Part shown: positions 1 through 58,704 of the stretch, in pieces
Layout: every line of letters starts with the position of its first letter
Numbering within the stretch: the first letter of the stretch is position 1
Assembly: GCA_011088105.1 (NCBI GenBank)
Contig: JAALKI010000016.1
Span: 1 to 58,704, forward strand
DNA: 58,704 bases
Direction of reading: 5' to 3'
Origin: Nitrospirota bacterium
GTDB taxonomy: Bacteria; Nitrospirota; Nitrospiria; Nitrospirales; UBA8639
The notes under the pieces: model-generated
What the model saw: the letters and a program-made list of their open reading frames with translations, nothing else
Databases searched by the model: none
Told to the model about the DNA's origin: nothing
Made by a program: the position numbers and the translations under genes

Positions 1-142
1 ATCCAGCCATCCTAAGATAACTCTCGTTATCTAGGACAGCCCCTAATTTTTTACTCAGTGTTCTCTTACCATCTAGATGATAAGGAGAAATATTAAACTT
101 GTCGCTTTAGTCACCTGCGTTGAAAAAGATAAGGAGGGAAAC

Positions 143-703
143 ATGCTAATACCCCCAATTGTCTTCATATCGATTTTTTTGGCATGTGGTAGTTCCTTCG
201 CTTTAGCGGACGGTCCTAGAACTGGACCTATTCATGGACCTTTCGCAGAGGATACTCTGTTCACGTTCACCGTTCATGAGGAAAGTTCAACAATAACAGG
301 AGACAAGCTGGCAGCCCTTGAGTCAAAGGTCAAGACCTTGGAAGCCAGAATGAATAAACTTTTTCCACAATCCCTTATTGAGCAACACGAGCTGAATCTC
401 GAGCAAGTCCCTTACGACTCCAACAGGGTTCAAATGATGCAAGGGTGGACATCCGAAGAGCATGTCCGAGAAGCCACGGCACATCATCAAAAAGCTGAAG
501 ACCTCCACATGGAAATCCAACGGTTACAAAATCGGATAGACCGGTTTTTCCAAAAACCGTATTTAGACACGAAAGGATTCAAACGAAGCCGTCTGAAACA
601 CATGAAAGGTCATTTAATACAAGCATTTCGTAAGGCCACAACAAAAACAGTTTGGCATACACGGCAAGCCGAGAAGATAATAACCTCCGAACAAAACTTG
701 TAG
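143..703 (+). CDS. Secreted coiled-coil protein of unknown function
   Basis: This 186-residue protein is not one I recognise. The reading frame is open from 77, but I place the start at the ATG at 143 because a strong ribosome-binding site (AAGGAGGG, 131-138) lies just upstream and the protein then begins with a hydrophobic signal peptide ending in a signal-peptidase-I type ALA-D site. A Cys precedes that site, but the FLAC context is a poor lipobox. The mature part is polar and rich in charged residues. A heptad-like stretch (KLAALESKVKTLEARM) and a second helical stretch near residues 120-155 suggest coiled coil, and the tail is very basic. It is probably periplasmic. The next gene downstream is a decayed outer-membrane channel, so this may once have had an envelope partner. 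Confidence 0.6.
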   Translation: MLIPPIVFISIFLACGSSFALADGPRTGPIHGPFAEDTLFTFTVHEESSTITGDKLAALESKVKTLEARMNKLFPQSLIEQHELNLEQVPYDSNRVQMMQGWTSEEHVREATAHHQKAEDLHMEIQRLQNRIDRFFQKPYLDTKGFKRSRLKHMKGHLIQAFRKATTKTVWHTRQAEKIITSEQNL

Positions 704-713
704 AGGCTGTGGA

Positions 714-1433
714 ATGCCGACCTTTTCCTCGGCTTTCGCGGAAGAGCTGAAGACGAGGACATACCGCCCTGCGGTTTTGAATTTAGCCTATCTCCCTCTG
801 CCAAAATATTTAGAAGTTGAAATAGGCTGGCAATCATTGAAGAACAAGTCAGATGATCGTCACCGATATAGCCTGCCGTATCTCCTGAAATATGCACTCA
901 TGGAACGAATCGAGGGTGTTAATAAAAGGAGATGCGGGGATCATAAGTGATCGCCCCACGCAAAGCGGGTTTGGTGATGTCTTAGGACCCCTCAAGCTCG
1001 TGCATCCGTTGAAAACCCTTATGCCGTCGGCCTTGAGCCTCGAAGGCGGGATTAAGTTCCCCACTGTACCCAAACAGGGCAAACAGACTATGAACTTAAT
1101 GGCATCTATGGTATAGCCTTGGACCGCTTGGTGCTCGATCTCAACGTTATCTATACTCGGCTAGGAGACGCGTCAGAGAACGAAGCCAATGATGATCTCG
1201 AATGAGTGACAACGGCATCCTACGCCATAACTGATCGCTTGAACCTTGCTGGCGAATTGTTTGGTTCCCATCGGCAAGGGATCCGGCCTTTCCTCCAATA
1301 TTTGCGTGCCATGATCTATGCGATCACGCCACGCATTATTGGCGATGCTAGCATGGCTTTTGGGCTAACAGGTGCCTCACAAGAGTGGACGCTTTTTACG
1401 GGTCTCACAATTCTGACCTGGTCGCCATTCTAA
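714..1433 (+). pseudogene. Decayed outer-membrane channel (MetA-pathway phenol-degradation-like family)
   Basis: Three open segments in different frames read as consecutive parts of one beta-strand-rich protein. Segment 714 to about 910 gives LEVEIGWQSLKNKSDD and YSLPYLLKYALMERIE. It continues, shifted by one base, as SRVLIKGDAGI to LSLEGGIKFPTVPK (about 905-1080). A second shift leads to DYELNGIYGIALDRLVLDL from 1086, then a TGA at 1203-1205, then TASYAITDRLNLAGELFG to 1433. The pattern (EVGW, LKYALMERIELR, GGIKFPT, alternating strands) fits the putative outer-membrane 'transporter' family annotated as MetA-pathway of phenol degradation; that family call is from memory. Two frameshifts plus one stop make it non-functional. 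The remains of a signal peptide (SSAFAEE) are at the start. Confidence 0.65.
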
Positions 1434-1468
1434 AATCCATGACACCTGCACAAATTTTGTGCCACGCC

Positions 1469-3820
1469 CTATTGATTCAATGAGACCTCAGCAGTTCCAT
1501 CTCCCTTGTATAGCGGGATCGTAAAAGTAAATGTACTGCCTTTTCCAACCTGACTTTCTACCCCAATGGTTCCTCCCTGCAGTTCAACCAAGTGTTTTGT
1601 AATGGCCAACCCCAACCCCGCTCCTCGGGCAGCAGCTGGTGTTGCCTTCCCTCGATAGAATTGCAAAAAGACTTTCTGCTGTTCTTCCTCAAAAATCCCA
1701 CATCCAGTGTCTTGAACCGATACCTGAACAAATTCCTCTGTCCCTTCACGTACTTCGATCATAATACGCCCTTCAGCCTGAGTGAAGGTAATGGCATTTT
1801 GCACAAGATTGCTGAGCACCCGATGCAATTTGTCATGATCACCCATGACTAATGGGAGTAGATCGCCTTGGCTGACCTGCAGATCCACCCCTTTCCGGAC
1901 AACCTGGACCTGAAGTTCCTCCGTCACTTCTTGCACAACATCCTGAATGGCCAAGGGCGCCAGGGTCACGCTTACCTGGCCCGTCTCAATTCGGGAAAGA
2001 TCCAGAAGTTCATTGATCATCCTGGTAAGACGTTCGGAATTATGAAGCAAGCGTTGCAGGTAATACTGTTGCTTGGGAGTCAAGGCTCCAGCGAGGCCGT
2101 CTAGCATATTTTCGATGTATCCTTTAATAGAGGTCATGGGGGTACGTAACTCATGAGAAACAATAGAGACAAAGCCCGATTTCAGGCGATCTAGTTCTCG
2201 AAGTTTTTCATTCGCAATTTGCAAGGCCTGAGTTCGCTCAAGCACTCTCCGCTCCAGGTTGTGGGTCAGCGTGCCAAGTTCCTGGTAGGCATTGGCATTA
2301 TCGATGGCCACCGCGACATGGCTCGCAATGGTTGTCAACAAGTCTAAGTCTTCTTGAGCGCAGGGATGGCTGGCCTTGTCAGCCACTAAGTATCCCAGCA
2401 CACGGCTCTTGCTTTGTAAGGGAACACCCACAAGGGAGGTGATCCCAATCTGTTCGGCCACGGCTAAGAATGGTGGAAACATACGATGACGAATCGTGTG
2501 AAGATCGGGAACTAAAAGTGGACGCTTGTGAATCAGCAGATCAGCTTCGATACTCCCGTCATCTTGAACTGGAATTTTAATTTGTTTCGCCCGTGCTTCA
2601 ATGTCCAGAGGCACCCCAGAGACTCGGGATAGGAGAGCAACTCCTTGTGTCTCATCATAAAGTACGAGAAGCATTCGTCCGAAACCGACCTGTTCAATCA
2701 GTAATTGCAAAACGGTCGTGAACAGCTTATCCAAGTCCAGAGTCGAGGTAATAGCCGTGCTGGTTTGATTGAGTGCTTGGAGTTGTCTTAGCTGTCGTTG
2801 GATAGTTCCGATGTTGAGAGAGATGGCTTCGTCTCGATCTTGTAAGGAATGGGTCATCTGGTTAAATATCGCGGTTAATTGTCCAACTTCGTCGCGCGTG
2901 GTGACATCCGCTGTAGCCGTGAGATCTCCTACAGCTACTCGTTGAGCGACATAGGCAAGATTGGATAGCGGGGTGATAATTCTTCCAGCCATCCAAATAG
3001 TCGCCGTAATACCAAAGACAATAATAGCCAGAGTTAACAGCCCAATGTCGTAGATGACTCCTTTCAAGACTTGTTGCATGAGAGATTCAGTCACTCCCAC
3101 ATGTATAACCCCATAGACCTTGGCTTCTCGGATCGAGTGGGAGTTCTCTGGTGAACCCTTGCCTTCAGAACCTAGAAGTAACGGACCTAAAGGAGAATTA
3201 TCCGAAGCTTCATTGGGACTTTGACGAATGACGGGAAAAGCAAAATTATGCAGTCGTTCCAGGCCGGCAGATTCCCCTTGATCATCTAACACAGGGGTGG
3301 CACCAATACCTTGGAGACCAGCGTGTGCTGTTGACTGGAAAGAGGTTATCTTGATTGAGAAGTCGAGTGAGTCAATCTGTGAATGAGTGATGGCTGTATC
3401 AGGATACAACGGCCGGTTCTTGTCCCGCACCAAGGTATTTCCAGCCTTCAGCATGCCTTTGGATGCACGAGCCAGCAGACTCCCTTCGGAACTTGTGATC
3501 ATGACATAGACAACTTCCTCAACCTCCATCACCCCTTCTATGAACCGCTGGAGTTGCAGCGTGTCTTCGGTAAAAAGAGCAAAGCGGCTGTTCGAGGCCA
3601 GGTTTTTGACAAGGATGTTGCCAAGCCTCACTAGTTGATCGGTCATATCCGTTGTCTTGTTTTGAATAAAATACCAACTTAATCCCGTACAGGTTGTCAT
3701 GATGACCAGACTTAAAAACACCACCAGCTTTGTGCGAAGACTCCTATAGGGAGAGGGAAAGAATACTCTGTTCTTCCTCTGACGCGAACTTGCAACACGA
3801 TCTGGATTAGTATCGCTCAT
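1469..3820 (-). CDS. Membrane sensor histidine kinase, HAMP-GAF-HisKA-HATPase
   Basis: A 783-residue hybrid of sensor modules. There is a transmembrane helix at about 31-52, a roughly 200-residue periplasmic region, a second helix at about 255-278, HAMP (278-331), a GAF domain (about 350-512), a coiled linker, HisKA with the H box VSIVSHELRTP (phospho-acceptor His about 556) and a HATPase_c domain with N, G1 (DTGCGI) and G2 (GAGLGLAI) boxes. It should autophosphorylate in response to an extracytoplasmic ligand. Its start overlaps the end of the upstream periplasmic binding-protein gene by 14 bases, so the two are translationally coupled and the binding protein may be its ligand sensor. No response regulator lies beside it. 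The functional family is certain; the signal is unknown. Confidence 0.93.
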   Translation of the reverse strand: MSDTNPDRVASSRQRKNRVFFPSPYRSLRTKLVVFLSLVIMTTCTGLSWYFIQNKTTDMTDQLVRLGNILVKNLASNSRFALFTEDTLQLQRFIEGVMEVEEVVYVMITSSEGSLLARASKGMLKAGNTLVRDKNRPLYPDTAITHSQIDSLDFSIKITSFQSTAHAGLQGIGATPVLDDQGESAGLERLHNFAFPVIRQSPNEASDNSPLGPLLLGSEGKGSPENSHSIREAKVYGVIHVGVTESLMQQVLKGVIYDIGLLTLAIIVFGITATIWMAGRIITPLSNLAYVAQRVAVGDLTATADVTTRDEVGQLTAIFNQMTHSLQDRDEAISLNIGTIQRQLRQLQALNQTSTAITSTLDLDKLFTTVLQLLIEQVGFGRMLLVLYDETQGVALLSRVSGVPLDIEARAKQIKIPVQDDGSIEADLLIHKRPLLVPDLHTIRHRMFPPFLAVAEQIGITSLVGVPLQSKSRVLGYLVADKASHPCAQEDLDLLTTIASHVAVAIDNANAYQELGTLTHNLERRVLERTQALQIANEKLRELDRLKSGFVSIVSHELRTPMTSIKGYIENMLDGLAGALTPKQQYYLQRLLHNSERLTRMINELLDLSRIETGQVSVTLAPLAIQDVVQEVTEELQVQVVRKGVDLQVSQGDLLPLVMGDHDKLHRVLSNLVQNAITFTQAEGRIMIEVREGTEEFVQVSVQDTGCGIFEEEQQKVFLQFYRGKATPAAARGAGLGLAITKHLVELQGGTIGVESQVGKGSTFTFTIPLYKGDGTAEVSLNQ

Positions 3821-4754
3821 GTGCTCGCTCGATAATCTTGGGATCTAAGGTAAGTCCTAAAAATTTTGCCGTTTTCAAGTTCAGCGCCATCTTCACCTGT
3901 GAAGGTGAAATAACCTGATAAGGGACAGAAACTTTGCCGGAGAGAATGGTTTTTGAGAGCTGTGCAGCTTGGGCCCCAACCTCCTTATAGTCGACTGAAA
4001 GGCTCAAGAGGGCCCCACTTCGGACCAATTCAGTCGAAAAGCCGATGAGGGGAATGTTGACTTCCAAGGTGGTATCAAGGAGAAACCGCAGTGAATCTTC
4101 ATTGAGTACCGTGCTGTCAGGCAATAGCCAGAGCGCATGAACATGGGTTAACAGGCTTCTGGCGGCCTCAGGAACGTCTTTCTCCGTCTGTATTTCCCGA
4201 CTGATGATTTTCATGCCGAAGGCGGTCGCATGATGGCGGGCTTCAGCGAGCAATCGTGCTGTTTTGTTTGGGTCATACAGAACACCGATGCGTGTGGCAT
4301 ACGGTAGGACCTCGCTTATGCTTGCTAATTGACGTTCAATAGGGACATCTAAGAGCACGCCGGTGATATTAGGGGCAATCAGGTTATACCTAGCCGGATC
4401 CAAGACCATGGTATACACCACCGGCACGTCAAGAATTTCTAGTTTGGCGGCAAGAGCAGCTTTTAATCCAATAGCGAGAACCAGCTCGACATCGGATGCA
4501 CGGAGTTTCCTAGCCAATTTTCGACCACGTTCGAGATTCCCCTTGAGGTTCATTTCCAAAAATGTGAAGGCAGGACCGAAAGCAGACTTTGCTGCAGTGA
4601 CGGCTTGGTTATATGCCTTCAAATCGGCTGATTTGAAGATGGCAATCTCCTGGGTCGCCCCGAAGGCCGAGACTATCCAGAGACCAACACTGAGGAAAGT
4701 AGCAAGGCTTGATGCCCATATCCTACCGGAACACAAGGGGGTTGACCTGTTCAC
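3807..4754 (-). CDS. ABC transporter substrate-binding protein, ABC_sub_bind family
   Basis: A 315-residue periplasmic protein of the TrpX-like ABC_sub_bind family (PF04392 type). The GTG start at 4754 has a GAGGT ribosome-binding site eight bases upstream. The first 35 residues form a signal peptide. The body shows family patterns such as VPVVYTMVLDPARYN, ATRIGVLYDPNKTA, the hinge region LWLLPDSTVLN and a final SPSQVKMALNLKTAKFLGL. No permease or ATPase gene is nearby. It sits between a TonB-dependent receptor and a histidine kinase whose gene it overlaps, so it more likely delivers a ligand to the sensor than feeds an importer. The ligand cannot be told from sequence. Confidence 0.88.
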   Translation of the reverse strand: MNRSTPLCSGRIWASSLATFLSVGLWIVSAFGATQEIAIFKSADLKAYNQAVTAAKSAFGPAFTFLEMNLKGNLERGRKLARKLRASDVELVLAIGLKAALAAKLEILDVPVVYTMVLDPARYNLIAPNITGVLLDVPIERQLASISEVLPYATRIGVLYDPNKTARLLAEARHHATAFGMKIISREIQTEKDVPEAARSLLTHVHALWLLPDSTVLNEDSLRFLLDTTLEVNIPLIGFSTELVRSGALLSLSVDYKEVGAQAAQLSKTILSGKVSVPYQVISPSQVKMALNLKTAKFLGLTLDPKIIERAHERY

Positions 4755-4803
4755 GTGAATACACCTCAGGACATTTGATGCTATAAGTCCCTACAGAAGC
4801 TGA

Positions 4804-6807
4804 CTAGAGGGTAATAGTAAACCAACCCATCACACGGCTTTTGATGGTTTCCCCTAAAGGATGCTCCTTGTGCCGATCATTGAGCGCATTGAAGGCCGAA
4901 AGGCTGACCTCGGCCCGCTCATTCCAAAAGTGATATCCAGCACGAAGGTTCACCAGCGTATAACTTCCCAATCGAGACTTGAAGGATTGGCCTGGATCAG
5001 AGAATTGAGTAACCAAATCGCCCAGAGGGTAGGAAGTTCCTCCAACATAATGCAGGGCGATTTCTCCACTCAGCCCGGAATCCCATTCTCCCCGTAGTCC
5101 TGAATTCACTTTAAATGAAGGCCCAGCACGCTGGAAGGTCTCATCAAACGACTGCCTGATATCTTGGTACGATAGGTTGGCAAAGGTACTCAACCAGCGT
5201 GCGGCCAACCATTCCAGCCCAACCTCTACTCCGTAAATGTCAGCCGTCCCCTGGGCATTGGCATTTTGAAGGACGGTAGAAGTAATGGGACGAAGCTCAA
5301 TAAGATTGGTAATATGATTCAAAAAGAATTCTCCTCGAACTCGCAACCGATGTTTGGCATACCAGCCTTGATACCCCAGTTGATACGATACGATTTTCTC
5401 TGCCTCAAGATTTTCGTTACCTAGAAAGGTGAACGATTCGCCAGTGGAGGTATTCGTAAGATGAAGGTCTTCATACGTTTCGAAAAGGGTTGGAGGACGA
5501 TGGGCCACAGATATTCCAATCCGAAACGCGTGGTCCGACCAGGGACGAAAGACCAGGGCTCCTCTCGGGCTATAGGACGGGTTGATAAAGGAACCCAGAT
5601 CCAGTCTGGTCCCGACCAGAAGTGTGAGACGATCGTTCAGCTTCCATTCATCTTGGACATACACTCCAAGCCGGTGTTCAGGTTTAACATCACTAACAAG
5701 GTTCCCTGAAAAGGTATTTACCCGGTAATTGATACCATAGGTCAGCCGATTGATGTCCCCAAGGTTAAGCATGTGCTGCCCAACAGCATTATACGTATTG
5801 CCCAAGAATGATAAAGTAGGTTTTCCCAATGGGTCCGAAAAGTGACGAAGGGTGCCCGATCCAATTTGAGGTCCTATCTGACTAGTGGCATCTAATTGGT
5901 TCCACCACGCCCGCAAAAACAGATTTGGACGTTCATAGCCCACATGAACATAAGGAAGCCGAATGTCGGAATCTAAGCGAAGGGACCGTAACACCGGGCC
6001 GTCAAATTTGTTCATCTCGACTAACCCGCCGGATACTCGAATGCGTGAATCTCCAGGCAGCTGGTAGTCGGTTTGAAGGTTGAATTTATAAGCTTGCAAG
6101 GCCAGGTTCTTTCGGCTCTTCCATTGATTGGCCTGATCCCACCCGAGAGAAAGACGGTATCCGAGGTTCCCTACAGATCCGCCCTGAATCGCCGATGTCG
6201 TGAAGGTACCAAACTCCCTGCCCCCAGCTTGCATGGTTGTGCCCTGCATGTCTTCAGGTGATTTGGTAATGATATTAATGACGCCATCAAACGCATTGAA
6301 CCCATACAGAGCCGATGCCGGGCCTTTGAGAACTTCAATACGCTTGATCTCCGGCAAGGTCACCGTAATTCCTCTCCAAAACGTGACACCTTGGACCTCA
6401 GTGTAAATAGACCGACCATCAACCAAGACCAGGATTTTATTAGCTAGGGTTTGATTATTGCCACGCATGCTTACGTTGAACTCTGAACCGGTCATTTGGA
6501 TGACCTCCATGCCCGGTATACGCCGCAAAACCGTTGGGAGATCCGGAGCGCCCGATTGAAGAATATCTTCATCCGTAATCACGTGTACATGCGCTGGAGC
6601 TTTGGAAATAGGCTGTTCGTCCTGAATAGCAATACTAACGGTTTCCTCTTCCAATAAATCTGCGAGTTCTTCGATACCGGAGTAATTGACAGGGTCTGGA
6701 GGCACAGGCTCTTGAGCCTGACTGAGTAGGGACGGGAACAGCCACCAGCAAAGCATGGCCATACTCCATGCGCAGCCATGGACCCAAGATGAAACTTCAC
6801 GCTCCAT
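4804..6807 (-). CDS. TonB-dependent outer-membrane receptor
   Basis: A 667-residue TonB-dependent receptor. A signal peptide (about 1-32) is followed by an acidic stretch with a TonB-box-like segment (ETVSIAIQDEQ), a plug domain (about 68-175: APAHVHVITDEDI, LRRIPGMEV, KILVLVDGRSIY, IKRIEVLKGPASALYG, GVINIITK) and a 22-strand-type barrel ending in the aromatic/leucine pattern WFTITL. The length is typical of colicin/vitamin/siderophore receptors. The ATG at 6807 has a good GGAGAGGAA site. About 50 bases separate it from the binding-protein gene downstream, so receptor, periplasmic protein and kinase probably form one operon for surface uptake and sensing. The cargo (siderophore, cobalamin or other) is not evident. 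Confidence 0.93.
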   Translation of the reverse strand: MEREVSSWVHGCAWSMAMLCWWLFPSLLSQAQEPVPPDPVNYSGIEELADLLEEETVSIAIQDEQPISKAPAHVHVITDEDILQSGAPDLPTVLRRIPGMEVIQMTGSEFNVSMRGNNQTLANKILVLVDGRSIYTEVQGVTFWRGITVTLPEIKRIEVLKGPASALYGFNAFDGVINIITKSPEDMQGTTMQAGGREFGTFTTSAIQGGSVGNLGYRLSLGWDQANQWKSRKNLALQAYKFNLQTDYQLPGDSRIRVSGGLVEMNKFDGPVLRSLRLDSDIRLPYVHVGYERPNLFLRAWWNQLDATSQIGPQIGSGTLRHFSDPLGKPTLSFLGNTYNAVGQHMLNLGDINRLTYGINYRVNTFSGNLVSDVKPEHRLGVYVQDEWKLNDRLTLLVGTRLDLGSFINPSYSPRGALVFRPWSDHAFRIGISVAHRPPTLFETYEDLHLTNTSTGESFTFLGNENLEAEKIVSYQLGYQGWYAKHRLRVRGEFFLNHITNLIELRPITSTVLQNANAQGTADIYGVEVGLEWLAARWLSTFANLSYQDIRQSFDETFQRAGPSFKVNSGLRGEWDSGLSGEIALHYVGGTSYPLGDLVTQFSDPGQSFKSRLGSYTLVNLRAGYHFWNERAEVSLSAFNALNDRHKEHPLGETIKSRVMGWFTITL

Positions 6808-7484
6808 TTCCTCTCCTTCCTAGCAACACACTCGAGAAAGAAAAAACGCCGCCGTGTCTAGTGATAGTCCTACTATTTGCATCCAAGTTCTTTACAATAG
6901 ACAAGAAACCCTTATTGAACGTTGTTCATCACAACAAGCCACGCCCTGAGCCTCTCGACCTGAAGGCAGCGCTATCCAGGAGGTATCTAGCAAACCTAGT
7001 GCCAGATGGTATGTCTGCAAAAAATGGCAGACTCGCTGTAAGTGCTTCATTAAGAATAATTTAATTTGTTTGGTAACTTTTTCATGCTATAAGCGTGAAA
7101 ATACTAATTGCCCTGAGATGTATCCATTCAGATACTACCAATGAACAATTAGATACATGCCTGAGAATTTATAAGCCCAAAGAAGATATATTATGAAAAA
7201 GGATTAAGGGAGGACCCGTTTGTTTTAAAAAATACGTTGAGAAGGATTATCATAGATGAAGCAATAATCTATCGGGTAGGAGCGTATCCTTCACGATACG
7301 CTCCTACCCGATAATCCTAATGATAGGCCGTACGAATGGAGTTGAGAATCATGACTTGTCCCTTTCTTGAAAGTCTGGTCGTCCCCATGAAATACTCCCT
7401 TATAGTAAAAAAATGAGTAAGAATTATGGGCTAACCTTGCGAAAAGCGCCAAATATGAACCGCTCGATTCCAGCCTAACAAATC
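6808..7484. other. Intergenic stretch between divergent TonB receptor and ispE genes
   Basis: About 680 bases without a convincing gene. A 98-codon frame starting inside the receptor gene has no ribosome-binding site or protein-like composition. The AT-rich part from about 7060 to 7250 may hold promoters, but I cannot fix any. The one distinct element is the perfect hairpin at 7271-7312, listed separately. Confidence 0.6.
7271..7312. repeat. Perfect 18-bp inverted repeat (hairpin)
   Basis: ATCGGGTAGGAGCGTATC (7271-7288), a six-base loop CTTCAC, and the exact reverse complement at 7295-7312. A second, outer pair (AGGATTATC at about 7242-7250 and GATAATCCT at about 7310-7318) flanks or competes with it. 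No T-run follows on either strand, so it is not a standard terminator. It could be a transcript-stabilising hairpin, a protein-binding palindrome or a remnant of a small mobile repeat. Confidence 0.85.
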
Positions 7485-8360
7485 ATGAAAGACCACACGG
7501 CTATTGTCGTACAGGCTCCAGCAAAAATTAATCTGGTCTTGCGGGTACTAAATCAGCTTCCTAATGGATATCATGCACTCTGGTCACTGATGCAGACTGT
7601 GGAATTAATGGATGAGATCAGCCTGAGTTTTTATCCACAAGGGTCTGACATTCTTTTACGATGCCCTGGAGGAACTGTCTCCACTGGACAGGATAATTTG
7701 ATTCATCGAGCGGCGAAACTTGTCTTCGAACAGAGTAAAACACAAGGGGGCATCGAGATTGATCTCACGAAACGCATTCCGATTGCTGCAGGATTAGGAG
7801 GCGGCAGTAGCGATGCTGCCGCAACCATTTATGGTCTCAATCAACTACTAGGCTTGGAATGGTCTACTCAGAAAATGGCTTCTCTTGGTGCAACATTGGG
7901 AAGCGATGTCCCATTCTTTTTTTCAGCTCCCACTGCATTGGTTCAAGGATGGGGGCAAGACATCACAGCAATGCAATCATCCGGCAACCGATGGGTGGTC
8001 TTGGTAAATCCAGGATTTCCAATCGAAACGAAAATAGCTTTTCAACGTTTGGCTGAGAGACGAAATAAAATACTCCCTATTTCCAAACATTTGCATTACA
8101 TTCAGGAGAACCGGGGTTGGTCTTGGGAAAATCTTATGCCTCTTTTGGAAAATGATTTTGAAACGGTCCTTTTCCCAGAATATGAGTCCTTAGGCCAATT
8201 AAAAACCGAATTACTGGAAAGTGGCGCTGAAGGGGCCCTATTATCAGGAAGCGGGCCAACGGTGTTTGGGATTTTTCCTGATGAATTATCCGCCAGACAA
8301 GCCAAGGAGGCGGCAGAACGAACCCCTGGACGAAGGGCCTTTGCCGTGCCAACGGCATAA
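7485..8360 (+). CDS. ispE: 4-diphosphocytidyl-2-C-methyl-D-erythritol kinase
   Basis: IspE phosphorylates CDP-methylerythritol in the MEP pathway of isoprenoid synthesis (cytosol, ATP-dependent). At 291 residues it has family length. GHMP-kinase features are visible: N-terminal APAKINLVLRVL with RPNGYH-like LPNGYHAL, the ATP-binding glycine loop PIAAGLGGGSSDAAA (about 98-112) and a C-terminal motif LLSGSGPTVFG. Starting ATG at 7485. It heads the housekeeping run; ispE followed by prs, rplY and pth is a very common bacterial order. Confidence 0.97.
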   Translation: MKDHTAIVVQAPAKINLVLRVLNQLPNGYHALWSLMQTVELMDEISLSFYPQGSDILLRCPGGTVSTGQDNLIHRAAKLVFEQSKTQGGIEIDLTKRIPIAAGLGGGSSDAAATIYGLNQLLGLEWSTQKMASLGATLGSDVPFFFSAPTALVQGWGQDITAMQSSGNRWVVLVNPGFPIETKIAFQRLAERRNKILPISKHLHYIQENRGWSWENLMPLLENDFETVLFPEYESLGQLKTELLESGAEGALLSGSGPTVFGIFPDELSARQAKEAAERTPGRRAFAVPTA

Positions 8361-8488
8361 GGGCAGGGAGTTAGGAACACCGCTGTTTGTGTTGACAACG
8401 ACGAAGTGATCACCTACATTTGATTCCCCACCAGTGAAAAGGTGACATAGCTGAGTACTTTGTATTTTCAACTTCTATTGGCTAGACC

Positions 8489-9430
8489 GTGAGTCGAACA
8501 CTTAAACTGTTTTCCGGCAACTCGAATCTTTCTCTCTCCGAGGAAATCAGCCAATATTTAGGTATTGGGCTCTCCCAGGCTACCGTTTCGACATTCAGCG
8601 ATGGGGAAATCCGAGTAAAGATTGAAGAAAATGTGCGCGGAGCGGATGTATTCTTGATTCAATCCTGTTGCCATCCGGTCAATACCTCGATCATGGAATT
8701 GCTCATTATGATCGATGCGCTGAAACGGTCATCGGCTTCTCGTATTACCGCCGTCATCCCCTATTATGGATATGCACGGCAAGACCGCAAGGACCAACCA
8801 CGTGTGCCGATCAGTGCCAAACTGATGGCAGACCTGATTACCACAGCAGGGGCCCATCGGGCGTTGACTATGGATCTCCATGCTGGGCCAATTCAAGGGT
8901 TTTTCAATATTCCCGTCGATCATCTGTATGCCACTCCGGTTTTGTTGGATTACATCAAAAACAGCAATCTCGGCGAATTTGTCGTGGTCTCTCCAGATGC
9001 GGGCGGAGTCGAACGTGCGCGGGCGTTTGCAAAGCATCTTGGGGCCAAGATAGCGATTATCGACAAACGCCGGGAAGGGCCCAATCAAGCACAAGTCATG
9101 AATATTATTGGAGATGTTCAAGGAAAACAGGCGCTGCTCTTGGATGATATGATCGATACGGCTGGAACGATTGTCGAAACCGCACAAGCGTGTAAGAATA
9201 AGGGCGCCTCTCAAGTATGGGCTGCCTGTACCCACCCTGTTCTCTCTGGACCAGCCATTGAACGCCTGCAACAATCGTGTCTAACTGAAGTGGTTGTCAC
9301 GAATTCCATTCCTCTACATGGGAAAGACCACCATTGTCCGAAAATTCGTACCTTGTCAGTCGCTTCGTTGCTCGGCGAAGCCATTAGCCGTATTCACGAG
9401 GAACAATCCGTCACCTCACTGTTTGTCTAG
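8489..9430 (+). CDS. prs: Ribose-phosphate pyrophosphokinase
   Basis: PRPP synthetase makes phosphoribosyl pyrophosphate from ribose 5-phosphate and ATP for nucleotide, His and Trp synthesis. The 313-residue product has the class I pattern: N-terminal [37 protein letters not shown], the flexible loop [11 protein letters not shown], the metal-binding [12 protein letters not shown] and the PRPP loop [12 protein letters not shown] (about 217-228). The start is GTG at 8489, which fits the usual N-terminus; the ribosome-binding site is weak. Confidence 0.97.
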
Positions 9431-9568
9431 CCTTCTTTTTATTTTTCCTTTCAAGCCTGTTAAGATGAAAAGTTTGAGTATTCTGATAGAGAGTCGGCTC
9501 AGATCTTTATAGAGGGACAGCTATGCTGATTGTTGTTGAATCATTCACATCTATACATGAGGGACATG

Positions 9569-10270
9569 ATGAAATTTGAAGCGGAAGCAGAAGTACGGAA
9601 AGAAGTCGGAAAAGGACCGGCTCGAGAAATTCGCCGAAATGGCAAAATTCCAGCGGTTTTTTATGGTCAAGGCAAATCTATTCCTCTCGTGATGGACCCT
9701 CGGGCCGTCAGAAAAATTATCATTGCCCAATCTGGTGGATCAGGGTTGGTCTCGTTGAAATTAATAAACGACGGCGCAACAGAGGATCGGGTCGCCGTGA
9801 TTCAGGATTATCAAGTTGATCCCATTACGGGTCTTGTGTTGCATGTCGATTTATTTGAAGTATCAATGGATAAGGCAGTCCGGGTCAAAGTACTCGTCCA
9901 GACCACTGGCGAAACACCCATTGGCGTGAAACGGGATAAAGGAGTCCTCCATCAAAACCTGAGAGAACTCCATATTGAATGTTTGCCTGGGGTTATTCCT
10001 GAACATATCGATGTCGATGTCTCAGAATTGACAATTGGCCAAGGCATCCATGTCAAGGATGTTCAAGCAGGGCCAAGCATCAAAGTTCTCGATGACGGAG
10101 ACCTCATGGTCGTGAGCGTGTCTGCACCTATATCCGACGCAAAGTTAGCTGCCAGCATGGCGACCGATGCCACATCGACACACTCAAGTGACAGTGAAGC
10201 TGCAGGAAGCACCAAGGGAAAACCCGAACCTTCGGCCGGGGCAAGTAAAGCCGGAGAAGGTAAGAAATAA
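9569..10270 (+). CDS. rplY: 50S ribosomal protein L25/general stress protein Ctc
   Basis: L25 of the Ctc type binds 5S rRNA through its N-terminal domain and carries a C-terminal TL5-like beta domain. I place the start at ATG 9569, five bases after GAGGG (9559-9563), giving 233 residues; in-frame starts at 9530 (TTG), 9557 and 9566 are less well placed. Motifs: EVRKEVGKGPAREIRRNGKIPAVFYG and DLFEVSMDKAVRVKVLV. The last 40 residues are a low-complexity Ser/Ala/Lys tail, longer than usual. It is followed four bases later by pth. Confidence 0.95.
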   Translation: MKFEAEAEVRKEVGKGPAREIRRNGKIPAVFYGQGKSIPLVMDPRAVRKIIIAQSGGSGLVSLKLINDGATEDRVAVIQDYQVDPITGLVLHVDLFEVSMDKAVRVKVLVQTTGETPIGVKRDKGVLHQNLRELHIECLPGVIPEHIDVDVSELTIGQGIHVKDVQAGPSIKVLDDGDLMVVSVSAPISDAKLAASMATDATSTHSSDSEAAGSTKGKPEPSAGASKAGEGKK

Positions 10271-10273
10271 GCC

Positions 10274-10855
10274 TTGTATGCCATTGTCGGACTGGGAAAT
10301 CCAGGAGAAGCCTATGAGGCAACACGTCACAATGTTGGATGGAAGGTTATCATCCAAGCAGCAAGGCAATGGGCAATCAAATTGACCGAACAGGGTGCCA
10401 GTTTACAGGGCACTGGACATCTCGGAACCGAACCAATTGTCTTAGGGGTACCCCTCACATGGATGAATCAGACTGGCTGGGCCGTGAAGGCATTGCTTAC
10501 ACAGTATGACATTGAGACTCAATATCTGATTGTGGTCTATGATGATCTCGATTTGAATGTGGGTCGGATCAGAATTAAACAACGTGGAGGGGCCGGCGGG
10601 CACAATGGCCTTCGGTCTATTCTTGACGCTCTTCAGACAGATGAGTTCTCACGGCTTAAGATTGGCATCAGTCGTCCACCAGTTGGTGATGATGTTGCCG
10701 ATTATGTTCTTTCCGCCTTTACTCCAGCTGAAATTCCGATCATTGCCGACACCACTACTCGATCCGTCTCTGCCCTAGAATGCCTCGCGACAAGAGGGCC
10801 CGCTGAAGCCATGAATCTGTTCAATACAGTCAATCTTTATGAGGATAGCCCGTGA
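10274..10855 (+). CDS. pth: Peptidyl-tRNA hydrolase
   Basis: Pth frees tRNA from prematurely released peptidyl-tRNA. The 193-residue protein starts at a TTG (10274), the only codon that gives the family N-terminus YAIVGLGNPG. Catalytic His is in TRHNVGW (about residue 20), the Asp and substrate loop in YDDLDLNVGRIRIKQRGGAGGHNGLRSI. The gene starts three bases after rplY ends and its stop overlaps the GTG of ychF by four bases, so the three are cotranscribed and coupled. Confidence 0.96.
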   Translation: MYAIVGLGNPGEAYEATRHNVGWKVIIQAARQWAIKLTEQGASLQGTGHLGTEPIVLGVPLTWMNQTGWAVKALLTQYDIETQYLIVVYDDLDLNVGRIRIKQRGGAGGHNGLRSILDALQTDEFSRLKIGISRPPVGDDVADYVLSAFTPAEIPIIADTTTRSVSALECLATRGPAEAMNLFNTVNLYEDSP

Positions 10856-11943
10856 GTTTGTGTTGCGGCATGATTGGCCTCCCCAATGTTGGGAAAACGA
10901 CGGTTTTCAATGCGCTGGTTGGAGCCGGCGGCCTTGTGGCAAACTACCCGTTTGCCACCGTCGAAACAAACATTGGGATTTCAGCCGTGCCCGACCCACG
11001 ACTGAGTCAACTCGTCACAATCTTTCACTCCAAGAAAATGACACCAAGCACGCTCGAAGTTCGGGATATTGCAGGACTTGTCCAAGGCGCGAGTCAAGGC
11101 GAAGGCTTGGGCAATCAGTTTTTGGGACAAATTCGAGAAGTCGATGTGTTGCTGCATTTAGTTCGTTGTTTCCCCGAACCCAATGTTGTCCATGTCATTG
11201 GAGAAGTCGACCCTATCCGCGATATTGATATTATTGAATCGGAATTAATGCTAGCCGACTTAGGCATGTTGGAACGCCGACGGGAAAGATTAGAAAAACG
11301 AATTCGGGCTGGCGATGGGGAAGCCTCCCAAGAAAAGGCCTTCATCCAGCGATTGGAAGAGCTGCTGAACCAGGGCACATGGCTTCATGCTCATCCCTTT
11401 TCAGCTGATGAACAGGCTCAACTCAAAGACTATCAGTTATTGTCAGCCAAGCCAGTGTGCTTTGTGGCCAATGTGTTAGAAGGATGGAGTCCAAATGACC
11501 CCTTCATCAACGCGGTGAGGCAAAAGGCAGAAAAGGTGGGCGCCAACACGATTGTATTGTCTGGAAAGATTGAAGCCGAGTTAGCGACCTTGCCAGAAGA
11601 TGAACGACTAGAGTTCCTGGAAGATTTAGGGCTCAAAGAGTCTGGCTTACAGCGTTTGTTAACGGCGGCTCATGACCTACTGGGATTGATTACCTTTTTC
11701 ACCGCAGGTGAAGAAGAGTCCCGTGCCTGGACGATTCGGAAAGACACCGTGGCACAAGATGCGGCAGGGAAAATTCATACGGATATGCACAAAGGCTTTA
11801 TTCGAGCTGAAGTCTTTGCCTACACGGACTTACTTGCCTGTGGAACACCCACGGCAGTCAAAGAAAAAGGGCTTTTTCGTCTAGAAGGTCGGGAATATAT
11901 CGTGAAAGATGGGGACATTATGTATTTCCGTTTTAACGTGTAG
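10852..11943 (+). CDS. ychF: Redox-responsive ATPase/GTPase YchF (EngD/Obg family)
   Basis: This 363-residue protein has canonical YchF length. It carries the P-loop GLPNVGKTTVFNAL (about 9-22), the switch region NYPFATVETNIG, the G3 motif DIAGLVQGASQGEGLGNQFL, a coiled-coil insertion (about 130-175) and a C-terminal TGS domain (LITFFTAGEEESRAWTI to DGDIMYFRFNV). YchF binds ATP in preference to GTP, associates with ribosomes and is linked to oxidative stress control. Start is the GTG overlapping the pth stop. Confidence 0.96.
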   Translation: MSLCCGMIGLPNVGKTTVFNALVGAGGLVANYPFATVETNIGISAVPDPRLSQLVTIFHSKKMTPSTLEVRDIAGLVQGASQGEGLGNQFLGQIREVDVLLHLVRCFPEPNVVHVIGEVDPIRDIDIIESELMLADLGMLERRRERLEKRIRAGDGEASQEKAFIQRLEELLNQGTWLHAHPFSADEQAQLKDYQLLSAKPVCFVANVLEGWSPNDPFINAVRQKAEKVGANTIVLSGKIEAELATLPEDERLEFLEDLGLKESGLQRLLTAAHDLLGLITFFTAGEEESRAWTIRKDTVAQDAAGKIHTDMHKGFIRAEVFAYTDLLACGTPTAVKEKGLFRLEGREYIVKDGDIMYFRFNV

Positions 11944-12006
11944 GCACTGTTTGACAGGCCCTTTTTCCCTATGCTAGTTTGCAACGCTTGATTTTTTACC
12001 GGGTCT

Positions 12007-12029
12007 CCAGGCCTCCGCGCCTGGTTTTT
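12007..12029 (+). terminator. Hairpin with T-tract in the rpsF leader
   Basis: CCAGGC (12007-12012), loop CTCCGC, GCCTGG (12019-12024), then TTTTT. It ends 23 bases before the rpsF start, so it can act as a terminator of the rplY-pth-ychF unit or as an attenuator of the rpsF operon. The loop holds a CCG triplet, which is the core of the known S6:S18-binding leader RNA; the resemblance is suggestive only. Confidence 0.6.
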
Positions 12030-12052
12030 CTTGAGGTTGAGGAGGTTGTTGC

Positions 12053-12400
12053 ATGCCGTTGTATGAATCGATCGTGATTCTTCGTCCTTCACTATCAGAT
12101 GAAGAAACCACGGCCATCATTGAAAAGACAAAAGAGCGATTAGAGAAAGAAGGTGCCTCTATTCTCAAAGCAGACAATTGGGGGAAAAAGAAATTAGCAT
12201 ATGAGATTCAACATGATCGACGAGGAACTTATGTTCAATTTCAGTTCGACGCTGGCGGGCAGGTGATTGGACAGCTTGAACGATTCTACAAGTTGGAAGA
12301 TTCTATCATGAAGTTTCTGACGATTCGGATGGAACCAGAAGACTTGCAGCCTGTAGCAGTAGATGAACCGGCGGAGTCGGATGATGCTGGGATTCAATAA
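12053..12400 (+). CDS. rpsF: 30S ribosomal protein S6
   Basis: S6 (115 residues) binds 16S rRNA as a heterodimer with S18. The usual pattern is clear: YESIVILRPSLSDEE, GKKKLAYEI, GTYVQFQFDAGG and FYKLEDSIMKFLTIRME. A strong GAGGAGG-type ribosome-binding site precedes the ATG at 12053. The stop overlaps the start of ssb, and rpsR follows, the classical rpsF-ssb-rpsR operon; rplI (L9), often next in other bacteria, is not here. Confidence 0.97.
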   Translation: MPLYESIVILRPSLSDEETTAIIEKTKERLEKEGASILKADNWGKKKLAYEIQHDRRGTYVQFQFDAGGQVIGQLERFYKLEDSIMKFLTIRMEPEDLQPVAVDEPAESDDAGIQ

Positions 12401-12776
12401 AGTTATCCTCATTGGAAATTTGACCAGGAATCCTGAGCTTCGTTACACCCCGAATGGTACAGCTGTTGCGAATTTTGCATTAGCCGTCAATCGACGTTTT
12501 CGTCAAGCCGATGATCAAAAAGAAGAAGTGTGTTACATAGATATTGTCGTCTTTGGGAAACAAGCGGAACATTGCGGACAGTACTTGGCTAAAGGAGACG
12601 GCGCGATTGTCGATGGCCGCCTACAACAACGACGTTGGGAAACAGAAGATGGGCAAAGACGGAGTAAACATGAAGTCGTCGCCCAATCCGTGACATTCTT
12701 ACCCAAGAAACAAGCTTCTGGCCCCGAAACCGATTATACCGAGGAGCCTGAATATGAGGGTGAGCCCTATTCATAA
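12384..12776 (+). CDS. ssb: Single-stranded DNA-binding protein
   Basis: SSB coats single-stranded DNA in replication and repair. The OB fold is recognisable: FNKVILIGNLTRNPELRYTPNGT, VANFALAVNRRF, DIVVFGKQAEHCGQYLAKGDGAIVDGRLQQRRW. I use ATG 12384 (130 residues), seven bases after GGAG; the frame is open upstream to 12363. It overlaps the end of rpsF. The C-terminus is acidic (TEEPEYEGEPYS) but does not end in the usual DDIPF-type tip that recruits partner proteins, and it lacks the final Phe. Confidence 0.96.
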   Translation: MLGFNKVILIGNLTRNPELRYTPNGTAVANFALAVNRRFRQADDQKEEVCYIDIVVFGKQAEHCGQYLAKGDGAIVDGRLQQRRWETEDGQRRSKHEVVAQSVTFLPKKQASGPETDYTEEPEYEGEPYS

Positions 12777-12801
12777 TATTTTCTAGACAGGAGAACAAAT
12801 C

Positions 12802-13029
12802 GTGGAGCGCGGACGACTTTTTCAACGACGTCGTTTTTGTCGATTTTGTCATGATCAAACACCTCTGGACTTTAAGGACATTCCGCTCTTGCGGGGTTTT
12901 CTGACCGAAAGAGGGCGGATTGTACCCAGACGAACATCTGGAAACTGCATGCGACATCAACGGAAATTGACCCTTGCCGTGAAAAGGGCAAGGAGTATAG
13001 CATTATTGGCTTTTGCTGAAGAACGATAG
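12802..13029 (+). CDS. rpsR: 30S ribosomal protein S18 (Cys-containing form)
   Basis: S18 (75 residues) partners S6 on the 30S platform. Key stretches are RRRFCRFCHD, DFKDIPLLRGFLTERGRIVPRRTSGNC and RHQRKLTLAVKRAR. The CxxC pair near residue 12-15 with NCMRH further on gives four possible zinc ligands, so this is a C+ type ribosomal protein. The start is GTG at 12802, with an AGGAG site at 12789-12793. Confidence 0.96.
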   Translation: MERGRLFQRRRFCRFCHDQTPLDFKDIPLLRGFLTERGRIVPRRTSGNCMRHQRKLTLAVKRARSIALLAFAEER

Positions 13030-13054
13030 CTGATTAACGGTTTGCGAGGAATCT

Positions 13055-13627
13055 ATGCCCTCGCTCAATCTACAGCTTAAAGACATCCCCGATGAAGGAC
13101 TCGACCTCACACGAGGTATTGCCCTATCAGATCTTGGGCTTCGTGGGGAAGAGTTCACAATACAAGCACCCCTGGACCTCACGGTTCAGCTGTTGAGAGT
13201 CGGGAAACAAGCTCGAGCGCAAGGGTCCATTTATGGAAGTGTTTTTTATGAATGCGTCCGATGCCTAGGGAAATTTGAGCACAGGAGTAACATCGCCTTT
13301 ACTGTCCTGTTTCAAGAATCAGAGCAAGACAGCCAACAGCACAGTAACGATACGAGTCAAGAAGTGAAAGAAACCGTCCAGATCGAACGGTTTTCTATGG
13401 TCAATGGACAACTTGAACTTGGAGACATGCTACGAGAACAGCTCATCCTCATGGCTCCCATGAACCCACTTTGTACCCCTGACTGCCTTGGGCTTTGTCA
13501 AGTTTGCAGGTCTAACCGCAATGTCAAGAAGTGTGGCTGTCAGGAAATGGGGATGGCCTCTCCATTTTCAACTTTGCGTCAATTGATTAACACTCATGAT
13601 TCTACAATTAATAAACCGTCTCTCTAA
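13055..13627 (+). CDS. yceD: YceD family protein (DUF177)
   Basis: A 190-residue member of the YceD/DUF177 family, almost always found upstream of rpmF as here; in E. coli it is tied to 23S rRNA accumulation. The family core CVRCLGKFEH (two Cys, about residues 67-70) and the C-terminal Cys cluster (NPLCTPDCLGLCQVC, then KCGC) are present. The C-terminal cluster could bind zinc. Start ATG 13055. A gap of 42 bases leads to rpmF, so the pair is cotranscribed. Confidence 0.9.
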   Translation: MPSLNLQLKDIPDEGLDLTRGIALSDLGLRGEEFTIQAPLDLTVQLLRVGKQARAQGSIYGSVFYECVRCLGKFEHRSNIAFTVLFQESEQDSQQHSNDTSQEVKETVQIERFSMVNGQLELGDMLREQLILMAPMNPLCTPDCLGLCQVCRSNRNVKKCGCQEMGMASPFSTLRQLINTHDSTINKPSL

Positions 13628-13669
13628 GAATAACAACACGTATATTCTCTCTCACACAAAGGAATCAGG

Positions 13670-13852
13670 ATGGCAAATCCGAAACATAAAATATCCAGGG
13701 CAAGACGTGATCAACGCAGAGCCAACACCAAACTTGTGCCTCCCAGTCTTTCCATTTGTCCGCAATGCCATGAACCTAAACTCCCCCACCGTACCTGTCT
13801 CAGTTGCGGGACATATAAGAGGATGGCCGTTATTTCCATTGAAGAAGGCTAA
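13670..13852 (+). CDS. rpmF: 50S ribosomal protein L32
   Basis: L32 (60 residues): MANPKHKISRARRDQRRA, then CPQCHEP and CLSCGTYKRMAVI, i.e. two CxxC pairs forming a zinc ribbon. A GGA-rich site precedes the ATG at 13670. It lies between yceD and plsX, the conserved link between ribosome and lipid synthesis genes. Confidence 0.97.
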   Translation: MANPKHKISRARRDQRRANTKLVPPSLSICPQCHEPKLPHRTCLSCGTYKRMAVISIEEG

Positions 13853-13896
13853 AACCTCCCTCTCTCAACCTGTATGAGGTTGACGACACGATTTCC

Positions 13897-14928
13897 ATGA
13901 AAATTGCAGTTGATGCAATGGGCGGTGATCATGGATTAATTCCCATTATTACTGGTGCGAGTCAGGCCGCCAAAGAGCTCAATGCTGAGGTTGTCCTGGT
14001 TGGAGACCAAGAGCAAATTCTTGCCGAGCGTGAACGGTTGAATTGTACCGACTCTCGCATCACCACGCATCCATCGTCACAGGTTGTGGGCATGCATGAA
14101 TCCCCAGCCTTAGTAGCCAGAAAAAAACGAGATTCATCAATTTGGGTCGCGACCAACCTAGTCAAATCTGGGGCAGCCGATGCTGTTGTCAGTGCAGGCA
14201 ACACTGGAGCCACTATGGTCTCTGCTTTTTTTCTATTAGGCTCCATGAAAGGCGTAGAGCGCCCTGCCATTGCAGCCACACTTCCAACGCTGCAAGGCCA
14301 TGCGGTAATGCTAGACGTTGGGGCCACGGTAGATTGTACAGCCCAACAACTCTATCAGTTTGGGATCATGGGGCATGAGTATGGGAAACATCTCTTTAAA
14401 AAATCCAAACCTCGTGTAGGACTTCTCAGTATTGGGGAAGAAGATTCGAAAGGGAACGAAGTCACCAAAGAAGCCTTCCACTTGCTGAGAAACAGTCCCA
14501 TGAATTTCATCGGGAATCTCGAAGGTCGTGATGTCTATAGTGGAACAGCCGATGTCATTGTCTGTGATGGCTTTATGGGCAATGTCTCATTGAAAATTTC
14601 CGAAGGCCTCGCTGATGCTATGAAAAAAATGTTAATAAAAGAAATCGCTTCTACCTTGCTTGGTCGATTTTCCTTTCTTTTTATGGCTGGGCCCCTTCTG
14701 CGCCTTCGACGGCGGACCGATTATGCCGAATTTGGCGGAGCTCCATTGTTAGGTGTAAACGGAATCAGCATAATCTGTCATGGGCGTTCCTCTGCAAAGG
14801 CTATCAAAAACGCGATTATCCGTGCCCATGCACTCAGCCAAGCCAGGCTTATCGACTTGATCCAGCATGATATTGCCGACGGGCTGAGTGACGGGACTAC
14901 GGGCAACCCTTCTGTGGCCACAGAATGA
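13897..14928 (+). CDS. plsX: Phosphate acyltransferase PlsX
   Basis: PlsX converts acyl-ACP to acyl-phosphate, the first step of membrane phospholipid synthesis in the PlsX/PlsY route. The 343-residue protein begins MKIAVDAMGGDHG and shows the typical SAGNTGATMVSAFFLLGSMKGVERPAIAATLP and VCDGFMGNVSLKISEG. Its last codons overlap the start of fabH by four bases (ATGA), so translation is coupled. Confidence 0.97.
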   Translation: MKIAVDAMGGDHGLIPIITGASQAAKELNAEVVLVGDQEQILAERERLNCTDSRITTHPSSQVVGMHESPALVARKKRDSSIWVATNLVKSGAADAVVSAGNTGATMVSAFFLLGSMKGVERPAIAATLPTLQGHAVMLDVGATVDCTAQQLYQFGIMGHEYGKHLFKKSKPRVGLLSIGEEDSKGNEVTKEAFHLLRNSPMNFIGNLEGRDVYSGTADVIVCDGFMGNVSLKISEGLADAMKKMLIKEIASTLLGRFSFLFMAGPLLRLRRRTDYAEFGGAPLLGVNGISIICHGRSSAKAIKNAIIRAHALSQARLIDLIQHDIADGLSDGTTGNPSVATE

Positions 14929-15899
14929 AAAGCCAAATCCTTGGAACCGGATCGTATGTCCCTCCAAAAATCCTGACTAATACGGATCTTGAAAAGATAG
15001 TCGACACATCCGATACTTGGATTGTCGATAGGACTGGGATTCACGAACGTCGGATTGCTGAACCTGGAGAGGCCTGCTCGGACCTAGGCATTCGTGCATC
15101 AGAATCCGCCTTGGCCAATGCCGGCATTGCGGCACAGGACCTGGACATGATTTTAGTCGCGACCTGCACAGGTGATTATCCCCTTCCATCTACGGCCTGT
15201 CTCATTCAACATCGTCTTGGGGCGACACGGGCCGCTGCCTGTGATATTGCTGCCGCATGTTGTGGATTTGTCTATGCGCTCTCCATAGCCAATGCCTACA
15301 TCAAGGCAGGCTATCGATATGTTCTCGTTGTAGGTGCTGAGGTCATGTCAGCGATTACAGACTGGTCAGACCGGAATACATGTGTCTTATTCGGAGATGG
15401 CGCAGGAGCAACAGTAGTTGGACGTTCTGAAGGAGAGGCTGGTATTCTTTCCCTCCACCTCCACGCTGACGGTCGTCTGGCAGATCTCATTTGTGTACCA
15501 GGTGGAGGGTCAAGTCGGCCTGCGTCGCAAACCATCCTTGATGAACGACTGCCCTACGTCAAAATGCGAGGCAATGAAACTTTTAAAATTGCAGTAAAAA
15601 CTATGGAAGAAGCTGTCCGTGAAGCATTGGCCGCTAATGAATTGACCATTAACGACATTGATTGTTTTGTGCCACACCAAGCAAATATACGAATTCTCAA
15701 AGCCGTGGCCGAACGATTGAAATTGCCCCTGGAAAAGACGGCCATCAATCTTGATCGCTTTGGAAACACCTCAGCGGCGTCCATTCCCTTAGCCCTGGAT
15801 GAAGCAGTTAAAACTGGCAAAGTGCAACCCGGGAATCTTGTGTTATTAGCTGCATTTGGCTCAGGACTGACATGGGCCTCTGGCGTGCTGCGCTGGTAA
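14925..15899 (+). CDS. fabH: Beta-ketoacyl-ACP synthase III
   Basis: FabH condenses acetyl-CoA with malonyl-ACP to start fatty acid synthesis. The 324-residue protein has the active-site Cys in IAAACCGFVYAL, His in VPHQANIRIL and Asn in FGNTSAASIP. It also has the N-terminal DTSDTWIVDRTGIHERR that marks the CoA site. Start ATG 14925 overlaps plsX. Confidence 0.97.
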   Translation: MKSQILGTGSYVPPKILTNTDLEKIVDTSDTWIVDRTGIHERRIAEPGEACSDLGIRASESALANAGIAAQDLDMILVATCTGDYPLPSTACLIQHRLGATRAAACDIAAACCGFVYALSIANAYIKAGYRYVLVVGAEVMSAITDWSDRNTCVLFGDGAGATVVGRSEGEAGILSLHLHADGRLADLICVPGGGSSRPASQTILDERLPYVKMRGNETFKIAVKTMEEAVREALAANELTINDIDCFVPHQANIRILKAVAERLKLPLEKTAINLDRFGNTSAASIPLALDEAVKTGKVQPGNLVLLAAFGSGLTWASGVLRW

Positions 15900-15962
15900 G
15901 GCATCGATACGGATGAAGACTCTTCGTATCACGTTATCTAAGTGCAATATTGAGGAAGGAAC

Positions 15963-16781
15963 ATGATGGAAAAAGACCTTCAAACAAACAGTAACCAATG
16001 GGCTCTTATTTTGGGGGCTTCTAGCGGATTCGGAGAAGCGGCAGCGCTCAAACTGGCCGCTATGGGGATGCATATTTTTGGAGTCCACCTCGATCGCAAG
16101 TCGACATTGCCAAATGTCACCCGCATTGTGGAAGCCATACACGAACAGGGACGGGAAGCGGTCTTTGTGAATGCCAACGCAGCGGACCCGGATAAACGCC
16201 AAGAAATCTGTGATGCGATACAGACCAAATTACAGGAATCAGACACACCTGGATCCATTCAGGTTTTACTCCATTCCCTGGCTTTTGGCACACTCAAGCC
16301 ATTTCTCGCCCCGTCGCCGACGGAAGCCATCACTAAAGCCCAGTTGGAAATGACATTGGATGTCATGGCTAATAGTTTGGTCTATTGGACACAAACCATT
16401 ATCTCTCGTAAACTCATGGGAAAAGGCGGGCGAATTTTTGCGATGACTAGCGCTGGTGGGGCTCGAGTTTGGTCAACATATGGCGCCGTCTCTGCCGCCA
16501 AGGCAGCCTTGGAATCGAACATTCGCCAACTGACCTTGGAATTGGCTCCATTGGGAATTACGGCCAATACGATTATGGCTGGCGTTACCGACACACCGGC
16601 ACTCCGGAAGATTCCGGGGTCTGATGAAATGATGATACTAGCCAAACGAAAAAATCCTTCGGGACGACTCACAACACCTCAAGACGTTGCTGATGCGATT
16701 GGACTACTCAGTCAAGCAGAGTCACATTGGATAACCGGCAATGTCATTTGTGTTGATGGTGGAGAATTTATCGTCGACTAA
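15963..16781 (+). CDS. SDR-family enoyl-ACP reductase (FabL-like)
   Basis: A 272-residue short-chain dehydrogenase. It has a classical Rossmann glycine motif GASSGFGEA (about 19-27), LLHSLAFG in place of the NNAG motif of ketoreductases, a Ser in MTSAGG and a Tyr-x6-Lys pair in YGAVSAAKAALE. Tyr-x6-Lys, rather than Tyr-x3-Lys, is the mark of enoyl-ACP reductases FabI and FabL; the GxxxGxG loop is nearer FabL. HSLAF is also typical of enoyl reductases. Lying between fabH and fabD in a cluster that otherwise lacks an enoyl reductase, it probably does the last reduction of each elongation cycle with NAD(P)H. A ketoreductase is less likely since fabG is present. Confidence 0.8.
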   Translation: MMEKDLQTNSNQWALILGASSGFGEAAALKLAAMGMHIFGVHLDRKSTLPNVTRIVEAIHEQGREAVFVNANAADPDKRQEICDAIQTKLQESDTPGSIQVLLHSLAFGTLKPFLAPSPTEAITKAQLEMTLDVMANSLVYWTQTIISRKLMGKGGRIFAMTSAGGARVWSTYGAVSAAKAALESNIRQLTLELAPLGITANTIMAGVTDTPALRKIPGSDEMMILAKRKNPSGRLTTPQDVADAIGLLSQAESHWITGNVICVDGGEFIVD

Positions 16782-16823
16782 TAGTTGACAACCGTTCACT
16801 TTTCTCTCATATCTGTATATATC

Positions 16824-17765
16824 ATGGTTAGTTCGATCGGATTGCTGTTTCCCGGGCAAGGTTCCCAGTTCATCGGAATGGGTCGTGCAATGTATGAGGC
16901 CTTTCCCCGCATCCATACATTATATGAGACAGCCAAAGATATCCTAGGGTACGATATCCGCTCTCTTTGTTTTGAAGGACCTGCGGATACATTGAATCTC
17001 ACCGAATACACACAGCCAGCCATGCTGCTCACGAGCATCGCGGCACTTCGCATGCTCGATGATCTGTCGATTGAACCTGCTGCTGTTGCAGGCCATAGCC
17101 TGGGGGAATATTCAGCTCTAGTCTCGGCTCACAGCTTAAGATTTGATGATGCGGTCAGACTGGTCCAAAAGCGAGCGCAATACATGTCCGAATCCGTTTT
17201 ACGAGGAAGTGGACGCGTCGCTGCTGTGTTGGGATTATCGGGTGACATTGTGAAAGAAGTCTGTCGGGAAACCGAAGCTGCTGGAATCGTCGCTGCGGCA
17301 AACTTTAACTCTCCCGGACAAGTCGTGATCGCCGGTGAACAGGCTGCTGTTGAACAGGCCACAACATTGTTAAAGGGCAGAGGTTGTCGGCGAGTAGTGC
17401 CATTACCGGTCAGTGTCCCGGTTCATACCCCTTTAATGCAGCAGGCCGCAGATCGACTGGCGAAAACACTAGAAACGATCCCCATAGCCGAAGGACGCAT
17501 CCCGGTCATCAATAATGCAGAAGCCAAAGCAATTCAGGCCGTGGCTGAAATCAGAACCTCGTTAGTTCAGCAACTCCCTTCGCCAGTCTTATGGGAACAA
17601 TCCATGCACACTATGTGGGAAATGGGCATTACGACATTTATTGAAGTTGGTCCTGGAACTGTACTCACCGGATTAGGGAAGCGAACGTTGCCCGATGCAA
17701 CATGGCTTAATGTTCAAGACCCTTCATCCTTAGATACCACCATGAACGCTTTAAGTACGGCCTAA
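16824..17765 (+). CDS. fabD: Malonyl-CoA:ACP transacylase
   Basis: FabD loads malonyl groups on ACP. The family N-terminus (IGLLFPGQGSQFIGMG) supports ATG 16824 (313 residues) although no good ribosome-binding site is seen; a TTG at 16785 would add 13 residues with no homologous look. The catalytic Ser is in GHSLGEYSAL (about residue 93), the Arg in LVQKRAQYM and the His in PVSVPVHTPLM. Confidence 0.95.
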   Translation: MVSSIGLLFPGQGSQFIGMGRAMYEAFPRIHTLYETAKDILGYDIRSLCFEGPADTLNLTEYTQPAMLLTSIAALRMLDDLSIEPAAVAGHSLGEYSALVSAHSLRFDDAVRLVQKRAQYMSESVLRGSGRVAAVLGLSGDIVKEVCRETEAAGIVAAANFNSPGQVVIAGEQAAVEQATTLLKGRGCRRVVPLPVSVPVHTPLMQQAADRLAKTLETIPIAEGRIPVINNAEAKAIQAVAEIRTSLVQQLPSPVLWEQSMHTMWEMGITTFIEVGPGTVLTGLGKRTLPDATWLNVQDPSSLDTTMNALSTA

Positions 17766-17810
17766 GGTCTCACAGGAGACAATCATTAACAAGTCGCATG
17801 AGGAGAGGCT

Positions 17811-18554
17811 ATGTCTCTTGAAGGAAAAGTGGCAATCGTGACAGGGGCAGCTCAGGGAATTGGCCAGGCCATTGCCGAATGTTTGGCCTCTGCCGGAGCT
17901 GATATCGCCATCGTGGATTTAGAGAAATCTCGATGCCAGGCTACCCTAGAAGGTGTCGAGAACATGGGGAGGCGTGGGATAATCCTGGAAGCCAATGTAG
18001 CAAAATGGGACGAGGTCAAAGATATGACCGACAAGCTCCTCAATGAATGGGGGCATATTGATATCCTCGTCAACAATGCAGGAATTACACGGGATGGATT
18101 GCTCATTCGCATGAAAGAAGAAGATTGGAATGCTGTGCTCCAAGTCAATATCACCGGCACCTTTAACTGTACAAAAGCCGTCCTATCTTCAATGTCCAAA
18201 CAGCGATACGGACGTATTATCAACATGGCGTCGGTTGTGGGTGTAACCGGAAATATCGGACAAGCGAATTATGCGGCCTCCAAAGCAGCGGTGATTGGCT
18301 TAACAAAAACGGTAGCGCGAGAATATGCCAGTCGTCAAATTACCATTAATGCCGTTGCCCCAGGTTTTATTGAAACCTCTATGACCCAGAGGCTTTCTCC
18401 TGAGGTCAAATCCGCCTTACTGAAGCAAATTCCTCTTGGTCGCTTGGGACAACCAACCGATGTCGCTCAGGCTGTTCAATTTCTTGCCTCAGAGGCCGCA
18501 AGTTACCTAACGGGACAGGTGCTTCATGTGAATGGTGGCATGCACATGGCCTAG
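17811..18554 (+). CDS. fabG: 3-oxoacyl-ACP reductase
   Basis: FabG (247 residues) reduces 3-oxoacyl-ACP with NADPH. SDR motifs: VTGAAQGIGQAIA, LVNNAGITRDGLLIRMKEEDW, Ser in NMASVVG, the Tyr-x3-Lys in YAASKAAVIG and TINAVAPGFIETSMT. The Arg/Lys-rich ACP-binding region is intact. ATG 17811 follows a GAGGAGAGG site. Confidence 0.97.
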   Translation: MSLEGKVAIVTGAAQGIGQAIAECLASAGADIAIVDLEKSRCQATLEGVENMGRRGIILEANVAKWDEVKDMTDKLLNEWGHIDILVNNAGITRDGLLIRMKEEDWNAVLQVNITGTFNCTKAVLSSMSKQRYGRIINMASVVGVTGNIGQANYAASKAAVIGLTKTVAREYASRQITINAVAPGFIETSMTQRLSPEVKSALLKQIPLGRLGQPTDVAQAVQFLASEAASYLTGQVLHVNGGMHMA

Positions 18555-18619
18555 GTATGTAATAATCACATTCAATATATTAACCACGATGTTCTATCTT
18601 GAGAGAAGGAGACAAGCTT

Positions 18620-18850
18620 ATGGCCGTTGAAGAACGTGTCAAAAAAATTATCAGCGAACAGCTCGGTGTCGAAGAAGATGAAGTTGTCGCAGATGCGGCA
18701 TTTGTAGATGACCTTGGTGCGGATTCGCTAGACACCGTTGAGTTAGTCATGGCGCTGGAAGAGGAATTCGAAATTGAGATTCCTGATGAGGAAGCTGAAA
18801 AAATCCAAAAAGTTCAGCAGGCCATTGACTATATTAAGGAAAAATCTTGA
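18620..18850 (+). CDS. acpP: Acyl carrier protein
   Basis: ACP (76 residues, highly acidic). The phosphopantetheine Ser is in [21 protein letters not shown] 18620 is preceded by AGAAGGAG; the frame is open from a TTG at 18599 but the family N-terminus ([17 protein letters not shown]) starts here. The fabF gene follows directly. Confidence 0.97.
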
Positions 18851-18861
18851 GGAGTGATGCC

Positions 18862-20118
18862 ATGAAATCGGGAGAACGACCGCAACGCCGTGTGGTCGTG
18901 ACTGGCTTAGGACTGGTCACCCCTTTAGGAATTGGTGTTGAGCATACCTGGCAGGCTCTTTGTGAGGGTCAATCAGGAATTGGCCCCATCACCCAATTTA
19001 ACGTTAAAGACTACCCATGTCAGATTGCGGGGGAAGTTAAAGGATTTGACCCTGCAGACTATATCGAGAAAAAAGACATCAAAAAAATGGATCGGTTTAT
19101 CCATTTTGCCATAGCGGCCAGTCAGGAAGCGATGGATGATGCTGGATTACAGATAACCGCTGACAACGCAGAGAAGGTTGGGGTATATATTGGCTCGGGT
19201 ATGGGAGGGCTTCCTGGCATTGAACAATATCACCAAGTCCTCCAAGAAAAAGGGCCGAGCCGTGTAAGCCCATTCTTTATTCCCATGGTGATCATCAATT
19301 TAGCATCCGGACAGGTGGCCATCAGGTTTGGGGCACGAGGGCCAAACTCTTGTGCTGTCACGGCCTGTGCGACAGGGAACCACTGTATCGGAGACGCCTT
19401 TCGCATTATCCAACGCGGTGAGGCTGATGCTATGCTAGCCGGAGGAGCCGAATCCACCATCTGCCCATTATGCCTCGCAGGCTTTGCTTCGGCCAAAGCA
19501 CTTTCCCGACGCAATGACGATCCGACTTCCGCCAGTCGCCCATTTGATCGGGATCGAGATGGTTTTGTGGTAAGCGAAGGCGCAGGGGTGCTGTTGTTAG
19601 AGGAACTTGAATCTGCCCGTCGTCGTGGCAGCAAGATCTATGCAGAAATTGCAGGTTATGCCATGACCAGTGATGCCTTTCACATTACTGCCCCTCCTGA
19701 CGAAGGGACCGGTGCGGTCACATGTATGGAACGGGCCATTCAGGATGCAGGGGTTCCGAAGGACACTATTGGGTATGTGAATGCCCATGCGACCTCAACC
19801 TTTGCGGATAAAATTGAAACCCGCGTGATTAAAGAGGTCTTTGGAGAACAGGCGTATGACCTTCCCGTCAGCTCAACAAAATCCATGACCGGCCATTTGC
19901 TCGGCGCTGCGGGTGGGATAGAAGCCGTGTTTACCACCTTAGCGATCAACAAGAGTCTTTTACCGCCAACAATCAACTTAACAAACAGAGACCCTGAGTG
20001 CGACTTGGATTATATCCCCGGAAAAGCCCGGGATGCGCATGTCACGGCCGCCATCTCAAATGCCTTTGGCTTTGGTGGAGTGAACGCATGTCTTCTCTTA
20101 AAACGCCTTGATGCCTGA
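18862..20118 (+). CDS. fabF: Beta-ketoacyl-ACP synthase II
   Basis: FabF elongates acyl-ACP with malonyl-ACP. I use ATG 18862 (418 residues) after the GAGGAG site at about 18849-18854. The active-site Cys is in VTACATGNHCIG, the first His in NAHATST (NAHGTST is the usual form, a mild variation, and the following PxGD is FADK here), the second in STKSMTGHLLGAAGGIEA. The rest follows the family through NAFGFGGVNA. It closes the fab run before rnc. Confidence 0.97.
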   Translation: MKSGERPQRRVVVTGLGLVTPLGIGVEHTWQALCEGQSGIGPITQFNVKDYPCQIAGEVKGFDPADYIEKKDIKKMDRFIHFAIAASQEAMDDAGLQITADNAEKVGVYIGSGMGGLPGIEQYHQVLQEKGPSRVSPFFIPMVIINLASGQVAIRFGARGPNSCAVTACATGNHCIGDAFRIIQRGEADAMLAGGAESTICPLCLAGFASAKALSRRNDDPTSASRPFDRDRDGFVVSEGAGVLLLEELESARRRGSKIYAEIAGYAMTSDAFHITAPPDEGTGAVTCMERAIQDAGVPKDTIGYVNAHATSTFADKIETRVIKEVFGEQAYDLPVSSTKSMTGHLLGAAGGIEAVFTTLAINKSLLPPTINLTNRDPECDLDYIPGKARDAHVTAAISNAFGFGGVNACLLLKRLDA

Positions 20119-20160
20119 CCCTATCTCCGTGCATTTCCATAATCTTGATGAGTGTGACTG

Positions 20161-20862
20161 ATGGCTTTCCTGCAGGACGTCCAGGGTGCCCTTGGGTATA
20201 CCTTTCGATCCCCAACTCTTCTTGAAGAAGCGTTGACTCATAAGTCTCACTTACAGGACAAACGGACATCTAAGGCAAAGCACAACGAACGCTTAGAATT
20301 TCTCGGCGATGCTGTTCTGGCATTGGTTGTCAGCGAAGAGTTGACAGAACGATTTCCGGCGTTCACAGAAGGAGAGCTTTCTAAAACACGGGCGTACCTA
20401 GTGAGTAAAACTTCCTTAGCTCAAGCGGCTCAGCGATTACACATTGGCCGGTTCCTCCGTTTAGGGCGCGGAGAAGAAGTCACACATGGACGCTCGAAAC
20501 ATTCCCTGCTTGCTAACGCCTTAGAAGCCCTGATTGCAGCCATATACAAAGATGGAGGTCTCGCCCCGGCTAAAATGTTCATTCTGGCCACATTGAAAGA
20601 AAACATGGCTAACTTGCCAAACCTGACGGTTCCAGACCATGTCCAAGATTATAAAAGTCAGCTCCAGGAATGGTGTCAACACCACTTCAATGCGTTACCG
20701 CAATATACGGTTGTCCAAGAACAGGGGCCTGACCACCAGAAAGTGTTTGACGTTGTCGTGGCGATTCAAGGCAACAATGCGGGGCAGGGGAAAGGCAACA
20801 CCAAAAAAGAGGCGGAACAACAGGCCGCAGAGCAAGCACTGAACCGCCTCCATCCTATATAA
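20161..20862 (+). CDS. rnc: Ribonuclease III
   Basis: RNase III (233 residues) cleaves double-stranded RNA in rRNA and mRNA processing. The signature NERLEFLGDAVLALVVSEEL (about 41-60) holds the metal ligands, and the second acidic cluster NALEALIAAIYKDGG is present. A double-stranded RNA-binding domain follows (about 160-230: DYKSQLQEWCQ, KGNTKKEAEQQAAEQAL). fabF-rnc is a usual neighbour pair. Confidence 0.97.
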   Translation: MAFLQDVQGALGYTFRSPTLLEEALTHKSHLQDKRTSKAKHNERLEFLGDAVLALVVSEELTERFPAFTEGELSKTRAYLVSKTSLAQAAQRLHIGRFLRLGRGEEVTHGRSKHSLLANALEALIAAIYKDGGLAPAKMFILATLKENMANLPNLTVPDHVQDYKSQLQEWCQHHFNALPQYTVVQEQGPDHQKVFDVVVAIQGNNAGQGKGNTKKEAEQQAAEQALNRLHPI

Positions 20863-20905
20863 TATCTTAACCATTCACGAGTGCTAGTCATAAGGAGGAA
20901 CAAGA

Positions 20906-21502
20906 ATGAAGAGGAAACAGATCGGGGTTGGATTAATGGCCATCTGTGTGCTAATGGGAGGTCTTGTAAGCATGGCCCATGCGGGAGATGTCCCTGTTCT
21001 CCCAGTTGCAGAAAAAAAGTCTGCGCCACATGCCATCATCAAAACCGCTTTTGGAGAAATGGAAGTGGTATTGTTTCCGAAACTTGCCCCCAAACACGTT
21101 GCCAGTTTTATGAAGTTGGCAACGTCTGGGTTCTATAATGGGACGATCTTTCACCGTGTCATTCCTGGATTTATGATTCAGGGAGGGGATCCCAATACCA
21201 AAGATCCCACGAAACAGGACCAATATGGCATGGGAGGGCCAGGGTATACACTCCCAGCAGAATTCAACAAAATTCAGCACGAGCGAGGAATTCTTTCGGC
21301 AGCGCGGACGGCCGACCCCAATAGTGCTGGCTCGCAGTTTTTTATCATGGTCGATCAAGCGCCACACTTGGATGGTCAATACACCGTGTTTGGTGAAGTG
21401 ATGAGAGGCATGTCAGTTGCCGACAAAATTGTCGCACAACCAAGAAATGCTCAAGACCGTCCCTTGCAACGCATCGAAATCACAATAGAAATTGTCGAAT
21501 AG
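20906..21502 (+). CDS. Periplasmic peptidyl-prolyl cis-trans isomerase (cyclophilin)
   Basis: A 198-residue cyclophilin with a signal peptide (cleavage near AHA-GD, residue 26), so it should assist folding in the periplasm. Domain motifs: FYNGTIFHRVIPGFMIQGGDP, AEFNKIQHERGILSAART, AGSQFFIMVDQAPHLDGQYTVFGEV. The catalytic Arg in FHRVI and the Gln/Phe in SQFFI are kept. A GGAGG site precedes the ATG at 20906. It ends the plus-strand run. Confidence 0.93.
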   Translation: MKRKQIGVGLMAICVLMGGLVSMAHAGDVPVLPVAEKKSAPHAIIKTAFGEMEVVLFPKLAPKHVASFMKLATSGFYNGTIFHRVIPGFMIQGGDPNTKDPTKQDQYGMGGPGYTLPAEFNKIQHERGILSAARTADPNSAGSQFFIMVDQAPHLDGQYTVFGEVMRGMSVADKIVAQPRNAQDRPLQRIEITIEIVE

Positions 21503-21536
21503 GACTAGAGGGGTTCCCAGAAGAGGCGGGATTGGG

Positions 21537-22202
21537 TTAAGGAGTCAAAAATGGTTTGTCTTCTTGACCCGGTCTTGTCCCTGGGAGAATGATCCGCCCA
21601 CCAGACGATGCCAGTTGGGTGAGTTCGTTAGCCACTTGCGGATGACGGGTGGTAAAAAACCCTATCAAGCCACTTAAAAACTGGTTGGAGCGGAGCCCAT
21701 CTCCGGAAAATTGATTGATAAACCTGAGCCCTCGATCTAAAACTTCCCCCACGAGTCCAGGATCAATTTTTTGCCCTTCCATAAATGCGGTATACTCTTT
21801 TTTCAACGCCTCCGCAAAGGCTGGAGGGGCAACTTCTGGAACGTAAATAGGACTCAATGACCGGCGAAGGGCCTGAATCGCCGCGATCACCTCACCATCT
21901 TGCCCGTTGCGGTTGAGATGAAAGTGCTTATACACAACCGCTTCCATTAAGTAAAAGACCTCTGCGGCTTTCTCACCTCCGAATTCGAGTAGTTCCCGAT
22001 ACAGGCCCTTCCGTTCGTGGTGAAATCGTTCTCCCATGCGTTTTTGTTGATATTCCACATTAGCGTCCAAGTAGACACAATCCTGCGGGCAATTGATACT
22101 GACAACGCGATGGGCTCCACAACAAGGGCTACAAATGTTCCCTTGGAGTGCAGGACACGGCCGTTTGCCTTTCCGTTCATGACAATACAGACATTGACTC
22201 AT
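21537..22202 (-). CDS. Protein with N-terminal Cys-rich zinc-binding region, unknown function
   Basis: I do not recognise this 221-residue protein. The first 45 residues hold about ten Cys and His in motifs CLYCHERKGKRPC, CSPCCGAHR and CPQDCVYLD, likely binding one or two zinc ions. The remainder is predicted helical with no clear catalytic motif. Its start overlaps the end of the beta-propeller gene by four bases (ATGA), so the two are translated together. A nucleic-acid or protein-binding adaptor is possible but this is only a guess. Confidence 0.75.
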   Translation of the reverse strand: MSQCLYCHERKGKRPCPALQGNICSPCCGAHRVVSINCPQDCVYLDANVEYQQKRMGERFHHERKGLYRELLEFGGEKAAEVFYLMEAVVYKHFHLNRNGQDGEVIAAIQALRRSLSPIYVPEVAPPAFAEALKKEYTAFMEGQKIDPGLVGEVLDRGLRFINQFSGDGLRSNQFLSGLIGFFTTRHPQVANELTQLASSGGRIILPGTRPGQEDKPFLTP

Positions 22203-23326
22203 TTCGATGGTTTCTCACCAATTTTGCCAAACCCATAATCGGAAAATGTCCGTTGTTTCTTTTTGGTCCCACTACTTGTAGGACGCTCTAATCCATTGAT
22301 TTCCGCACCATTAGCATATAGATACGGGACTAAAATCAAATGTTGTTCACGATCAATACTGACACTGGCTGGAGAAATCAGGAATTCAGCAATAACTTCC
22401 ATTTTATGGTCTTGGCGAATACGCCAGATCTTGCCAGCGGTGAGATCAGATATATACATATTTCCATATTGATCAAAATCTACTCCGCTCAGATTATAAA
22501 ACCGTGATGAAAAAAATCCATTAGACACTAACTCCCGAATGGATCCTTGAGAATCAATTTCCAGAACAATGCCTTGGTTGAAGCTCGTCACGATCAACCG
22601 ATGGGTCTTGTGATGAAACACAAGCCCACTAGGCCCCGCCAGCGCATCATCCTGAAGAAACAGAGACACCGCGTATTGCTGTTGCGGGTCAATTCGGTAA
22701 ATCGCATTGCTCTCTGGGTCAGAAACCAATAACCGCCCCTTTGGGTCTACAGTCAATCCAGTTAAATTCACAGGAGCAAACCGTTTGAGCGAAATGGTGA
22801 TCAATGGCTCCCCTGTTATAGCATCAAACCCTTTCACCGCATCCAGGTCTGCCACAAACAGTATATCCTCTATAATCGCCATGCCATATGGGGAATGAAG
22901 CACCGCCTTGTTTCGTCCACCTTGAATGAAGTGCAACTCACTAACCTCACCACCCTGCTTCAACTTGGTAATGAATCCATTATTGTCCCGCTCCCCTGGT
23001 TCACCATTCGCATTGGCAATAAAATATTGCTGTCTGGAGGGATCGGCAATAAAACCTTGTGGAGCTTGGAGGTTCATAATAGGATAGGCCAAGACAGGCG
23101 CAGGTCCCAAAAACCATCCCGCCCCTATCACGATGAAAGACACAAGAACCTGAAACCAATCAGATGTTTTTAAGGAAAGCAGGGAACGAGATGATCGTTG
23201 ATGCGGGGAACCCCCCGTCAATGATTGGAAAGTACACACAGCGGCATCGTACGGAAGGGGACCAGGGCTGTCAAGGAAATCCTCCTGTGCACTTATTGTC
23301 AAATTGGTGCAAGGACAATGTAGCAT
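22199..23326 (-). CDS. Exported NHL/SMP-30-like beta-propeller protein
   Basis: A protein of up to 375 residues with propeller-blade repeats: NLTGLTVDPKGRLLVSDPESNAIYRIDP, GPSGLVFHHKTHRLIVTSFNQGIVLEID, NLSGVDFDQYGNMYISDLTAGKIWRI. A hydrophobic segment with an Ala-x-Ala type end (FQVLVSFIVIGAGWF to VLAYP, about 58-82) looks like a signal peptide but lies unusually far in; the true start may be a GTG or TTG near residue 30-37, though none has a clear ribosome-binding site. The last 40 residues are basic. It is probably periplasmic and binds a protein or small ligand. It pairs with the Cys-rich protein downstream. Confidence 0.75.
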   Translation of the reverse strand: MLHCPCTNLTISAQEDFLDSPGPLPYDAAVCTFQSLTGGSPHQRSSRSLLSLKTSDWFQVLVSFIVIGAGWFLGPAPVLAYPIMNLQAPQGFIADPSRQQYFIANANGEPGERDNNGFITKLKQGGEVSELHFIQGGRNKAVLHSPYGMAIIEDILFVADLDAVKGFDAITGEPLITISLKRFAPVNLTGLTVDPKGRLLVSDPESNAIYRIDPQQQYAVSLFLQDDALAGPSGLVFHHKTHRLIVTSFNQGIVLEIDSQGSIRELVSNGFFSSRFYNLSGVDFDQYGNMYISDLTAGKIWRIRQDHKMEVIAEFLISPASVSIDREQHLILVPYLYANGAEINGLERPTSSGTKKKQRTFSDYGFGKIGEKPSK

Positions 23327-23397
23327 TCACGGCGAATTTCTCATAATATATGCGGATAGACAGAGCACATTGTTCATGACAAACGAATGAGGTACGT

Positions 23398-24306
23398 GTG
23401 AAACAGCAAATGATCTGGCTAGATGGAAAATTTGTCGATTGGGATGAGGCAAACGTGCATATTCTCACCCACTCCCTTCATTATGGGCTATCGGCTTTTG
23501 AGGGAATTCGGTGTTACGAAGGACAAGGCCGATCAACCATTTTTCGCCTTGCCGACCATGTTGACCGGTTATTTGAGTCAGCTCACATCACCATGCTCAC
23601 CATTCCCTACAGTAAACAAGACGTCTGTGATGCCATTATTGAGACTATTCGTGTGAATGAGCTGGCATCTTGTTATATCCGTCCCCTCGTGTTTATTGGG
23701 CATGGAGAAATGGGACTATATCCTGGTAATAACCCAATCCGCGTGGCTGTGGCCGTTTGGCCATGGGGAACGTATCTAGGCGAGGACGCGCTGACCCAGG
23801 GGATCCGAGCGAAAATCTCTTCCTTTACCCGTCATCACGTCAATGTGTCTATGACACGAGCAAAAATTTCTGGGTATTATGTGAATTCGATCCTTGCCAA
23901 ATGTGAAGCAAAGAAATCTGGATACGAAGAGTCCATTCTTCTTGATCCAGAAGGATATGTGGCAGAAGGGACTGGCGAGAATATTTTTATCGTCTCCAAA
24001 GGCCGCCTCAAGACCACACCCCTCACATCTATTTTGGAAGGGATTACCAGAAACTCCGTGATCCAACTGGCAGAAGAGAAGAGTATCCCTATCATTGAGG
24101 AACGATTTACACGAGACGCGCTCTATGTGGCTGACGAAGTCTTTCTCACCGGTACGGCTGCAGAAGTGACCCCAGTGAGGGAAATCGACGATCGACGGAT
24201 TGGCAATGGGAAACGTGGACCGATAACCAGCACTTTGCAACAGGCCTTTTTTGACATTGTCAATGATAAAGATCCGAACCATGCCAGATGGTTAACCCCC
24301 ATTTAA
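23398..24306 (+). CDS. ilvE: Branched-chain amino acid aminotransferase
   Basis: IlvE (302 residues, PLP class IV) makes Val, Leu and Ile from their keto acids. Family motifs: IWLDGKFVDWDEANVHILTHSLHYGLSAFEGIRCYE, catalytic Lys region MTRAKISGYYVNSILAKCEA, EESILLDPEGYVAEGTGENIFIV and DEVFLTGTAAEVTPV. The start is GTG 23398, with an ATG four codons later. It is divergent from the propeller gene; the 71-base spacer must hold both promoters. Confidence 0.96.
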   Translation: MKQQMIWLDGKFVDWDEANVHILTHSLHYGLSAFEGIRCYEGQGRSTIFRLADHVDRLFESAHITMLTIPYSKQDVCDAIIETIRVNELASCYIRPLVFIGHGEMGLYPGNNPIRVAVAVWPWGTYLGEDALTQGIRAKISSFTRHHVNVSMTRAKISGYYVNSILAKCEAKKSGYEESILLDPEGYVAEGTGENIFIVSKGRLKTTPLTSILEGITRNSVIQLAEEKSIPIIEERFTRDALYVADEVFLTGTAAEVTPVREIDDRRIGNGKRGPITSTLQQAFFDIVNDKDPNHARWLTPI

Positions 24307-24440
24307 ACAGCTATGGCTTAAGCCATCCATGCCCCCTAAACAAGAATAAGGCCCTCATGGCAGCTTAGCAACGCATGTTTCTGGCTCATCAAGGTTAGAG
24401 CTACACCCCCCTAACCATTCTTGAAATCTTGCTTTCAAAA

Positions 24441-24469
24441 TTGACACGCCTAAGTGAGGCTGATAAAAT
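24441..24469 (+). promoter_or_regulatory. Sigma-70 promoter for the A-type Fe-S carrier gene
   Basis: TTGACA (24441-24446), 17 bases, TAAAAT (24464-24469): a near-consensus promoter. Between it and the gene start there are two short hairpins, AGGGAC/GTCCCT at about 24480 and AAGGCAT/ATGCCTT just before the ribosome-binding site, which could affect translation. Confidence 0.65.
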
Positions 24470-24566
24470 TTCTTTTCTTAGGGACAATGTCCCTGCGTAG
24501 AGCAATCCGATGATCATTATAAGGCATTGCTTGTCCCATGCCTTACTATAAACGTGGAGGGGTCAA

Positions 24567-24887
24567 ATGGTTACTATTACAACAATCGCAGAAGAAAAAA
24601 TTAAAGAATTAATACAAGAGGAGGAAGATGTCCTCGGCCTCAGAATATACGTCAAGGGTGGCGGATGCAGCGGCTACCAGTATGGCATGTCGTTCGAATC
24701 CAAGATGGATGATGACGATACTGTCATCGAAAAGGGAGAAGTCAAAGTTATCGTGGACTCTCAAAGTGCCCCTATGCTCCAAGGCGCTGAAGTCGATTAC
24801 GTCGATAGCTTGCAAGGATCTGGGTTTGCTATTAAGAACCCTCAAGCGAAAAGCACCTGTGGGTGCGGCAGTTCATTCAGCACATAA
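24567..24887 (+). CDS. A-type iron-sulfur carrier protein (IscA/ErpA family)
   Basis: A 106-residue HesB/IscA-family protein with the three conserved Cys: GGGCSGYQYGM (about residue 35) and the C-terminal STCGCGSSF. It carries Fe-S clusters to target apoproteins. It stands alone with its own promoter and terminator, apart from the ISC operon at 31.6-37.3 kb, which has its own iscA. ErpA-like delivery is therefore likely. A strong GGAGGGG site precedes ATG 24567. Confidence 0.93.
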   Translation: MVTITTIAEEKIKELIQEEEDVLGLRIYVKGGGCSGYQYGMSFESKMDDDDTVIEKGEVKVIVDSQSAPMLQGAEVDYVDSLQGSGFAIKNPQAKSTCGCGSSFST

Positions 24888-24916
24888 GTAAGAGGTATTG
24901 GCAAACAGATACAAGG

Positions 24917-24963
24917 CTAGATACCGTTCCATTGTACGATGGAAATGGTGTCTAGCTTTTTTT
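24917..24963 (+). terminator. Rho-independent terminator after the Fe-S carrier gene
   Basis: A long stem CTAGATACCGTTCCAT (24917-24932) pairs with ATGGAAATGGTGTCTAG (24939-24955) with one bulge and G-U pairs, followed by a run of seven T (24957-24963). Confidence 0.9.
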
Positions 24964-24986
24964 ATTGACCTGAACATGGCTCACGT

Positions 24987-25781
24987 ATGTCACAGTCAAC
25001 ACTCACCAAACGCATCGAATTTTCTGCCTCTCATCGATACCATAATCCCTCATGGGATGCAGGCCGGAACCGTGCCGTCTTTGGCATATGCAATAATGAA
25101 CCAAGTCATGGCCATAATTATCTCTTGGAAGTTACGATCGGGGGAACGGTTGACCCCATCACAGGAATGATTATCAATCTTTATGACCTGAAACGAGTGC
25201 TTGTTGACATAGTAGAAGAATTTGACCACAAACACCTCAACCTCGATACGCCCTATTTTCAAGAGATAATTCCCACGACGGAAAATTTGGCTGTTGTGTT
25301 CTGGAATATCATTTCACAACGACCTGAAACCAAAGAAGTGGAATCTGTGCGAGTCTATGAAGGAGAGGATCTTTTTTCTGAGGTTAGGGCTGAAGGAAAT
25401 GACAGTCGGGTTATTACACCCGCACACACTGACATTCGAGTCACACGACGCTATCGCTTTTCTTCAGGATTTTCAGGACCGGACAACACGGTGTCTTGGT
25501 CTTCATGTATCCTTGATATCACCATAAGCGGGCCTATTGCCCCTGACACTGGACGAGTCGTTGACATCGACACCGTAGACACACTTGTACAGCAACAAAT
25601 CCTGAAACGATTCCACCAACAAGACCTGACCAACCTTCCAGCGTTCGGCTCTCAACCGGCAAGCCCAGAACATGTCTCATGCCTTATCCAGAGCCTCCTC
25701 GAACCGCACATGCCTTCAGGGCACCTTGACACAATCACCTTGACGGACTCACAGGGCACAGCAACACAGTTTTGTAGGTAA
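24987..25781 (+). CDS. Double-domain 6-pyruvoyl-tetrahydropterin synthase/QueD-like protein
   Basis: This 264-residue protein is twice the family length. The N-terminal half (about 1-125) is a full PTPS/QueD domain: FSASHRYH (first zinc His), FGICNNEPSHGHNYLLEVTI (Cys and the HGH zinc ligands), DHKHLNLD and PTTENLAVVFW, with a Glu in RVYEG. The C-terminal half (about 148-258) repeats the pattern in weak form: RRYRFSSGF, CILDITISGPIAPDTGRVVDIDTVDTLV, LTNLPAF, SPEHVSCLIQSLLEP and ITLTDSQG. It has lost the HGH ligands, so it is probably a structural partner. The enzyme may make 6-carboxy-tetrahydropterin for queuosine or a pterin. No queC, queE or queF is nearby to decide. Confidence 0.85.
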   Translation: MSQSTLTKRIEFSASHRYHNPSWDAGRNRAVFGICNNEPSHGHNYLLEVTIGGTVDPITGMIINLYDLKRVLVDIVEEFDHKHLNLDTPYFQEIIPTTENLAVVFWNIISQRPETKEVESVRVYEGEDLFSEVRAEGNDSRVITPAHTDIRVTRRYRFSSGFSGPDNTVSWSSCILDITISGPIAPDTGRVVDIDTVDTLVQQQILKRFHQQDLTNLPAFGSQPASPEHVSCLIQSLLEPHMPSGHLDTITLTDSQGTATQFCR

Positions 25782-25789
25782 GAAAACAG

Positions 25790-26122
25790 TTACGGGTTCG
25801 GGAAGTACTGCACAACGAGACGGGCAAGCTCATCTTCTTCTAGCTGACCTTCTCGGCTCAAGAGCAGCGTTCCATGCGAAAATAGGTGGGTAGTGGGATA
25901 GGTATTGAACCGATGCAGTTTTTTAATTTCACGACATCGGCCAGGCACGTGCATTTTAGCTTTCCCAACCCGCACATGACTGTGTTGGACGGACGTTTTT
26001 TCAAGAATGGGATCATACGCCGCACATGGGGCACAGGAAGCAATACCATACGCAACGATGGCGGCAGGCGCCTGAATCAGATTTTGATAGTTTTGGTCGG
26101 TGACATCTTCAACGTGATTCAT
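25790..26122 (-). CDS. Thioredoxin-fold protein with CxxC
   Basis: A 110-residue thioredoxin-like protein. The active-site motif SCAPCAAYDPILEK (CxxC about residues 30-33) follows a short strand IVAYGIA, and a cis-Pro region is likely at TYPTTHLFSHGTLL. I use ATG 26122, which has AGAGAG upstream; a GTG two codons earlier is possible. There is no signal peptide, so it should be cytosolic. It lies behind the peroxiredoxin gene on the same strand and could be its reductant, which is inference from position. Confidence 0.75.
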   Translation of the reverse strand: MNHVEDVTDQNYQNLIQAPAAIVAYGIASCAPCAAYDPILEKTSVQHSHVRVGKAKMHVPGRCREIKKLHRFNTYPTTHLFSHGTLLLSREGQLEEDELARLVVQYFPNP

Positions 26123-26146
26123 GTGCACTCTCTAGCAAAGACCCGG

Positions 26147-26175
26147 CGCAGCCAGAGAAAACACCTCTGGCTGCG
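26147..26175. repeat. Perfect hairpin between peroxiredoxin and thioredoxin-like genes
   Basis: GCAGCCAGAG (26148-26157), a seven-base loop, CTCTGGCTGC (26165-26174), extended by one C-G pair. No T-run follows on the minus strand. It may be a processing or partial termination signal that lets the downstream thioredoxin-like gene be expressed at a lower level. Confidence 0.7.
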
Positions 26176-26188
26176 TCAGACAAGTAGT

Positions 26189-26662
26189 TTATCCTAGTTG
26201 ATTCAAGGCCTCTAAAATTTCTTTGTCATCACGAGCTGTTTTGATGTCTTGAACTTTCACATAGGCCACTTTGCCCCCTTTATCGACAATAACGGTAGCC
26301 CGCTTTGAACAATTCAATGGCTCAAAATACAGCCCATAGGCTTTCGAAACCGTTCGGTGCATATCGGCTAACAACTGGTGTTTGAGATCCAGCGATTCGG
26401 CCCAAGCTTTGTGCGAAAAGAAACTATCGGTACTAATACCAAAAACTTCTGCATTGCCCTCACCAAAGGTTGGGAAATCATCTGTCAAGCACTTGTTCTC
26501 ACCCGTGCAGACTGGACTCCAATCCAATGGGTAAAAGGCCAACACTACATTCTTTTTACCCTGAAATGCGCTGAGGGTTATATCGTTTTGATCCTGATCT
26601 TTTAAGGTAAAATCAGGAGCTATATCCCCAACTTTAATTTCCGCAGCTACATCACTCGACAT
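26189..26662 (-). CDS. Peroxiredoxin (AhpE/Bcp type)
   Basis: A 157-residue thiol peroxidase. The peroxidatic Cys lies in [13 protein letters not shown] (about residue 52), with downstream Cys in NKCLTDD (about 58) and LNCSKR (about 118) that could resolve it. Other motifs: [36 protein letters not shown] and [18 protein letters not shown] very strong AAAGGAGGCG site precedes ATG 26662, suggesting high expression. It reduces hydrogen peroxide and organic peroxides in the cytosol. Confidence 0.93.
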
Positions 26663-26719
26663 CGATCCGCCTCCTTTATGTTAAAACATGAAAATACCAA
26701 ATAATAAAATGGCCAAGAG

Positions 26720-27058
26720 GTTTCTCGTACCATGCAGCCAAAAAGTTTGTCAACTCCATGAGAAATTTATCATTATCGGTATTGCTCAAAGGGCTTTCTT
26801 AGCTCATATAATCAAAAATACGGCTGGTCTTTGTGTCCAGACATTGTAGTTTTCAGGAAACCAGGCGTATCGTAAAGATAAAAGCCGTTTGCTCAGCAAT
26901 GTTCCTATTCCCCCATGCTAGGTAAGTTTCATCCCACAACCAACCCCTAGAACAGCCTCTCCAAGGCATTACTCGCTTCGATGGACCATTCTGATTAGTT
27001 CATACACTCCCTCAGCCTCATGTTCGGAGGAATGCTTGGATTGACTTGGTATGCTGAG
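26720..27058 (+). pseudogene. Degenerate duplicate of the pbp1A upstream region and first codons
   Basis: This stretch aligns by eye with 28978-29325, the leader and first codons of the intact pbp1A. Shared blocks include TTTCTC-TAC-ATG near 26722, TTGTAGTTT then GAAACCAGG-GTATCGTAA near 26845-26880, and ACAGCCT-TC then TCTTCGA-GGA-C-TTCTGATT-GTTCA near 26952-27002. The last part still reads in frame as GMLGLTWYA, against GMTGLAWYA in the real protein. Many substitutions and small indels show it is old. It ends abruptly at about 27058 where unrelated sequence begins. Confidence 0.75.
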
Positions 27059-27180
27059 GAAAAGCTCTTGACGCTCATGGCCGCCATTGAAGATCTCATG
27101 GTGATTATCAAGATTCTCACCCATCTAGGGTTGCCCATTCGCGCCCTACCGCAAGCATCGACAAACTCTTGCAAACGGCC
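27059..27180 (+). mobile_element. Transposase C-terminal fragment (probably IS91-type)
   Basis: Directly after the pbp1A-like remnant the frame reads LMAAIEDLMVIIKILTHLGLPIRALPQA, which resembles the C-terminal tail of IS91-type transposases (a pattern like VIxRILxHLGLP followed by Pro/Ala-rich sequence). No other part of the element is present. The call is from memory of the family and is moderately sure. From about 27180 to 27569 I see nothing coding. Confidence 0.5.
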
Positions 27181-27569
27181 GAATCCCTCCCTAACCTTCG
27201 GTTCAACTCCCGACTCGACACTTCACCTTTTGCCCATTTTCCTATTCCACATCCCACAATGGCTCCCAATTCCTTAGAATCAACCGAGGCACAAGGTCCA
27301 ATAGAGCCTTGCAATACGTGTTGTCACTTAGTTTTATGCAATTATCTTTCGTATTTGACCCTCCCCTGCTTCTCTGCCACCTTATCTGTCTAGTAAAAAA
27401 AGCCCTTCAACTCCTATTTCCCCACCATTCATGACCTTTGCTACAAAGGCCACCAAAGTCCGTCAAGAAGCCATTTGGTAAACAACTCTGATAGGCTGTG
27501 ATAATCATGTGATAATTTCATGCTTGACTAGAGACATTACTTCATCTTGACAATCAATGAAAGAAACCC

Positions 27570-28108
27570 ATGTCTCATCGAATCCTCCTCATTGAAGACA
27601 ACCAGGATATGGGTCATCTCCTTGAGTTTCATCTTAAAGACCTCCATTGCAAGGTTGACTGGGCTGTTGATGGCTCTTCTGGCTTGGACCAGGCTTTGAG
27701 CAAACCCTACAACCTGATTATTTTGGATCTGATGCTTCCCGGAATAGATGGTCTGGAGATCTGCCGGCAGTTGCGAGCACAACCAAACTATACGCCAATC
27801 TTAATGCTGACTGCCAAATCCTCAGAGATCGATCGTGTGTTAGGTCTTGAGATCGGTGCCGACGACTATTTGACAAAACCTTTCAACATCCAGGAACTCT
27901 TGGCCCGGGTGAAAGTACTCTTTCGGCGGGTGGACGCATTATCGGTACGGACCACGGCAACCTTCTAATCAACCCCGAAAAACGGACCGTGATGCTCGGC
28001 AATCGCCCTTTGGAACTAACCGCTAGAGAGTTCGACTTGCTGCTTCAATTCGCTCGTCATCCCGGTCGGGTGTATACACGCTCACAGCTGTTAGACCTGG
28101 TTTGGGGA
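27570..28108 (+). pseudogene. Broken OmpR-family response regulator
   Basis: The first 125 residues are an intact receiver domain: ILLIEDNQDM, phospho-Asp in LIILDLMLPGIDG (about residue 53), Thr in LMLTAKS, Lys in YLTKPF. At about 27930-27950 the frame shifts; in the other frame it goes on as LLINPEKRTVMLGNRPLELTAREFDLLLQFARHPGRVYTRSQLLDLVWG, the winged-helix DNA-binding domain, which stops at the edge of the IS3 element at 28109. So the gene has a one-base frameshift and has lost its last 20-30 residues. A free receiver of 132 residues could still be made. No kinase partner remains. Confidence 0.85.
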
Positions 28109-28889
28109 TGACCTTCCCCTTTCGTCCCTTCTCCAGCCTATCAAATTTTTCCACTTCTGGCTGGTCCGGTTTTGTGGGAGAGGGTCACCTATTTTAGCAT
28201 AGATTCCAGGCGGCAACCCTTGTGAATAGGAGTGCCGACGCTGACGATTGTAACACAGCTCAATATAATCAAAGATATCCGTTCGGGCTTTGGCTCGCGT
28301 CAGATAGCGCCGCCGGTGAACTCGTTCGCGTTTCAATAACCCAAAGAAACTTTCCGCGACGGCATTGTCATAACAATTACCGCCCCCCTCATGCTGCTCA
28401 CAATTTCATGGGTTTTCAAGAAGACTTGAAACTCCTCGGCCGTATACTGCACGCCACGATCCGAGTGCAGGACCACCTTCTCTGAGGTCGTTCGTTGCCA
28501 CACCGCCATCAGCACTGTCTGTATGGCTAACTCGCGCCCGAGCTGCGAGTACATGGCCCAGCCAATCACTTGCCGGGAGAACAAATCGAGGACGACGGCC
28601 AGATACAGCCACCCCTCGCCTGTGCGGATATACATGATGTCGGTCGCCCATTTTGCATTGGGAGTCTCTGCCCCAAAGTCGCGGGCTAAGTGATTCGTTA
28701 CATCCTGGTGGCGCTCACCCGACTTTCGACCTCGCCTTCGCGTCTTGGCCGGAATCCCTTGGAGCCCAGCTTGTTTCATGAGTCGAGCCGTCCGATGGCA
28801 GCCACAAGCTTGCTAGACAGATTCGCACCGATCGCCATTTGGACTGCCTCGCGTTCAAATTCCTTCGAGAATCTTCTCCGCTTTTCCAT
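28091..28889 (-). pseudogene. IS3-family transposase, orfA/orfB remnants
   Basis: From ATG 28889 the orfA N-terminus reads MEKRRRFSKEFEREAVQMAIG and then runs out. An internal deletion brings it next to the middle of orfB, which reads KTRRRGRKSGERHQ, then the integrase core AKWATDIMYIRTGEGWLYLAVVLDLFSRQVIGW (first Asp) and LHSDRGVQYTAEEF (second Asp). Near 28385-28395 a small deletion shifts frame in the usual SMSRxGNCYDNA region; the other frame goes on with CYDNAVAESFFGLLKRERVHRR (Glu) and YNRQRRHSYSQGLPP. The final frame reads out of the element into flanking DNA. It cannot encode an active transposase. Confidence 0.85.
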
Positions 28890-28951
28890 GACACCCCTCC
28901 TGGTCCATTGTGGACATTTTCGAATGCATCCGCAAAATCAGGGGAAGACCA
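28109..28951 (-). mobile_element. Deleted IS3-family insertion sequence
   Basis: Bounded by imperfect inverted repeats: TGACCTTCCCCT (28109-28120) and, reverse-complemented, TGGTCTTCCCCT (28940-28951), 10 of 12 identical. At 843 bases it is well short of the roughly 1.2-1.3 kb of intact relatives. It carries joined parts of orfA and orfB (listed separately). I see no clear target-site duplication. It lies inside the response-regulator relic and truncates it. Confidence 0.8.
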
Positions 28952-29199
28952 ACATTTAATTTATAACCTGCAAACGATTTCTCCTACTATGTAACGAAAA
29001 ATTTTATCAACTCAGGCTCTTCTCTATTGCCCTTGCTCATCCTGACTTCTATGCGATAAGGCTAAAGAAAGCCAAACACAGCTTGGGTACCTGAGACTTG
29101 TAGTTTAGAGGAAACCAGGGGTATCGTAAGGATAGATGATTTTTTCTCAACAATAATCTGAATACGTCAAACCACTACGTTGGGATCACAGAACGTTTC

Positions 29200-31569
29200 A
29201 TGCCGAAACTAAAACTTAGCACAGCCTTTCTTAAGCATCACTCTCTTCGACGGATCGTTCTGATTGGTTCATGCACCCTCGTCGGGCTCATGCTCATAGG
29301 CATGACCGGATTGGCTTGGTATGCCACTGTCGGCCTGCCGTCCCTTGATTCGTTGGACAATTACCAGCCAAGTTTAATTTCTCGTATCCATGCTGATGAT
29401 GGACAACTTATTGGGCAATTCTACACAGAGCGTCGGGTGTTCATTCCATTCGAAGAAATCCCCTCCGATTTAATTCATGCTATTGTCGCGGTCGAAGACG
29501 CACGGTTTTTCGAACATCCTGGCTTGGACATTTGGGGAATTTTTCGAGCAGCCTGGACCAACATCAAACAAGGTGGAACGGTAGAAGGCGCAAGTACCAT
29601 TACTCAGCAACTTGCACGATCGTTATTTCTTTCACCCGAACGAACCTACAGCCGGAAAATTCGCGAGTTGATTCTCGCATTTAAAATGGAATTTATTCTG
29701 ACGAAAGAACAAATCTTAGAACAATATCTTAACCAGATTTATTTTGGCCACGGCGCCTATGGGATTGGGACTGCCGCCCTCACCTATTTCGAAAAAGATC
29801 TGAATGCCATCACCTTACCAGAAGCCGCGTTTCTTGCGGGCCTACCCAAGGCGCCAAGCACGTATTCTCCTTATAAAAACCCTGAACGATCCAAACGTCG
29901 GCAAGAACATGTCCTGCACCGCATGGTCCAGGCCGGCTATATCACGGAAGCTCTTGCGAAAGAAGCCGTGGCAACTCTGCTTTCCTACCAGCGTCTCACG
30001 CTTGAACGTATCGCTCCCTATTTTCTGGAACAGGTTCGGCAGCATTTGGTCAATGAGTATGGAGAACCCATGGTGTACAAGGGAGGGTTGCAGGTCTTCA
30101 CAACATTGAATACACGCATGCAACGTCTTGCCGAAATGGCCATCAGGCATGGGCTTCGACAACTTGATAAACGGCAAGGCTGGCGTGGCCCTCTCGGGCA
30201 TGAGCCCTTGCCTCTCCCCACACCTGACGTTCCACGTGATATAGAATTGACCATACAAGACATGGCTCGCACAGACCATATTCACCAAGGTGTTGTCACC
30301 GCAGTCGATCAGAAGCAAGCCATCGTTGTTGCCAACGGGATTGAAGCGCCACTGGCCTTAAAAGACATGCGCTGGGCTCGACGTCGCATTCCGAAAAACG
30401 CGTTGGTCACAGAAGCCCGCACCTTTCCAGAAGCCACTCCCCAAGATTTGTTGAAACCAGGAGACATCATAGAAGTTCGCTTGAAAGTCCGAAGCAAGGG
30501 CGTTCCGGCATTCATCCTTGAACAGACACCCATCGTGGAGGGCGCCTTATTAGCCTTGGATCCCCGAACAGGATCGATCAAGGCTATGGTCGGCGGCTAT
30601 GATTTTGAGCGGAGCCAATTCAATCGTGCCTTGATGGCACGTCGCCAGCCAGGCTCTGCGTTTAAACCCATCATTTATGCAACAGCCCTTGATAATAACC
30701 TAACGCCTGCCACCCTCATCATGGATGCGCCACTCGTGTATGAGCAAGAAGAAGAGGAAAAAATTTGGAAGCCAGAGAATTACGAGAAGCGATTTTTCGG
30801 TACGATCACCATTCGGGAGGCCTTACGCCATTCTCGAAATGCGGCTACGATCCGATTACTCAACCAAATTGGTGTTCGCCGGGTCATTGATTTTTCAAAA
30901 TCTCTGGGCATTGCTAGTCCATTGAGCCAGGATCTTTCCCTAGCATTAGGATCTTCAGGCATCACCCTTGAAGAACTAACTGCCGCCTATGGAGTCTTTG
31001 CCAATCAAGGCATGGTCCTTTCTCCATATACAATTACTCTTGTCAAAAACCAGCAAGACACCATGTTGGAACAACATCTCTTTGAGCCTCGGCAAGTGGT
31101 GTCTCAAAATACCGCATACCTGATTACGAATCTGATGATGGATGTCATCCAAAGCGGCACAGGACGAGGGGCCAAATCCATTGGTCGACCGATAGCAGGG
31201 AAGACTGGGACAACAAATCAATACAAGGATGCCTGGTTTGTTGGATATGCTCCAAACCTTGCTGTAGGAATCTGGGTCGGATTCGATGAGGTTCAAACAC
31301 TTGGCCGAGTTGAGTCAGGAGCGCATGCCGCGCTTCCGATTTGGACTCAATTTATGAAACACGCGTTGAAGGATCTTCCTGTGATGACCTTTTCAGTCCC
31401 AGCGGGGATTCAGTTTGCAGAGATTGAAAACTCAACAGGAAAACTTGCCACTCAGCCGAGTCAAACCACCACCACTGAAGTGTTTGCTCAGGGGACCGCA
31501 CCGACAAAACCTAATAGCCCATTCGCTAATCCATTAGATTTTTATGAATTGGACCTTGCCACTCCCTAA
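29200..31569 (+). CDS. pbp1A: Penicillin-binding protein 1A (bifunctional transglycosylase/transpeptidase)
   Basis: A 789-residue class A PBP that polymerises and cross-links peptidoglycan in the periplasm. A single N-terminal membrane anchor (about 15-42) is followed by a GT51 domain with catalytic Glu99 in VEDARFFEHPG, GASTITQQLARSLFL and KEQILEQYLNQIYFGHGAYGI. The transpeptidase has the Ser486 nucleophile in RQPGSAFKP, the SRN motif (545-547) and KTG at 668 (GKTGTTNQYKDAWFVGY). The C-terminal tail is Thr/Pro-rich. The start ATG 29200 gives the expected anchor. A degenerate copy of its 5' region lies 2.3 kb upstream. Confidence 0.96.
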   Translation: MPKLKLSTAFLKHHSLRRIVLIGSCTLVGLMLIGMTGLAWYATVGLPSLDSLDNYQPSLISRIHADDGQLIGQFYTERRVFIPFEEIPSDLIHAIVAVEDARFFEHPGLDIWGIFRAAWTNIKQGGTVEGASTITQQLARSLFLSPERTYSRKIRELILAFKMEFILTKEQILEQYLNQIYFGHGAYGIGTAALTYFEKDLNAITLPEAAFLAGLPKAPSTYSPYKNPERSKRRQEHVLHRMVQAGYITEALAKEAVATLLSYQRLTLERIAPYFLEQVRQHLVNEYGEPMVYKGGLQVFTTLNTRMQRLAEMAIRHGLRQLDKRQGWRGPLGHEPLPLPTPDVPRDIELTIQDMARTDHIHQGVVTAVDQKQAIVVANGIEAPLALKDMRWARRRIPKNALVTEARTFPEATPQDLLKPGDIIEVRLKVRSKGVPAFILEQTPIVEGALLALDPRTGSIKAMVGGYDFERSQFNRALMARRQPGSAFKPIIYATALDNNLTPATLIMDAPLVYEQEEEEKIWKPENYEKRFFGTITIREALRHSRNAATIRLLNQIGVRRVIDFSKSLGIASPLSQDLSLALGSSGITLEELTAAYGVFANQGMVLSPYTITLVKNQQDTMLEQHLFEPRQVVSQNTAYLITNLMMDVIQSGTGRGAKSIGRPIAGKTGTTNQYKDAWFVGYAPNLAVGIWVGFDEVQTLGRVESGAHAALPIWTQFMKHALKDLPVMTFSVPAGIQFAEIENSTGKLATQPSQTTTTEVFAQGTAPTKPNSPFANPLDFYELDLATP

Positions 31570-31621
31570 GCAGAAGTCTCCTACTTTGGCATTTCGTCCC
31601 TCTCGTATAAAAAAAAGGAAG

Positions 31622-31837
31622 TCAGTGCCCATCCTGATATTCTTCATGCCAGGCCATTTGAATAGCTTCCAGGATTTTTTCATTCGAGCTTTTGGGGTCG
31701 CCGGTGAATTCTGGCCAGGCAACAATCCAATCATGCATATCTGTAAATCGAACAGTCAGCGGGTCGACCTCTGCATGCTCTTCAAATAACCGAAGCGCAA
31801 TGTCTTCCGTATCTGACCATGTCAAATCTTGTGGCAT
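31622..31837 (-). CDS. iscX: Fe-S cluster assembly protein IscX
   Basis: A 71-residue acidic protein of the IscX/YfhJ family, which binds IscS and iron and tunes cluster assembly. The core DPLTVRFTDMHDWIVAWPEFTGDP and SNEKILEAIQMAWHEEY matches the family well. It is the last gene of the isc operon, 170 bases after hscA, and convergent with pbp1A. Confidence 0.92.
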   Translation of the reverse strand: MPQDLTWSDTEDIALRLFEEHAEVDPLTVRFTDMHDWIVAWPEFTGDPKSSNEKILEAIQMAWHEEYQDGH

Positions 31838-32010
31838 TGAATCCTCCCATCATCCGAGAAACAGTCGTTGAGTGTAAAACAGACGTAGAAGCTATAGAGG
31901 TATCTAGTAAAAAGCTCGTGAGTACCTCGTGACAATACAAAACGTTTTTCTCATGTCAAGTACATCAAGAGCTTGAGTGAACAGTTGTGACCACACTGCT
32001 GCTGCGAGGA

Positions 32011-33831
32011 TTACGTGACTTCGGAAACTTTTTTATTTTCCAACGCTTCTTTCAAGGTAACATCCATGAGTACTTCCGCCAAATGATGGGTGACCTTTTC
32101 CACTTCGCTAATACCGTTTCGAATGAGTCGATGATCATCGCGTTCTCGGACCATCCGTAGATCATCCAACGTCTTGTTGATTTCGGCTTTCTCCTCAGCC
32201 TGAATCAGATGGGTACTTTGACGCAAAGCTTTTTCCGTTGCCATCAGAATGGCATCTGCTTCCGTCCTTGCTTCAATCACCTGACGAGCCTGGATGTCTT
32301 CTGCCGCAAATTGAAAGGATTCACGAATCATCCCTTCAACTTCTTCATCCGTGAGCCCATGCGAAGGTTTGACTTGGACAGATTGGGATTGACCTGTCCG
32401 CACATCTGCTGCGGTCACATGTAAAATCCCATTCGCATCGATCAAAAATGTGACCTCAACGCGCGGCACACCCGCCGGTAAGGGTGGGACAGTCAATTGG
32501 AATCGAGCCAGGCTGCGATTGTCTTTGATTAACTCCCGCTCACCTTGCAAAATGTGGATGTCCACGGACGTTTGACCATCAACGTAGGTTGTAAACATCT
32601 CCTTTGCGCTGGCTGGAATGGTCGTGTTCCGTCGAATGAGGGTGCTCATGACCCCTCCCATGGTTTCAATTCCAAGAGACAACGGCGTGACATCCAAAAG
32701 AAGCATGTCTCGATTCTCACCGCTCAGTATTCCAGCTTGGACAGCCGCACCAAGCGCCACCACTTCATCCGGATTCAATTCACAATGAGGCGTCTTGCCG
32801 AATAAAGCTTCGACCTGCTGACGCACCAGAGGAATTCTGGTACTTCCCCCAACCAACACCACCTCATCAATATGACTGGCTTGTAGTTCTGCATCCTGAA
32901 GGGCAAGTCGACAAGGATGCAGCGTCTGCTCCACAAACGCTCCGACCAAGGTTTCAAATTCAGCACGGGTCCAATCTCGTTGATAGAGCCCTTTTCCTTC
33001 AGGCAGTTCAACAGAGGCTAACGCAGTTATCTCTTGAGAGAGTCGGATCTTCGTACGCTCAGCCTCCAATCGAACGGCCTGCATAAAATCAGGATGTTTT
33101 GCCGGTTCAATCTGATAGCGTTCACGAATGTCCCGAATCATGACTTCCAAGAGACTTCGATCAAAGTCATCTCCTCCCAGATGCGTATTGCCATTCGTGG
33201 CCAGGACTTCAAAGATCCCGTCTTTTAATTTGAGAATCGAGACGTCAAATGTCCCCCCACCAAGATCATATACAGCAATGATACCTTGGGTATTCTTTTG
33301 AAGCCCATAGGCCAAAGAAGCTGCGGTAGGCTCATTCACAATCCGAAGAACTTCTAGCCCAGCAATTAATCCGGCGTCTTTAGTCGCCTGTCGTTGACTA
33401 TCGTTAAAATAGGCGGGAACCGTAATGACTGCCTTGGAAACCTCTTCGCCCAAGTGGGCTTCGGCACGACGCTTTAATTCTTTTAAAATCATCGCCGACA
33501 CTTGAGGTGGCGAAAACGTCCGATCTCCCACTTCAATGCGGATAACCCCATTTTTTTCCTGAAGCTGATAGGGAAAATATGTCAATTCTTCGGACACATC
33601 GTTCAGTGATTTCCCCATGAACCGTTTGACAGAATAAATGGTTTTTGCTGGATCTCGAGTCAAATGTTCTTTAGCTGGGTCACCAACAAGCACACCATTA
33701 TCCGTCATGCCAACAATCGACGGCACCTTGGTTTGACCATGCATTCCGGCAATGACATGAGGATGATCCCCATCCATATAGGCAATCAGCGAATTGGTGG
33801 TTCCCAAATCAATACCAACGATACGTACCAT
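32011..33831 (-). CDS. hscA: Fe-S assembly Hsp70 chaperone HscA
   Basis: A 606-residue Hsp70. The ATPase domain shows [64 protein letters not shown] and [15 protein letters not shown]; the substrate-binding domain begins at [14 protein letters not shown]. It lacks a long C-terminal tail as HscA does. It works with HscB to release clusters from IscU, recognising the LPPVK loop that is present in iscU here. It is 26 bases from hscB. Confidence 0.94.
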
Positions 33832-33857
33832 AGAATATTCCGTGTCTCCTGTCTCAG

Positions 33858-34592
33858 TTACTTGATAGTCGCCACCACATCATTGACGATGTTGCGGACA
33901 TAGGTCCGATTGGAGAGAATGCCTTGCATCTCTTCAAGCACGTGCTCTTTCCTGACACGAACAGCTTCAGCCTCATCAGATGTTTCTTCCTGTAAGGCAT
34001 CCCACACCTCGAAGGCTTCAAAGAGTTGCGCATCTAATTGTTGCAGGCGGTTCGTCAAAGAAGCCTGGGCGGCTTGCAATGTTTGACGCAACTTCGTCAT
34101 TTCTGCTGAATGTTCTTTTGGATCACCTGCACGAAAGGCATTCAAATCATCTTGAAGTTCCAAAATCTCTTCAAATAAGTCTGCAGGAGGTGCGGTTCGA
34201 ATCTCTTTCGCGGAGCCAGCCTCTAAACGGATTAAATATTCCGCACGTTGGATGGGATCACGCAACGTGCGATAGGCCGTATTCACTAACGCCGAGTTCC
34301 CCAAGCTGATGGTTTTCTCGTTATGATCATCACCTTTGGCATAAAAGTCTGGGTGAAAAACTCGGTTTAATCGATAAAAGGTCGCTTCTATTTCGTCCCG
34401 ATCAATGTTGAGCTTACGAGGAAGATTCAAACACGAGAAGTAGTCCAGTTCTGTAGATAAGGGCTGAACCTTAATACACCGACCACACAAATATTCACCC
34501 TTGACCTCAGACTGGCAATGCCAACACATACTACGGGCCATCGGTAATGACCGTGGATCTGCCGCTGCTTCGTTCATCGTGTTATCCTGCAT
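33858..34592 (-). CDS. hscB: J-domain co-chaperone HscB with N-terminal zinc motif
   Basis: HscB brings IscU to HscA and stimulates its ATPase. The J domain holds LDYFSCLNLPRKLNID and the HPD motif in LNRVFHPDFYAK; the C-terminal three-helix domain binds IscU. Ahead of it is CWHCQSEVKGEYLCGRC, two CxxC pairs as in human HSC20, absent from E. coli HscB. The frame is open to 34628, but the first codons there form half of a perfect hairpin, so I use ATG 34592 (244 residues); ATG 34577, with AGGA upstream, is equally possible. Confidence 0.92.
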   Translation of the reverse strand: MQDNTMNEAAADPRSLPMARSMCWHCQSEVKGEYLCGRCIKVQPLSTELDYFSCLNLPRKLNIDRDEIEATFYRLNRVFHPDFYAKGDDHNEKTISLGNSALVNTAYRTLRDPIQRAEYLIRLEAGSAKEIRTAPPADLFEEILELQDDLNAFRAGDPKEHSAEMTKLRQTLQAAQASLTNRLQQLDAQLFEAFEVWDALQEETSDEAEAVRVRKEHVLEEMQGILSNRTYVRNIVNDVVATIK

Positions 34593-34607
34593 GACAGTTC
34601 TCGCAGA

Positions 34608-34634
34608 ACGGGCATGACAAAAAGTCATGCCCGT
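34608..34634. repeat. Perfect 11-bp hairpin between iscA and hscB
   Basis: ACGGGCATGAC (34608-34618), loop AAAAA, GTCATGCCCGT (34624-34634). It lies in the spacer of a single operon. There is no T-run on the minus strand, so it is more likely a partial terminator or RNA-processing site that sets the ratio of the scaffold genes to the chaperone genes. Confidence 0.8.
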
Positions 34635-34672
34635 GGCAAAGAGTTAGATTCTAAAAGACTGTTCAACCTATA

Positions 34673-35023
34673 TCATGCGGAGAAAGATTCCCCACACCCG
34701 CAGGTCTTACTTGCATTGGGATTGATAAATTTAAATCCGCCACTGACTAGGTCTTTTTGGTAATCCAGCGTCATACCAGCCAAATAGATGGCACTCTTGG
34801 CATCCACGAGCACTTTGACGTCTTCAACTGTGCAAACGGTGTCAAACTCGCCAATCTTATCGTCAAAGTTTATCGTATAACTCAGGCCAGAACAGCCACC
34901 ACCCTTTACCCCCAGACGAAGCCCTCCTTCAGTAATACCTTGGACATCCAGGAGGCGCCTGACTTCCGTCACGGCAGCATCAGTCAGCGTAACAACCGGC
35001 GTTTCTGTCGTCTCCACACTCAT
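34673..35023 (-). CDS. iscA: A-type iron-sulfur carrier IscA
   Basis: IscA (116 residues) with the three cluster or iron-binding Cys: VKGGGCSGLSY and the C-terminal SKTCGCGESF. The N-terminal 10 residues are Thr-rich and not part of the fold. It sits 13 bases after iscU in the isc operon and is distinct from the stand-alone homologue at 24.6 kb. Confidence 0.95.
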   Translation of the reverse strand: MSVETTETPVVTLTDAAVTEVRRLLDVQGITEGGLRLGVKGGGCSGLSYTINFDDKIGEFDTVCTVEDVKVLVDAKSAIYLAGMTLDYQKDLVSGGFKFINPNASKTCGCGESFSA

Positions 35024-35036
35024 GATCGACTCCCCT

Positions 35037-35435
35037 CTATGACGATGCGGATGATTTCACTTCTTCTTTTTTCGCATAATCATTTAGCGCTGCCTTAATG
35101 GCATCTTCAGCTAATACGGAACAATGAATCTTCACGGGAGGGAGATTCAGTTCTTGAACAATTTCTGTGTTTTTAATCTGACCAGCCTCTTCGACCGTTT
35201 TTCCTTTCAACCATTCCGTCGCTAAACTGGAGCTGGCAATCGCGGACCCACACCCAAACGTTTTAAATTTAGCATCCACAATTTTATCGTCCTCAACCTT
35301 AATCTGGAGTTTCATCACGTCTCCACATTCAGGCGCGCCGACAACACCGGTTCCAACACCATCTTCATCCTTTTGAAAGCTCCCCATGTTACGAGGATTA
35401 TTATAATGGTCAATCACTTTTTCACTGTAAGCCAT
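35037..35435 (-). CDS. iscU: Iron-sulfur cluster scaffold IscU
   Basis: IscU (132 residues) builds 2Fe-2S and 4Fe-4S clusters. The three Cys are in GAPECGDVM, KTFGCGSAIASSS and VKIHCSVLAEDAI, with the conserved Asp after the first Cys. LPPVKIHC holds the HscA recognition motif. YNNPRNMGSF is the family N-terminus. It is 175 bases after iscS; that spacer shows no gene. Confidence 0.96.
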   Translation of the reverse strand: MAYSEKVIDHYNNPRNMGSFQKDEDGVGTGVVGAPECGDVMKLQIKVEDDKIVDAKFKTFGCGSAIASSSLATEWLKGKTVEEAGQIKNTEIVQELNLPPVKIHCSVLAEDAIKAALNDYAKKEEVKSSASS

Positions 35436-35610
35436 AAGTCAATCCTCCTTACCCTAAATGAATCATATTGAAAGTCATCACAAAACATGCCTCAAACGAC
35501 CTGACCCTCAGGTCACCAGAATTTGATTCAGGACGAGGCGTACAAAACCGGAGCGTATGGCCCCTCATCACCACACTGGGACAAAAAGTGAGCAAGATGA
35601 GACTGACAGA

Positions 35611-36825
35611 TCAATGTGCTGCCCACTGGACAGATTTCAGGTCAATACCTTCCTTTGCCATTTCATAAAGCGGCGACATTTCTCGTAAATGGTTCACCGC
35701 TTTAATCATCCGATCAACAGTGTAATCGACTTCTTCATTCGTCGTAAACCGGCCAAGGCCAAAGCGAATAGACGAGTGCGCAAGATCTGAGCCAACCCCA
35801 AGGGCACGCAAGACATAGGATGGCTCCAACGTCGCAGAGGTACAGGCTGACCCTGAAGACAAGGCGATTTCTTTCACACCCATTAATAAGGCTTCGCCTT
35901 CCACATAGGCAAAACTCAAGTTCAGATTGCCCGGAAGCCGTTGCGTGATGTGTCCATTGAGATACACTTCATCCAACGCATTGATGATCCCCTCATGCAG
36001 TCGATCCCGCATCGCAGCAATCCGAATAGACTCTACCGGCATTTCCTCTTCACAGAGCTCGCACGCCTTGCCAAATCCAACCACAAGCGGAACCGGCAAC
36101 GTCCCAGATCGCATGCCACGTTCATGGCCTCCGCCATCGATCATAGGAACAATCCGAACTCGTGGCGCCTTTCGCCTGACATATAAAGCCCCAATGCCTT
36201 TAGGGCCATAAATTTTATGGGCCGAAAAAGACATCAAATCTACACCCAATTCTTGCACATCAACAGGAATTTTTCCCACACCTTGTGTGCCATCACAATG
36301 AAACAAAATGCCTTTTTCTTTTGCAATTTTTCCAATTTCTTGAATAGGGTGAATGGTGCCAATCTCATTGCTGGCTAACATGATCGAGATGAGAATGGTC
36401 TTATCTGTAATGGCATTCCGGAAATCATCAGGGTTGATCATACCCGCTTTATCAACCGGTAAATACGTAACTTGAACCCCTTTCTTTTCAAGGGACTTCG
36501 TGGCATCTAGCACAGCCCGATGTTCTGTCGAACTGGTAATGATGTGATCGCCTTTTTCACGATACATCTCGACCACGCCTTTTATGGCCAAATTGTCGGA
36601 TTCCGTCGCACCACTCGTGAAAATGATTTCTTTGGAATCAGCGTGGATCAATTTTGCAATTTGCTTACGGGCCTGGTCGACGGCTTCTTCCGCCTCCCAG
36701 CCAAAGCTATGATTCCGACTCGCGGAATTGCCAAACTTGTCGGTAAAAAATGGAAGCATGGCCTCCACAACCCGAGGATCACAGGGTGTGGTGGAATGGT
36801 TATCCATATAAATGGGAAGCTTCAT
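35611..36825 (-). CDS. iscS: Cysteine desulfurase IscS
   Basis: IscS (404 residues, PLP) supplies sulfur from cysteine for clusters and thiolated tRNA. Motifs: [16 protein letters not shown], the PLP Lys in [13 protein letters not shown] (about residue 206), and the mobile-loop Cys in [21 protein letters not shown]. The ATG at 36825 overlaps the iscR stop (ATGA). Good agreement with group I enzymes. Confidence 0.97.
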
Positions 36826-37295
36826 GACTGCACTCCTTCTTCCTTACGAGACTCAACGATGATTAAGGGAGACCCCAGTAACATGTCATTGATAGACATG
36901 CTATTCAACAATTGATAAATGCTTTCCTGCACACGGAGAAGCGGGGTTCGGATATTGCAATGATTCCATTGCGAACACAATTCCTGATCTTTCTCATGAT
37001 AACAATCTGTAATGCCAAGCGGTCCTTCAATAGCTTCAAGAACTTGGGCAATGGTAATGGACTTGGGATTGCGCTGAAGCACATATCCGCCTTTGGGACC
37101 ATTTTGACTTTCGATCATGTCATGTTTGGCAAGAGTCTGAAGCACCTTTGCAAGCAGTTCAACGGGAATATGATGCTCTTCCGCAATTTCTTTGGTATTA
37201 ACCACACGAGCTTTCGCCATATCGCCAAATTGCACAGAGGCAATGTACTGTAAGGCCATCAGTGCATAGTCGGCTTTTTTGGAGAGCTTGAGCAT
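36822..37295 (-). CDS. iscR: Rrf2-family transcriptional regulator IscR
   Basis: IscR (157 residues) senses cluster supply through a 2Fe-2S cluster and represses the isc operon when holo. The winged helix reads [17 protein letters not shown] and [20 protein letters not shown] with [27 protein letters not shown]. Three Cys ([10 protein letters not shown] then SQWNHC) are the likely ligands; the first interval has eight residues, longer than the five of E. coli IscR. The first gene of the operon, it lies next to a probable IscR site. Confidence 0.94.
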
Positions 37296-37358
37296 TACCT
37301 AGTCACCCTTAAACATTAGTTTGATCAATTCCCATCTCCGACCGTTCTACTCGGACAT

Positions 37359-37388
37359 AATCTAGCATTGACCTGACAAGCTAGTCAA
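37359..37388 (-). promoter_or_regulatory. Promoter of the isc operon
   Basis: On the minus strand TTGACT (37388-37383), 18 bases, TAGATT (37364-37359), about 65 bases before the iscR start. The -35 box touches the palindrome at 37387-37403, so a bound regulator would block RNA polymerase. Confidence 0.6.
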
Positions 37389-37403
37389 GACTAGAATAGT
37401 CGG
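37387..37403. promoter_or_regulatory. IscR-like type 1 operator
   Basis: GACTA-GAA-TAGTC (37389-37401) followed by GG. This fits the core of the known type 1 IscR site (YYGACTR-www-YAGTCRR) except for the left YY and one centre base. An overlapping palindrome CTAGTC-AA-GACTAG spans 37381-37394. It lies between the iscR and fdx promoters. Confidence 0.6.
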
Positions 37404-37411
37404 AGATTTAA

Positions 37412-37440
37412 TTGATCGGGGATAGAAAGAGTCGTATATA
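37412..37440 (+). promoter_or_regulatory. Promoter of fdx
   Basis: TTGATC (37412-37417), 17 bases, TATATA (37435-37440), about 50 bases before the fdx ATG at 37493, which has a AAGGAG site at 37477-37482. Confidence 0.6.
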
Positions 37441-37492
37441 TAAATCTCCGCAGAACATGGCGAACAGGCTAAGAAAAAGGAGTCAATAAGAA

Positions 37493-37906
37493 ATGGGCGG
37501 AAGTAATCCCTACATCGAACAAACCGAGACGGAGACAGCCACAACCCCTTTCACCATTACGTTCAAAGCACCAGACGGTACCATCGAAGTCAAAGTGGAC
37601 CCAGACAGCATACCCTATGGGGCAACAGGCCTACCTGGGAGCATTCTGGATATTGCGCTTGGAGCGGGTGTTGACCTAGAGCATGCCTGCGGAGGAGTCT
37701 GTGCCTGCTCAACATGTCACATTATTGTGAAAGAGGGGCTTGAGACATGTAATGAAGCCACAGAAGACGAAGACGACCAATTAGATGAAGCGCCAGCGAT
37801 TACGCTGCAGTCTCGACTAGCCTGTCAATGTGTCGCCAATGGCACAAAAAATCTCGTCGTGGAAATACCCGAATGGAATAAAAATCTCGTCAAGGAAAGT
37901 CATTGA
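37493..37906 (+). CDS. fdx: ISC-type 2Fe-2S ferredoxin
   Basis: An adrenodoxin-like ferredoxin (137 residues) that gives electrons for cluster assembly. Ligands are Cys66, Cys72, Cys75 in EHACGGVCACSTCH, and one of Cys111/Cys113 in SRLACQC. DEDDQLDEAPAITLQSRLACQ is typical of the ISC subgroup. An extra 20 residues at the N-terminus precede the fold. In E. coli fdx lies inside the operon; here it is divergent from iscR and shares the operator region. Confidence 0.94.
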   Translation: MGGSNPYIEQTETETATTPFTITFKAPDGTIEVKVDPDSIPYGATGLPGSILDIALGAGVDLEHACGGVCACSTCHIIVKEGLETCNEATEDEDDQLDEAPAITLQSRLACQCVANGTKNLVVEIPEWNKNLVKESH

Positions 37907-38110
37907 CCCGCGTAGCTCTGAACAGAGGCCTTTTTACGTCTTTAATCAAAATAAGTTATGAAAATTGGCTTTTCTTAAGTCCCTCACAGTTTCGTTTCCT
38001 CATGACCCAGCAATCGTCACAACAATGCTACCTACATGATAGGATTCATGAAATAAGGCTTGAACCACGAGCCAGCCTTAAGCATCGGCGCAGGTGAGGA
38101 AAAAAGAAAA

Positions 38111-38140
38111 GCCCTTTGGTCGTGTGGCCAAAGGGCTTTT
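38111..38140. terminator. Bidirectional terminator downstream of tRNA-Asn
   Basis: GCCCTTTGG (38111-38119), an eight-base loop, CCAAAGGGC (38128-38136), with AAAA before and TTTT after. It can end the minus-strand tRNA transcript and the plus-strand fdx transcript. Confidence 0.9.
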
Positions 38141-38144
38141 AAAA

Positions 38145-38220
38145 TGGCTCCTCGGGCAAGACTCGAACTTGCGACCAATCGGTTAACAGCCGACCGCTCT
38201 ACCAACTGAGCTACCGAGGA
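38145..38220 (-). tRNA. tRNA-Asn (GTT)
   Basis: The minus strand from 38220 folds as a tRNA: acceptor TCCTCGG with CCGAGGA, D arm TAGCTCAGTTGGTAGAGC, anticodon loop CTGTTAA (anticodon GTT), T arm with GTTCGAGTC. The discriminator is G and the CCA end is encoded (38147-38145). Confidence 0.97.
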
Positions 38221-38335
38221 ACAGGCTCTATTTAGAAGGATGCCATGTGATCCAACAACAAATGGACTATTATCATAACACAATTTAAAAAATGATCAAC
38301 AGCTCTTGAAGATCCATTTTTGGTGTCATCTATGG

Positions 38336-38599
38336 TTAAAATCCAAAGTCTGGCGAATCTTCTTCCCCTTCCTCAGACTCCGAAGCGCCTCCCTCAGAAA
38401 GCGCGATATAATGGCGAGCCCATGACAAGTAAATATTGGCACTATCCTTCATGGCATCGGCACCCATGATAATTTTATTAACTACGTCCGAATCTTCGCC
38501 TTTTGCCTCTAACTCTTTGGCCCGATGTTTAAGCGCCTCATGAAATTGTCCAAAATCAACGACAATGTTACTCACTAAATCTCTGAGTTCTTGACTCAT
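38336..38599 (-). CDS. Small acidic helical protein, unknown function
   Basis: I do not recognise this 87-residue protein. I use ATG 38599 (MSQELRDLVSNIV), eight bases after GAGGT; an upstream in-frame ATG at 38617 is possible. It appears all-helical and ends in a strongly acidic tail (SEGGASESEEGEEDSPDFGF). It follows the por operon on the same strand beyond a strong terminator, so it may be partly cotranscribed by read-through. No Cys or membrane segment. Confidence 0.7.
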   Translation of the reverse strand: MSQELRDLVSNIVVDFGQFHEALKHRAKELEAKGEDSDVVNKIIMGADAMKDSANIYLSWARHYIALSEGGASESEEGEEDSPDFGF

Positions 38600-38640
38600 A
38601 CCATCAACCTCTTTCATAACCCGTGGGGTCTCTTCCTAAA

Positions 38641-38672
38641 AAAAAACCCCCAGTGTATACCGGGGGTTTTTT
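38641..38672. terminator. Terminator of the por operon
   Basis: AAAAAACCCCC (38641-38651), a ten-base loop, GGGGGTTTTTT (38662-38672). On the minus strand the stem is followed by a long T-run. It works in both directions by symmetry. Confidence 0.9.
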
Positions 38673-38692
38673 CAGGTAACCGTATACGGGAC

Positions 38693-38971
38693 TTAGCCTT
38701 GATATGCTTGGCCTAATTCTGCAGCCTCGCCGGCCTTCTCCATTAATGTTCCATCGGAATTGACCGCCACCATGGCAATGGCATTGTGTTTCGCGGCATC
38801 ACACACAACGAGACACAACTCACACCCTTTACAACGGCTGATATACACCTCTGCCACCATTTTATCTGAATTCAGATCAAGACAATTGGCTTCTGGGCAA
38901 TACATGATACAGAGACGGCAGCCCTTTTTCGCCACACATTTCTCGTCCGTCACTTTCGCCACATTATACAT
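38693..38971 (-). CDS. porD: 2-oxoacid:ferredoxin oxidoreductase, delta (2x4Fe-4S) subunit
   Basis: A 92-residue ferredoxin-like subunit with two cluster motifs: CVAKKGCRLCIMYCPEANC and CKGCELCLVVCDAAKH. It passes electrons from the catalytic subunits to ferredoxin. The last gene of the operon, 26 bases after the gamma gene. The first motif, with CVAKKGC in place of CIxCxxC, is a variant of the usual pattern. Confidence 0.92.
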   Translation of the reverse strand: MYNVAKVTDEKCVAKKGCRLCIMYCPEANCLDLNSDKMVAEVYISRCKGCELCLVVCDAAKHNAIAMVAVNSDGTLMEKAGEAAELGQAYQG

Positions 38972-38997
38972 CGTATTCTATCCTTCTCGTTGTCTGA

Positions 38998-39693
38998 TCA
39001 CGCTTCCGCGACAGCTAGCTCAACATTATTCTTTTCTGCCCACTCTGCTGCAATCTGATACGCCCGTTTAACCGTATCAAGATTTTTTTGCAATAGCATT
39101 TCTTTTTTGGCAAATTTCTTTTTAATGGCTTCATCCAAGGTTGCTGTTCCACCCGAGGCCACGAACTTTTTTCCAAATCGTTCTTGAAGCGCACCATCCA
39201 AACCTTCCATAGAGACGCATTTGGTAATGCCCGCCACGGATCCGATCATCGTCATATTAGTCGAAAGTTCCGTGCCTGCAACCTCTAGGGCAATTGTCGT
39301 CCCCGCAATGTAAAATGTGGATACATTGAGATCCTTTAAGGTTTTGACGTCTTCATCCGATAGAAGAGGGATATCAGAGTTAATAATGACAACTCCGCCT
39401 TCCTTAATACCTGAGTAGAAAGGCATGGTATAGCTTTTGCCCATCGTAATAACCTGCGGATGAAACACTTCAATGACATCAGGAAAAACTAATTCGCCAC
39501 GGTCATAGATACGATTAATCCCAATCCGGCAGTAGCTTTCTGCAGGAGCCATTCGCTTTTCCGCCCCAAAGAATGGATTTGAAATAGCAAATTTCCCGTC
39601 TCTGGATGCTGCCATCGCCATGACATGTGCAGCCGTCACTGCTCCTTGCCCCCCAAGGCCCGACATTCGTATGTTGATACGCTTTTTGATCAT
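38998..39693 (-). CDS. porG: 2-oxoacid:ferredoxin oxidoreductase, gamma subunit
   Basis: The 231-residue gamma subunit, involved in CoA handling. It begins with INIRMSGLGGQGAVTAAHVMAMAASRDGKFAISNPFFGAEKRMAPAESYCRI, the family signature. Cys are few, so no cluster is expected. The last 60 residues are Lys/Ala-rich helical sequence, longer than in archaeal enzymes. Gene order fits one operon. Confidence 0.94.
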   Translation of the reverse strand: MIKKRINIRMSGLGGQGAVTAAHVMAMAASRDGKFAISNPFFGAEKRMAPAESYCRIGINRIYDRGELVFPDVIEVFHPQVITMGKSYTMPFYSGIKEGGVVIINSDIPLLSDEDVKTLKDLNVSTFYIAGTTIALEVAGTELSTNMTMIGSVAGITKCVSMEGLDGALQERFGKKFVASGGTATLDEAIKKKFAKKEMLLQKNLDTVKRAYQIAAEWAEKNNVELAVAEA

Positions 39694-39728
39694 AGGAAGT
39701 CCCTTTTCAATTGAATGATAAAGTCTTG

Positions 39729-40637
39729 TTATGCCGTTTGCTCAGCCAATTGTTTTTTGGCAGCCGCTTTTCGTTCTTTTTCCTTAGCGGCAATTTCAGT
39801 CAAGAGTTCTTTAGCTGTCTCGCTAATATATTCTTTATAAGCAAACCGCTCCGTTGGCTTCTCAGAGTCCCGCATCTCCTGTAACCCTTCCATGCTATTC
39901 TTGCCAATTTCAAGAATACATGGGGTATATAACTGAAGATAGGTCGGACCAATCTCCCGAGCTACATGAATGGCATTTTTTATGACTTTTTCGACTAAGT
40001 TTGGCTTGCTCACCGTACAGTTCACAACATAATGACATCCTGATTCACGGGCAATCTCGGGCAAACGCACTTTTTCAAACGTCTTTCCAACCGGCGCCAT
40101 TTTGGCCACAAATCCTTTTTGCATCAACCCGCTTTCTTGTCCACCGGTATTCGCGTACAACTCATTATCAAAACAGATTGTGGTGAATTTTTCTTGGCGA
40201 AACCATGCTTGGAGCGTCATATCTAATCCAATATCAACGGTAGCTCCATCTCCGGCCAATACCACAACATCTTTTGCTCTATCAGGAAATCGAACGGTTA
40301 AGGCACGTTTCAGACCCGAGGCAATCGCATTTTGGTTTCCAAAGAGTGAATGAATGTTATGGACACCGACATGAGGGAATACTAAACTTGTGCATCCTGT
40401 TGACCCAACCATCACAGTATCTTCAGGATTGGGAAGCGAGGCCAAGATGTACCGAAAGGCCATGGACTCTGGGCACCCTGCACATAAGGAATGCTCTTCG
40501 ATTAATTCTTTTGACGTTCCAATGTCCTTCCATCCCCTGCTATTATTCCCATATGTCGCGCGTTGTACAAGATCCTGATATTCTTCTGGCATGATATCAT
40601 GTAATTCAGGGGCTATTTTTATTCGTTCTAAACTCAT
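39729..40637 (-). CDS. porB: 2-oxoacid:ferredoxin oxidoreductase, beta (TPP-binding) subunit
   Basis: The 302-residue beta subunit binds thiamine diphosphate and a 4Fe-4S cluster. LCAGCPESMAFR and GSTGCTS hold cluster Cys. The TPP motif is VVVLAGDGATVDIGLDMTLQAW to FDNELYANTGGQESGLMQKG. A Lys/Ala-rich C-terminal tail (KEKERKAAAKKQLAEQ) is a late addition to the fold. It lies 78 bases after the alpha gene. It catalyses decarboxylation of, or CO2 addition to, the 2-oxoacid. Confidence 0.95.
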   Translation of the reverse strand: MSLERIKIAPELHDIMPEEYQDLVQRATYGNNSRGWKDIGTSKELIEEHSLCAGCPESMAFRYILASLPNPEDTVMVGSTGCTSLVFPHVGVHNIHSLFGNQNAIASGLKRALTVRFPDRAKDVVVLAGDGATVDIGLDMTLQAWFRQEKFTTICFDNELYANTGGQESGLMQKGFVAKMAPVGKTFEKVRLPEIARESGCHYVVNCTVSKPNLVEKVIKNAIHVAREIGPTYLQLYTPCILEIGKNSMEGLQEMRDSEKPTERFAYKEYISETAKELLTEIAAKEKERKAAAKKQLAEQTA

Positions 40638-40715
40638 AAATGCCTCCGTGTGTTATAGAGAAAACCAACCTGTTGGTTGCAAACCGAAACTCAAATTATC
40701 TTGGTCGTTTCTTAC

Positions 40716-41924
40716 TCAACTCCCTCGCCCAGCTAATGCCGAGGTCTTAATGCCCATGGCACTTTTGATATCCGCGGCAATAATTTCTGGAGGCATCGTC
40801 ATTCCTCCACAAACATGAGGGCCAGCATAGACTCGTTCACTATTGGGGATGGTCGCTCGAATCTCTCGTGCCATCCATCCGGCCACATTAAACTCTGGCA
40901 CAATAATGTGTTTGGCATGCTTTGTGGCTTCACGAATTTCTTCTCCCGGCCATGGACGAAGGGTCTTAACTTTGACCAATCCGACATCAATCCCTTCCTC
41001 CTCTAATAAGGTAATCGCTTCACGTCCCTGAGAGACAGCGGTCCCTGACGTGACGATTAACACTTCTGCGTCCGGTTTTTCTATTTCGATAAGGCCATCT
41101 AACCAGGCAATGGTATGCTTGCGAGACCGTTCCACTGCTGCCCAGACTTCTTGTTGCCAACTTGCATGAGTCGCATAGCTAATATAATTACTTTTCATGA
41201 CAAAAGGATCACGCATCATCCGAACCGGGGGACATTCCATGTCCATACACGGCACTGGAGATCGGTAAGGATCATAAGGAGGCAAACACATATCGGCGGG
41301 GGTCAGATCCACCATATCCTTCGTGTGAGTGACGAAGAACCCATCACAACACAATGCCAAGGGAAGATGAACATCTGGTTCTTCAGACACCATATACCCC
41401 TTAAGGATCCAATCATAAAAGTCTTGCGCCGTTTCAGCATGCCACACGAGCATACCCGTCTGCATCAGATACGAAATTTCCAATGTGTCCGGTTGAATCG
41501 AAAGCGGTGAATTAATACCACGGCAGGTCACAATCATTTGAATAGGGAGTCGCGCCCCAGCCCACATAGGGAAATTCTCCATCGCACGCATGGTTCCCGG
41601 CCCAGCTGTTGTGGTAAAGACGCGCGCACCGCCAAATGCCGCTCCGGCACATTGCGACATCACCGCAAACTCACTTTCACCTCGGAAATAGTCCCCGATG
41701 TATCCTTCAGCAAATAGCTCTCCAATCAGCGCCGCTGCTTCACTTTGTGGTGTAATGGGGTATGCAATCATGACATCACAGCTCGCTCGACGAAGAGCTT
41801 CTTTAATGACTTCACTTCCGGTAAAGAATGAAGGCGTGCGTTCAGCTTCATTCATCATCTTCCAGGGATCAGTATAAACTTGGTCTTTTTTATTTTTGCT
41901 TCCAATGACGGTTTGAGTTGCCAT
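40716..41924 (-). CDS. porA: 2-oxoacid:ferredoxin oxidoreductase, alpha subunit
   Basis: The 402-residue alpha subunit. The pyrimidine-binding domain shows MIAYPITPQSEAAALIGELF, GESEFAVMSQCAGAAFGGARVFTTTAGPGTMRAMENFPMWAGARLPIQM and RGINSPLSIQPD; the C-terminal part has VLIVTSGTAVSQGREAITLLEEEGIDVGLVKVKTLRPWPGEEI. Whether the substrate is pyruvate or 2-oxoglutarate cannot be settled by eye; both enzymes exist in reductive TCA cycle organisms. A GGAGG site precedes the start. Confidence 0.95.
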   Translation of the reverse strand: MATQTVIGSKNKKDQVYTDPWKMMNEAERTPSFFTGSEVIKEALRRASCDVMIAYPITPQSEAAALIGELFAEGYIGDYFRGESEFAVMSQCAGAAFGGARVFTTTAGPGTMRAMENFPMWAGARLPIQMIVTCRGINSPLSIQPDTLEISYLMQTGMLVWHAETAQDFYDWILKGYMVSEEPDVHLPLALCCDGFFVTHTKDMVDLTPADMCLPPYDPYRSPVPCMDMECPPVRMMRDPFVMKSNYISYATHASWQQEVWAAVERSRKHTIAWLDGLIEIEKPDAEVLIVTSGTAVSQGREAITLLEEEGIDVGLVKVKTLRPWPGEEIREATKHAKHIIVPEFNVAGWMAREIRATIPNSERVYAGPHVCGGMTMPPEIIAADIKSAMGIKTSALAGRGS

Positions 41925-41986
41925 AGCTTCTGACCTCCTTCATCATTTATAGATGGGTCAACACTTACACCTGAGCATCAAATATC

Positions 41987-42601
41987 CTAATTCGACGGAG
42001 GCTCAACAGAGCCTTTCAGTTTCCGAACCCATTCTGACAATCGAAGAATTTTCTCTGCAGTTGCATCTCGAAATGTCAGCATGGCATCTTCATGTCCAGC
42101 TTGCGCGCACATCGCAATCGTATAACAGTTGGTCCCACCACGAATGATTTTCAGAGAGAGATTGGCTTGGTGGCAATGGACACCTACGAACATACAGACA
42201 TCAATTTTATTATGCCAAATCGTAAGATTTGGATGGTTGGGGTTAATTTCAATTTCAGGATTGATTTTAGGATACTTTGGTCGGTAGTCCGGCATGGGGA
42301 TAAGCATGGGTTGTTGAGATGAAGCAGCGCATTCTTTAATCGTCTCGAACAACTCCCGAATTGCTTTTGCTTTTTGCGCGGCCTTTTCGTTCCACGCCCA
42401 TAACACAAGCGGCCCTGGGAAAATCGTTGGAACTTTTCCTTGCAAAATTTGCCTAGCTGCAGCCTCCATTGCTTCTTCTTCAGGAACGATGGACCCATGA
42501 ATATGCCCTTGGCCAGGGTCAGGAAGCCGAATCCCCATACTGGAAGCCGACGGGGGGAGAAAATGTTCAGGTCCAGGCATGACCTTATATTGCGTATTCA
42601 T
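41987..42601 (-). CDS. porE: 2-oxoacid:ferredoxin oxidoreductase, epsilon subunit
   Basis: A 204-residue protein matching the fifth subunit of Hydrogenobacter- and Nitrospira-type pyruvate or 2-oxoglutarate oxidoreductases (also described as a CO-dehydrogenase beta N-terminal-like domain). Typical stretches: GKVPTIFPGPLVLWAWNEKAAQKAKAIRELFE, PMPDYRPKYPKINPEIEINPNHPNLTIWHNKIDVCMFVGVHCHQANLSLKIIRGGTNCYTI and AMCAQAGHEDAMLTFRD. Its role is poorly known. I use ATG 42601 after GGAG; ATG 42616 is the alternative. It is the first gene of the operon, and presence of this subunit is the best marker for the organism group. Confidence 0.88.
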   Translation of the reverse strand: MNTQYKVMPGPEHFLPPSASSMGIRLPDPGQGHIHGSIVPEEEAMEAAARQILQGKVPTIFPGPLVLWAWNEKAAQKAKAIRELFETIKECAASSQQPMLIPMPDYRPKYPKINPEIEINPNHPNLTIWHNKIDVCMFVGVHCHQANLSLKIIRGGTNCYTIAMCAQAGHEDAMLTFRDATAEKILRLSEWVRKLKGSVEPPSN

Positions 42602-42616
42602 GGATAAGATCTCCAA

Positions 42617-42974
42617 AGTCTAAAGTTCATGAGAATGCCTACCAGGTTATTCACCCATACCGTATGCTGATCGTAAGATTTTCTCAACCTCAATAAAGAC
42701 CTACGTTTCAAGAAACATAGGCTAAACATGACCCAGCCACTGAGGCTTTTGGCTCAATTCTTTGTGCCAATGACTAGACGGCCAGTATATGGACCCCTGT
42801 GAATTCTTGTCAATCATTTCTCCGTTTGATTACGGGCCCCATCTTTCTATTGGTCTCTCTGATTTTCCTGCCTTATTATCCTTATTTGCTCATTAAGGGT
42901 GGAGGCACCAATCCCATCTGTTCTCCCTACACCGCCAGAAAAATGAAATGGGAGGACATTCTGCTATTCTCCCC
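42617..42974. other. Regulatory spacer between secretin and por operon
   Basis: About 360 bases. It holds the por promoter region, including the 22-bp palindrome at 42700-42721, and the 3' flank of the secretin gene. Frames in it (for example plus strand 42799 onward) run into the antisense of the secretin and look spurious. Confidence 0.6.
42700..42721. promoter_or_regulatory. Palindrome upstream of the por operon
   Basis: CCTACGTTTC (42700-42709), AA, GAAACATAGG (42712-42721): a 22-bp palindrome with one G/A mismatch, about 100 bases before porE. Size and symmetry fit a dimeric repressor or activator site. The regulator is unknown. Confidence 0.5.
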
Positions 42975-44552
42975 TTATTCAGCCTCAATGATCTTAGGTG
43001 TGATAAAGATGACCAATTCACTTTTCCGTGTGGTTTGGAATGTCCCTGTAAAGAGATGTCCCAATCCAGGGATATCACTCAAAATCGGAACGGTTCGGTT
43101 GGTATCAGACACGGTGTCTTGAATCAATCCTGCCACGACAGCTGTCGCTCCATTTTGAACTCGCACTAGGGTTGAGGCTTGCTTAATATCCAACACAGGC
43201 GCAGTAGCCGTACCCTGTGGAGAAGTTCGTGTTTCTCTGAGACTCGAAGTAATCGGAGTCACATCCAGCATCACCCAACCTTCTTCAGAAATCTGTGGGG
43301 TCACGGATAACACTAAACCAACGGTAATCGTGCGCACTTGCTCTGTAATCACATTGCCCGTTCCAGCCGACCCTTGAGAAACGGTTTGGGTAAAAAATGA
43401 TTCATCCGTGGCTACTTTAATAAGCGCCGGTTGGTTATTCAGTGTGACAATTCGTGGTTGCGAAACTACTTTCACCTCTCCCTGCTCTTCCAACGCCTCA
43501 AGAATGACGTCGAAACTTCCTTCATCTAATCGAGCCCGTGCTGTTGGAGAGCTGGACAAAAACCCACCCAGCGGCGTCGTGACGATATTGGACAGCACAA
43601 ATGTCCCCGCCATTCCATTGAAATTGATTTTGTCCCAATTAATACCCAAGCTGAAATCATCTTTCAGGGTGACTTCATAAATTCTGGCCTCGATCTCAAC
43701 CTGCCGATAGAGCGATTGCCGAAGAATTGTTAAAAACTGCTCGATCTCTCTCACTCGTTGATGCAAGTCCGTGACTTGAATAGTCCCAGACAAACGATTG
43801 ACCACAAGACGGCCTTCCTTCGACAGCAAGGCCCGCACCTGGGTTTCTACCTCTTGCCAAAATTCGACATGGTCTTGTTGATCCAACGCAATGGTCCCCG
43901 TGTTCTGACCTACGCCTCGACTACGATTATTCCCTGCCGAGCCAGAAGCGACATGGGCTTCACTGTGGCCTGTGCTCCCCCGCACAAGCCGAAGGTAGTC
44001 AAGGGTAAAAAATTTCGTTTGCAATCGACGAACAAGAATGAGCCCCTCGTCTTTCTCCCAATAATATCCGTGGATCTCCAATAGCGCAGCCATGGCTTTA
44101 GCCAACGAGAGTCCATGAAAATCGACCGTGACGACGCCTGTGACCTCAGGGCTCGCAACGATGTTCAGATCATTGGCTTTTGCAAATAAGGCCAACGCAT
44201 CAACAAAACGCATGTTCTGAACCCGAAAGCTGAAACGCCGACTAGCCTGCTTGGAATCTTGTGCTCTATGGCGTGAAGATGGAAAACTCTGACGAGCATG
44301 GCGTGTCGGTTTGTGTGTTGGTGAAGGCAATTTTCGCACTGATGCCAGGGGTTGGACCGACGCAGTTGAGTGATGAGGATACACTGTTGGGGATACATGA
44401 TGACGGGAATCTGAAGCATCCAAGACAGGAATCGGTTCGCGCGTTGCGCCACATCCCATGCTCACAAGGCACAGAAGAGACACAACCCCCATATGCCATC
44501 CCCCAATACGTTCCCATCCCCTCCCTGTGCGCACCAGCCATTGATCATTCAC
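42975..44552 (-). CDS. Secretin lipoprotein (MshL/PilQ-like)
   Basis: A secretin forming an outer-membrane ring for a type IV pilus or type II secretion machine. I use GTG 44552 with AAAGGA six bases upstream (525 residues); ATG 44492 is possible and the frame extends to 44669. A lipoprotein signal ends LVSMGC (about Cys34). A Ser/His-rich linker leads to an STN/secretin N-domain (FSFRVQNMRFVDALALFAKANDLNIVASPEVTG to WEKDEGLILVRR). The C-terminal secretin domain has VEIEARIYEVTLKDDFSLGINW, VVSQPRIVTLNNQPALIKV, TVGLVLSVTPQISEEGWVMLDVTP and VPILSDIPGLGHLF. No other pilus genes are near. Confidence 0.88.
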   Translation of the reverse strand: MNDQWLVRTGRGWERIGGWHMGVVSLLCLVSMGCGATREPIPVLDASDSRHHVSPTVYPHHSTASVQPLASVRKLPSPTHKPTRHARQSFPSSRHRAQDSKQASRRFSFRVQNMRFVDALALFAKANDLNIVASPEVTGVVTVDFHGLSLAKAMAALLEIHGYYWEKDEGLILVRRLQTKFFTLDYLRLVRGSTGHSEAHVASGSAGNNRSRGVGQNTGTIALDQQDHVEFWQEVETQVRALLSKEGRLVVNRLSGTIQVTDLHQRVREIEQFLTILRQSLYRQVEIEARIYEVTLKDDFSLGINWDKINFNGMAGTFVLSNIVTTPLGGFLSSSPTARARLDEGSFDVILEALEEQGEVKVVSQPRIVTLNNQPALIKVATDESFFTQTVSQGSAGTGNVITEQVRTITVGLVLSVTPQISEEGWVMLDVTPITSSLRETRTSPQGTATAPVLDIKQASTLVRVQNGATAVVAGLIQDTVSDTNRTVPILSDIPGLGHLFTGTFQTTRKSELVIFITPKIIEAE

Positions 44553-44785
44553 ACGATGATTCCTTTCACATCTCGTTCCTTCCTCTTCTATGCCATAGCA
44601 TTCTGGAATGCACCCGAGTCTAGTGCGAAATTCATGCCACTTCTTGAACAGGCAAGCGATTTCGGTCATTATCTGCTGTGTTTAATTGTTCGAACTGAAG
44701 TTCAAGAGGGAAACAGGCCCGTCATCCATTAAGGAAGGCCTTGAACCGAACAAATAATGCATTCGATGAGAGGACGAAACCGTTC

Positions 44786-45922
44786 ATGAGTTTTTGGCAG
44801 CAATTGCCTCTTCCCATCATTGGCTTAGCGCCCATGGATGGAGTAACTGACGCGGCATTTCGCCAAATCGTCGCCCGTCATGGCAACCCAGACGTGATAT
44901 TTACAGAATTTACCCATGTCGGAGATCTCTTTCATGGGCAACCAAAAGCGTTTGAGGCCTTCCGCTATTCGGAAAACGAACGGCCCATTGTGGCTCAATT
45001 GTACGGGAAGGATCCTGATCAATTTTACACAGCTGCACAGGTGGTATGTGCGTTGGGCTTTGATGGCCTCGACATTAATATGGGGTGTCCTTCAAAAAAC
45101 GTCGCGTCGTCAGGTAGTGGAGCTGGGCTTATCAAAACACCCGAATTGGCTCTTGCCATTATGGCATCTGCGCGGCAAGGCATTTTTGACTGGGCTTCTG
45201 GGCAGTCGTTAGCCGAAGGAGGCGTGAAAACACGAGTTATCGACTATCTCCGTCATTCGCCATTTCACCGCACAGAGACTTGTTCTCGTCAGCCAATCCC
45301 TTTGTCGGTGAAAACACGGCTGGGGTATGATTCCGTCATTATCGATGAATGGAGCCAATGTTTGATTGCCGGTCGTCCTACCGTGATCTCCATCCATGGG
45401 CGCACCTTAACCCAAATGTACAAAGGCGCAGCAAATTGGGAAGCGATCGGACAGGTTTCTGAGACCATACGGAACCACGGCATTCTCCTTTTAGGAAACG
45501 GGGATATTCAATCCCTACCTGATGCCCTATCTCACATTCGACAGCATGCCGTTGATGGCATCCTGATCGGTCGGGCCGCACTTGGTAATCCCTGGATTTT
45601 CCAAGCGAAAAACCTGATGCGGGAAGCAATTCAACAGGGAACAAATCCTTGTTTCCCAGAACCACTCATCTCACGAGATCGTCGATTTTCCATGGCTTTA
45701 GAACATGCCCGACTCTTTGAAACCCTTCAGGAACACAAATACTTCCCCCGAATGCGCAAACATCTTGCCTGGTACTGTTCAGGGTTTCCCCATGCCGCAG
45801 CCTTACGAGCCCAAATGGTCAGGACGACTGCCAGTGAAGACATCGAACGCATTCTCTCAGACTTTCAGGCCACCGATGCAACAGCTCATCTCTCCGAACC
45901 GATAGCATCAACGACATCCTAA
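44786..45922 (+). CDS. dus: tRNA-dihydrouridine synthase
   Basis: A 378-residue FMN enzyme reducing uridines in the tRNA D loop. Motifs: GLAPMDGVTDAAFRQI, FTEFTHVGDL, VAQLYGKDPDQF, catalytic Cys in DINMGCPSKNV, SVKTRLGYD, SIHGRTLTQMYKGAANW and GNGDI, IGRAALGNPWIF. I use ATG 44786; a TTG at 44741 would add 15 residues. An insertion near residues 140-175 (RQGIFDWASGQSLAEGGVKTRVIDYLRHSPFHRTET) is larger than in DusB. The subclass is uncertain. Confidence 0.93.
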   Translation: MSFWQQLPLPIIGLAPMDGVTDAAFRQIVARHGNPDVIFTEFTHVGDLFHGQPKAFEAFRYSENERPIVAQLYGKDPDQFYTAAQVVCALGFDGLDINMGCPSKNVASSGSGAGLIKTPELALAIMASARQGIFDWASGQSLAEGGVKTRVIDYLRHSPFHRTETCSRQPIPLSVKTRLGYDSVIIDEWSQCLIAGRPTVISIHGRTLTQMYKGAANWEAIGQVSETIRNHGILLLGNGDIQSLPDALSHIRQHAVDGILIGRAALGNPWIFQAKNLMREAIQQGTNPCFPEPLISRDRRFSMALEHARLFETLQEHKYFPRMRKHLAWYCSGFPHAAALRAQMVRTTASEDIERILSDFQATDATAHLSEPIASTTS

Positions 45923-45943
45923 AAACGAGAAGATTGCTTGCTC

Positions 45944-46594
45944 ATGCATCTGATTTTGGCATCCACGTCCCCCCGTCGACAGGAATTGCTAGCTCTTCTC
46001 GATATTCCATTTGACATCATGTCACCCACCTGTGCAGAAGAATCCACACTTGGGCAACAACCTTCCGACAACGTGCAGCAATTCGCTCTAGAGAAAGCTC
46101 AATCCGTCGCGAATCAGTTTCCAAACAGTCTCGTCCTTGGAGGAGACACACTCATTGAAATTGACCAACATACACTTGGGAAACCTTGGGATATGGCACA
46201 TGCCACCCATATGCTTCGTCAATTACGCGGTCGCTGCCACCAGGTTCATTCTGGCATTAGCTTAGTATGGCAAGGGCGGGAGAGACGCACCACGACAATC
46301 GAAACCACACAGGTTTGGATGAAAGCCTTTACCGAAGAAGATTTGCAGAATTATGTCAAGACAGGAGAAAGTCTAGGAAAAGCCGGGGCTTACTCAATTC
46401 AGGGAAATGGATCGGTCTTGATCGACCGGGTTGAGGGAGACTATCTAAACATTGTGGGCCTTCCTCTATGGGAAGTGGCAACAATCCTTGAGCCATACTA
46501 TCCGCATTGCGCTCAAAAAGCCAAGGAACTCTATCAAACAAAGCTCTATGCAAATTGGCGGGAATTCGCCGCCTCCTCATTCGAACTTACATAA
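45944..46594 (+). CDS. maf: Maf-family nucleotide pyrophosphatase
   Basis: Maf (216 residues) hydrolyses non-canonical or modified nucleoside triphosphates. Motifs: LILASTSPRRQELLALLDI, LGGDTLIEIDQHTLGKPWD, VHSGISLVW and GKAGAYSIQGNGSVLIDRVEGDYLNIVGLPLWEV. ATG 45944 gives the usual N-terminus. It follows dus by 21 bases, so the two are cotranscribed. Its 3' end overlaps the convergent gene by eight bases. Confidence 0.94.
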   Translation: MHLILASTSPRRQELLALLDIPFDIMSPTCAEESTLGQQPSDNVQQFALEKAQSVANQFPNSLVLGGDTLIEIDQHTLGKPWDMAHATHMLRQLRGRCHQVHSGISLVWQGRERRTTTIETTQVWMKAFTEEDLQNYVKTGESLGKAGAYSIQGNGSVLIDRVEGDYLNIVGLPLWEVATILEPYYPHCAQKAKELYQTKLYANWREFAASSFELT

Positions 46595-47327
46595 ATTTCA
46601 TAAACTTGTCTTTTGCCTCATCCATAAGCTCGGCAGATATTGTGGAGACGCCACGTTCTTTGGCAAGCCGTTCAATTTCCTTCCGCGCCATCGGTCGAAT
46701 AAAGTCTGGAATGTTGTCCAAACGCTGTTCGGCCTCTTTGGACCAGGTCATCCCATCCGAGGCATTCTTAGAATCATCCATGACTTGGAGTGTCACTTTG
46801 GTGAACCCCTGTTTACGAGCATAAGCTTCCACGCTGCTACGTACCATCGGCTGAACAAAAGACGGAAGACGATCAAGTCGTTCTTTTGCATCAGGTGTCC
46901 ACGCAATATCCGACTCCGTTCCACTGGCCGGAGCAGACTGGCCGCCAGAGGTTAACCCCATTTCAGCAACCATGGCAGAAAATGGGCAACTCCCACCTTC
47001 GCCTGCTTTGGCTGCTTCACTCGTTTGAGCAGGTGCAATCTGTCCCGCCTGGATTTTTTCATTCAGGTAGTCGGCCATTTGATGCCCAGCCCCAGCCTCT
47101 TCTCGCAGGGTGCCACGAGTCATTTCAAGAGGAGAAGCCGCCGTCGACCGTCCGCCCAATTGCACGCCCAGCGAACTCACCATTTGCGTTTCACCGGGAT
47201 TCGTGACCATGGAAAACTTTGCTTCACAAGATGGACACGCAAAAAACACACCCAGCGACCCTTCCGTGGGCTTTTCCACTTTTTCAAAACTCATATAGGT
47301 TTCACAATTTAAACAGACAAATTTCAT
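46587..47327 (-). CDS. Zinc-ribbon protein with two PCP_red domains
   Basis: A 246-residue protein. The N-terminus is a zinc ribbon (CLNCETYM and FACPSCEAKF). A disordered middle with one Cys (GGSCPFSAM) follows. The C-terminal half holds two copies of the small domain found at the end of protochlorophyllide reductase ChlB/BchB (PCP_red): WTPDAKERLDRLPSFVQPMVRSSVEAYARKQGFTKVTLQVM and WSKEAEQRLDNIPDFIRPMARKEIERLAKERGVSTISAELM. No bacteriochlorophyll genes are present. ATG 47327 follows AGGAG. It lies directly after an Mrp-type ATPase gene, so a role in Fe-S or cofactor handling is plausible but unproven. Confidence 0.85.
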   Translation of the reverse strand: MKFVCLNCETYMSFEKVEKPTEGSLGVFFACPSCEAKFSMVTNPGETQMVSSLGVQLGGRSTAASPLEMTRGTLREEAGAGHQMADYLNEKIQAGQIAPAQTSEAAKAGEGGSCPFSAMVAEMGLTSGGQSAPASGTESDIAWTPDAKERLDRLPSFVQPMVRSSVEAYARKQGFTKVTLQVMDDSKNASDGMTWSKEAEQRLDNIPDFIRPMARKEIERLAKERGVSTISAELMDEAKDKFMKFM

Positions 47328-47377
47328 AGTGATTCTCCTAGGAAGCACCCCACCAATGATGCTGTCCTTTCTACATT

Positions 47378-48292
47378 TTATAGTTTTTCAGCCAGCACCT
47401 TTTTATAATCCAACAACGCTTGCACATTGCCTGCAATGTCCTGAAATCGTTGAATCGTGGGATAGGACGAATCAAGCAAAGGCTGGCCTTTATCAAAAGT
47501 TCGGGCAAATGATCGATCAAAGGGAATCCTGCCCAATAATGGCAAATGTAAGGCCTCACACATAACTTCTGTGTTGCCTTCAAACAAGGCATTCTCCTCA
47601 CCACAAGACGGACAACGATATTGACTCATATTTTCGATCACCCCTAAAACGGTGATCCCCAGTTCTCGCGCATAACCAATTGACTTCTGAACAACATTTG
47701 AGGCCACTTCTGATGGTGTCGTGACCACAATAGCCCCAACGAGATCAGGCAGAAACCCAGCCAGTACAGGCGGTTTATCTGCAGCAGCTCCAGGCGGCAA
47801 GTCGGCTAACAGAATATCAAGGTCTCCCCAAACAACATCGGCCAAAAATTCTCGGATGACATTCATTTCCATGAGCCCTAACCAGACAGGGCTCAGGTCC
47901 ATCGGTCCCTTCCAACGGACGGGCCCCGAATCCTTTAGAAAAAATTCCATGGATGCCACTTTGATGCCAAGAGGCCCCACAGGCGGTATGGCACCTTCAG
48001 CGGTCATCGCTAACGGCTGTCCGGGAATTCCCAACATTTGCGGAATACACGGACCATTCAAGTCAACATCCAAAATACCCATCCGATACCCTTGACGAGC
48101 CAAGGCCAAGGCAAGATTCACGGTAGTCATACTTTTCCCAACACCGCCTTTTCCACTCATGATCACGAGTTTATGCCGAATCCCGGCCATGCGGCGCTGC
48201 ACCATGTGAGTTTGCTCCGTAATCTGCTGCACCACTTTGGCGTCGTCAGTGTATTGGAGCTTATGCAAAATGGATTTCAGATCTTTTTCCAT
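47378..48292 (-). CDS. mrp: Mrp/NBP35-family iron-sulfur carrier ATPase
   Basis: A 304-residue P-loop ATPase that transfers Fe-S clusters to apoproteins. Deviant Walker A MSGKGGVGKSMTTVNLALALA (about 45-58), switch region GILDVDLNGPCIPQMLG, VIENMSQYRCPSCGEENALF with the CxxC that bridges the cluster in the dimer, and LLGRIPFDRSF. The N-terminal DUF59 domain of classical Mrp is replaced by a short helical region. The product probably works with the PCP_red protein encoded just downstream on the same strand. Confidence 0.93.
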   Translation of the reverse strand: MEKDLKSILHKLQYTDDAKVVQQITEQTHMVQRRMAGIRHKLVIMSGKGGVGKSMTTVNLALALARQGYRMGILDVDLNGPCIPQMLGIPGQPLAMTAEGAIPPVGPLGIKVASMEFFLKDSGPVRWKGPMDLSPVWLGLMEMNVIREFLADVVWGDLDILLADLPPGAAADKPPVLAGFLPDLVGAIVVTTPSEVASNVVQKSIGYARELGITVLGVIENMSQYRCPSCGEENALFEGNTEVMCEALHLPLLGRIPFDRSFARTFDKGQPLLDSSYPTIQRFQDIAGNVQALLDYKKVLAEKL

Positions 48293-48388
48293 AGACAGAC
48301 AACTGATTTGAGGATTAATGAAATATGGTCACCACTGGACCCTAGCATAGCCTTTTTTGGGCCGTCAAACGATGGCACAACCATACAA

Positions 48389-50260
48389 TTACTGGGCTAA
48401 TGGAATTTCCGCACTGGTATTGAGACGAGCCATGGGAGGCACCACTTCCGCAACAGATTCAAGATCTTGAATCATTTCTCCAACGGTAATCCCCCCATCT
48501 TGATTGCGATCAGCTCGCCCCAGTAACCCAGAAAGCAGCTTAGCTGGATCATGCAATGGCTGTTGTGTTGTGCGTCTAATCTGAATAACCGTTGCAGCCT
48601 CCTGATCATCAGTTTGGGCAAGCGCATCGTGCCATTTGGGAGAGGGTATTCCACTTTTTTTACCTTCTCGTAGTCGGCTAAAACTGTTCGTGAGAGGCGC
48701 ATCGAGAAACAACAGCGCGAGTCGTACATCCAGCTTCCCTAGCACCCGTTGAAGCGTTTTGAGAGAAATCAAGCGGCTCTTGGATGCTCGGGGAGAACCT
48801 TCATAGGGAACCACATACACTTCACCTGTCTTATGGTCAATAAGGGTATGGCCAGCATAATAGAGGACCAACACTGATTCCTTTGTCATACGTGGCATCG
48901 CCCAGGAAAAGAGCGCTTCCTCGATATCCGTTTTGGTCGCATGCGCATTCTCGAGAGTCCGGATGTGGTCAGATACAAATATACCGGTAGACTGCAAGGC
49001 ATCACGTAACGCCTGGATAGGCTCGTTGACTATCTGCTGTTTTCCTATCCACGAGTCACGATACTCACCTAGTCCAATCAGAATAGCATAATACGGTGAG
49101 TCCGAATCGTCTGCTTCGAGAGGCACGTCTTCCTGAGGCTGCGCTGGAAGAACAGCAGGACGGGATGTATGTTCTCGCTGGAGATCTTCCAGAAGCACAG
49201 CCCTTTTACTTGGCTGGATAGCTGCCAGAATACGATGGGTCCCAGCCGAAATACCATCTGGGGTCCGAACAGACACAATCAATTCACCTCTGGCTTTTTC
49301 AGATAATGAAGGCATCAGCCCACGAACCTCGGTCATTTTTGTTTCACCTGGCTGGAGGACTCCCATGGTGACAGGCCCTTCTGTCACTTGTGAAAATGCT
49401 TTCAGAATGATCTGCGTCCCACTCAATTCGACTAACGCCGATGCAATGGGGACAATCCCTTTATTGGTTACCTCTATCTGCAAGATCAGCTTCTCTCCGC
49501 CCTCAAGCACAAGATTATCGTTACCATCTTGAAGCAACGTCCGGAAGGACAATGCGGAAGCCGAAGCAACAGCCTGAGGGACAGGAGGAAATGTGGTCTG
49601 GGGAAGAACTGGATTTTGGGCAACGGTTCCTGGTGTTGGCGGTTGACCAAAGAGCTGTGGCATTCGATCCGATAGGTCCTTGGCTAAAATTTCCGCAGCA
49701 TCGTAAAACTCCTGATCAAACTGGCCCGTCGAACACGATGATGACTGACTACTTAATTCTGGCACCCACATTCGAGTCGTATCGTGATAGACCAATGGGG
49801 CTTTCGCAACATGATTGCCTTGGGCATCAATGAAAATGGCGAGAAGTTCAAGATCAATCGTCGCATTATAACGATCTTCCTCTCCTGACCGATTAATCGC
49901 ATCAAATACCTGATTGGCCAGGCTGACTTGAATGACCACATTGGTTGACGCGCTCGCAGTGCTTGGCTGACCTGCCTGGTGAGTAGTCACGGAAGCAAAT
50001 CGGTCCTGACTGACATCCAGAAACGCTTGCCTAATAATGTCACCGGTCGGAATGGTGTACGAAAATCCACAGGCATCTACCTCTAGAGAAGCTTGATTCA
50101 ATTGCGGATCAAAGTCGTAAGCGACCGAAATTGGCAGATACGTGGTCGGCTCCTCCTCAAAAGTCAGACGGGGAATACTAATTTGATTACACGATACCAA
50201 TAGGGCACAACTTACCCCAAGAAGGAGGCACACCCGCATGATTGGTGTAAAAAATTGCAC
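48389..50260 (-). CDS. Lipoprotein with degenerate caspase-like domain and EF-hand
   Basis: A 623-residue protein of mixed make-up. A lipoprotein signal (LLVSC, Cys24) anchors it. Residues about 30-220 form a domain I do not know; 230-350 look like an immunoglobulin-like or CARDB-type beta domain (ILQIEVTNKGIVPI, MGVLQPGETKMTEV). Residues about 388-590 resemble peptidase C14: YYAILIGLGEY, VLVLYYAGHTLIDHKTGEVYVVPY with the His at 471, LALLFLDAP. The catalytic Cys expected after LDA is Pro522, so it should be inactive as a protease. A Ca2+-binding EF-hand follows (DRNQDGGITVGEM, 584-596). Start is GTG 50260; ATG 50239 is possible. Confidence 0.8.
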   Translation of the reverse strand: MQFFTPIMRVCLLLGVSCALLVSCNQISIPRLTFEEEPTTYLPISVAYDFDPQLNQASLEVDACGFSYTIPTGDIIRQAFLDVSQDRFASVTTHQAGQPSTASASTNVVIQVSLANQVFDAINRSGEEDRYNATIDLELLAIFIDAQGNHVAKAPLVYHDTTRMWVPELSSQSSSCSTGQFDQEFYDAAEILAKDLSDRMPQLFGQPPTPGTVAQNPVLPQTTFPPVPQAVASASALSFRTLLQDGNDNLVLEGGEKLILQIEVTNKGIVPIASALVELSGTQIILKAFSQVTEGPVTMGVLQPGETKMTEVRGLMPSLSEKARGELIVSVRTPDGISAGTHRILAAIQPSKRAVLLEDLQREHTSRPAVLPAQPQEDVPLEADDSDSPYYAILIGLGEYRDSWIGKQQIVNEPIQALRDALQSTGIFVSDHIRTLENAHATKTDIEEALFSWAMPRMTKESVLVLYYAGHTLIDHKTGEVYVVPYEGSPRASKSRLISLKTLQRVLGKLDVRLALLFLDAPLTNSFSRLREGKKSGIPSPKWHDALAQTDDQEAATVIQIRRTTQQPLHDPAKLLSGLLGRADRNQDGGITVGEMIQDLESVAEVVPPMARLNTSAEIPLAQ

Positions 50261-50591
50261 GGGGGTACCCTACCCTATGGTTCTTTTATGATGCAACAAT
50301 TTCAATGGAATGTACTCCAGCAGAAAAAACCTTCGTTGAGCGCCTCGTACTTCTCTAGCAGGTTTTCCAGAAAGTCCCATTGAAAGTGCTTGATACAGTC
50401 ATGAGAAAAGACATCGATCGATAACAGCATATCGGCCAGGGAGATGACTTGACACTCAACGCGTTCCTAGCCGATGCAACTACTTTTCTTTTGATATGAG
50501 TGGCTTGCCACACTTGACCTATTTGAGGTTGACCCGTGACAATATCTCTATGGAAGATCGTGCCACACAATGTTCTGATAGGAGGTGTACG
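50261..50591. other. Spacer upstream of the tandem lipoprotein genes
   Basis: No secure gene. On the minus strand about 50302-50466 reads RVECQVISLADMLLSIDVFSHDC then LENLLEKYEALNEG, protein-like but short and without a start signal, so it may be a relic. The 90 bases before 50592 are similar to those before the second lipoprotein gene (ACAATATCTCTATG and the ribosome-binding site), a trace of tandem duplication. Confidence 0.5.
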
Positions 50592-51347
50592 ATGAGTCGC
50601 TTTCCTCTAATTGCTGGCATCCTCTTTGTCGCGTTTCTGAACACCGGCTGTGGGTCAGGACTTCACCCCAAGATGCCTGAATATCTAGGAACTGCTAAAG
50701 GTATAGTAAACACCGACCAACTACGCTCCTTGTCCGATTTGCAATCAAAAACAGGGTTGCTCATCATCAACGATACAACCGCCAAGGATTCCGCTCCTCC
50801 TTTATCTCAAGACCAGCTTGCAGCTTTAACCCAATGGATACAAGGACGGATTAATCAAGATCTTTCCATCATCGCAGATCAGGTTGTGACTCCCCAAGAC
50901 CTTACCCCAAAGGGAATACGTCAATTTGTACAGACAGGAAAAGAACAAGGGTTGGGCCACCTGATGTTAGTCATTATTTCAAGTTCTGAGATTGAAGTTC
51001 CAGACCAGTTTCCGTTGTGTGGGAGAGTTCAAGGAGGGGTTGGTTGCGGAACGACATTAGGATTTCATGCGGAAAACTATGCCCTCGCGGAAATAGCTAT
51101 TTTGGATGTGACCACCAGTCATATACTGCTTCAAGCTGACGGCCAAGACTGGGCATCTCTTGATAGACTGAACATTCCTCTGGAATCCAATCTTTATCCG
51201 GTCATTTATCGAGCCCAGGGAACCGCACCCATTTATCCAACAGAAGAAGGGGCTCATGAGGTCTTGCGTGGGGTAGCAGCCAGCGAAGCCATGATCCAGG
51301 CTATTATGCATCTCAAGGAAGCCTGGACCAACCATCTTCCTACATAA
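50592..51347 (+). CDS. Lipoprotein paralogue 1, unknown function
   Basis: A 251-residue lipoprotein I do not recognise. ATG 50592 follows AGGAGGT; the signal ends FLNTGC (Cys about 18). The mature protein has a strand-helix pattern: KTGLLIINDTTAKDSAPPLSQDQLAALTQWI, LGHLMLVIISSSEIEVPDQFPLCGRVQGG, AEIAILDVTTSHILLQADGQDWASLDRL and SEAMIQAIMHLKEAW. This suggests a TolB/GNA1162-like fold for an envelope accessory protein, which is weak inference. A paralogue lies 1.08 kb downstream and shares an identical 3' end. Confidence 0.8.
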   Translation: MSRFPLIAGILFVAFLNTGCGSGLHPKMPEYLGTAKGIVNTDQLRSLSDLQSKTGLLIINDTTAKDSAPPLSQDQLAALTQWIQGRINQDLSIIADQVVTPQDLTPKGIRQFVQTGKEQGLGHLMLVIISSSEIEVPDQFPLCGRVQGGVGCGTTLGFHAENYALAEIAILDVTTSHILLQADGQDWASLDRLNIPLESNLYPVIYRAQGTAPIYPTEEGAHEVLRGVAASEAMIQAIMHLKEAWTNHLPT

Positions 51348-51348
51348 G
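51087..51348 (+). repeat. 262-bp direct repeat, copy 1
   Basis: Identical base for base to 52166-52427, offset 1079 bases. It covers the last 87 codons of the lipoprotein gene and its stop. Upstream of it the two genes are clearly diverged. Confidence 0.97.
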
Positions 51349-51351
51349 AAG

Positions 51352-51493
51352 CTGTTGAAAACGCCGCTGGCTTTCGCAAACGCTTCGGCCTGCATGCTGC
51401 GGTGAAGTTTTTGTCTTTGCCATAGGGAAGCTTCGGCTTCGCATTGATGTGCTGTAACACTTCAACGCGCAGGCGAGCAACATTTTTGAACAG
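51352..51493. repeat. MITE-like non-coding repeat with inverted ends
   Basis: About 142 bases between the paralogues with ends CTGTTGAAAA (51352-51361) and TTTTTGAACAG (51483-51493), near-inverted copies of each other. The interior is GC-richer than its surroundings and holds no gene. A stub of the same left end (GGCTGTTGAA) follows the second paralogue at about 52428. Similar ends are, to my memory, common in Nitrospira intergenic repeats. Confidence 0.55.
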
Positions 51494-51667
51494 TCCCAGA
51501 ACTTTCTGGTGTCTGAGAGTGCATCTCAGTGGCAATCTACTATCGAGAGATTTTTGAATTATTTCCATGATGATGATAAGGCGATGTCCCTTGACCAATC
51601 TGTCGTTGCCCCATGACAATATCTCTATGAAGGTTGTGCTATGAAATCTTCTAACGAGGAGGTTACG

Positions 51668-52426
51668 ATGAATCGCCTTCACATAATAGCTGGTATTCTC
51701 TTTGTGGCGTTTCTAAACAACGGTTGTGGGTCAGGACTTCACCCCAAGATGCCTGAATATCTGGGAGCAGCCAAAGGGTTAGAACACACCGGTCAATTAC
51801 ACGCCTTCGCAAGTTCGCAACCTAAAACAGGGTTGCTCATTATTAACGATACAACCGCCATGGATTCCGCTCCTCCTTTATCCCAAGATCAGTTTGCAGC
51901 TTTCACTCAATGGGTGCGAGAACGGATTAACCAGGATTTTCCCATCACTGTGGATGAGATTGTTCTCTCTCAAGACATCGTCCCAAATGGAATGGTAAGA
52001 CAATTTGTTCAGGCAGGAGAGGCACGAGGGTTAGACCATTTAGTATTGGTCATTCTTTCAAGCTCTGAAACTGAAGTTCCAGACCAGTTTCCGTTAGGTG
52101 GTGTTGTCCAAGGGGGAATTGGTCGAGGAAGGGTCCTGGGATTTCATGCAGAAAATTATGCCTTTGCGGAAATAGCTATTTTGGATGTGACCACCAGTCA
52201 TATACTGCTTCAAGCTGACGGCCAAGACTGGGCATCTCTTGATAGACTGAACATTCCTCTGGAATCCAATCTTTATCCGGTCATTTATCGAGCCCAGGGA
52301 ACCGCACCCATTTATCCAACAGAAGAAGGGGCTCATGAGGTCTTGCGTGGGGTAGCAGCCAGCGAAGCCATGATCCAGGCTATTATGCATCTCAAGGAAG
52401 CCTGGACCAACCATCTTCCTACATAA
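51668..52426 (+). CDS. Lipoprotein paralogue 2, unknown function
   Basis: A 252-residue paralogue of the protein encoded at 50592-51347. ATG 51668 follows GAGGAGG; signal ends FLNNGC. The first two thirds differ at many positions (for example GGVVQGGIGRGRVLGFHAENY against GRVQGGVGCGTTLGFHAENY), but the last 87 residues are identical. Both lack known catalytic motifs. They are probably outer-membrane-attached periplasmic proteins; their separate N-terminal parts may have different partners. Confidence 0.8.
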   Translation: MNRLHIIAGILFVAFLNNGCGSGLHPKMPEYLGAAKGLEHTGQLHAFASSQPKTGLLIINDTTAMDSAPPLSQDQFAAFTQWVRERINQDFPITVDEIVLSQDIVPNGMVRQFVQAGEARGLDHLVLVILSSSETEVPDQFPLGGVVQGGIGRGRVLGFHAENYAFAEIAILDVTTSHILLQADGQDWASLDRLNIPLESNLYPVIYRAQGTAPIYPTEEGAHEVLRGVAASEAMIQAIMHLKEAWTNHLPT

Positions 52427-52427
52427 G
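52166..52427 (+). repeat. 262-bp direct repeat, copy 2
   Basis: Second copy of the block at 51087-51348, without any mismatch that I can find. Confidence 0.97.
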
Positions 52428-52485
52428 GGCTGTTGAATAGGAACGATTGAACCTAGAAACAGCAGTTGGATTACAAGAATACCAA

Positions 52486-52983
52486 CTAACGATAATTGGT
52501 GAATTGAAGGTCCAGACCAAAGTCTTTTTGCTTTAAGAGAGTCATGACCGCTTGCAACTCGTCCTTACTCTTGCTTTGCACTCGCACCTGAGTCCCTTGA
52601 ATTTGGCCTTGGGCCTTCAATTTTTGCTCCTTGATGGCTTTCACAATCGCCTTCGCTTTGTCATCGGGAAGTCCACTTTGGATGGTTAAGGTTTGACGCA
52701 CAGTCCCACCTAAAGCCTGTTCTATTTTCCCGTATGTTATGGCTTTTAAGGACACATTCCGTTTGACAAATTTTCCTTTTACAATGTCTAAAACACTCTG
52801 TAATTTATACTCATCATCAGACAAAACTTCTAACTCTTTTTCCTTTTCTTTTAAGGTCAAATCTGTTTTTGATCCCTTAAAGTCAAAACGCTGGTGAATT
52901 TCTTTCATCGTCTGGTCTACCGCATTCTTGACTTCTTGCATATCGACCTCGGACACAACATCAAATGAAAATTGATCCGCCAT
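52486..52983 (-). CDS. yajQ: YajQ-family nucleotide/cyclic-di-GMP-binding protein
   Basis: A 165-residue YajQ (DUF520) protein; some members bind cyclic di-GMP. The family pattern is full length: QFSFDVVSEVDMQEVKNAVDQTMKEIHQRFDFKGSK, VKRNVSLKAITYGKIEQALGGTVRQTLTIQSGL, KIKxQAQIQGxQVRVxSKSKDELQ-like KLKAQGQIQGTQVRVQSKSKDELQ and DLQFTNYR. A GGAGAG site precedes ATG 52983. Confidence 0.95.
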   Translation of the reverse strand: MADQFSFDVVSEVDMQEVKNAVDQTMKEIHQRFDFKGSKTDLTLKEKEKELEVLSDDEYKLQSVLDIVKGKFVKRNVSLKAITYGKIEQALGGTVRQTLTIQSGLPDDKAKAIVKAIKEQKLKAQGQIQGTQVRVQSKSKDELQAVMTLLKQKDFGLDLQFTNYR

Positions 52984-53011
52984 TGCGCTCTCCTTTACCT
53001 AATTGATGTGC

Positions 53012-54963
53012 TTAACAGCATGGACCAGCAGGGATCGAAATCCCTTTCTCTTCGAGAATTTCCGTGCTTGTGAATGGCTGTTTTCGAATCACATAGCCAT
53101 ACCATTTAATAGAACTTTCAACCAATACCACCAGCGCCAGAAGCGCCACCAGTCCAACCAACCCCGCATTGAGATACATGGTCGTGATCTGAAGCGACGC
53201 GGTGGCTTGTTGGGCTCGGTCGAGAAACATCCACCATAATTCATAACAGCCCGCTAAAGTAATGATCCCGACAAAGACCATCGGCAGCGCTGTCACCCAG
53301 AGGTATTTGGCCTTGTTCATTTTGATCAACAATGTGGTTCCAATACAAAGGGCTAATGTACCTAAAAGTTGATTGGCTGCCCCAAACATGGGCCAGATGG
53401 TCGCAATGGACCCCGTGGCGATAAGATACCCCCAGGCCATCACGACAAATAGGCTGCACATGATCACACCTGGCCACCAATTGATGTGCTTCAATGGTGC
53501 GTAGACATACCCCCCTAACTCTTGCACAAGGTATCGTGCCACTCGGGTGCCAGCATCAATCGTTGTCAAAATAAACAGCGCTTCAAATAACAAGGCAAAT
53601 TGATACCAGTAGGCCATCAAGCTGGACATCCCAGGGAGCGCGGAAAAGATAGACGCCATCCCCACCGCCAACGAGACCGCCCCACCTGGACGTCCTGCCA
53701 CATCCACTTCGACAAGCCGTGACAATTCTCCAATGTTGGCTACCGGAAATCCTATAGACGCCAATGTTTCTGCGGAGAGCATGGTGTTAATGGCCAGGTA
53801 ATCTCCTGGGATTAACAGCCCTGCAGCAATTAAGGCGACGACTCCCACAAAGCTTTCTAAGAGCATCGCGCCATATCCCACAATGGCTTGTGACTCTCGG
53901 GCGATCATCTTAGGGGTCGTCCCCGAGGAAACAAGCGAATGAAAGCCTGATATGGCCCCACAGGCAATCGTAATAAAGAGAAATGGGAAAATTGGGCCAG
54001 GAATAATGGGGCCACCGCCATGAATAAAGCGAGTCACCCGGGGCATCTCAATGTCCGGCGCCAGAATGATGACTCCTAATGCCAAGAGTGCAATCACACC
54101 AAGTTTCATAAACGTGGAAAGATAATCACGAGGCACAAGCAACATCCAGACAGGCAATACTGAGGCTAAAAACCCATAGCCAGCGAGAAGCCAAATCAAC
54201 GTCTGCGGTTCTAAAACAAACCACTCACCCAAATCAGACTGAGCCACAAACCGACCTGCGATCACCGCGACAATAAGTAACCCAACGCCGAGGAAAGACA
54301 TTTCCCCGACACGACCAGGTCGGTATTTTTGAAGGTAGAATCCCATCAGCAACGCAATGGGAATGGTCATCGCAACAGTAAACGTCCCCCAAGCATTTTG
54401 ATAGAGGGCATTGACCACAGCCAACCCAAGACCAGCCAAGGCAACAATCACAATAAACAGCACAGCAACAGCCGTCGCCAGGCCTGTGATCCATCCAATT
54501 TCAGCACGAGCAATTTCTGGAAGAGAGCGGCCATTACGTCGAAGCGATCCCACCAAAATGATGAAGTCCTGCACCGCCCCCGCCAGCACTGCACCAATAA
54601 CAATCCACAAAAACCCTGGAAGAAATCCAAACTGGGCAGCCAGCACTGGCCCCAACAGCGGACCAGCTCCCGCAATCGCCGCAAAATGGTGCCCGAATAG
54701 CACGTATTTATTGGCTGGATAAAAGTTCGTGCCATCCTCTAATCGATAGGCCGGAGTCCCACGTTCATCATTGAGTTCGACAACCTGCCGAGCCAAAAAT
54801 CGCCCTAAAACCGGTAGGCCAAGACATAAAAACATCCAGCGGCGACGACTAACCATAGGGCGTTGACTTTTTCTTCAGGGTTCACTAGACCCGTGACCAA
54901 CGCAAACGCGATGGCACAGAGAGCCGACACCATACCCCAGAATAGCATCATGAGTTTTGTCAT
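53012..54963 (-). pseudogene. cstA: Carbon starvation protein A with N-terminal frameshift
   Basis: CstA is a multi-helix peptide or pyruvate transporter. The main frame (53012-54856) has over 15 membrane segments and the core LNDERGTPAYRLEDGTNFYPANKYVLFGHHFAAIAGAGPLLGPVLAAQFG. However the real N-terminus is in another frame: from ATG 54963 it reads MMLFWGMVSALCAIAFALVTG then NALWLVVAAGCFYVLAYRF and meets a TAG exactly where the main frame continues with GRFLARQVVELND. One extra T in the four-T run at about 54807-54810 (minus strand TTTT) would restore YRFLGRFLARQ. It is either a one-base pseudogene or a sequencing error. Translation from GTG/ATG near 54856 would lose the first membrane helix. 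Confidence 0.85.
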
Positions 54964-55045
54964 ACGCGTTATGCTAGCCGGGAAACCTCAGGTGTGTACA
55001 GACGAGAGCAGGAGGATTGGAGAGAAAGCCTATCATGGAAGGAAG

Positions 55046-55468
55046 TCAGCTCAGGATCAACGGAGACTTTCCAAATTTATGACGAAGCGCATTGATAGTA
55101 CTGCAAAACATTGGCTTAGCGACGATTTTCTGTTCCAGTTTCCGTTTTCCAGGGAAATCTATTAAGGAAAGACCGATGATCATGGTTAACACGCCCTGTC
55201 CGGGAAGCACCAACATGACCACCCCAGCAAAGAAAAAGATGCACCCAATGACATTTTTCACTATGAGGCCGATTCCCCGAAGTACAGGATGATGGTCGGC
55301 CATCCAACCCCGAGGATGATGTTCTGCGAAGTAATCCTCTGGCAAACGAACCAGGATTGCGGGCACGGCTATCAGCGTCCCAATAAACGCCAGGACCGAA
55401 AAAACTGTTAACCCAATCCATACTTCTGTTGGAATTATCTCAGTTATGGTGGTTAAGAAAGATTCCAT
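55046..55468 (-). CDS. Small membrane protein (PGPGW-like)
   Basis: A 140-residue protein with two hydrophobic segments (about 15-40 and 66-105). The second holds VVMLVLPGQGVLTMIIGLSLIDFPGKRKLEQKI, resembling the PGPGW family of putative inner-membrane proteins. A conserved-looking polar loop RLPEDYFAEHHPRGWMADHHP lies between. The function is unknown. It is on the same strand as cstA, 80 bases upstream of it. Confidence 0.75.
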   Translation of the reverse strand: MESFLTTITEIIPTEVWIGLTVFSVLAFIGTLIAVPAILVRLPEDYFAEHHPRGWMADHHPVLRGIGLIVKNVIGCIFFFAGVVMLVLPGQGVLTMIIGLSLIDFPGKRKLEQKIVAKPMFCSTINALRHKFGKSPLILS

Positions 55469-55725
55469 TATGTATGGGAAGAACCCGCTGTAAAATGTTT
55501 CATATATTCCTTGACAACTCCATTACGCGTGAGCCTTTTTCTTTTTTCAGAACAAGCTGGTCAAAGAGTTCAGAAACCTCCCCCCAAAAGAGGCCGGAAC
55601 AACCTTTCAAAAGTATTGCCAGATTTTGGGAAATCCTTAGAAGATGTTCTTCAGAGATTCTTTACAAACACTCTACCGTTGCATAAAAAGTCTATAGTAT
55701 AGTAGACCTGAATGCTCCCTCATGA

Positions 55726-58332
55726 ATGTTGCATCATCTTATAGCTTGGCAAAGGCATAGTATAAAGAAGAGCATGATGATCTCAAGGCTATTTCCTAAC
55801 CGTACACTGTATCGAGGCCCAGGCATGAGAACTCAGCCAGAACGGGTCGTCCTCGATGTGGCAGAAGGCGTTGTCCCCAGTCCTAAACCACCCGTCCGCA
55901 TTTTTATTGGAACAGAACCAGCACAGTATCGAGCGGAACGAGTATTTGTTTGGTCCATCGAACAAGCCCGGGATCCTGCTCGCGTGTATGAGATTTACCT
56001 CATGAAAGAATTGGCGAGGTTTAATCGCTCGAAATGGACAACAGGTTTTACCAATTATCGCTTTGCGATTCCTCATTTTACCAATGGCGTGGGACGCGCT
56101 ATTTACAATGATGTCGATCAAATTTACCTTTGTGATCCTGGGGAATTATTCGACCTGGACATGAACAATCATGGTTTTCTGGCCATTTCCGAAACAGAAT
56201 CTTCAGTCATGCTAATTGATTGTGAACGGATGGCCAATATCTGGGAATTCGAGTCAGCCTGTCATTCCCCTAAGAAAACATTGCTTGCCAAAGCCCTTGC
56301 CCTTCCCAACCTGTATGGCCCTCTAGAACCAGCATGGAATACACGAGACGAAGAATACCACCCAGATCACGCAAAGCTGTTACATTACACAACACTCCAT
56401 ACGCAACCGTGGCGCCCTTTCCCACAGTATTTTGTCTATGAGGACCATCCTTTTGCTGACGTGTGGTTGTCTCTAGAACAATCGGCAGACGATGTTGGAG
56501 CCCAAGTGTTTACCAAGCATCGTCCTAGCCAACGCTTTGGACAATGCCTTACCTCCTCTCAGAACCACCTGGAAGAACGGAACACCCCAGCAACGCTTGA
56601 CATTGAGCAAGAAAAACCATGCTCCCATTTGTCGTATTCCACTCACAAGGAAGCTATTACACAGCTCATTCAAAAAGTCCAAGCGAAGACGATCCTTGAT
56701 TATGGGCCCGAGATGAGGCAAGGGTCAGGTACAATCTGCAACAGCAGCACTGCCTCTTCATTGAACGAACAAAATTTCATGGAGACTGTACGGCTCACCC
56801 GCTATAATCCTGCCTCCACAGTTCCTTCGGAGTCCCCTGAACCTCAATATGATGGCGTGATTTGTTTGAATTTCCTTGACTGTCTTCCAGAAGATGATGT
56901 CCCCTGGGTTTTGGACGAAGCATTCAAACATGCCCGTTATTTCATCTATGCATCAATTATAGCCAATCCCTCATCTCACCAACGGCCTGCAGAGAAAACC
57001 ATAGTGCGAAATAAAAAAACCCTTGATTGGTGGGAAGCACAGTTTCATGCAACCGCGAAACGGTATCCTCACCTTCACTGGGAATTAGCTATTGAATCCT
57101 CATCGAGAAAAACCGGAAATAATCTGTACTTTTGTCAAGGCGGTCGCTTTTTAAGCGGTGAAAATCCAAGAGTCTGGGTTATTACAGATGATCGTCCAGG
57201 AAATACCACACAATCTCTTGGATTAGCCGATGCTCTCGGATGGTCTTATGAAAAGAAACCATTGAATTTCATAACATCGCGCGTATTCCATCGTCGACGG
57301 TCCAAGAATCCCTTGCCTGGCATGACTCCGTCTTCGTTGTCCTTACTTGTTCCTCCGTGGCCCGATGTGGTGATTGCCGCTGGAAAACGGACAGCCGCCG
57401 TTTCTCGTTGGATTGGAGAACAGAGCCTTGGTCGAACACGACTCGTCCACCTTGGAAGAAAAGGGGGACAACTGGCTGACTCATTCGACCTTGTGGTCAC
57501 ACCTCGATACTGTCGGTTGTTGCCTCACCCCAAACGGATTATGACCGTTGCCCCCCTACATCAGGTCACAGCCAAACGACTGGCAGAAGCCCGAAAGGAG
57601 TTCTCCCAACTATTTGATTCGATGCCATCTCCTCATGTGGTTCTCCTTGTTGGAGGTACCACACCTCGGTACACGCTTGATGCTCCCACGGCTTTTAAAA
57701 TGGGAGCAGAAGTCCAAGCCTTTGCCCAAAAAGCAGGAGGCAGTGTATTAGCTGTCACCAGTCGCCGAACAGGCAAAAAAGCTATTGAGGCTCTCCGTCA
57801 AGCCCTTGGAAATTCCGGTTCCATACACGAATGGCAGCCAGAACAATCCAAAAATCCCTACTGGGGTTATCTGGCATCGGCGGATGTGCTTGTTGTCACA
57901 GGCGAAAGTGAATCGATGCTGTCGGAAGCTTCGGCTACAGGCAAACCACTTTATATCTATCCCATACCAGAACAGTCCCCAACCCTCACAAGGCGAATTG
58001 GAGAATGGATCCTAACGCGGGCACATTCCCGTCCTTTAAATAATCGAGGCACTGCGCGACCACAGCAACGACTGGAATATTTCTGTGCCTGGCTTATTTC
58101 AGAAGGGATTGTGCTTCCTCCTCGCGATTTATCAGCTCTTCATCAAAGTTTGAACAACTCAGGTATTGCACACATGTTTGGAGCAGCTTTTCAAACTGAC
58201 CATCGACCACCGTTCTATGAAGCCAACCAGGTTGCTCAGCGGGTACGAGCCCTTTTAGGGTTTGATGTGCATCATTCGGTTAATGGACGGACTAATACTG
58301 TCCCACTCATGGCTTCTGAGGCATCTTCCTGA
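55726..58332 (+). CDS. Glycosyltransferase/methyltransferase-like/ELM1 fusion protein
   Basis: An 868-residue, three-part protein. Residues about 56-260 are a GT-A fold sugar transferase of GT8-like type (VRIFIGTEPAQYRAERVFVWSIEQ and the metal-binding YNDVDQIYLCDP at 127-138). About 305-500 is a worn SAM methyltransferase domain: TILDYGPEMRQGSG replaces the usual DYGCGKG, then YDGVICLNFLDCLPEDDVPWVLDE. About 510-810 is an ELM1/GtrOC1 domain (VWVITDDRPGNTTQSLGLADALG, DVVIAAGKRTAAVSRWI, LVHLGRKGG, VLLVGGTTPRYTLD, TSRRTGKKAIEAL, DVLVVTGESESMLSEASATGKPLYIYP). It probably makes a cell-surface glycan. The start may also be ATG 55774 or 55777 after AAGAAGAG. Confidence 0.85.
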   Translation: MLHHLIAWQRHSIKKSMMISRLFPNRTLYRGPGMRTQPERVVLDVAEGVVPSPKPPVRIFIGTEPAQYRAERVFVWSIEQARDPARVYEIYLMKELARFNRSKWTTGFTNYRFAIPHFTNGVGRAIYNDVDQIYLCDPGELFDLDMNNHGFLAISETESSVMLIDCERMANIWEFESACHSPKKTLLAKALALPNLYGPLEPAWNTRDEEYHPDHAKLLHYTTLHTQPWRPFPQYFVYEDHPFADVWLSLEQSADDVGAQVFTKHRPSQRFGQCLTSSQNHLEERNTPATLDIEQEKPCSHLSYSTHKEAITQLIQKVQAKTILDYGPEMRQGSGTICNSSTASSLNEQNFMETVRLTRYNPASTVPSESPEPQYDGVICLNFLDCLPEDDVPWVLDEAFKHARYFIYASIIANPSSHQRPAEKTIVRNKKTLDWWEAQFHATAKRYPHLHWELAIESSSRKTGNNLYFCQGGRFLSGENPRVWVITDDRPGNTTQSLGLADALGWSYEKKPLNFITSRVFHRRRSKNPLPGMTPSSLSLLVPPWPDVVIAAGKRTAAVSRWIGEQSLGRTRLVHLGRKGGQLADSFDLVVTPRYCRLLPHPKRIMTVAPLHQVTAKRLAEARKEFSQLFDSMPSPHVVLLVGGTTPRYTLDAPTAFKMGAEVQAFAQKAGGSVLAVTSRRTGKKAIEALRQALGNSGSIHEWQPEQSKNPYWGYLASADVLVVTGESESMLSEASATGKPLYIYPIPEQSPTLTRRIGEWILTRAHSRPLNNRGTARPQQRLEYFCAWLISEGIVLPPRDLSALHQSLNNSGIAHMFGAAFQTDHRPPFYEANQVAQRVRALLGFDVHHSVNGRTNTVPLMASEASS

Positions 58333-58338
58333 ATACTG

Positions 58339-58407
58339 TCAATGCTGTACTGAGATTTCACACGTTTGAACCACATCGACTCTATTGCACTTCTTGCAAC
58401 GTGCCAT
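58339..58407 (-). CDS. Very small Cys-containing ORF (22 residues)
   Basis: MARCKKCNRVDVVQTCEISVQH, preceded at the right distance by a strong AAAGGAGGAG site (58411-58420). The CKKC pair and a third Cys could bind metal. The ribosome-binding site is the main evidence; the frame is short and I know no family. It may be a leader peptide or a small protein, or chance. Confidence 0.4.
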   Translation of the reverse strand: MARCKKCNRVDVVQTCEISVQH

Positions 58408-58437
58408 CGTACTCCTCCTTTCAGTGTAAGAAGATCC

Positions 58438-58489
58438 TTACAGATATCTATGAGTAAATACTCTCATTGCTTTTTTCTTATATCTGTAA
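58438..58489. promoter_or_regulatory. Inverted repeat between two divergent small ORFs
   Basis: TTACAGATAT (58438-58447) and ATATCTGTAA (58480-58489), perfect 10-bp arms 32 bases apart, in AT-rich DNA between the starts at 58407 (minus) and 58556 (plus). It could be an operator for both. Confidence 0.5.
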
Positions 58490-58555
58490 AGCTCCCCCTG
58501 CGGAGGCATATGATTAGGGATTGAACCATTCTTTGACAACACGGAGGTCATAAGC

Positions 58556-58681
58556 ATGCCAGCCAAAGCTTTTCGACTTTGGAAAAAAGGGAAAAAGGTT
58601 CTCAAGCGCCTTTTCCGAATGGGTCCATCAGATCAGCAGGTTAAAAATCTTGGGGCTATCCTAGATAACTATTTCATATAA
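58556..58681 (+). CDS. Small basic ORF (41 residues)
   Basis: ATG 58556 follows GGAGG by eight bases. The product has a strongly basic N-terminal half (AFRLWKKGKKVLKRLFRMG) and a neutral tail ending LGAILDNYFI. It is too short to classify; an RNA- or membrane-binding peptide is imaginable. The ribosome-binding site and a TTGACA (58532-58537) just upstream give some support. Confidence 0.5.
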   Translation: MPAKAFRLWKKGKKVLKRLFRMGPSDQQVKNLGAILDNYFI

Positions 58682-58704
58682 GGCTTAACCCACTGTTTTA
58701 ATTG

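Follow-up and report, generated by a model that had tools for sequence, protein, structure and literature searches.

The window analysed here, a contig of 58,704 bp from a Nitrospirota bacterium, encodes near its 3′-end a protein of 868 amino acids, in which a GT8-type glycosyltransferase domain, a degenerate methyltransferase-like module and an ELM1 domain are fused, and which probably functions as a dual-site glycosyltransferase on a ceramide-derived lipid. We infer the activity of both sites, their order of action, their donors and the acceptor. The component families are all known; what appears to be new is the three-part architecture and the sphingolipid context. Neither was found in the literature searched, most subscription journals lying outside its coverage. 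The same searches disclosed no paper in which Nitrospira is named along with both sphingolipid and serine palmitoyltransferase (SPT), and a query for BFO_1060 returned nothing.

The gene (55726..58332, + strand) is an open reading frame of 868 codons plus stop, without internal stops. An intact frame was thus found exactly where a previous reading of the sequence alone had placed a three-domain protein, and the domains named there (a GT8-like GT-A domain with a DxD-like motif, a worn methyltransferase and ELM1) were supported by Pfam scores, invariant motifs and profile relatives. Since the relatives begin near residue 24 and a ribosome-binding site is not evident at 55726, the true start is probably located slightly downstream, at M17, M18 or M34. 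The whole protein gave no useful match in NCBIfam or in a sequence search of the PDB, and solved structures useful as relatives were not found by sequence with any of the three domain profiles. Structure prediction, suggested as a check on the domain reading, turned out poor for the full chain (pLDDT 56, shallow alignment), so that the packing of the domains is not readable from this low-confidence model. Its top Foldseek matches were mostly GT-B-fold enzymes, which echo the GT-B part only. The isolated middle module reached a pLDDT of 71 and appeared Rossmann-like (see below).

A scan of genome contigs and 60 related genomes yielded 16 further full-length relatives, which were aligned and which revealed the same three parts at 43-48% identity. 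Fourteen of them originate from Nitrospirales or Nitrospirae records, the other two (L002 and L006) from MAGs grouped with Myxococcota and Pseudomonadota. Searches around the genomes of the latter two disclosed a second copy in genome G238 and two in G257; in G630 the protein is split. The search for the same architecture, also suggested beforehand, thus identified the fusion in 16 aligned relatives and, in further copies, in other phyla. An assembly chimera or a chance fusion was ruled out by the full-length fusion in many genomes. Identity to the relatives was 55-61% in the glycosyltransferase part, 18-27% in the middle and 46-54% in the ELM1 part. Judged by these alignments, both transferase domains are constrained, whereas the middle module is not.

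In trees of both outer domains the window protein fell outside the main operonic group of the Nitrospirales. In the ELM1 tree, which contained several long branches, it grouped, moderately supported (92/86), with ELM1 proteins of the same family that stand alone. Upstream remnants, by which these stand-alone proteins might be recognised as N-terminally truncated fusions, were sought and not found. As some relatives use ELM1 without a GT8 part, several of them beside a GT61 gene, the GT8 and ELM1 activities need not be coupled. At three loci (L057, L059, L060) a stand-alone ELM1 gene lacks the GT8 part and has genes for a GT61 glycosyltransferase and a TIGR04396 protein in its vicinity. At another locus (L053, contig C253 of G237) the C-terminus of a fusion, a second ELM1 gene and a GT8 protein follow each other in a row, and a 2OG-Fe(II) oxygenase-like gene recurs near or beside fusion or ELM1 genes (L052, L058, L060, L066).

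The N-terminal GT-A domain (residues ~36-282; 55831..56571, + strand) scored 22.9 bits with Glyco_transf_8 (PF01501), just below the cut-off of 24.3. A profile made of this domain found proteins lacking ELM1 at E values of about 1e-18 to 1e-21, and all four of these that were scanned exceeded the PF01501 cut-off (25.0-38.3 bits). Two motifs are invariant in all 17 members of the family. The first, N128-D129-V-D131-Q132 (56107..56121, +), is a DxD motif for metal and nucleotide binding, in which N128, D129, D131 and Q132 are the invariant positions; the second, H220-x(6)-Q227-P228-W229 (56383..56412, +), is presumably the counterpart of the GT8 motif HxxGxxKPW. It reads H-Y-T-x-x-H-x-Q-P-W, with the histidine and PW kept and the G and K of H-x-x-G-x-x-K-P-W replaced. 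The assignment to GT8 is strengthened by both invariant motifs and by the profile relatives above the cut-off, and we regard it as good but indirect. With the GT8 family, to which LgtC, glycogenin and IPUT1 belong, the domain shares the DxD, the C-terminal H..PW and these profile relatives; it differs by the score under the cut-off, by the glutamine in place of the lysine of KPW and by the fusion to two other domains.

The middle module (residues 283-478; 56572..57159, +) is degenerate and resembles class I methyltransferases, with SAM motif I lost. In the window protein the Methyltransf_12 match was weak (Pfam, E=0.07), and three Pfam methyltransferase families matched seven, four and two of the 17 members, all weakly. 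The model of the isolated module (pLDDT 71, pTM 0.68) exhibited the alternating element order of class I methyltransferases together with a terminal pair of strands. Many methyltransferases were among its Foldseek matches, the best with E=0.003 and none with E<=0.001. The family matches and the Foldseek results would also be in line with a working or regulatory methyltransferase, by which the protein additionally methylates the glycan. This we hold to be very improbable: motif I (GxGxG) is missing in the window protein and in every relative, the module is the least conserved part of the chain, and its sequence profile found no solved methyltransferase in the PDB. An active methyltransferase in the relatives, which the previous reading had proposed to look for, was hence not found, while its description of the module as worn was borne out. 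We read the module as a pseudo-enzyme spacer.

The C-terminal domain (residues 479-850; 57160..58275, +), of GT-B type, scored 207.6 bits with PF06258 (ELM1; cut-off 27, E=3e-61); all 17 members matched this family. Two short stretches stand out. S679-R680-R681-T682 (57760..57771, +) corresponds to the SRRT motif of KdoT, with S679, R681 and T682 invariant and R680 being either R or P. V724-T-G-E-S-E-S-M731 (57895..57918, +) is a near-invariant loop with V724, T725, G726, E729 and S730 invariant, and is a candidate for the donor-binding loop. KdoT (A1S_2903), an ELM1-like protein of Acinetobacter, is a recently proven CMP-Kdo transferase acting on a lipid acceptor, Kdo2-lipid IVA, and mutants showed that its R180 matters, whereas R179 does not (PMC12856342). 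Conservation within the fusion family mirrors these mutants in that the needed arginine is invariant and the dispensable one varies, although the search had not been designed to yield such an agreement. The two proteins are alike in the ELM1 family, in an SRRT-type motif with an invariant second arginine (compared by its published description) and in a plausible lipid-linked acceptor. Moreover, a family search of the window genome identified the CMP-Kdo synthase KdsB as well as WaaA. They differ in that KdoT is a free protein of ~35 kDa encoded in an LOS core locus, whereas here ELM1 is the last domain of a chain of 868 aa, whose gene is linked to SPT in the relatives. For plant ELM1, recruitment of a dynamin-related protein has been described, and by analogy the domain might be a non-catalytic scaffold, leaving GT8 as the only active part. 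The invariant catalytic arginine of SRRT, the GT-B fold similarity suggested by the model, the proven activity of KdoT and the retention of stand-alone ELM1 beside other glycosyltransferases all speak against such a role, and we consider it most unlikely.

The acceptor is suggested by the gene order in the relatives. In nine Nitrospirales loci (L004, L005, L007, L008, L010, L011, L061, L063 and L084) the fusion gene lies directly 3′ of SPT, separated by tens of bases. The identity of SPT is firm (NCBIfam NF047599, 626.5 vs. a cut-off of 500), the best PDB match being an SPT with 479 bits. Upstream of SPT, genes for a fatty acyl-AMP ligase (795 vs. a cut-off of 600), an NAD epimerase and an ACP were found. 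In the annotated cluster of L061 the order is fatty acyl-AMP ligase, NAD epimerase, ACP, SPT, fusion and a TIGR04396 protein, followed further downstream by a GFO/IDH oxidoreductase, NeuB with cupin, a HAD phosphatase and a CMP-sugar synthetase. On the other side, a GNAT protein, which is a candidate for CerS, and a nucleotidyltransferase are encoded. L004 contains a different pair of NeuB and CMP-sugar synthetase on the opposite strand. In another phylum, one fusion copy of G238 belongs to a comparable SPT cluster, and the split pair of G630 (GT-MT and ELM1) is located ~5 kb from SPT. The best SPT candidates of G237 and G257 scored under the curated cut-off, and none of them was seen next to the fusion.

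Caulobacter possesses an aasR-cerR-acpR-spt set, with cerS in a separate unit (PMC11324152). The clusters described above share with this set and with cerS and cpgD (PMC11324152, PMC12275187) the acyl-ACP/AMP ligase, the epimerase-type reductase, ACP and SPT, and likewise have GNAT and nucleotidyltransferase genes nearby on another unit. In contrast, in Caulobacter phosphoglycerate groups are added by other genes and a GT8-ELM1 fusion has not been described. Such a conserved arrangement speaks for a sphingolipid acceptor of the ceramide type.

Co-occurrence of the genes was determined in 60 genomes. An SPT ortholog with >490 bits was present in all 18 genomes positive for ELM1 or the fusion, but only in four of the 42 negative ones (Fisher p=8e-12; p=5e-4 when genera were counted, phylogeny being otherwise uncorrected). 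One of the 18 positives (G001) has no more than a broken remnant, interrupted by stops and immediately adjacent to SPT; this remnant of a GT8 domain (L083) has also lost the DxD. TIGR04396 exceeded its cut-off in 16 genomes, all of them ELM1-positive, and did so in neither G000 nor G001. The window, which is contig C18 of its genome (2.6 Mb, 97.6% complete), does not carry SPT next to the fusion. SPT (642.6 vs. a cut-off of 500) resides on contig C44, together with ACP, acyl-AMP ligase, epimerase, GNAT and nucleotidyltransferase genes. The link of the window gene itself to sphingolipids is therefore one of orthology and co-presence, not of adjacency. The ACP of the C44 cluster (L082, 10480-10790, - strand) reads GLASMQ at the carrier serine, where the relatives have GLDSLQ.

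The main rival to a ceramide acceptor is a role in the LPS core, where ELM1 would add a Kdo to Kdo-lipid A in the manner of KdoT and GT8 would then attach a further sugar, in the same order as KdoT and LpsB/GnaT. LgtC and other bacterial GT8 enzymes act on LPS, the one bacterial ELM1 enzyme for which biochemical proof was found, KdoT, acts on Kdo2-lipid IVA, and the presence of KdsB and WaaA in the window genome fits as well. Yet the conserved neighbours are sphingolipid genes rather than genes of lipid A or the core, the presence of the gene tracks SPT, and the gene is missing in most relatives of the same order, in which LPS is to be expected. We therefore rate an LPS core function as unlikely.

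The previous reading had envisaged a single chain that polymerises or modifies a surface glycan of unknown kind. Of this suggestion, two glycosyltransferase sites per chain have stood, whereas evidence for polymerisation was not obtained and the gene order favours a sphingolipid acceptor. A capsule-like surface glycan or the glycan of a glycoprotein would agree with the TIGR04396 protein ("surface carbohydrate biosynthesis") 3′ of the fusion in relatives, with NeuB and the CMP-sugar synthetase further downstream, and with the fact that two transferase domains in one chain can make a copolymerase. In the window genome, though, the fusion has been kept while TIGR04396 was not found and NeuB was represented by one match of 35.6 bits only. 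Furthermore, the genes recognised directly next to the fusion include none for a polymerase, a flippase or export, and in relatives it is SPT that lies immediately upstream. A polymerase or modifier of this kind is thus improbable. The NeuB match (Pfam cut-off 22.1, 359-aa frame) is far weaker than the NeuB of the relatives and may be a DAHP synthase. With this match and in view of the absence of TIGR04396, NeuB and a CMP-nonulosonate were not adopted as the source of an obligate donor.

For the fusion acting on ceramide, the following course is proposed. The GT8-type domain, metal-dependent and presumably retaining, would add one sugar from an NDP-hexose or NDP-uronate donor, and the ELM1 domain, GT-B type, KdoT-like and presumably inverting, would add another one, for which a CMP-activated ulosonic acid such as CMP-Kdo is a plausible donor. 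The middle module, putatively a class I methyltransferase by origin and no longer able to bind SAM, would now serve as spacer or scaffold. With a ceramide-derived lipid at the inner membrane as the most likely acceptor, the product would be a sphingolipid with a diglycosylated head group. There are precedents for such reactions: the GT8 enzyme IPUT1 glycosylates a sphingolipid of plants (PMC9317492), and Sgt1 and Sgt2 of Caulobacter add two sugars to ceramide (PMC6445935). The fusion would likewise place two sugars on a bacterial ceramide one after the other, within one chain instead of two separate proteins.

A few genes downstream of the fusion, many relatives encode NeuB and a CMP-sugar synthetase. 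A tentative extension of the proposal, possible though rather doubtful, is that the operon is responsible for a ganglioside-like bacterial lipid, a ceramide that one fused enzyme provides with a hexose (GT8) and with an acidic sugar from the ulosonic Kdo/sialic-acid class (ELM1). For such a product CMP-Kdo would be the donor in the window genome.

Bacterial ELM1 proteins are widely annotated with "mitochondrial fission", and a proven activity was found for one group only, KdoT. The conserved GT8-ELM1 fusion beside SPT offers a second, testable context for this family. It predicts glycosylated sphingolipids in the Nitrospirales, a group known for nitrite oxidation. If this is true, a single protein would furnish a glycosphingolipid with both of its sugars, and might also lead to acidic lipids of the ganglioside kind.

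On its 5′ side, the fusion gene is neighboured by a divergent PGPGW gene, followed by CstA, YajQ/DUF520 and others, and 372 bp downstream of it the contig ends. Some other genes of the window deserve mention. Tandem duplicate genes at 50496-51347 and 51641-52426 (+ strand) encode a secreted-looking protein without a Pfam family and are 85% identical at the DNA level over 852 bp. The gene at 48389-50260 (- strand) revealed a weak match to the caspase-like Peptidase_C14 (20.0 bits vs. 21.4), in which, as judged by eye, the position of the catalytic cysteine may be changed. Adjoining genes at 46587-47348 and 47378-48292 (- strand) encode a PCP_red-domain protein and a P-loop NTPase of the NUBPL/ParA type.
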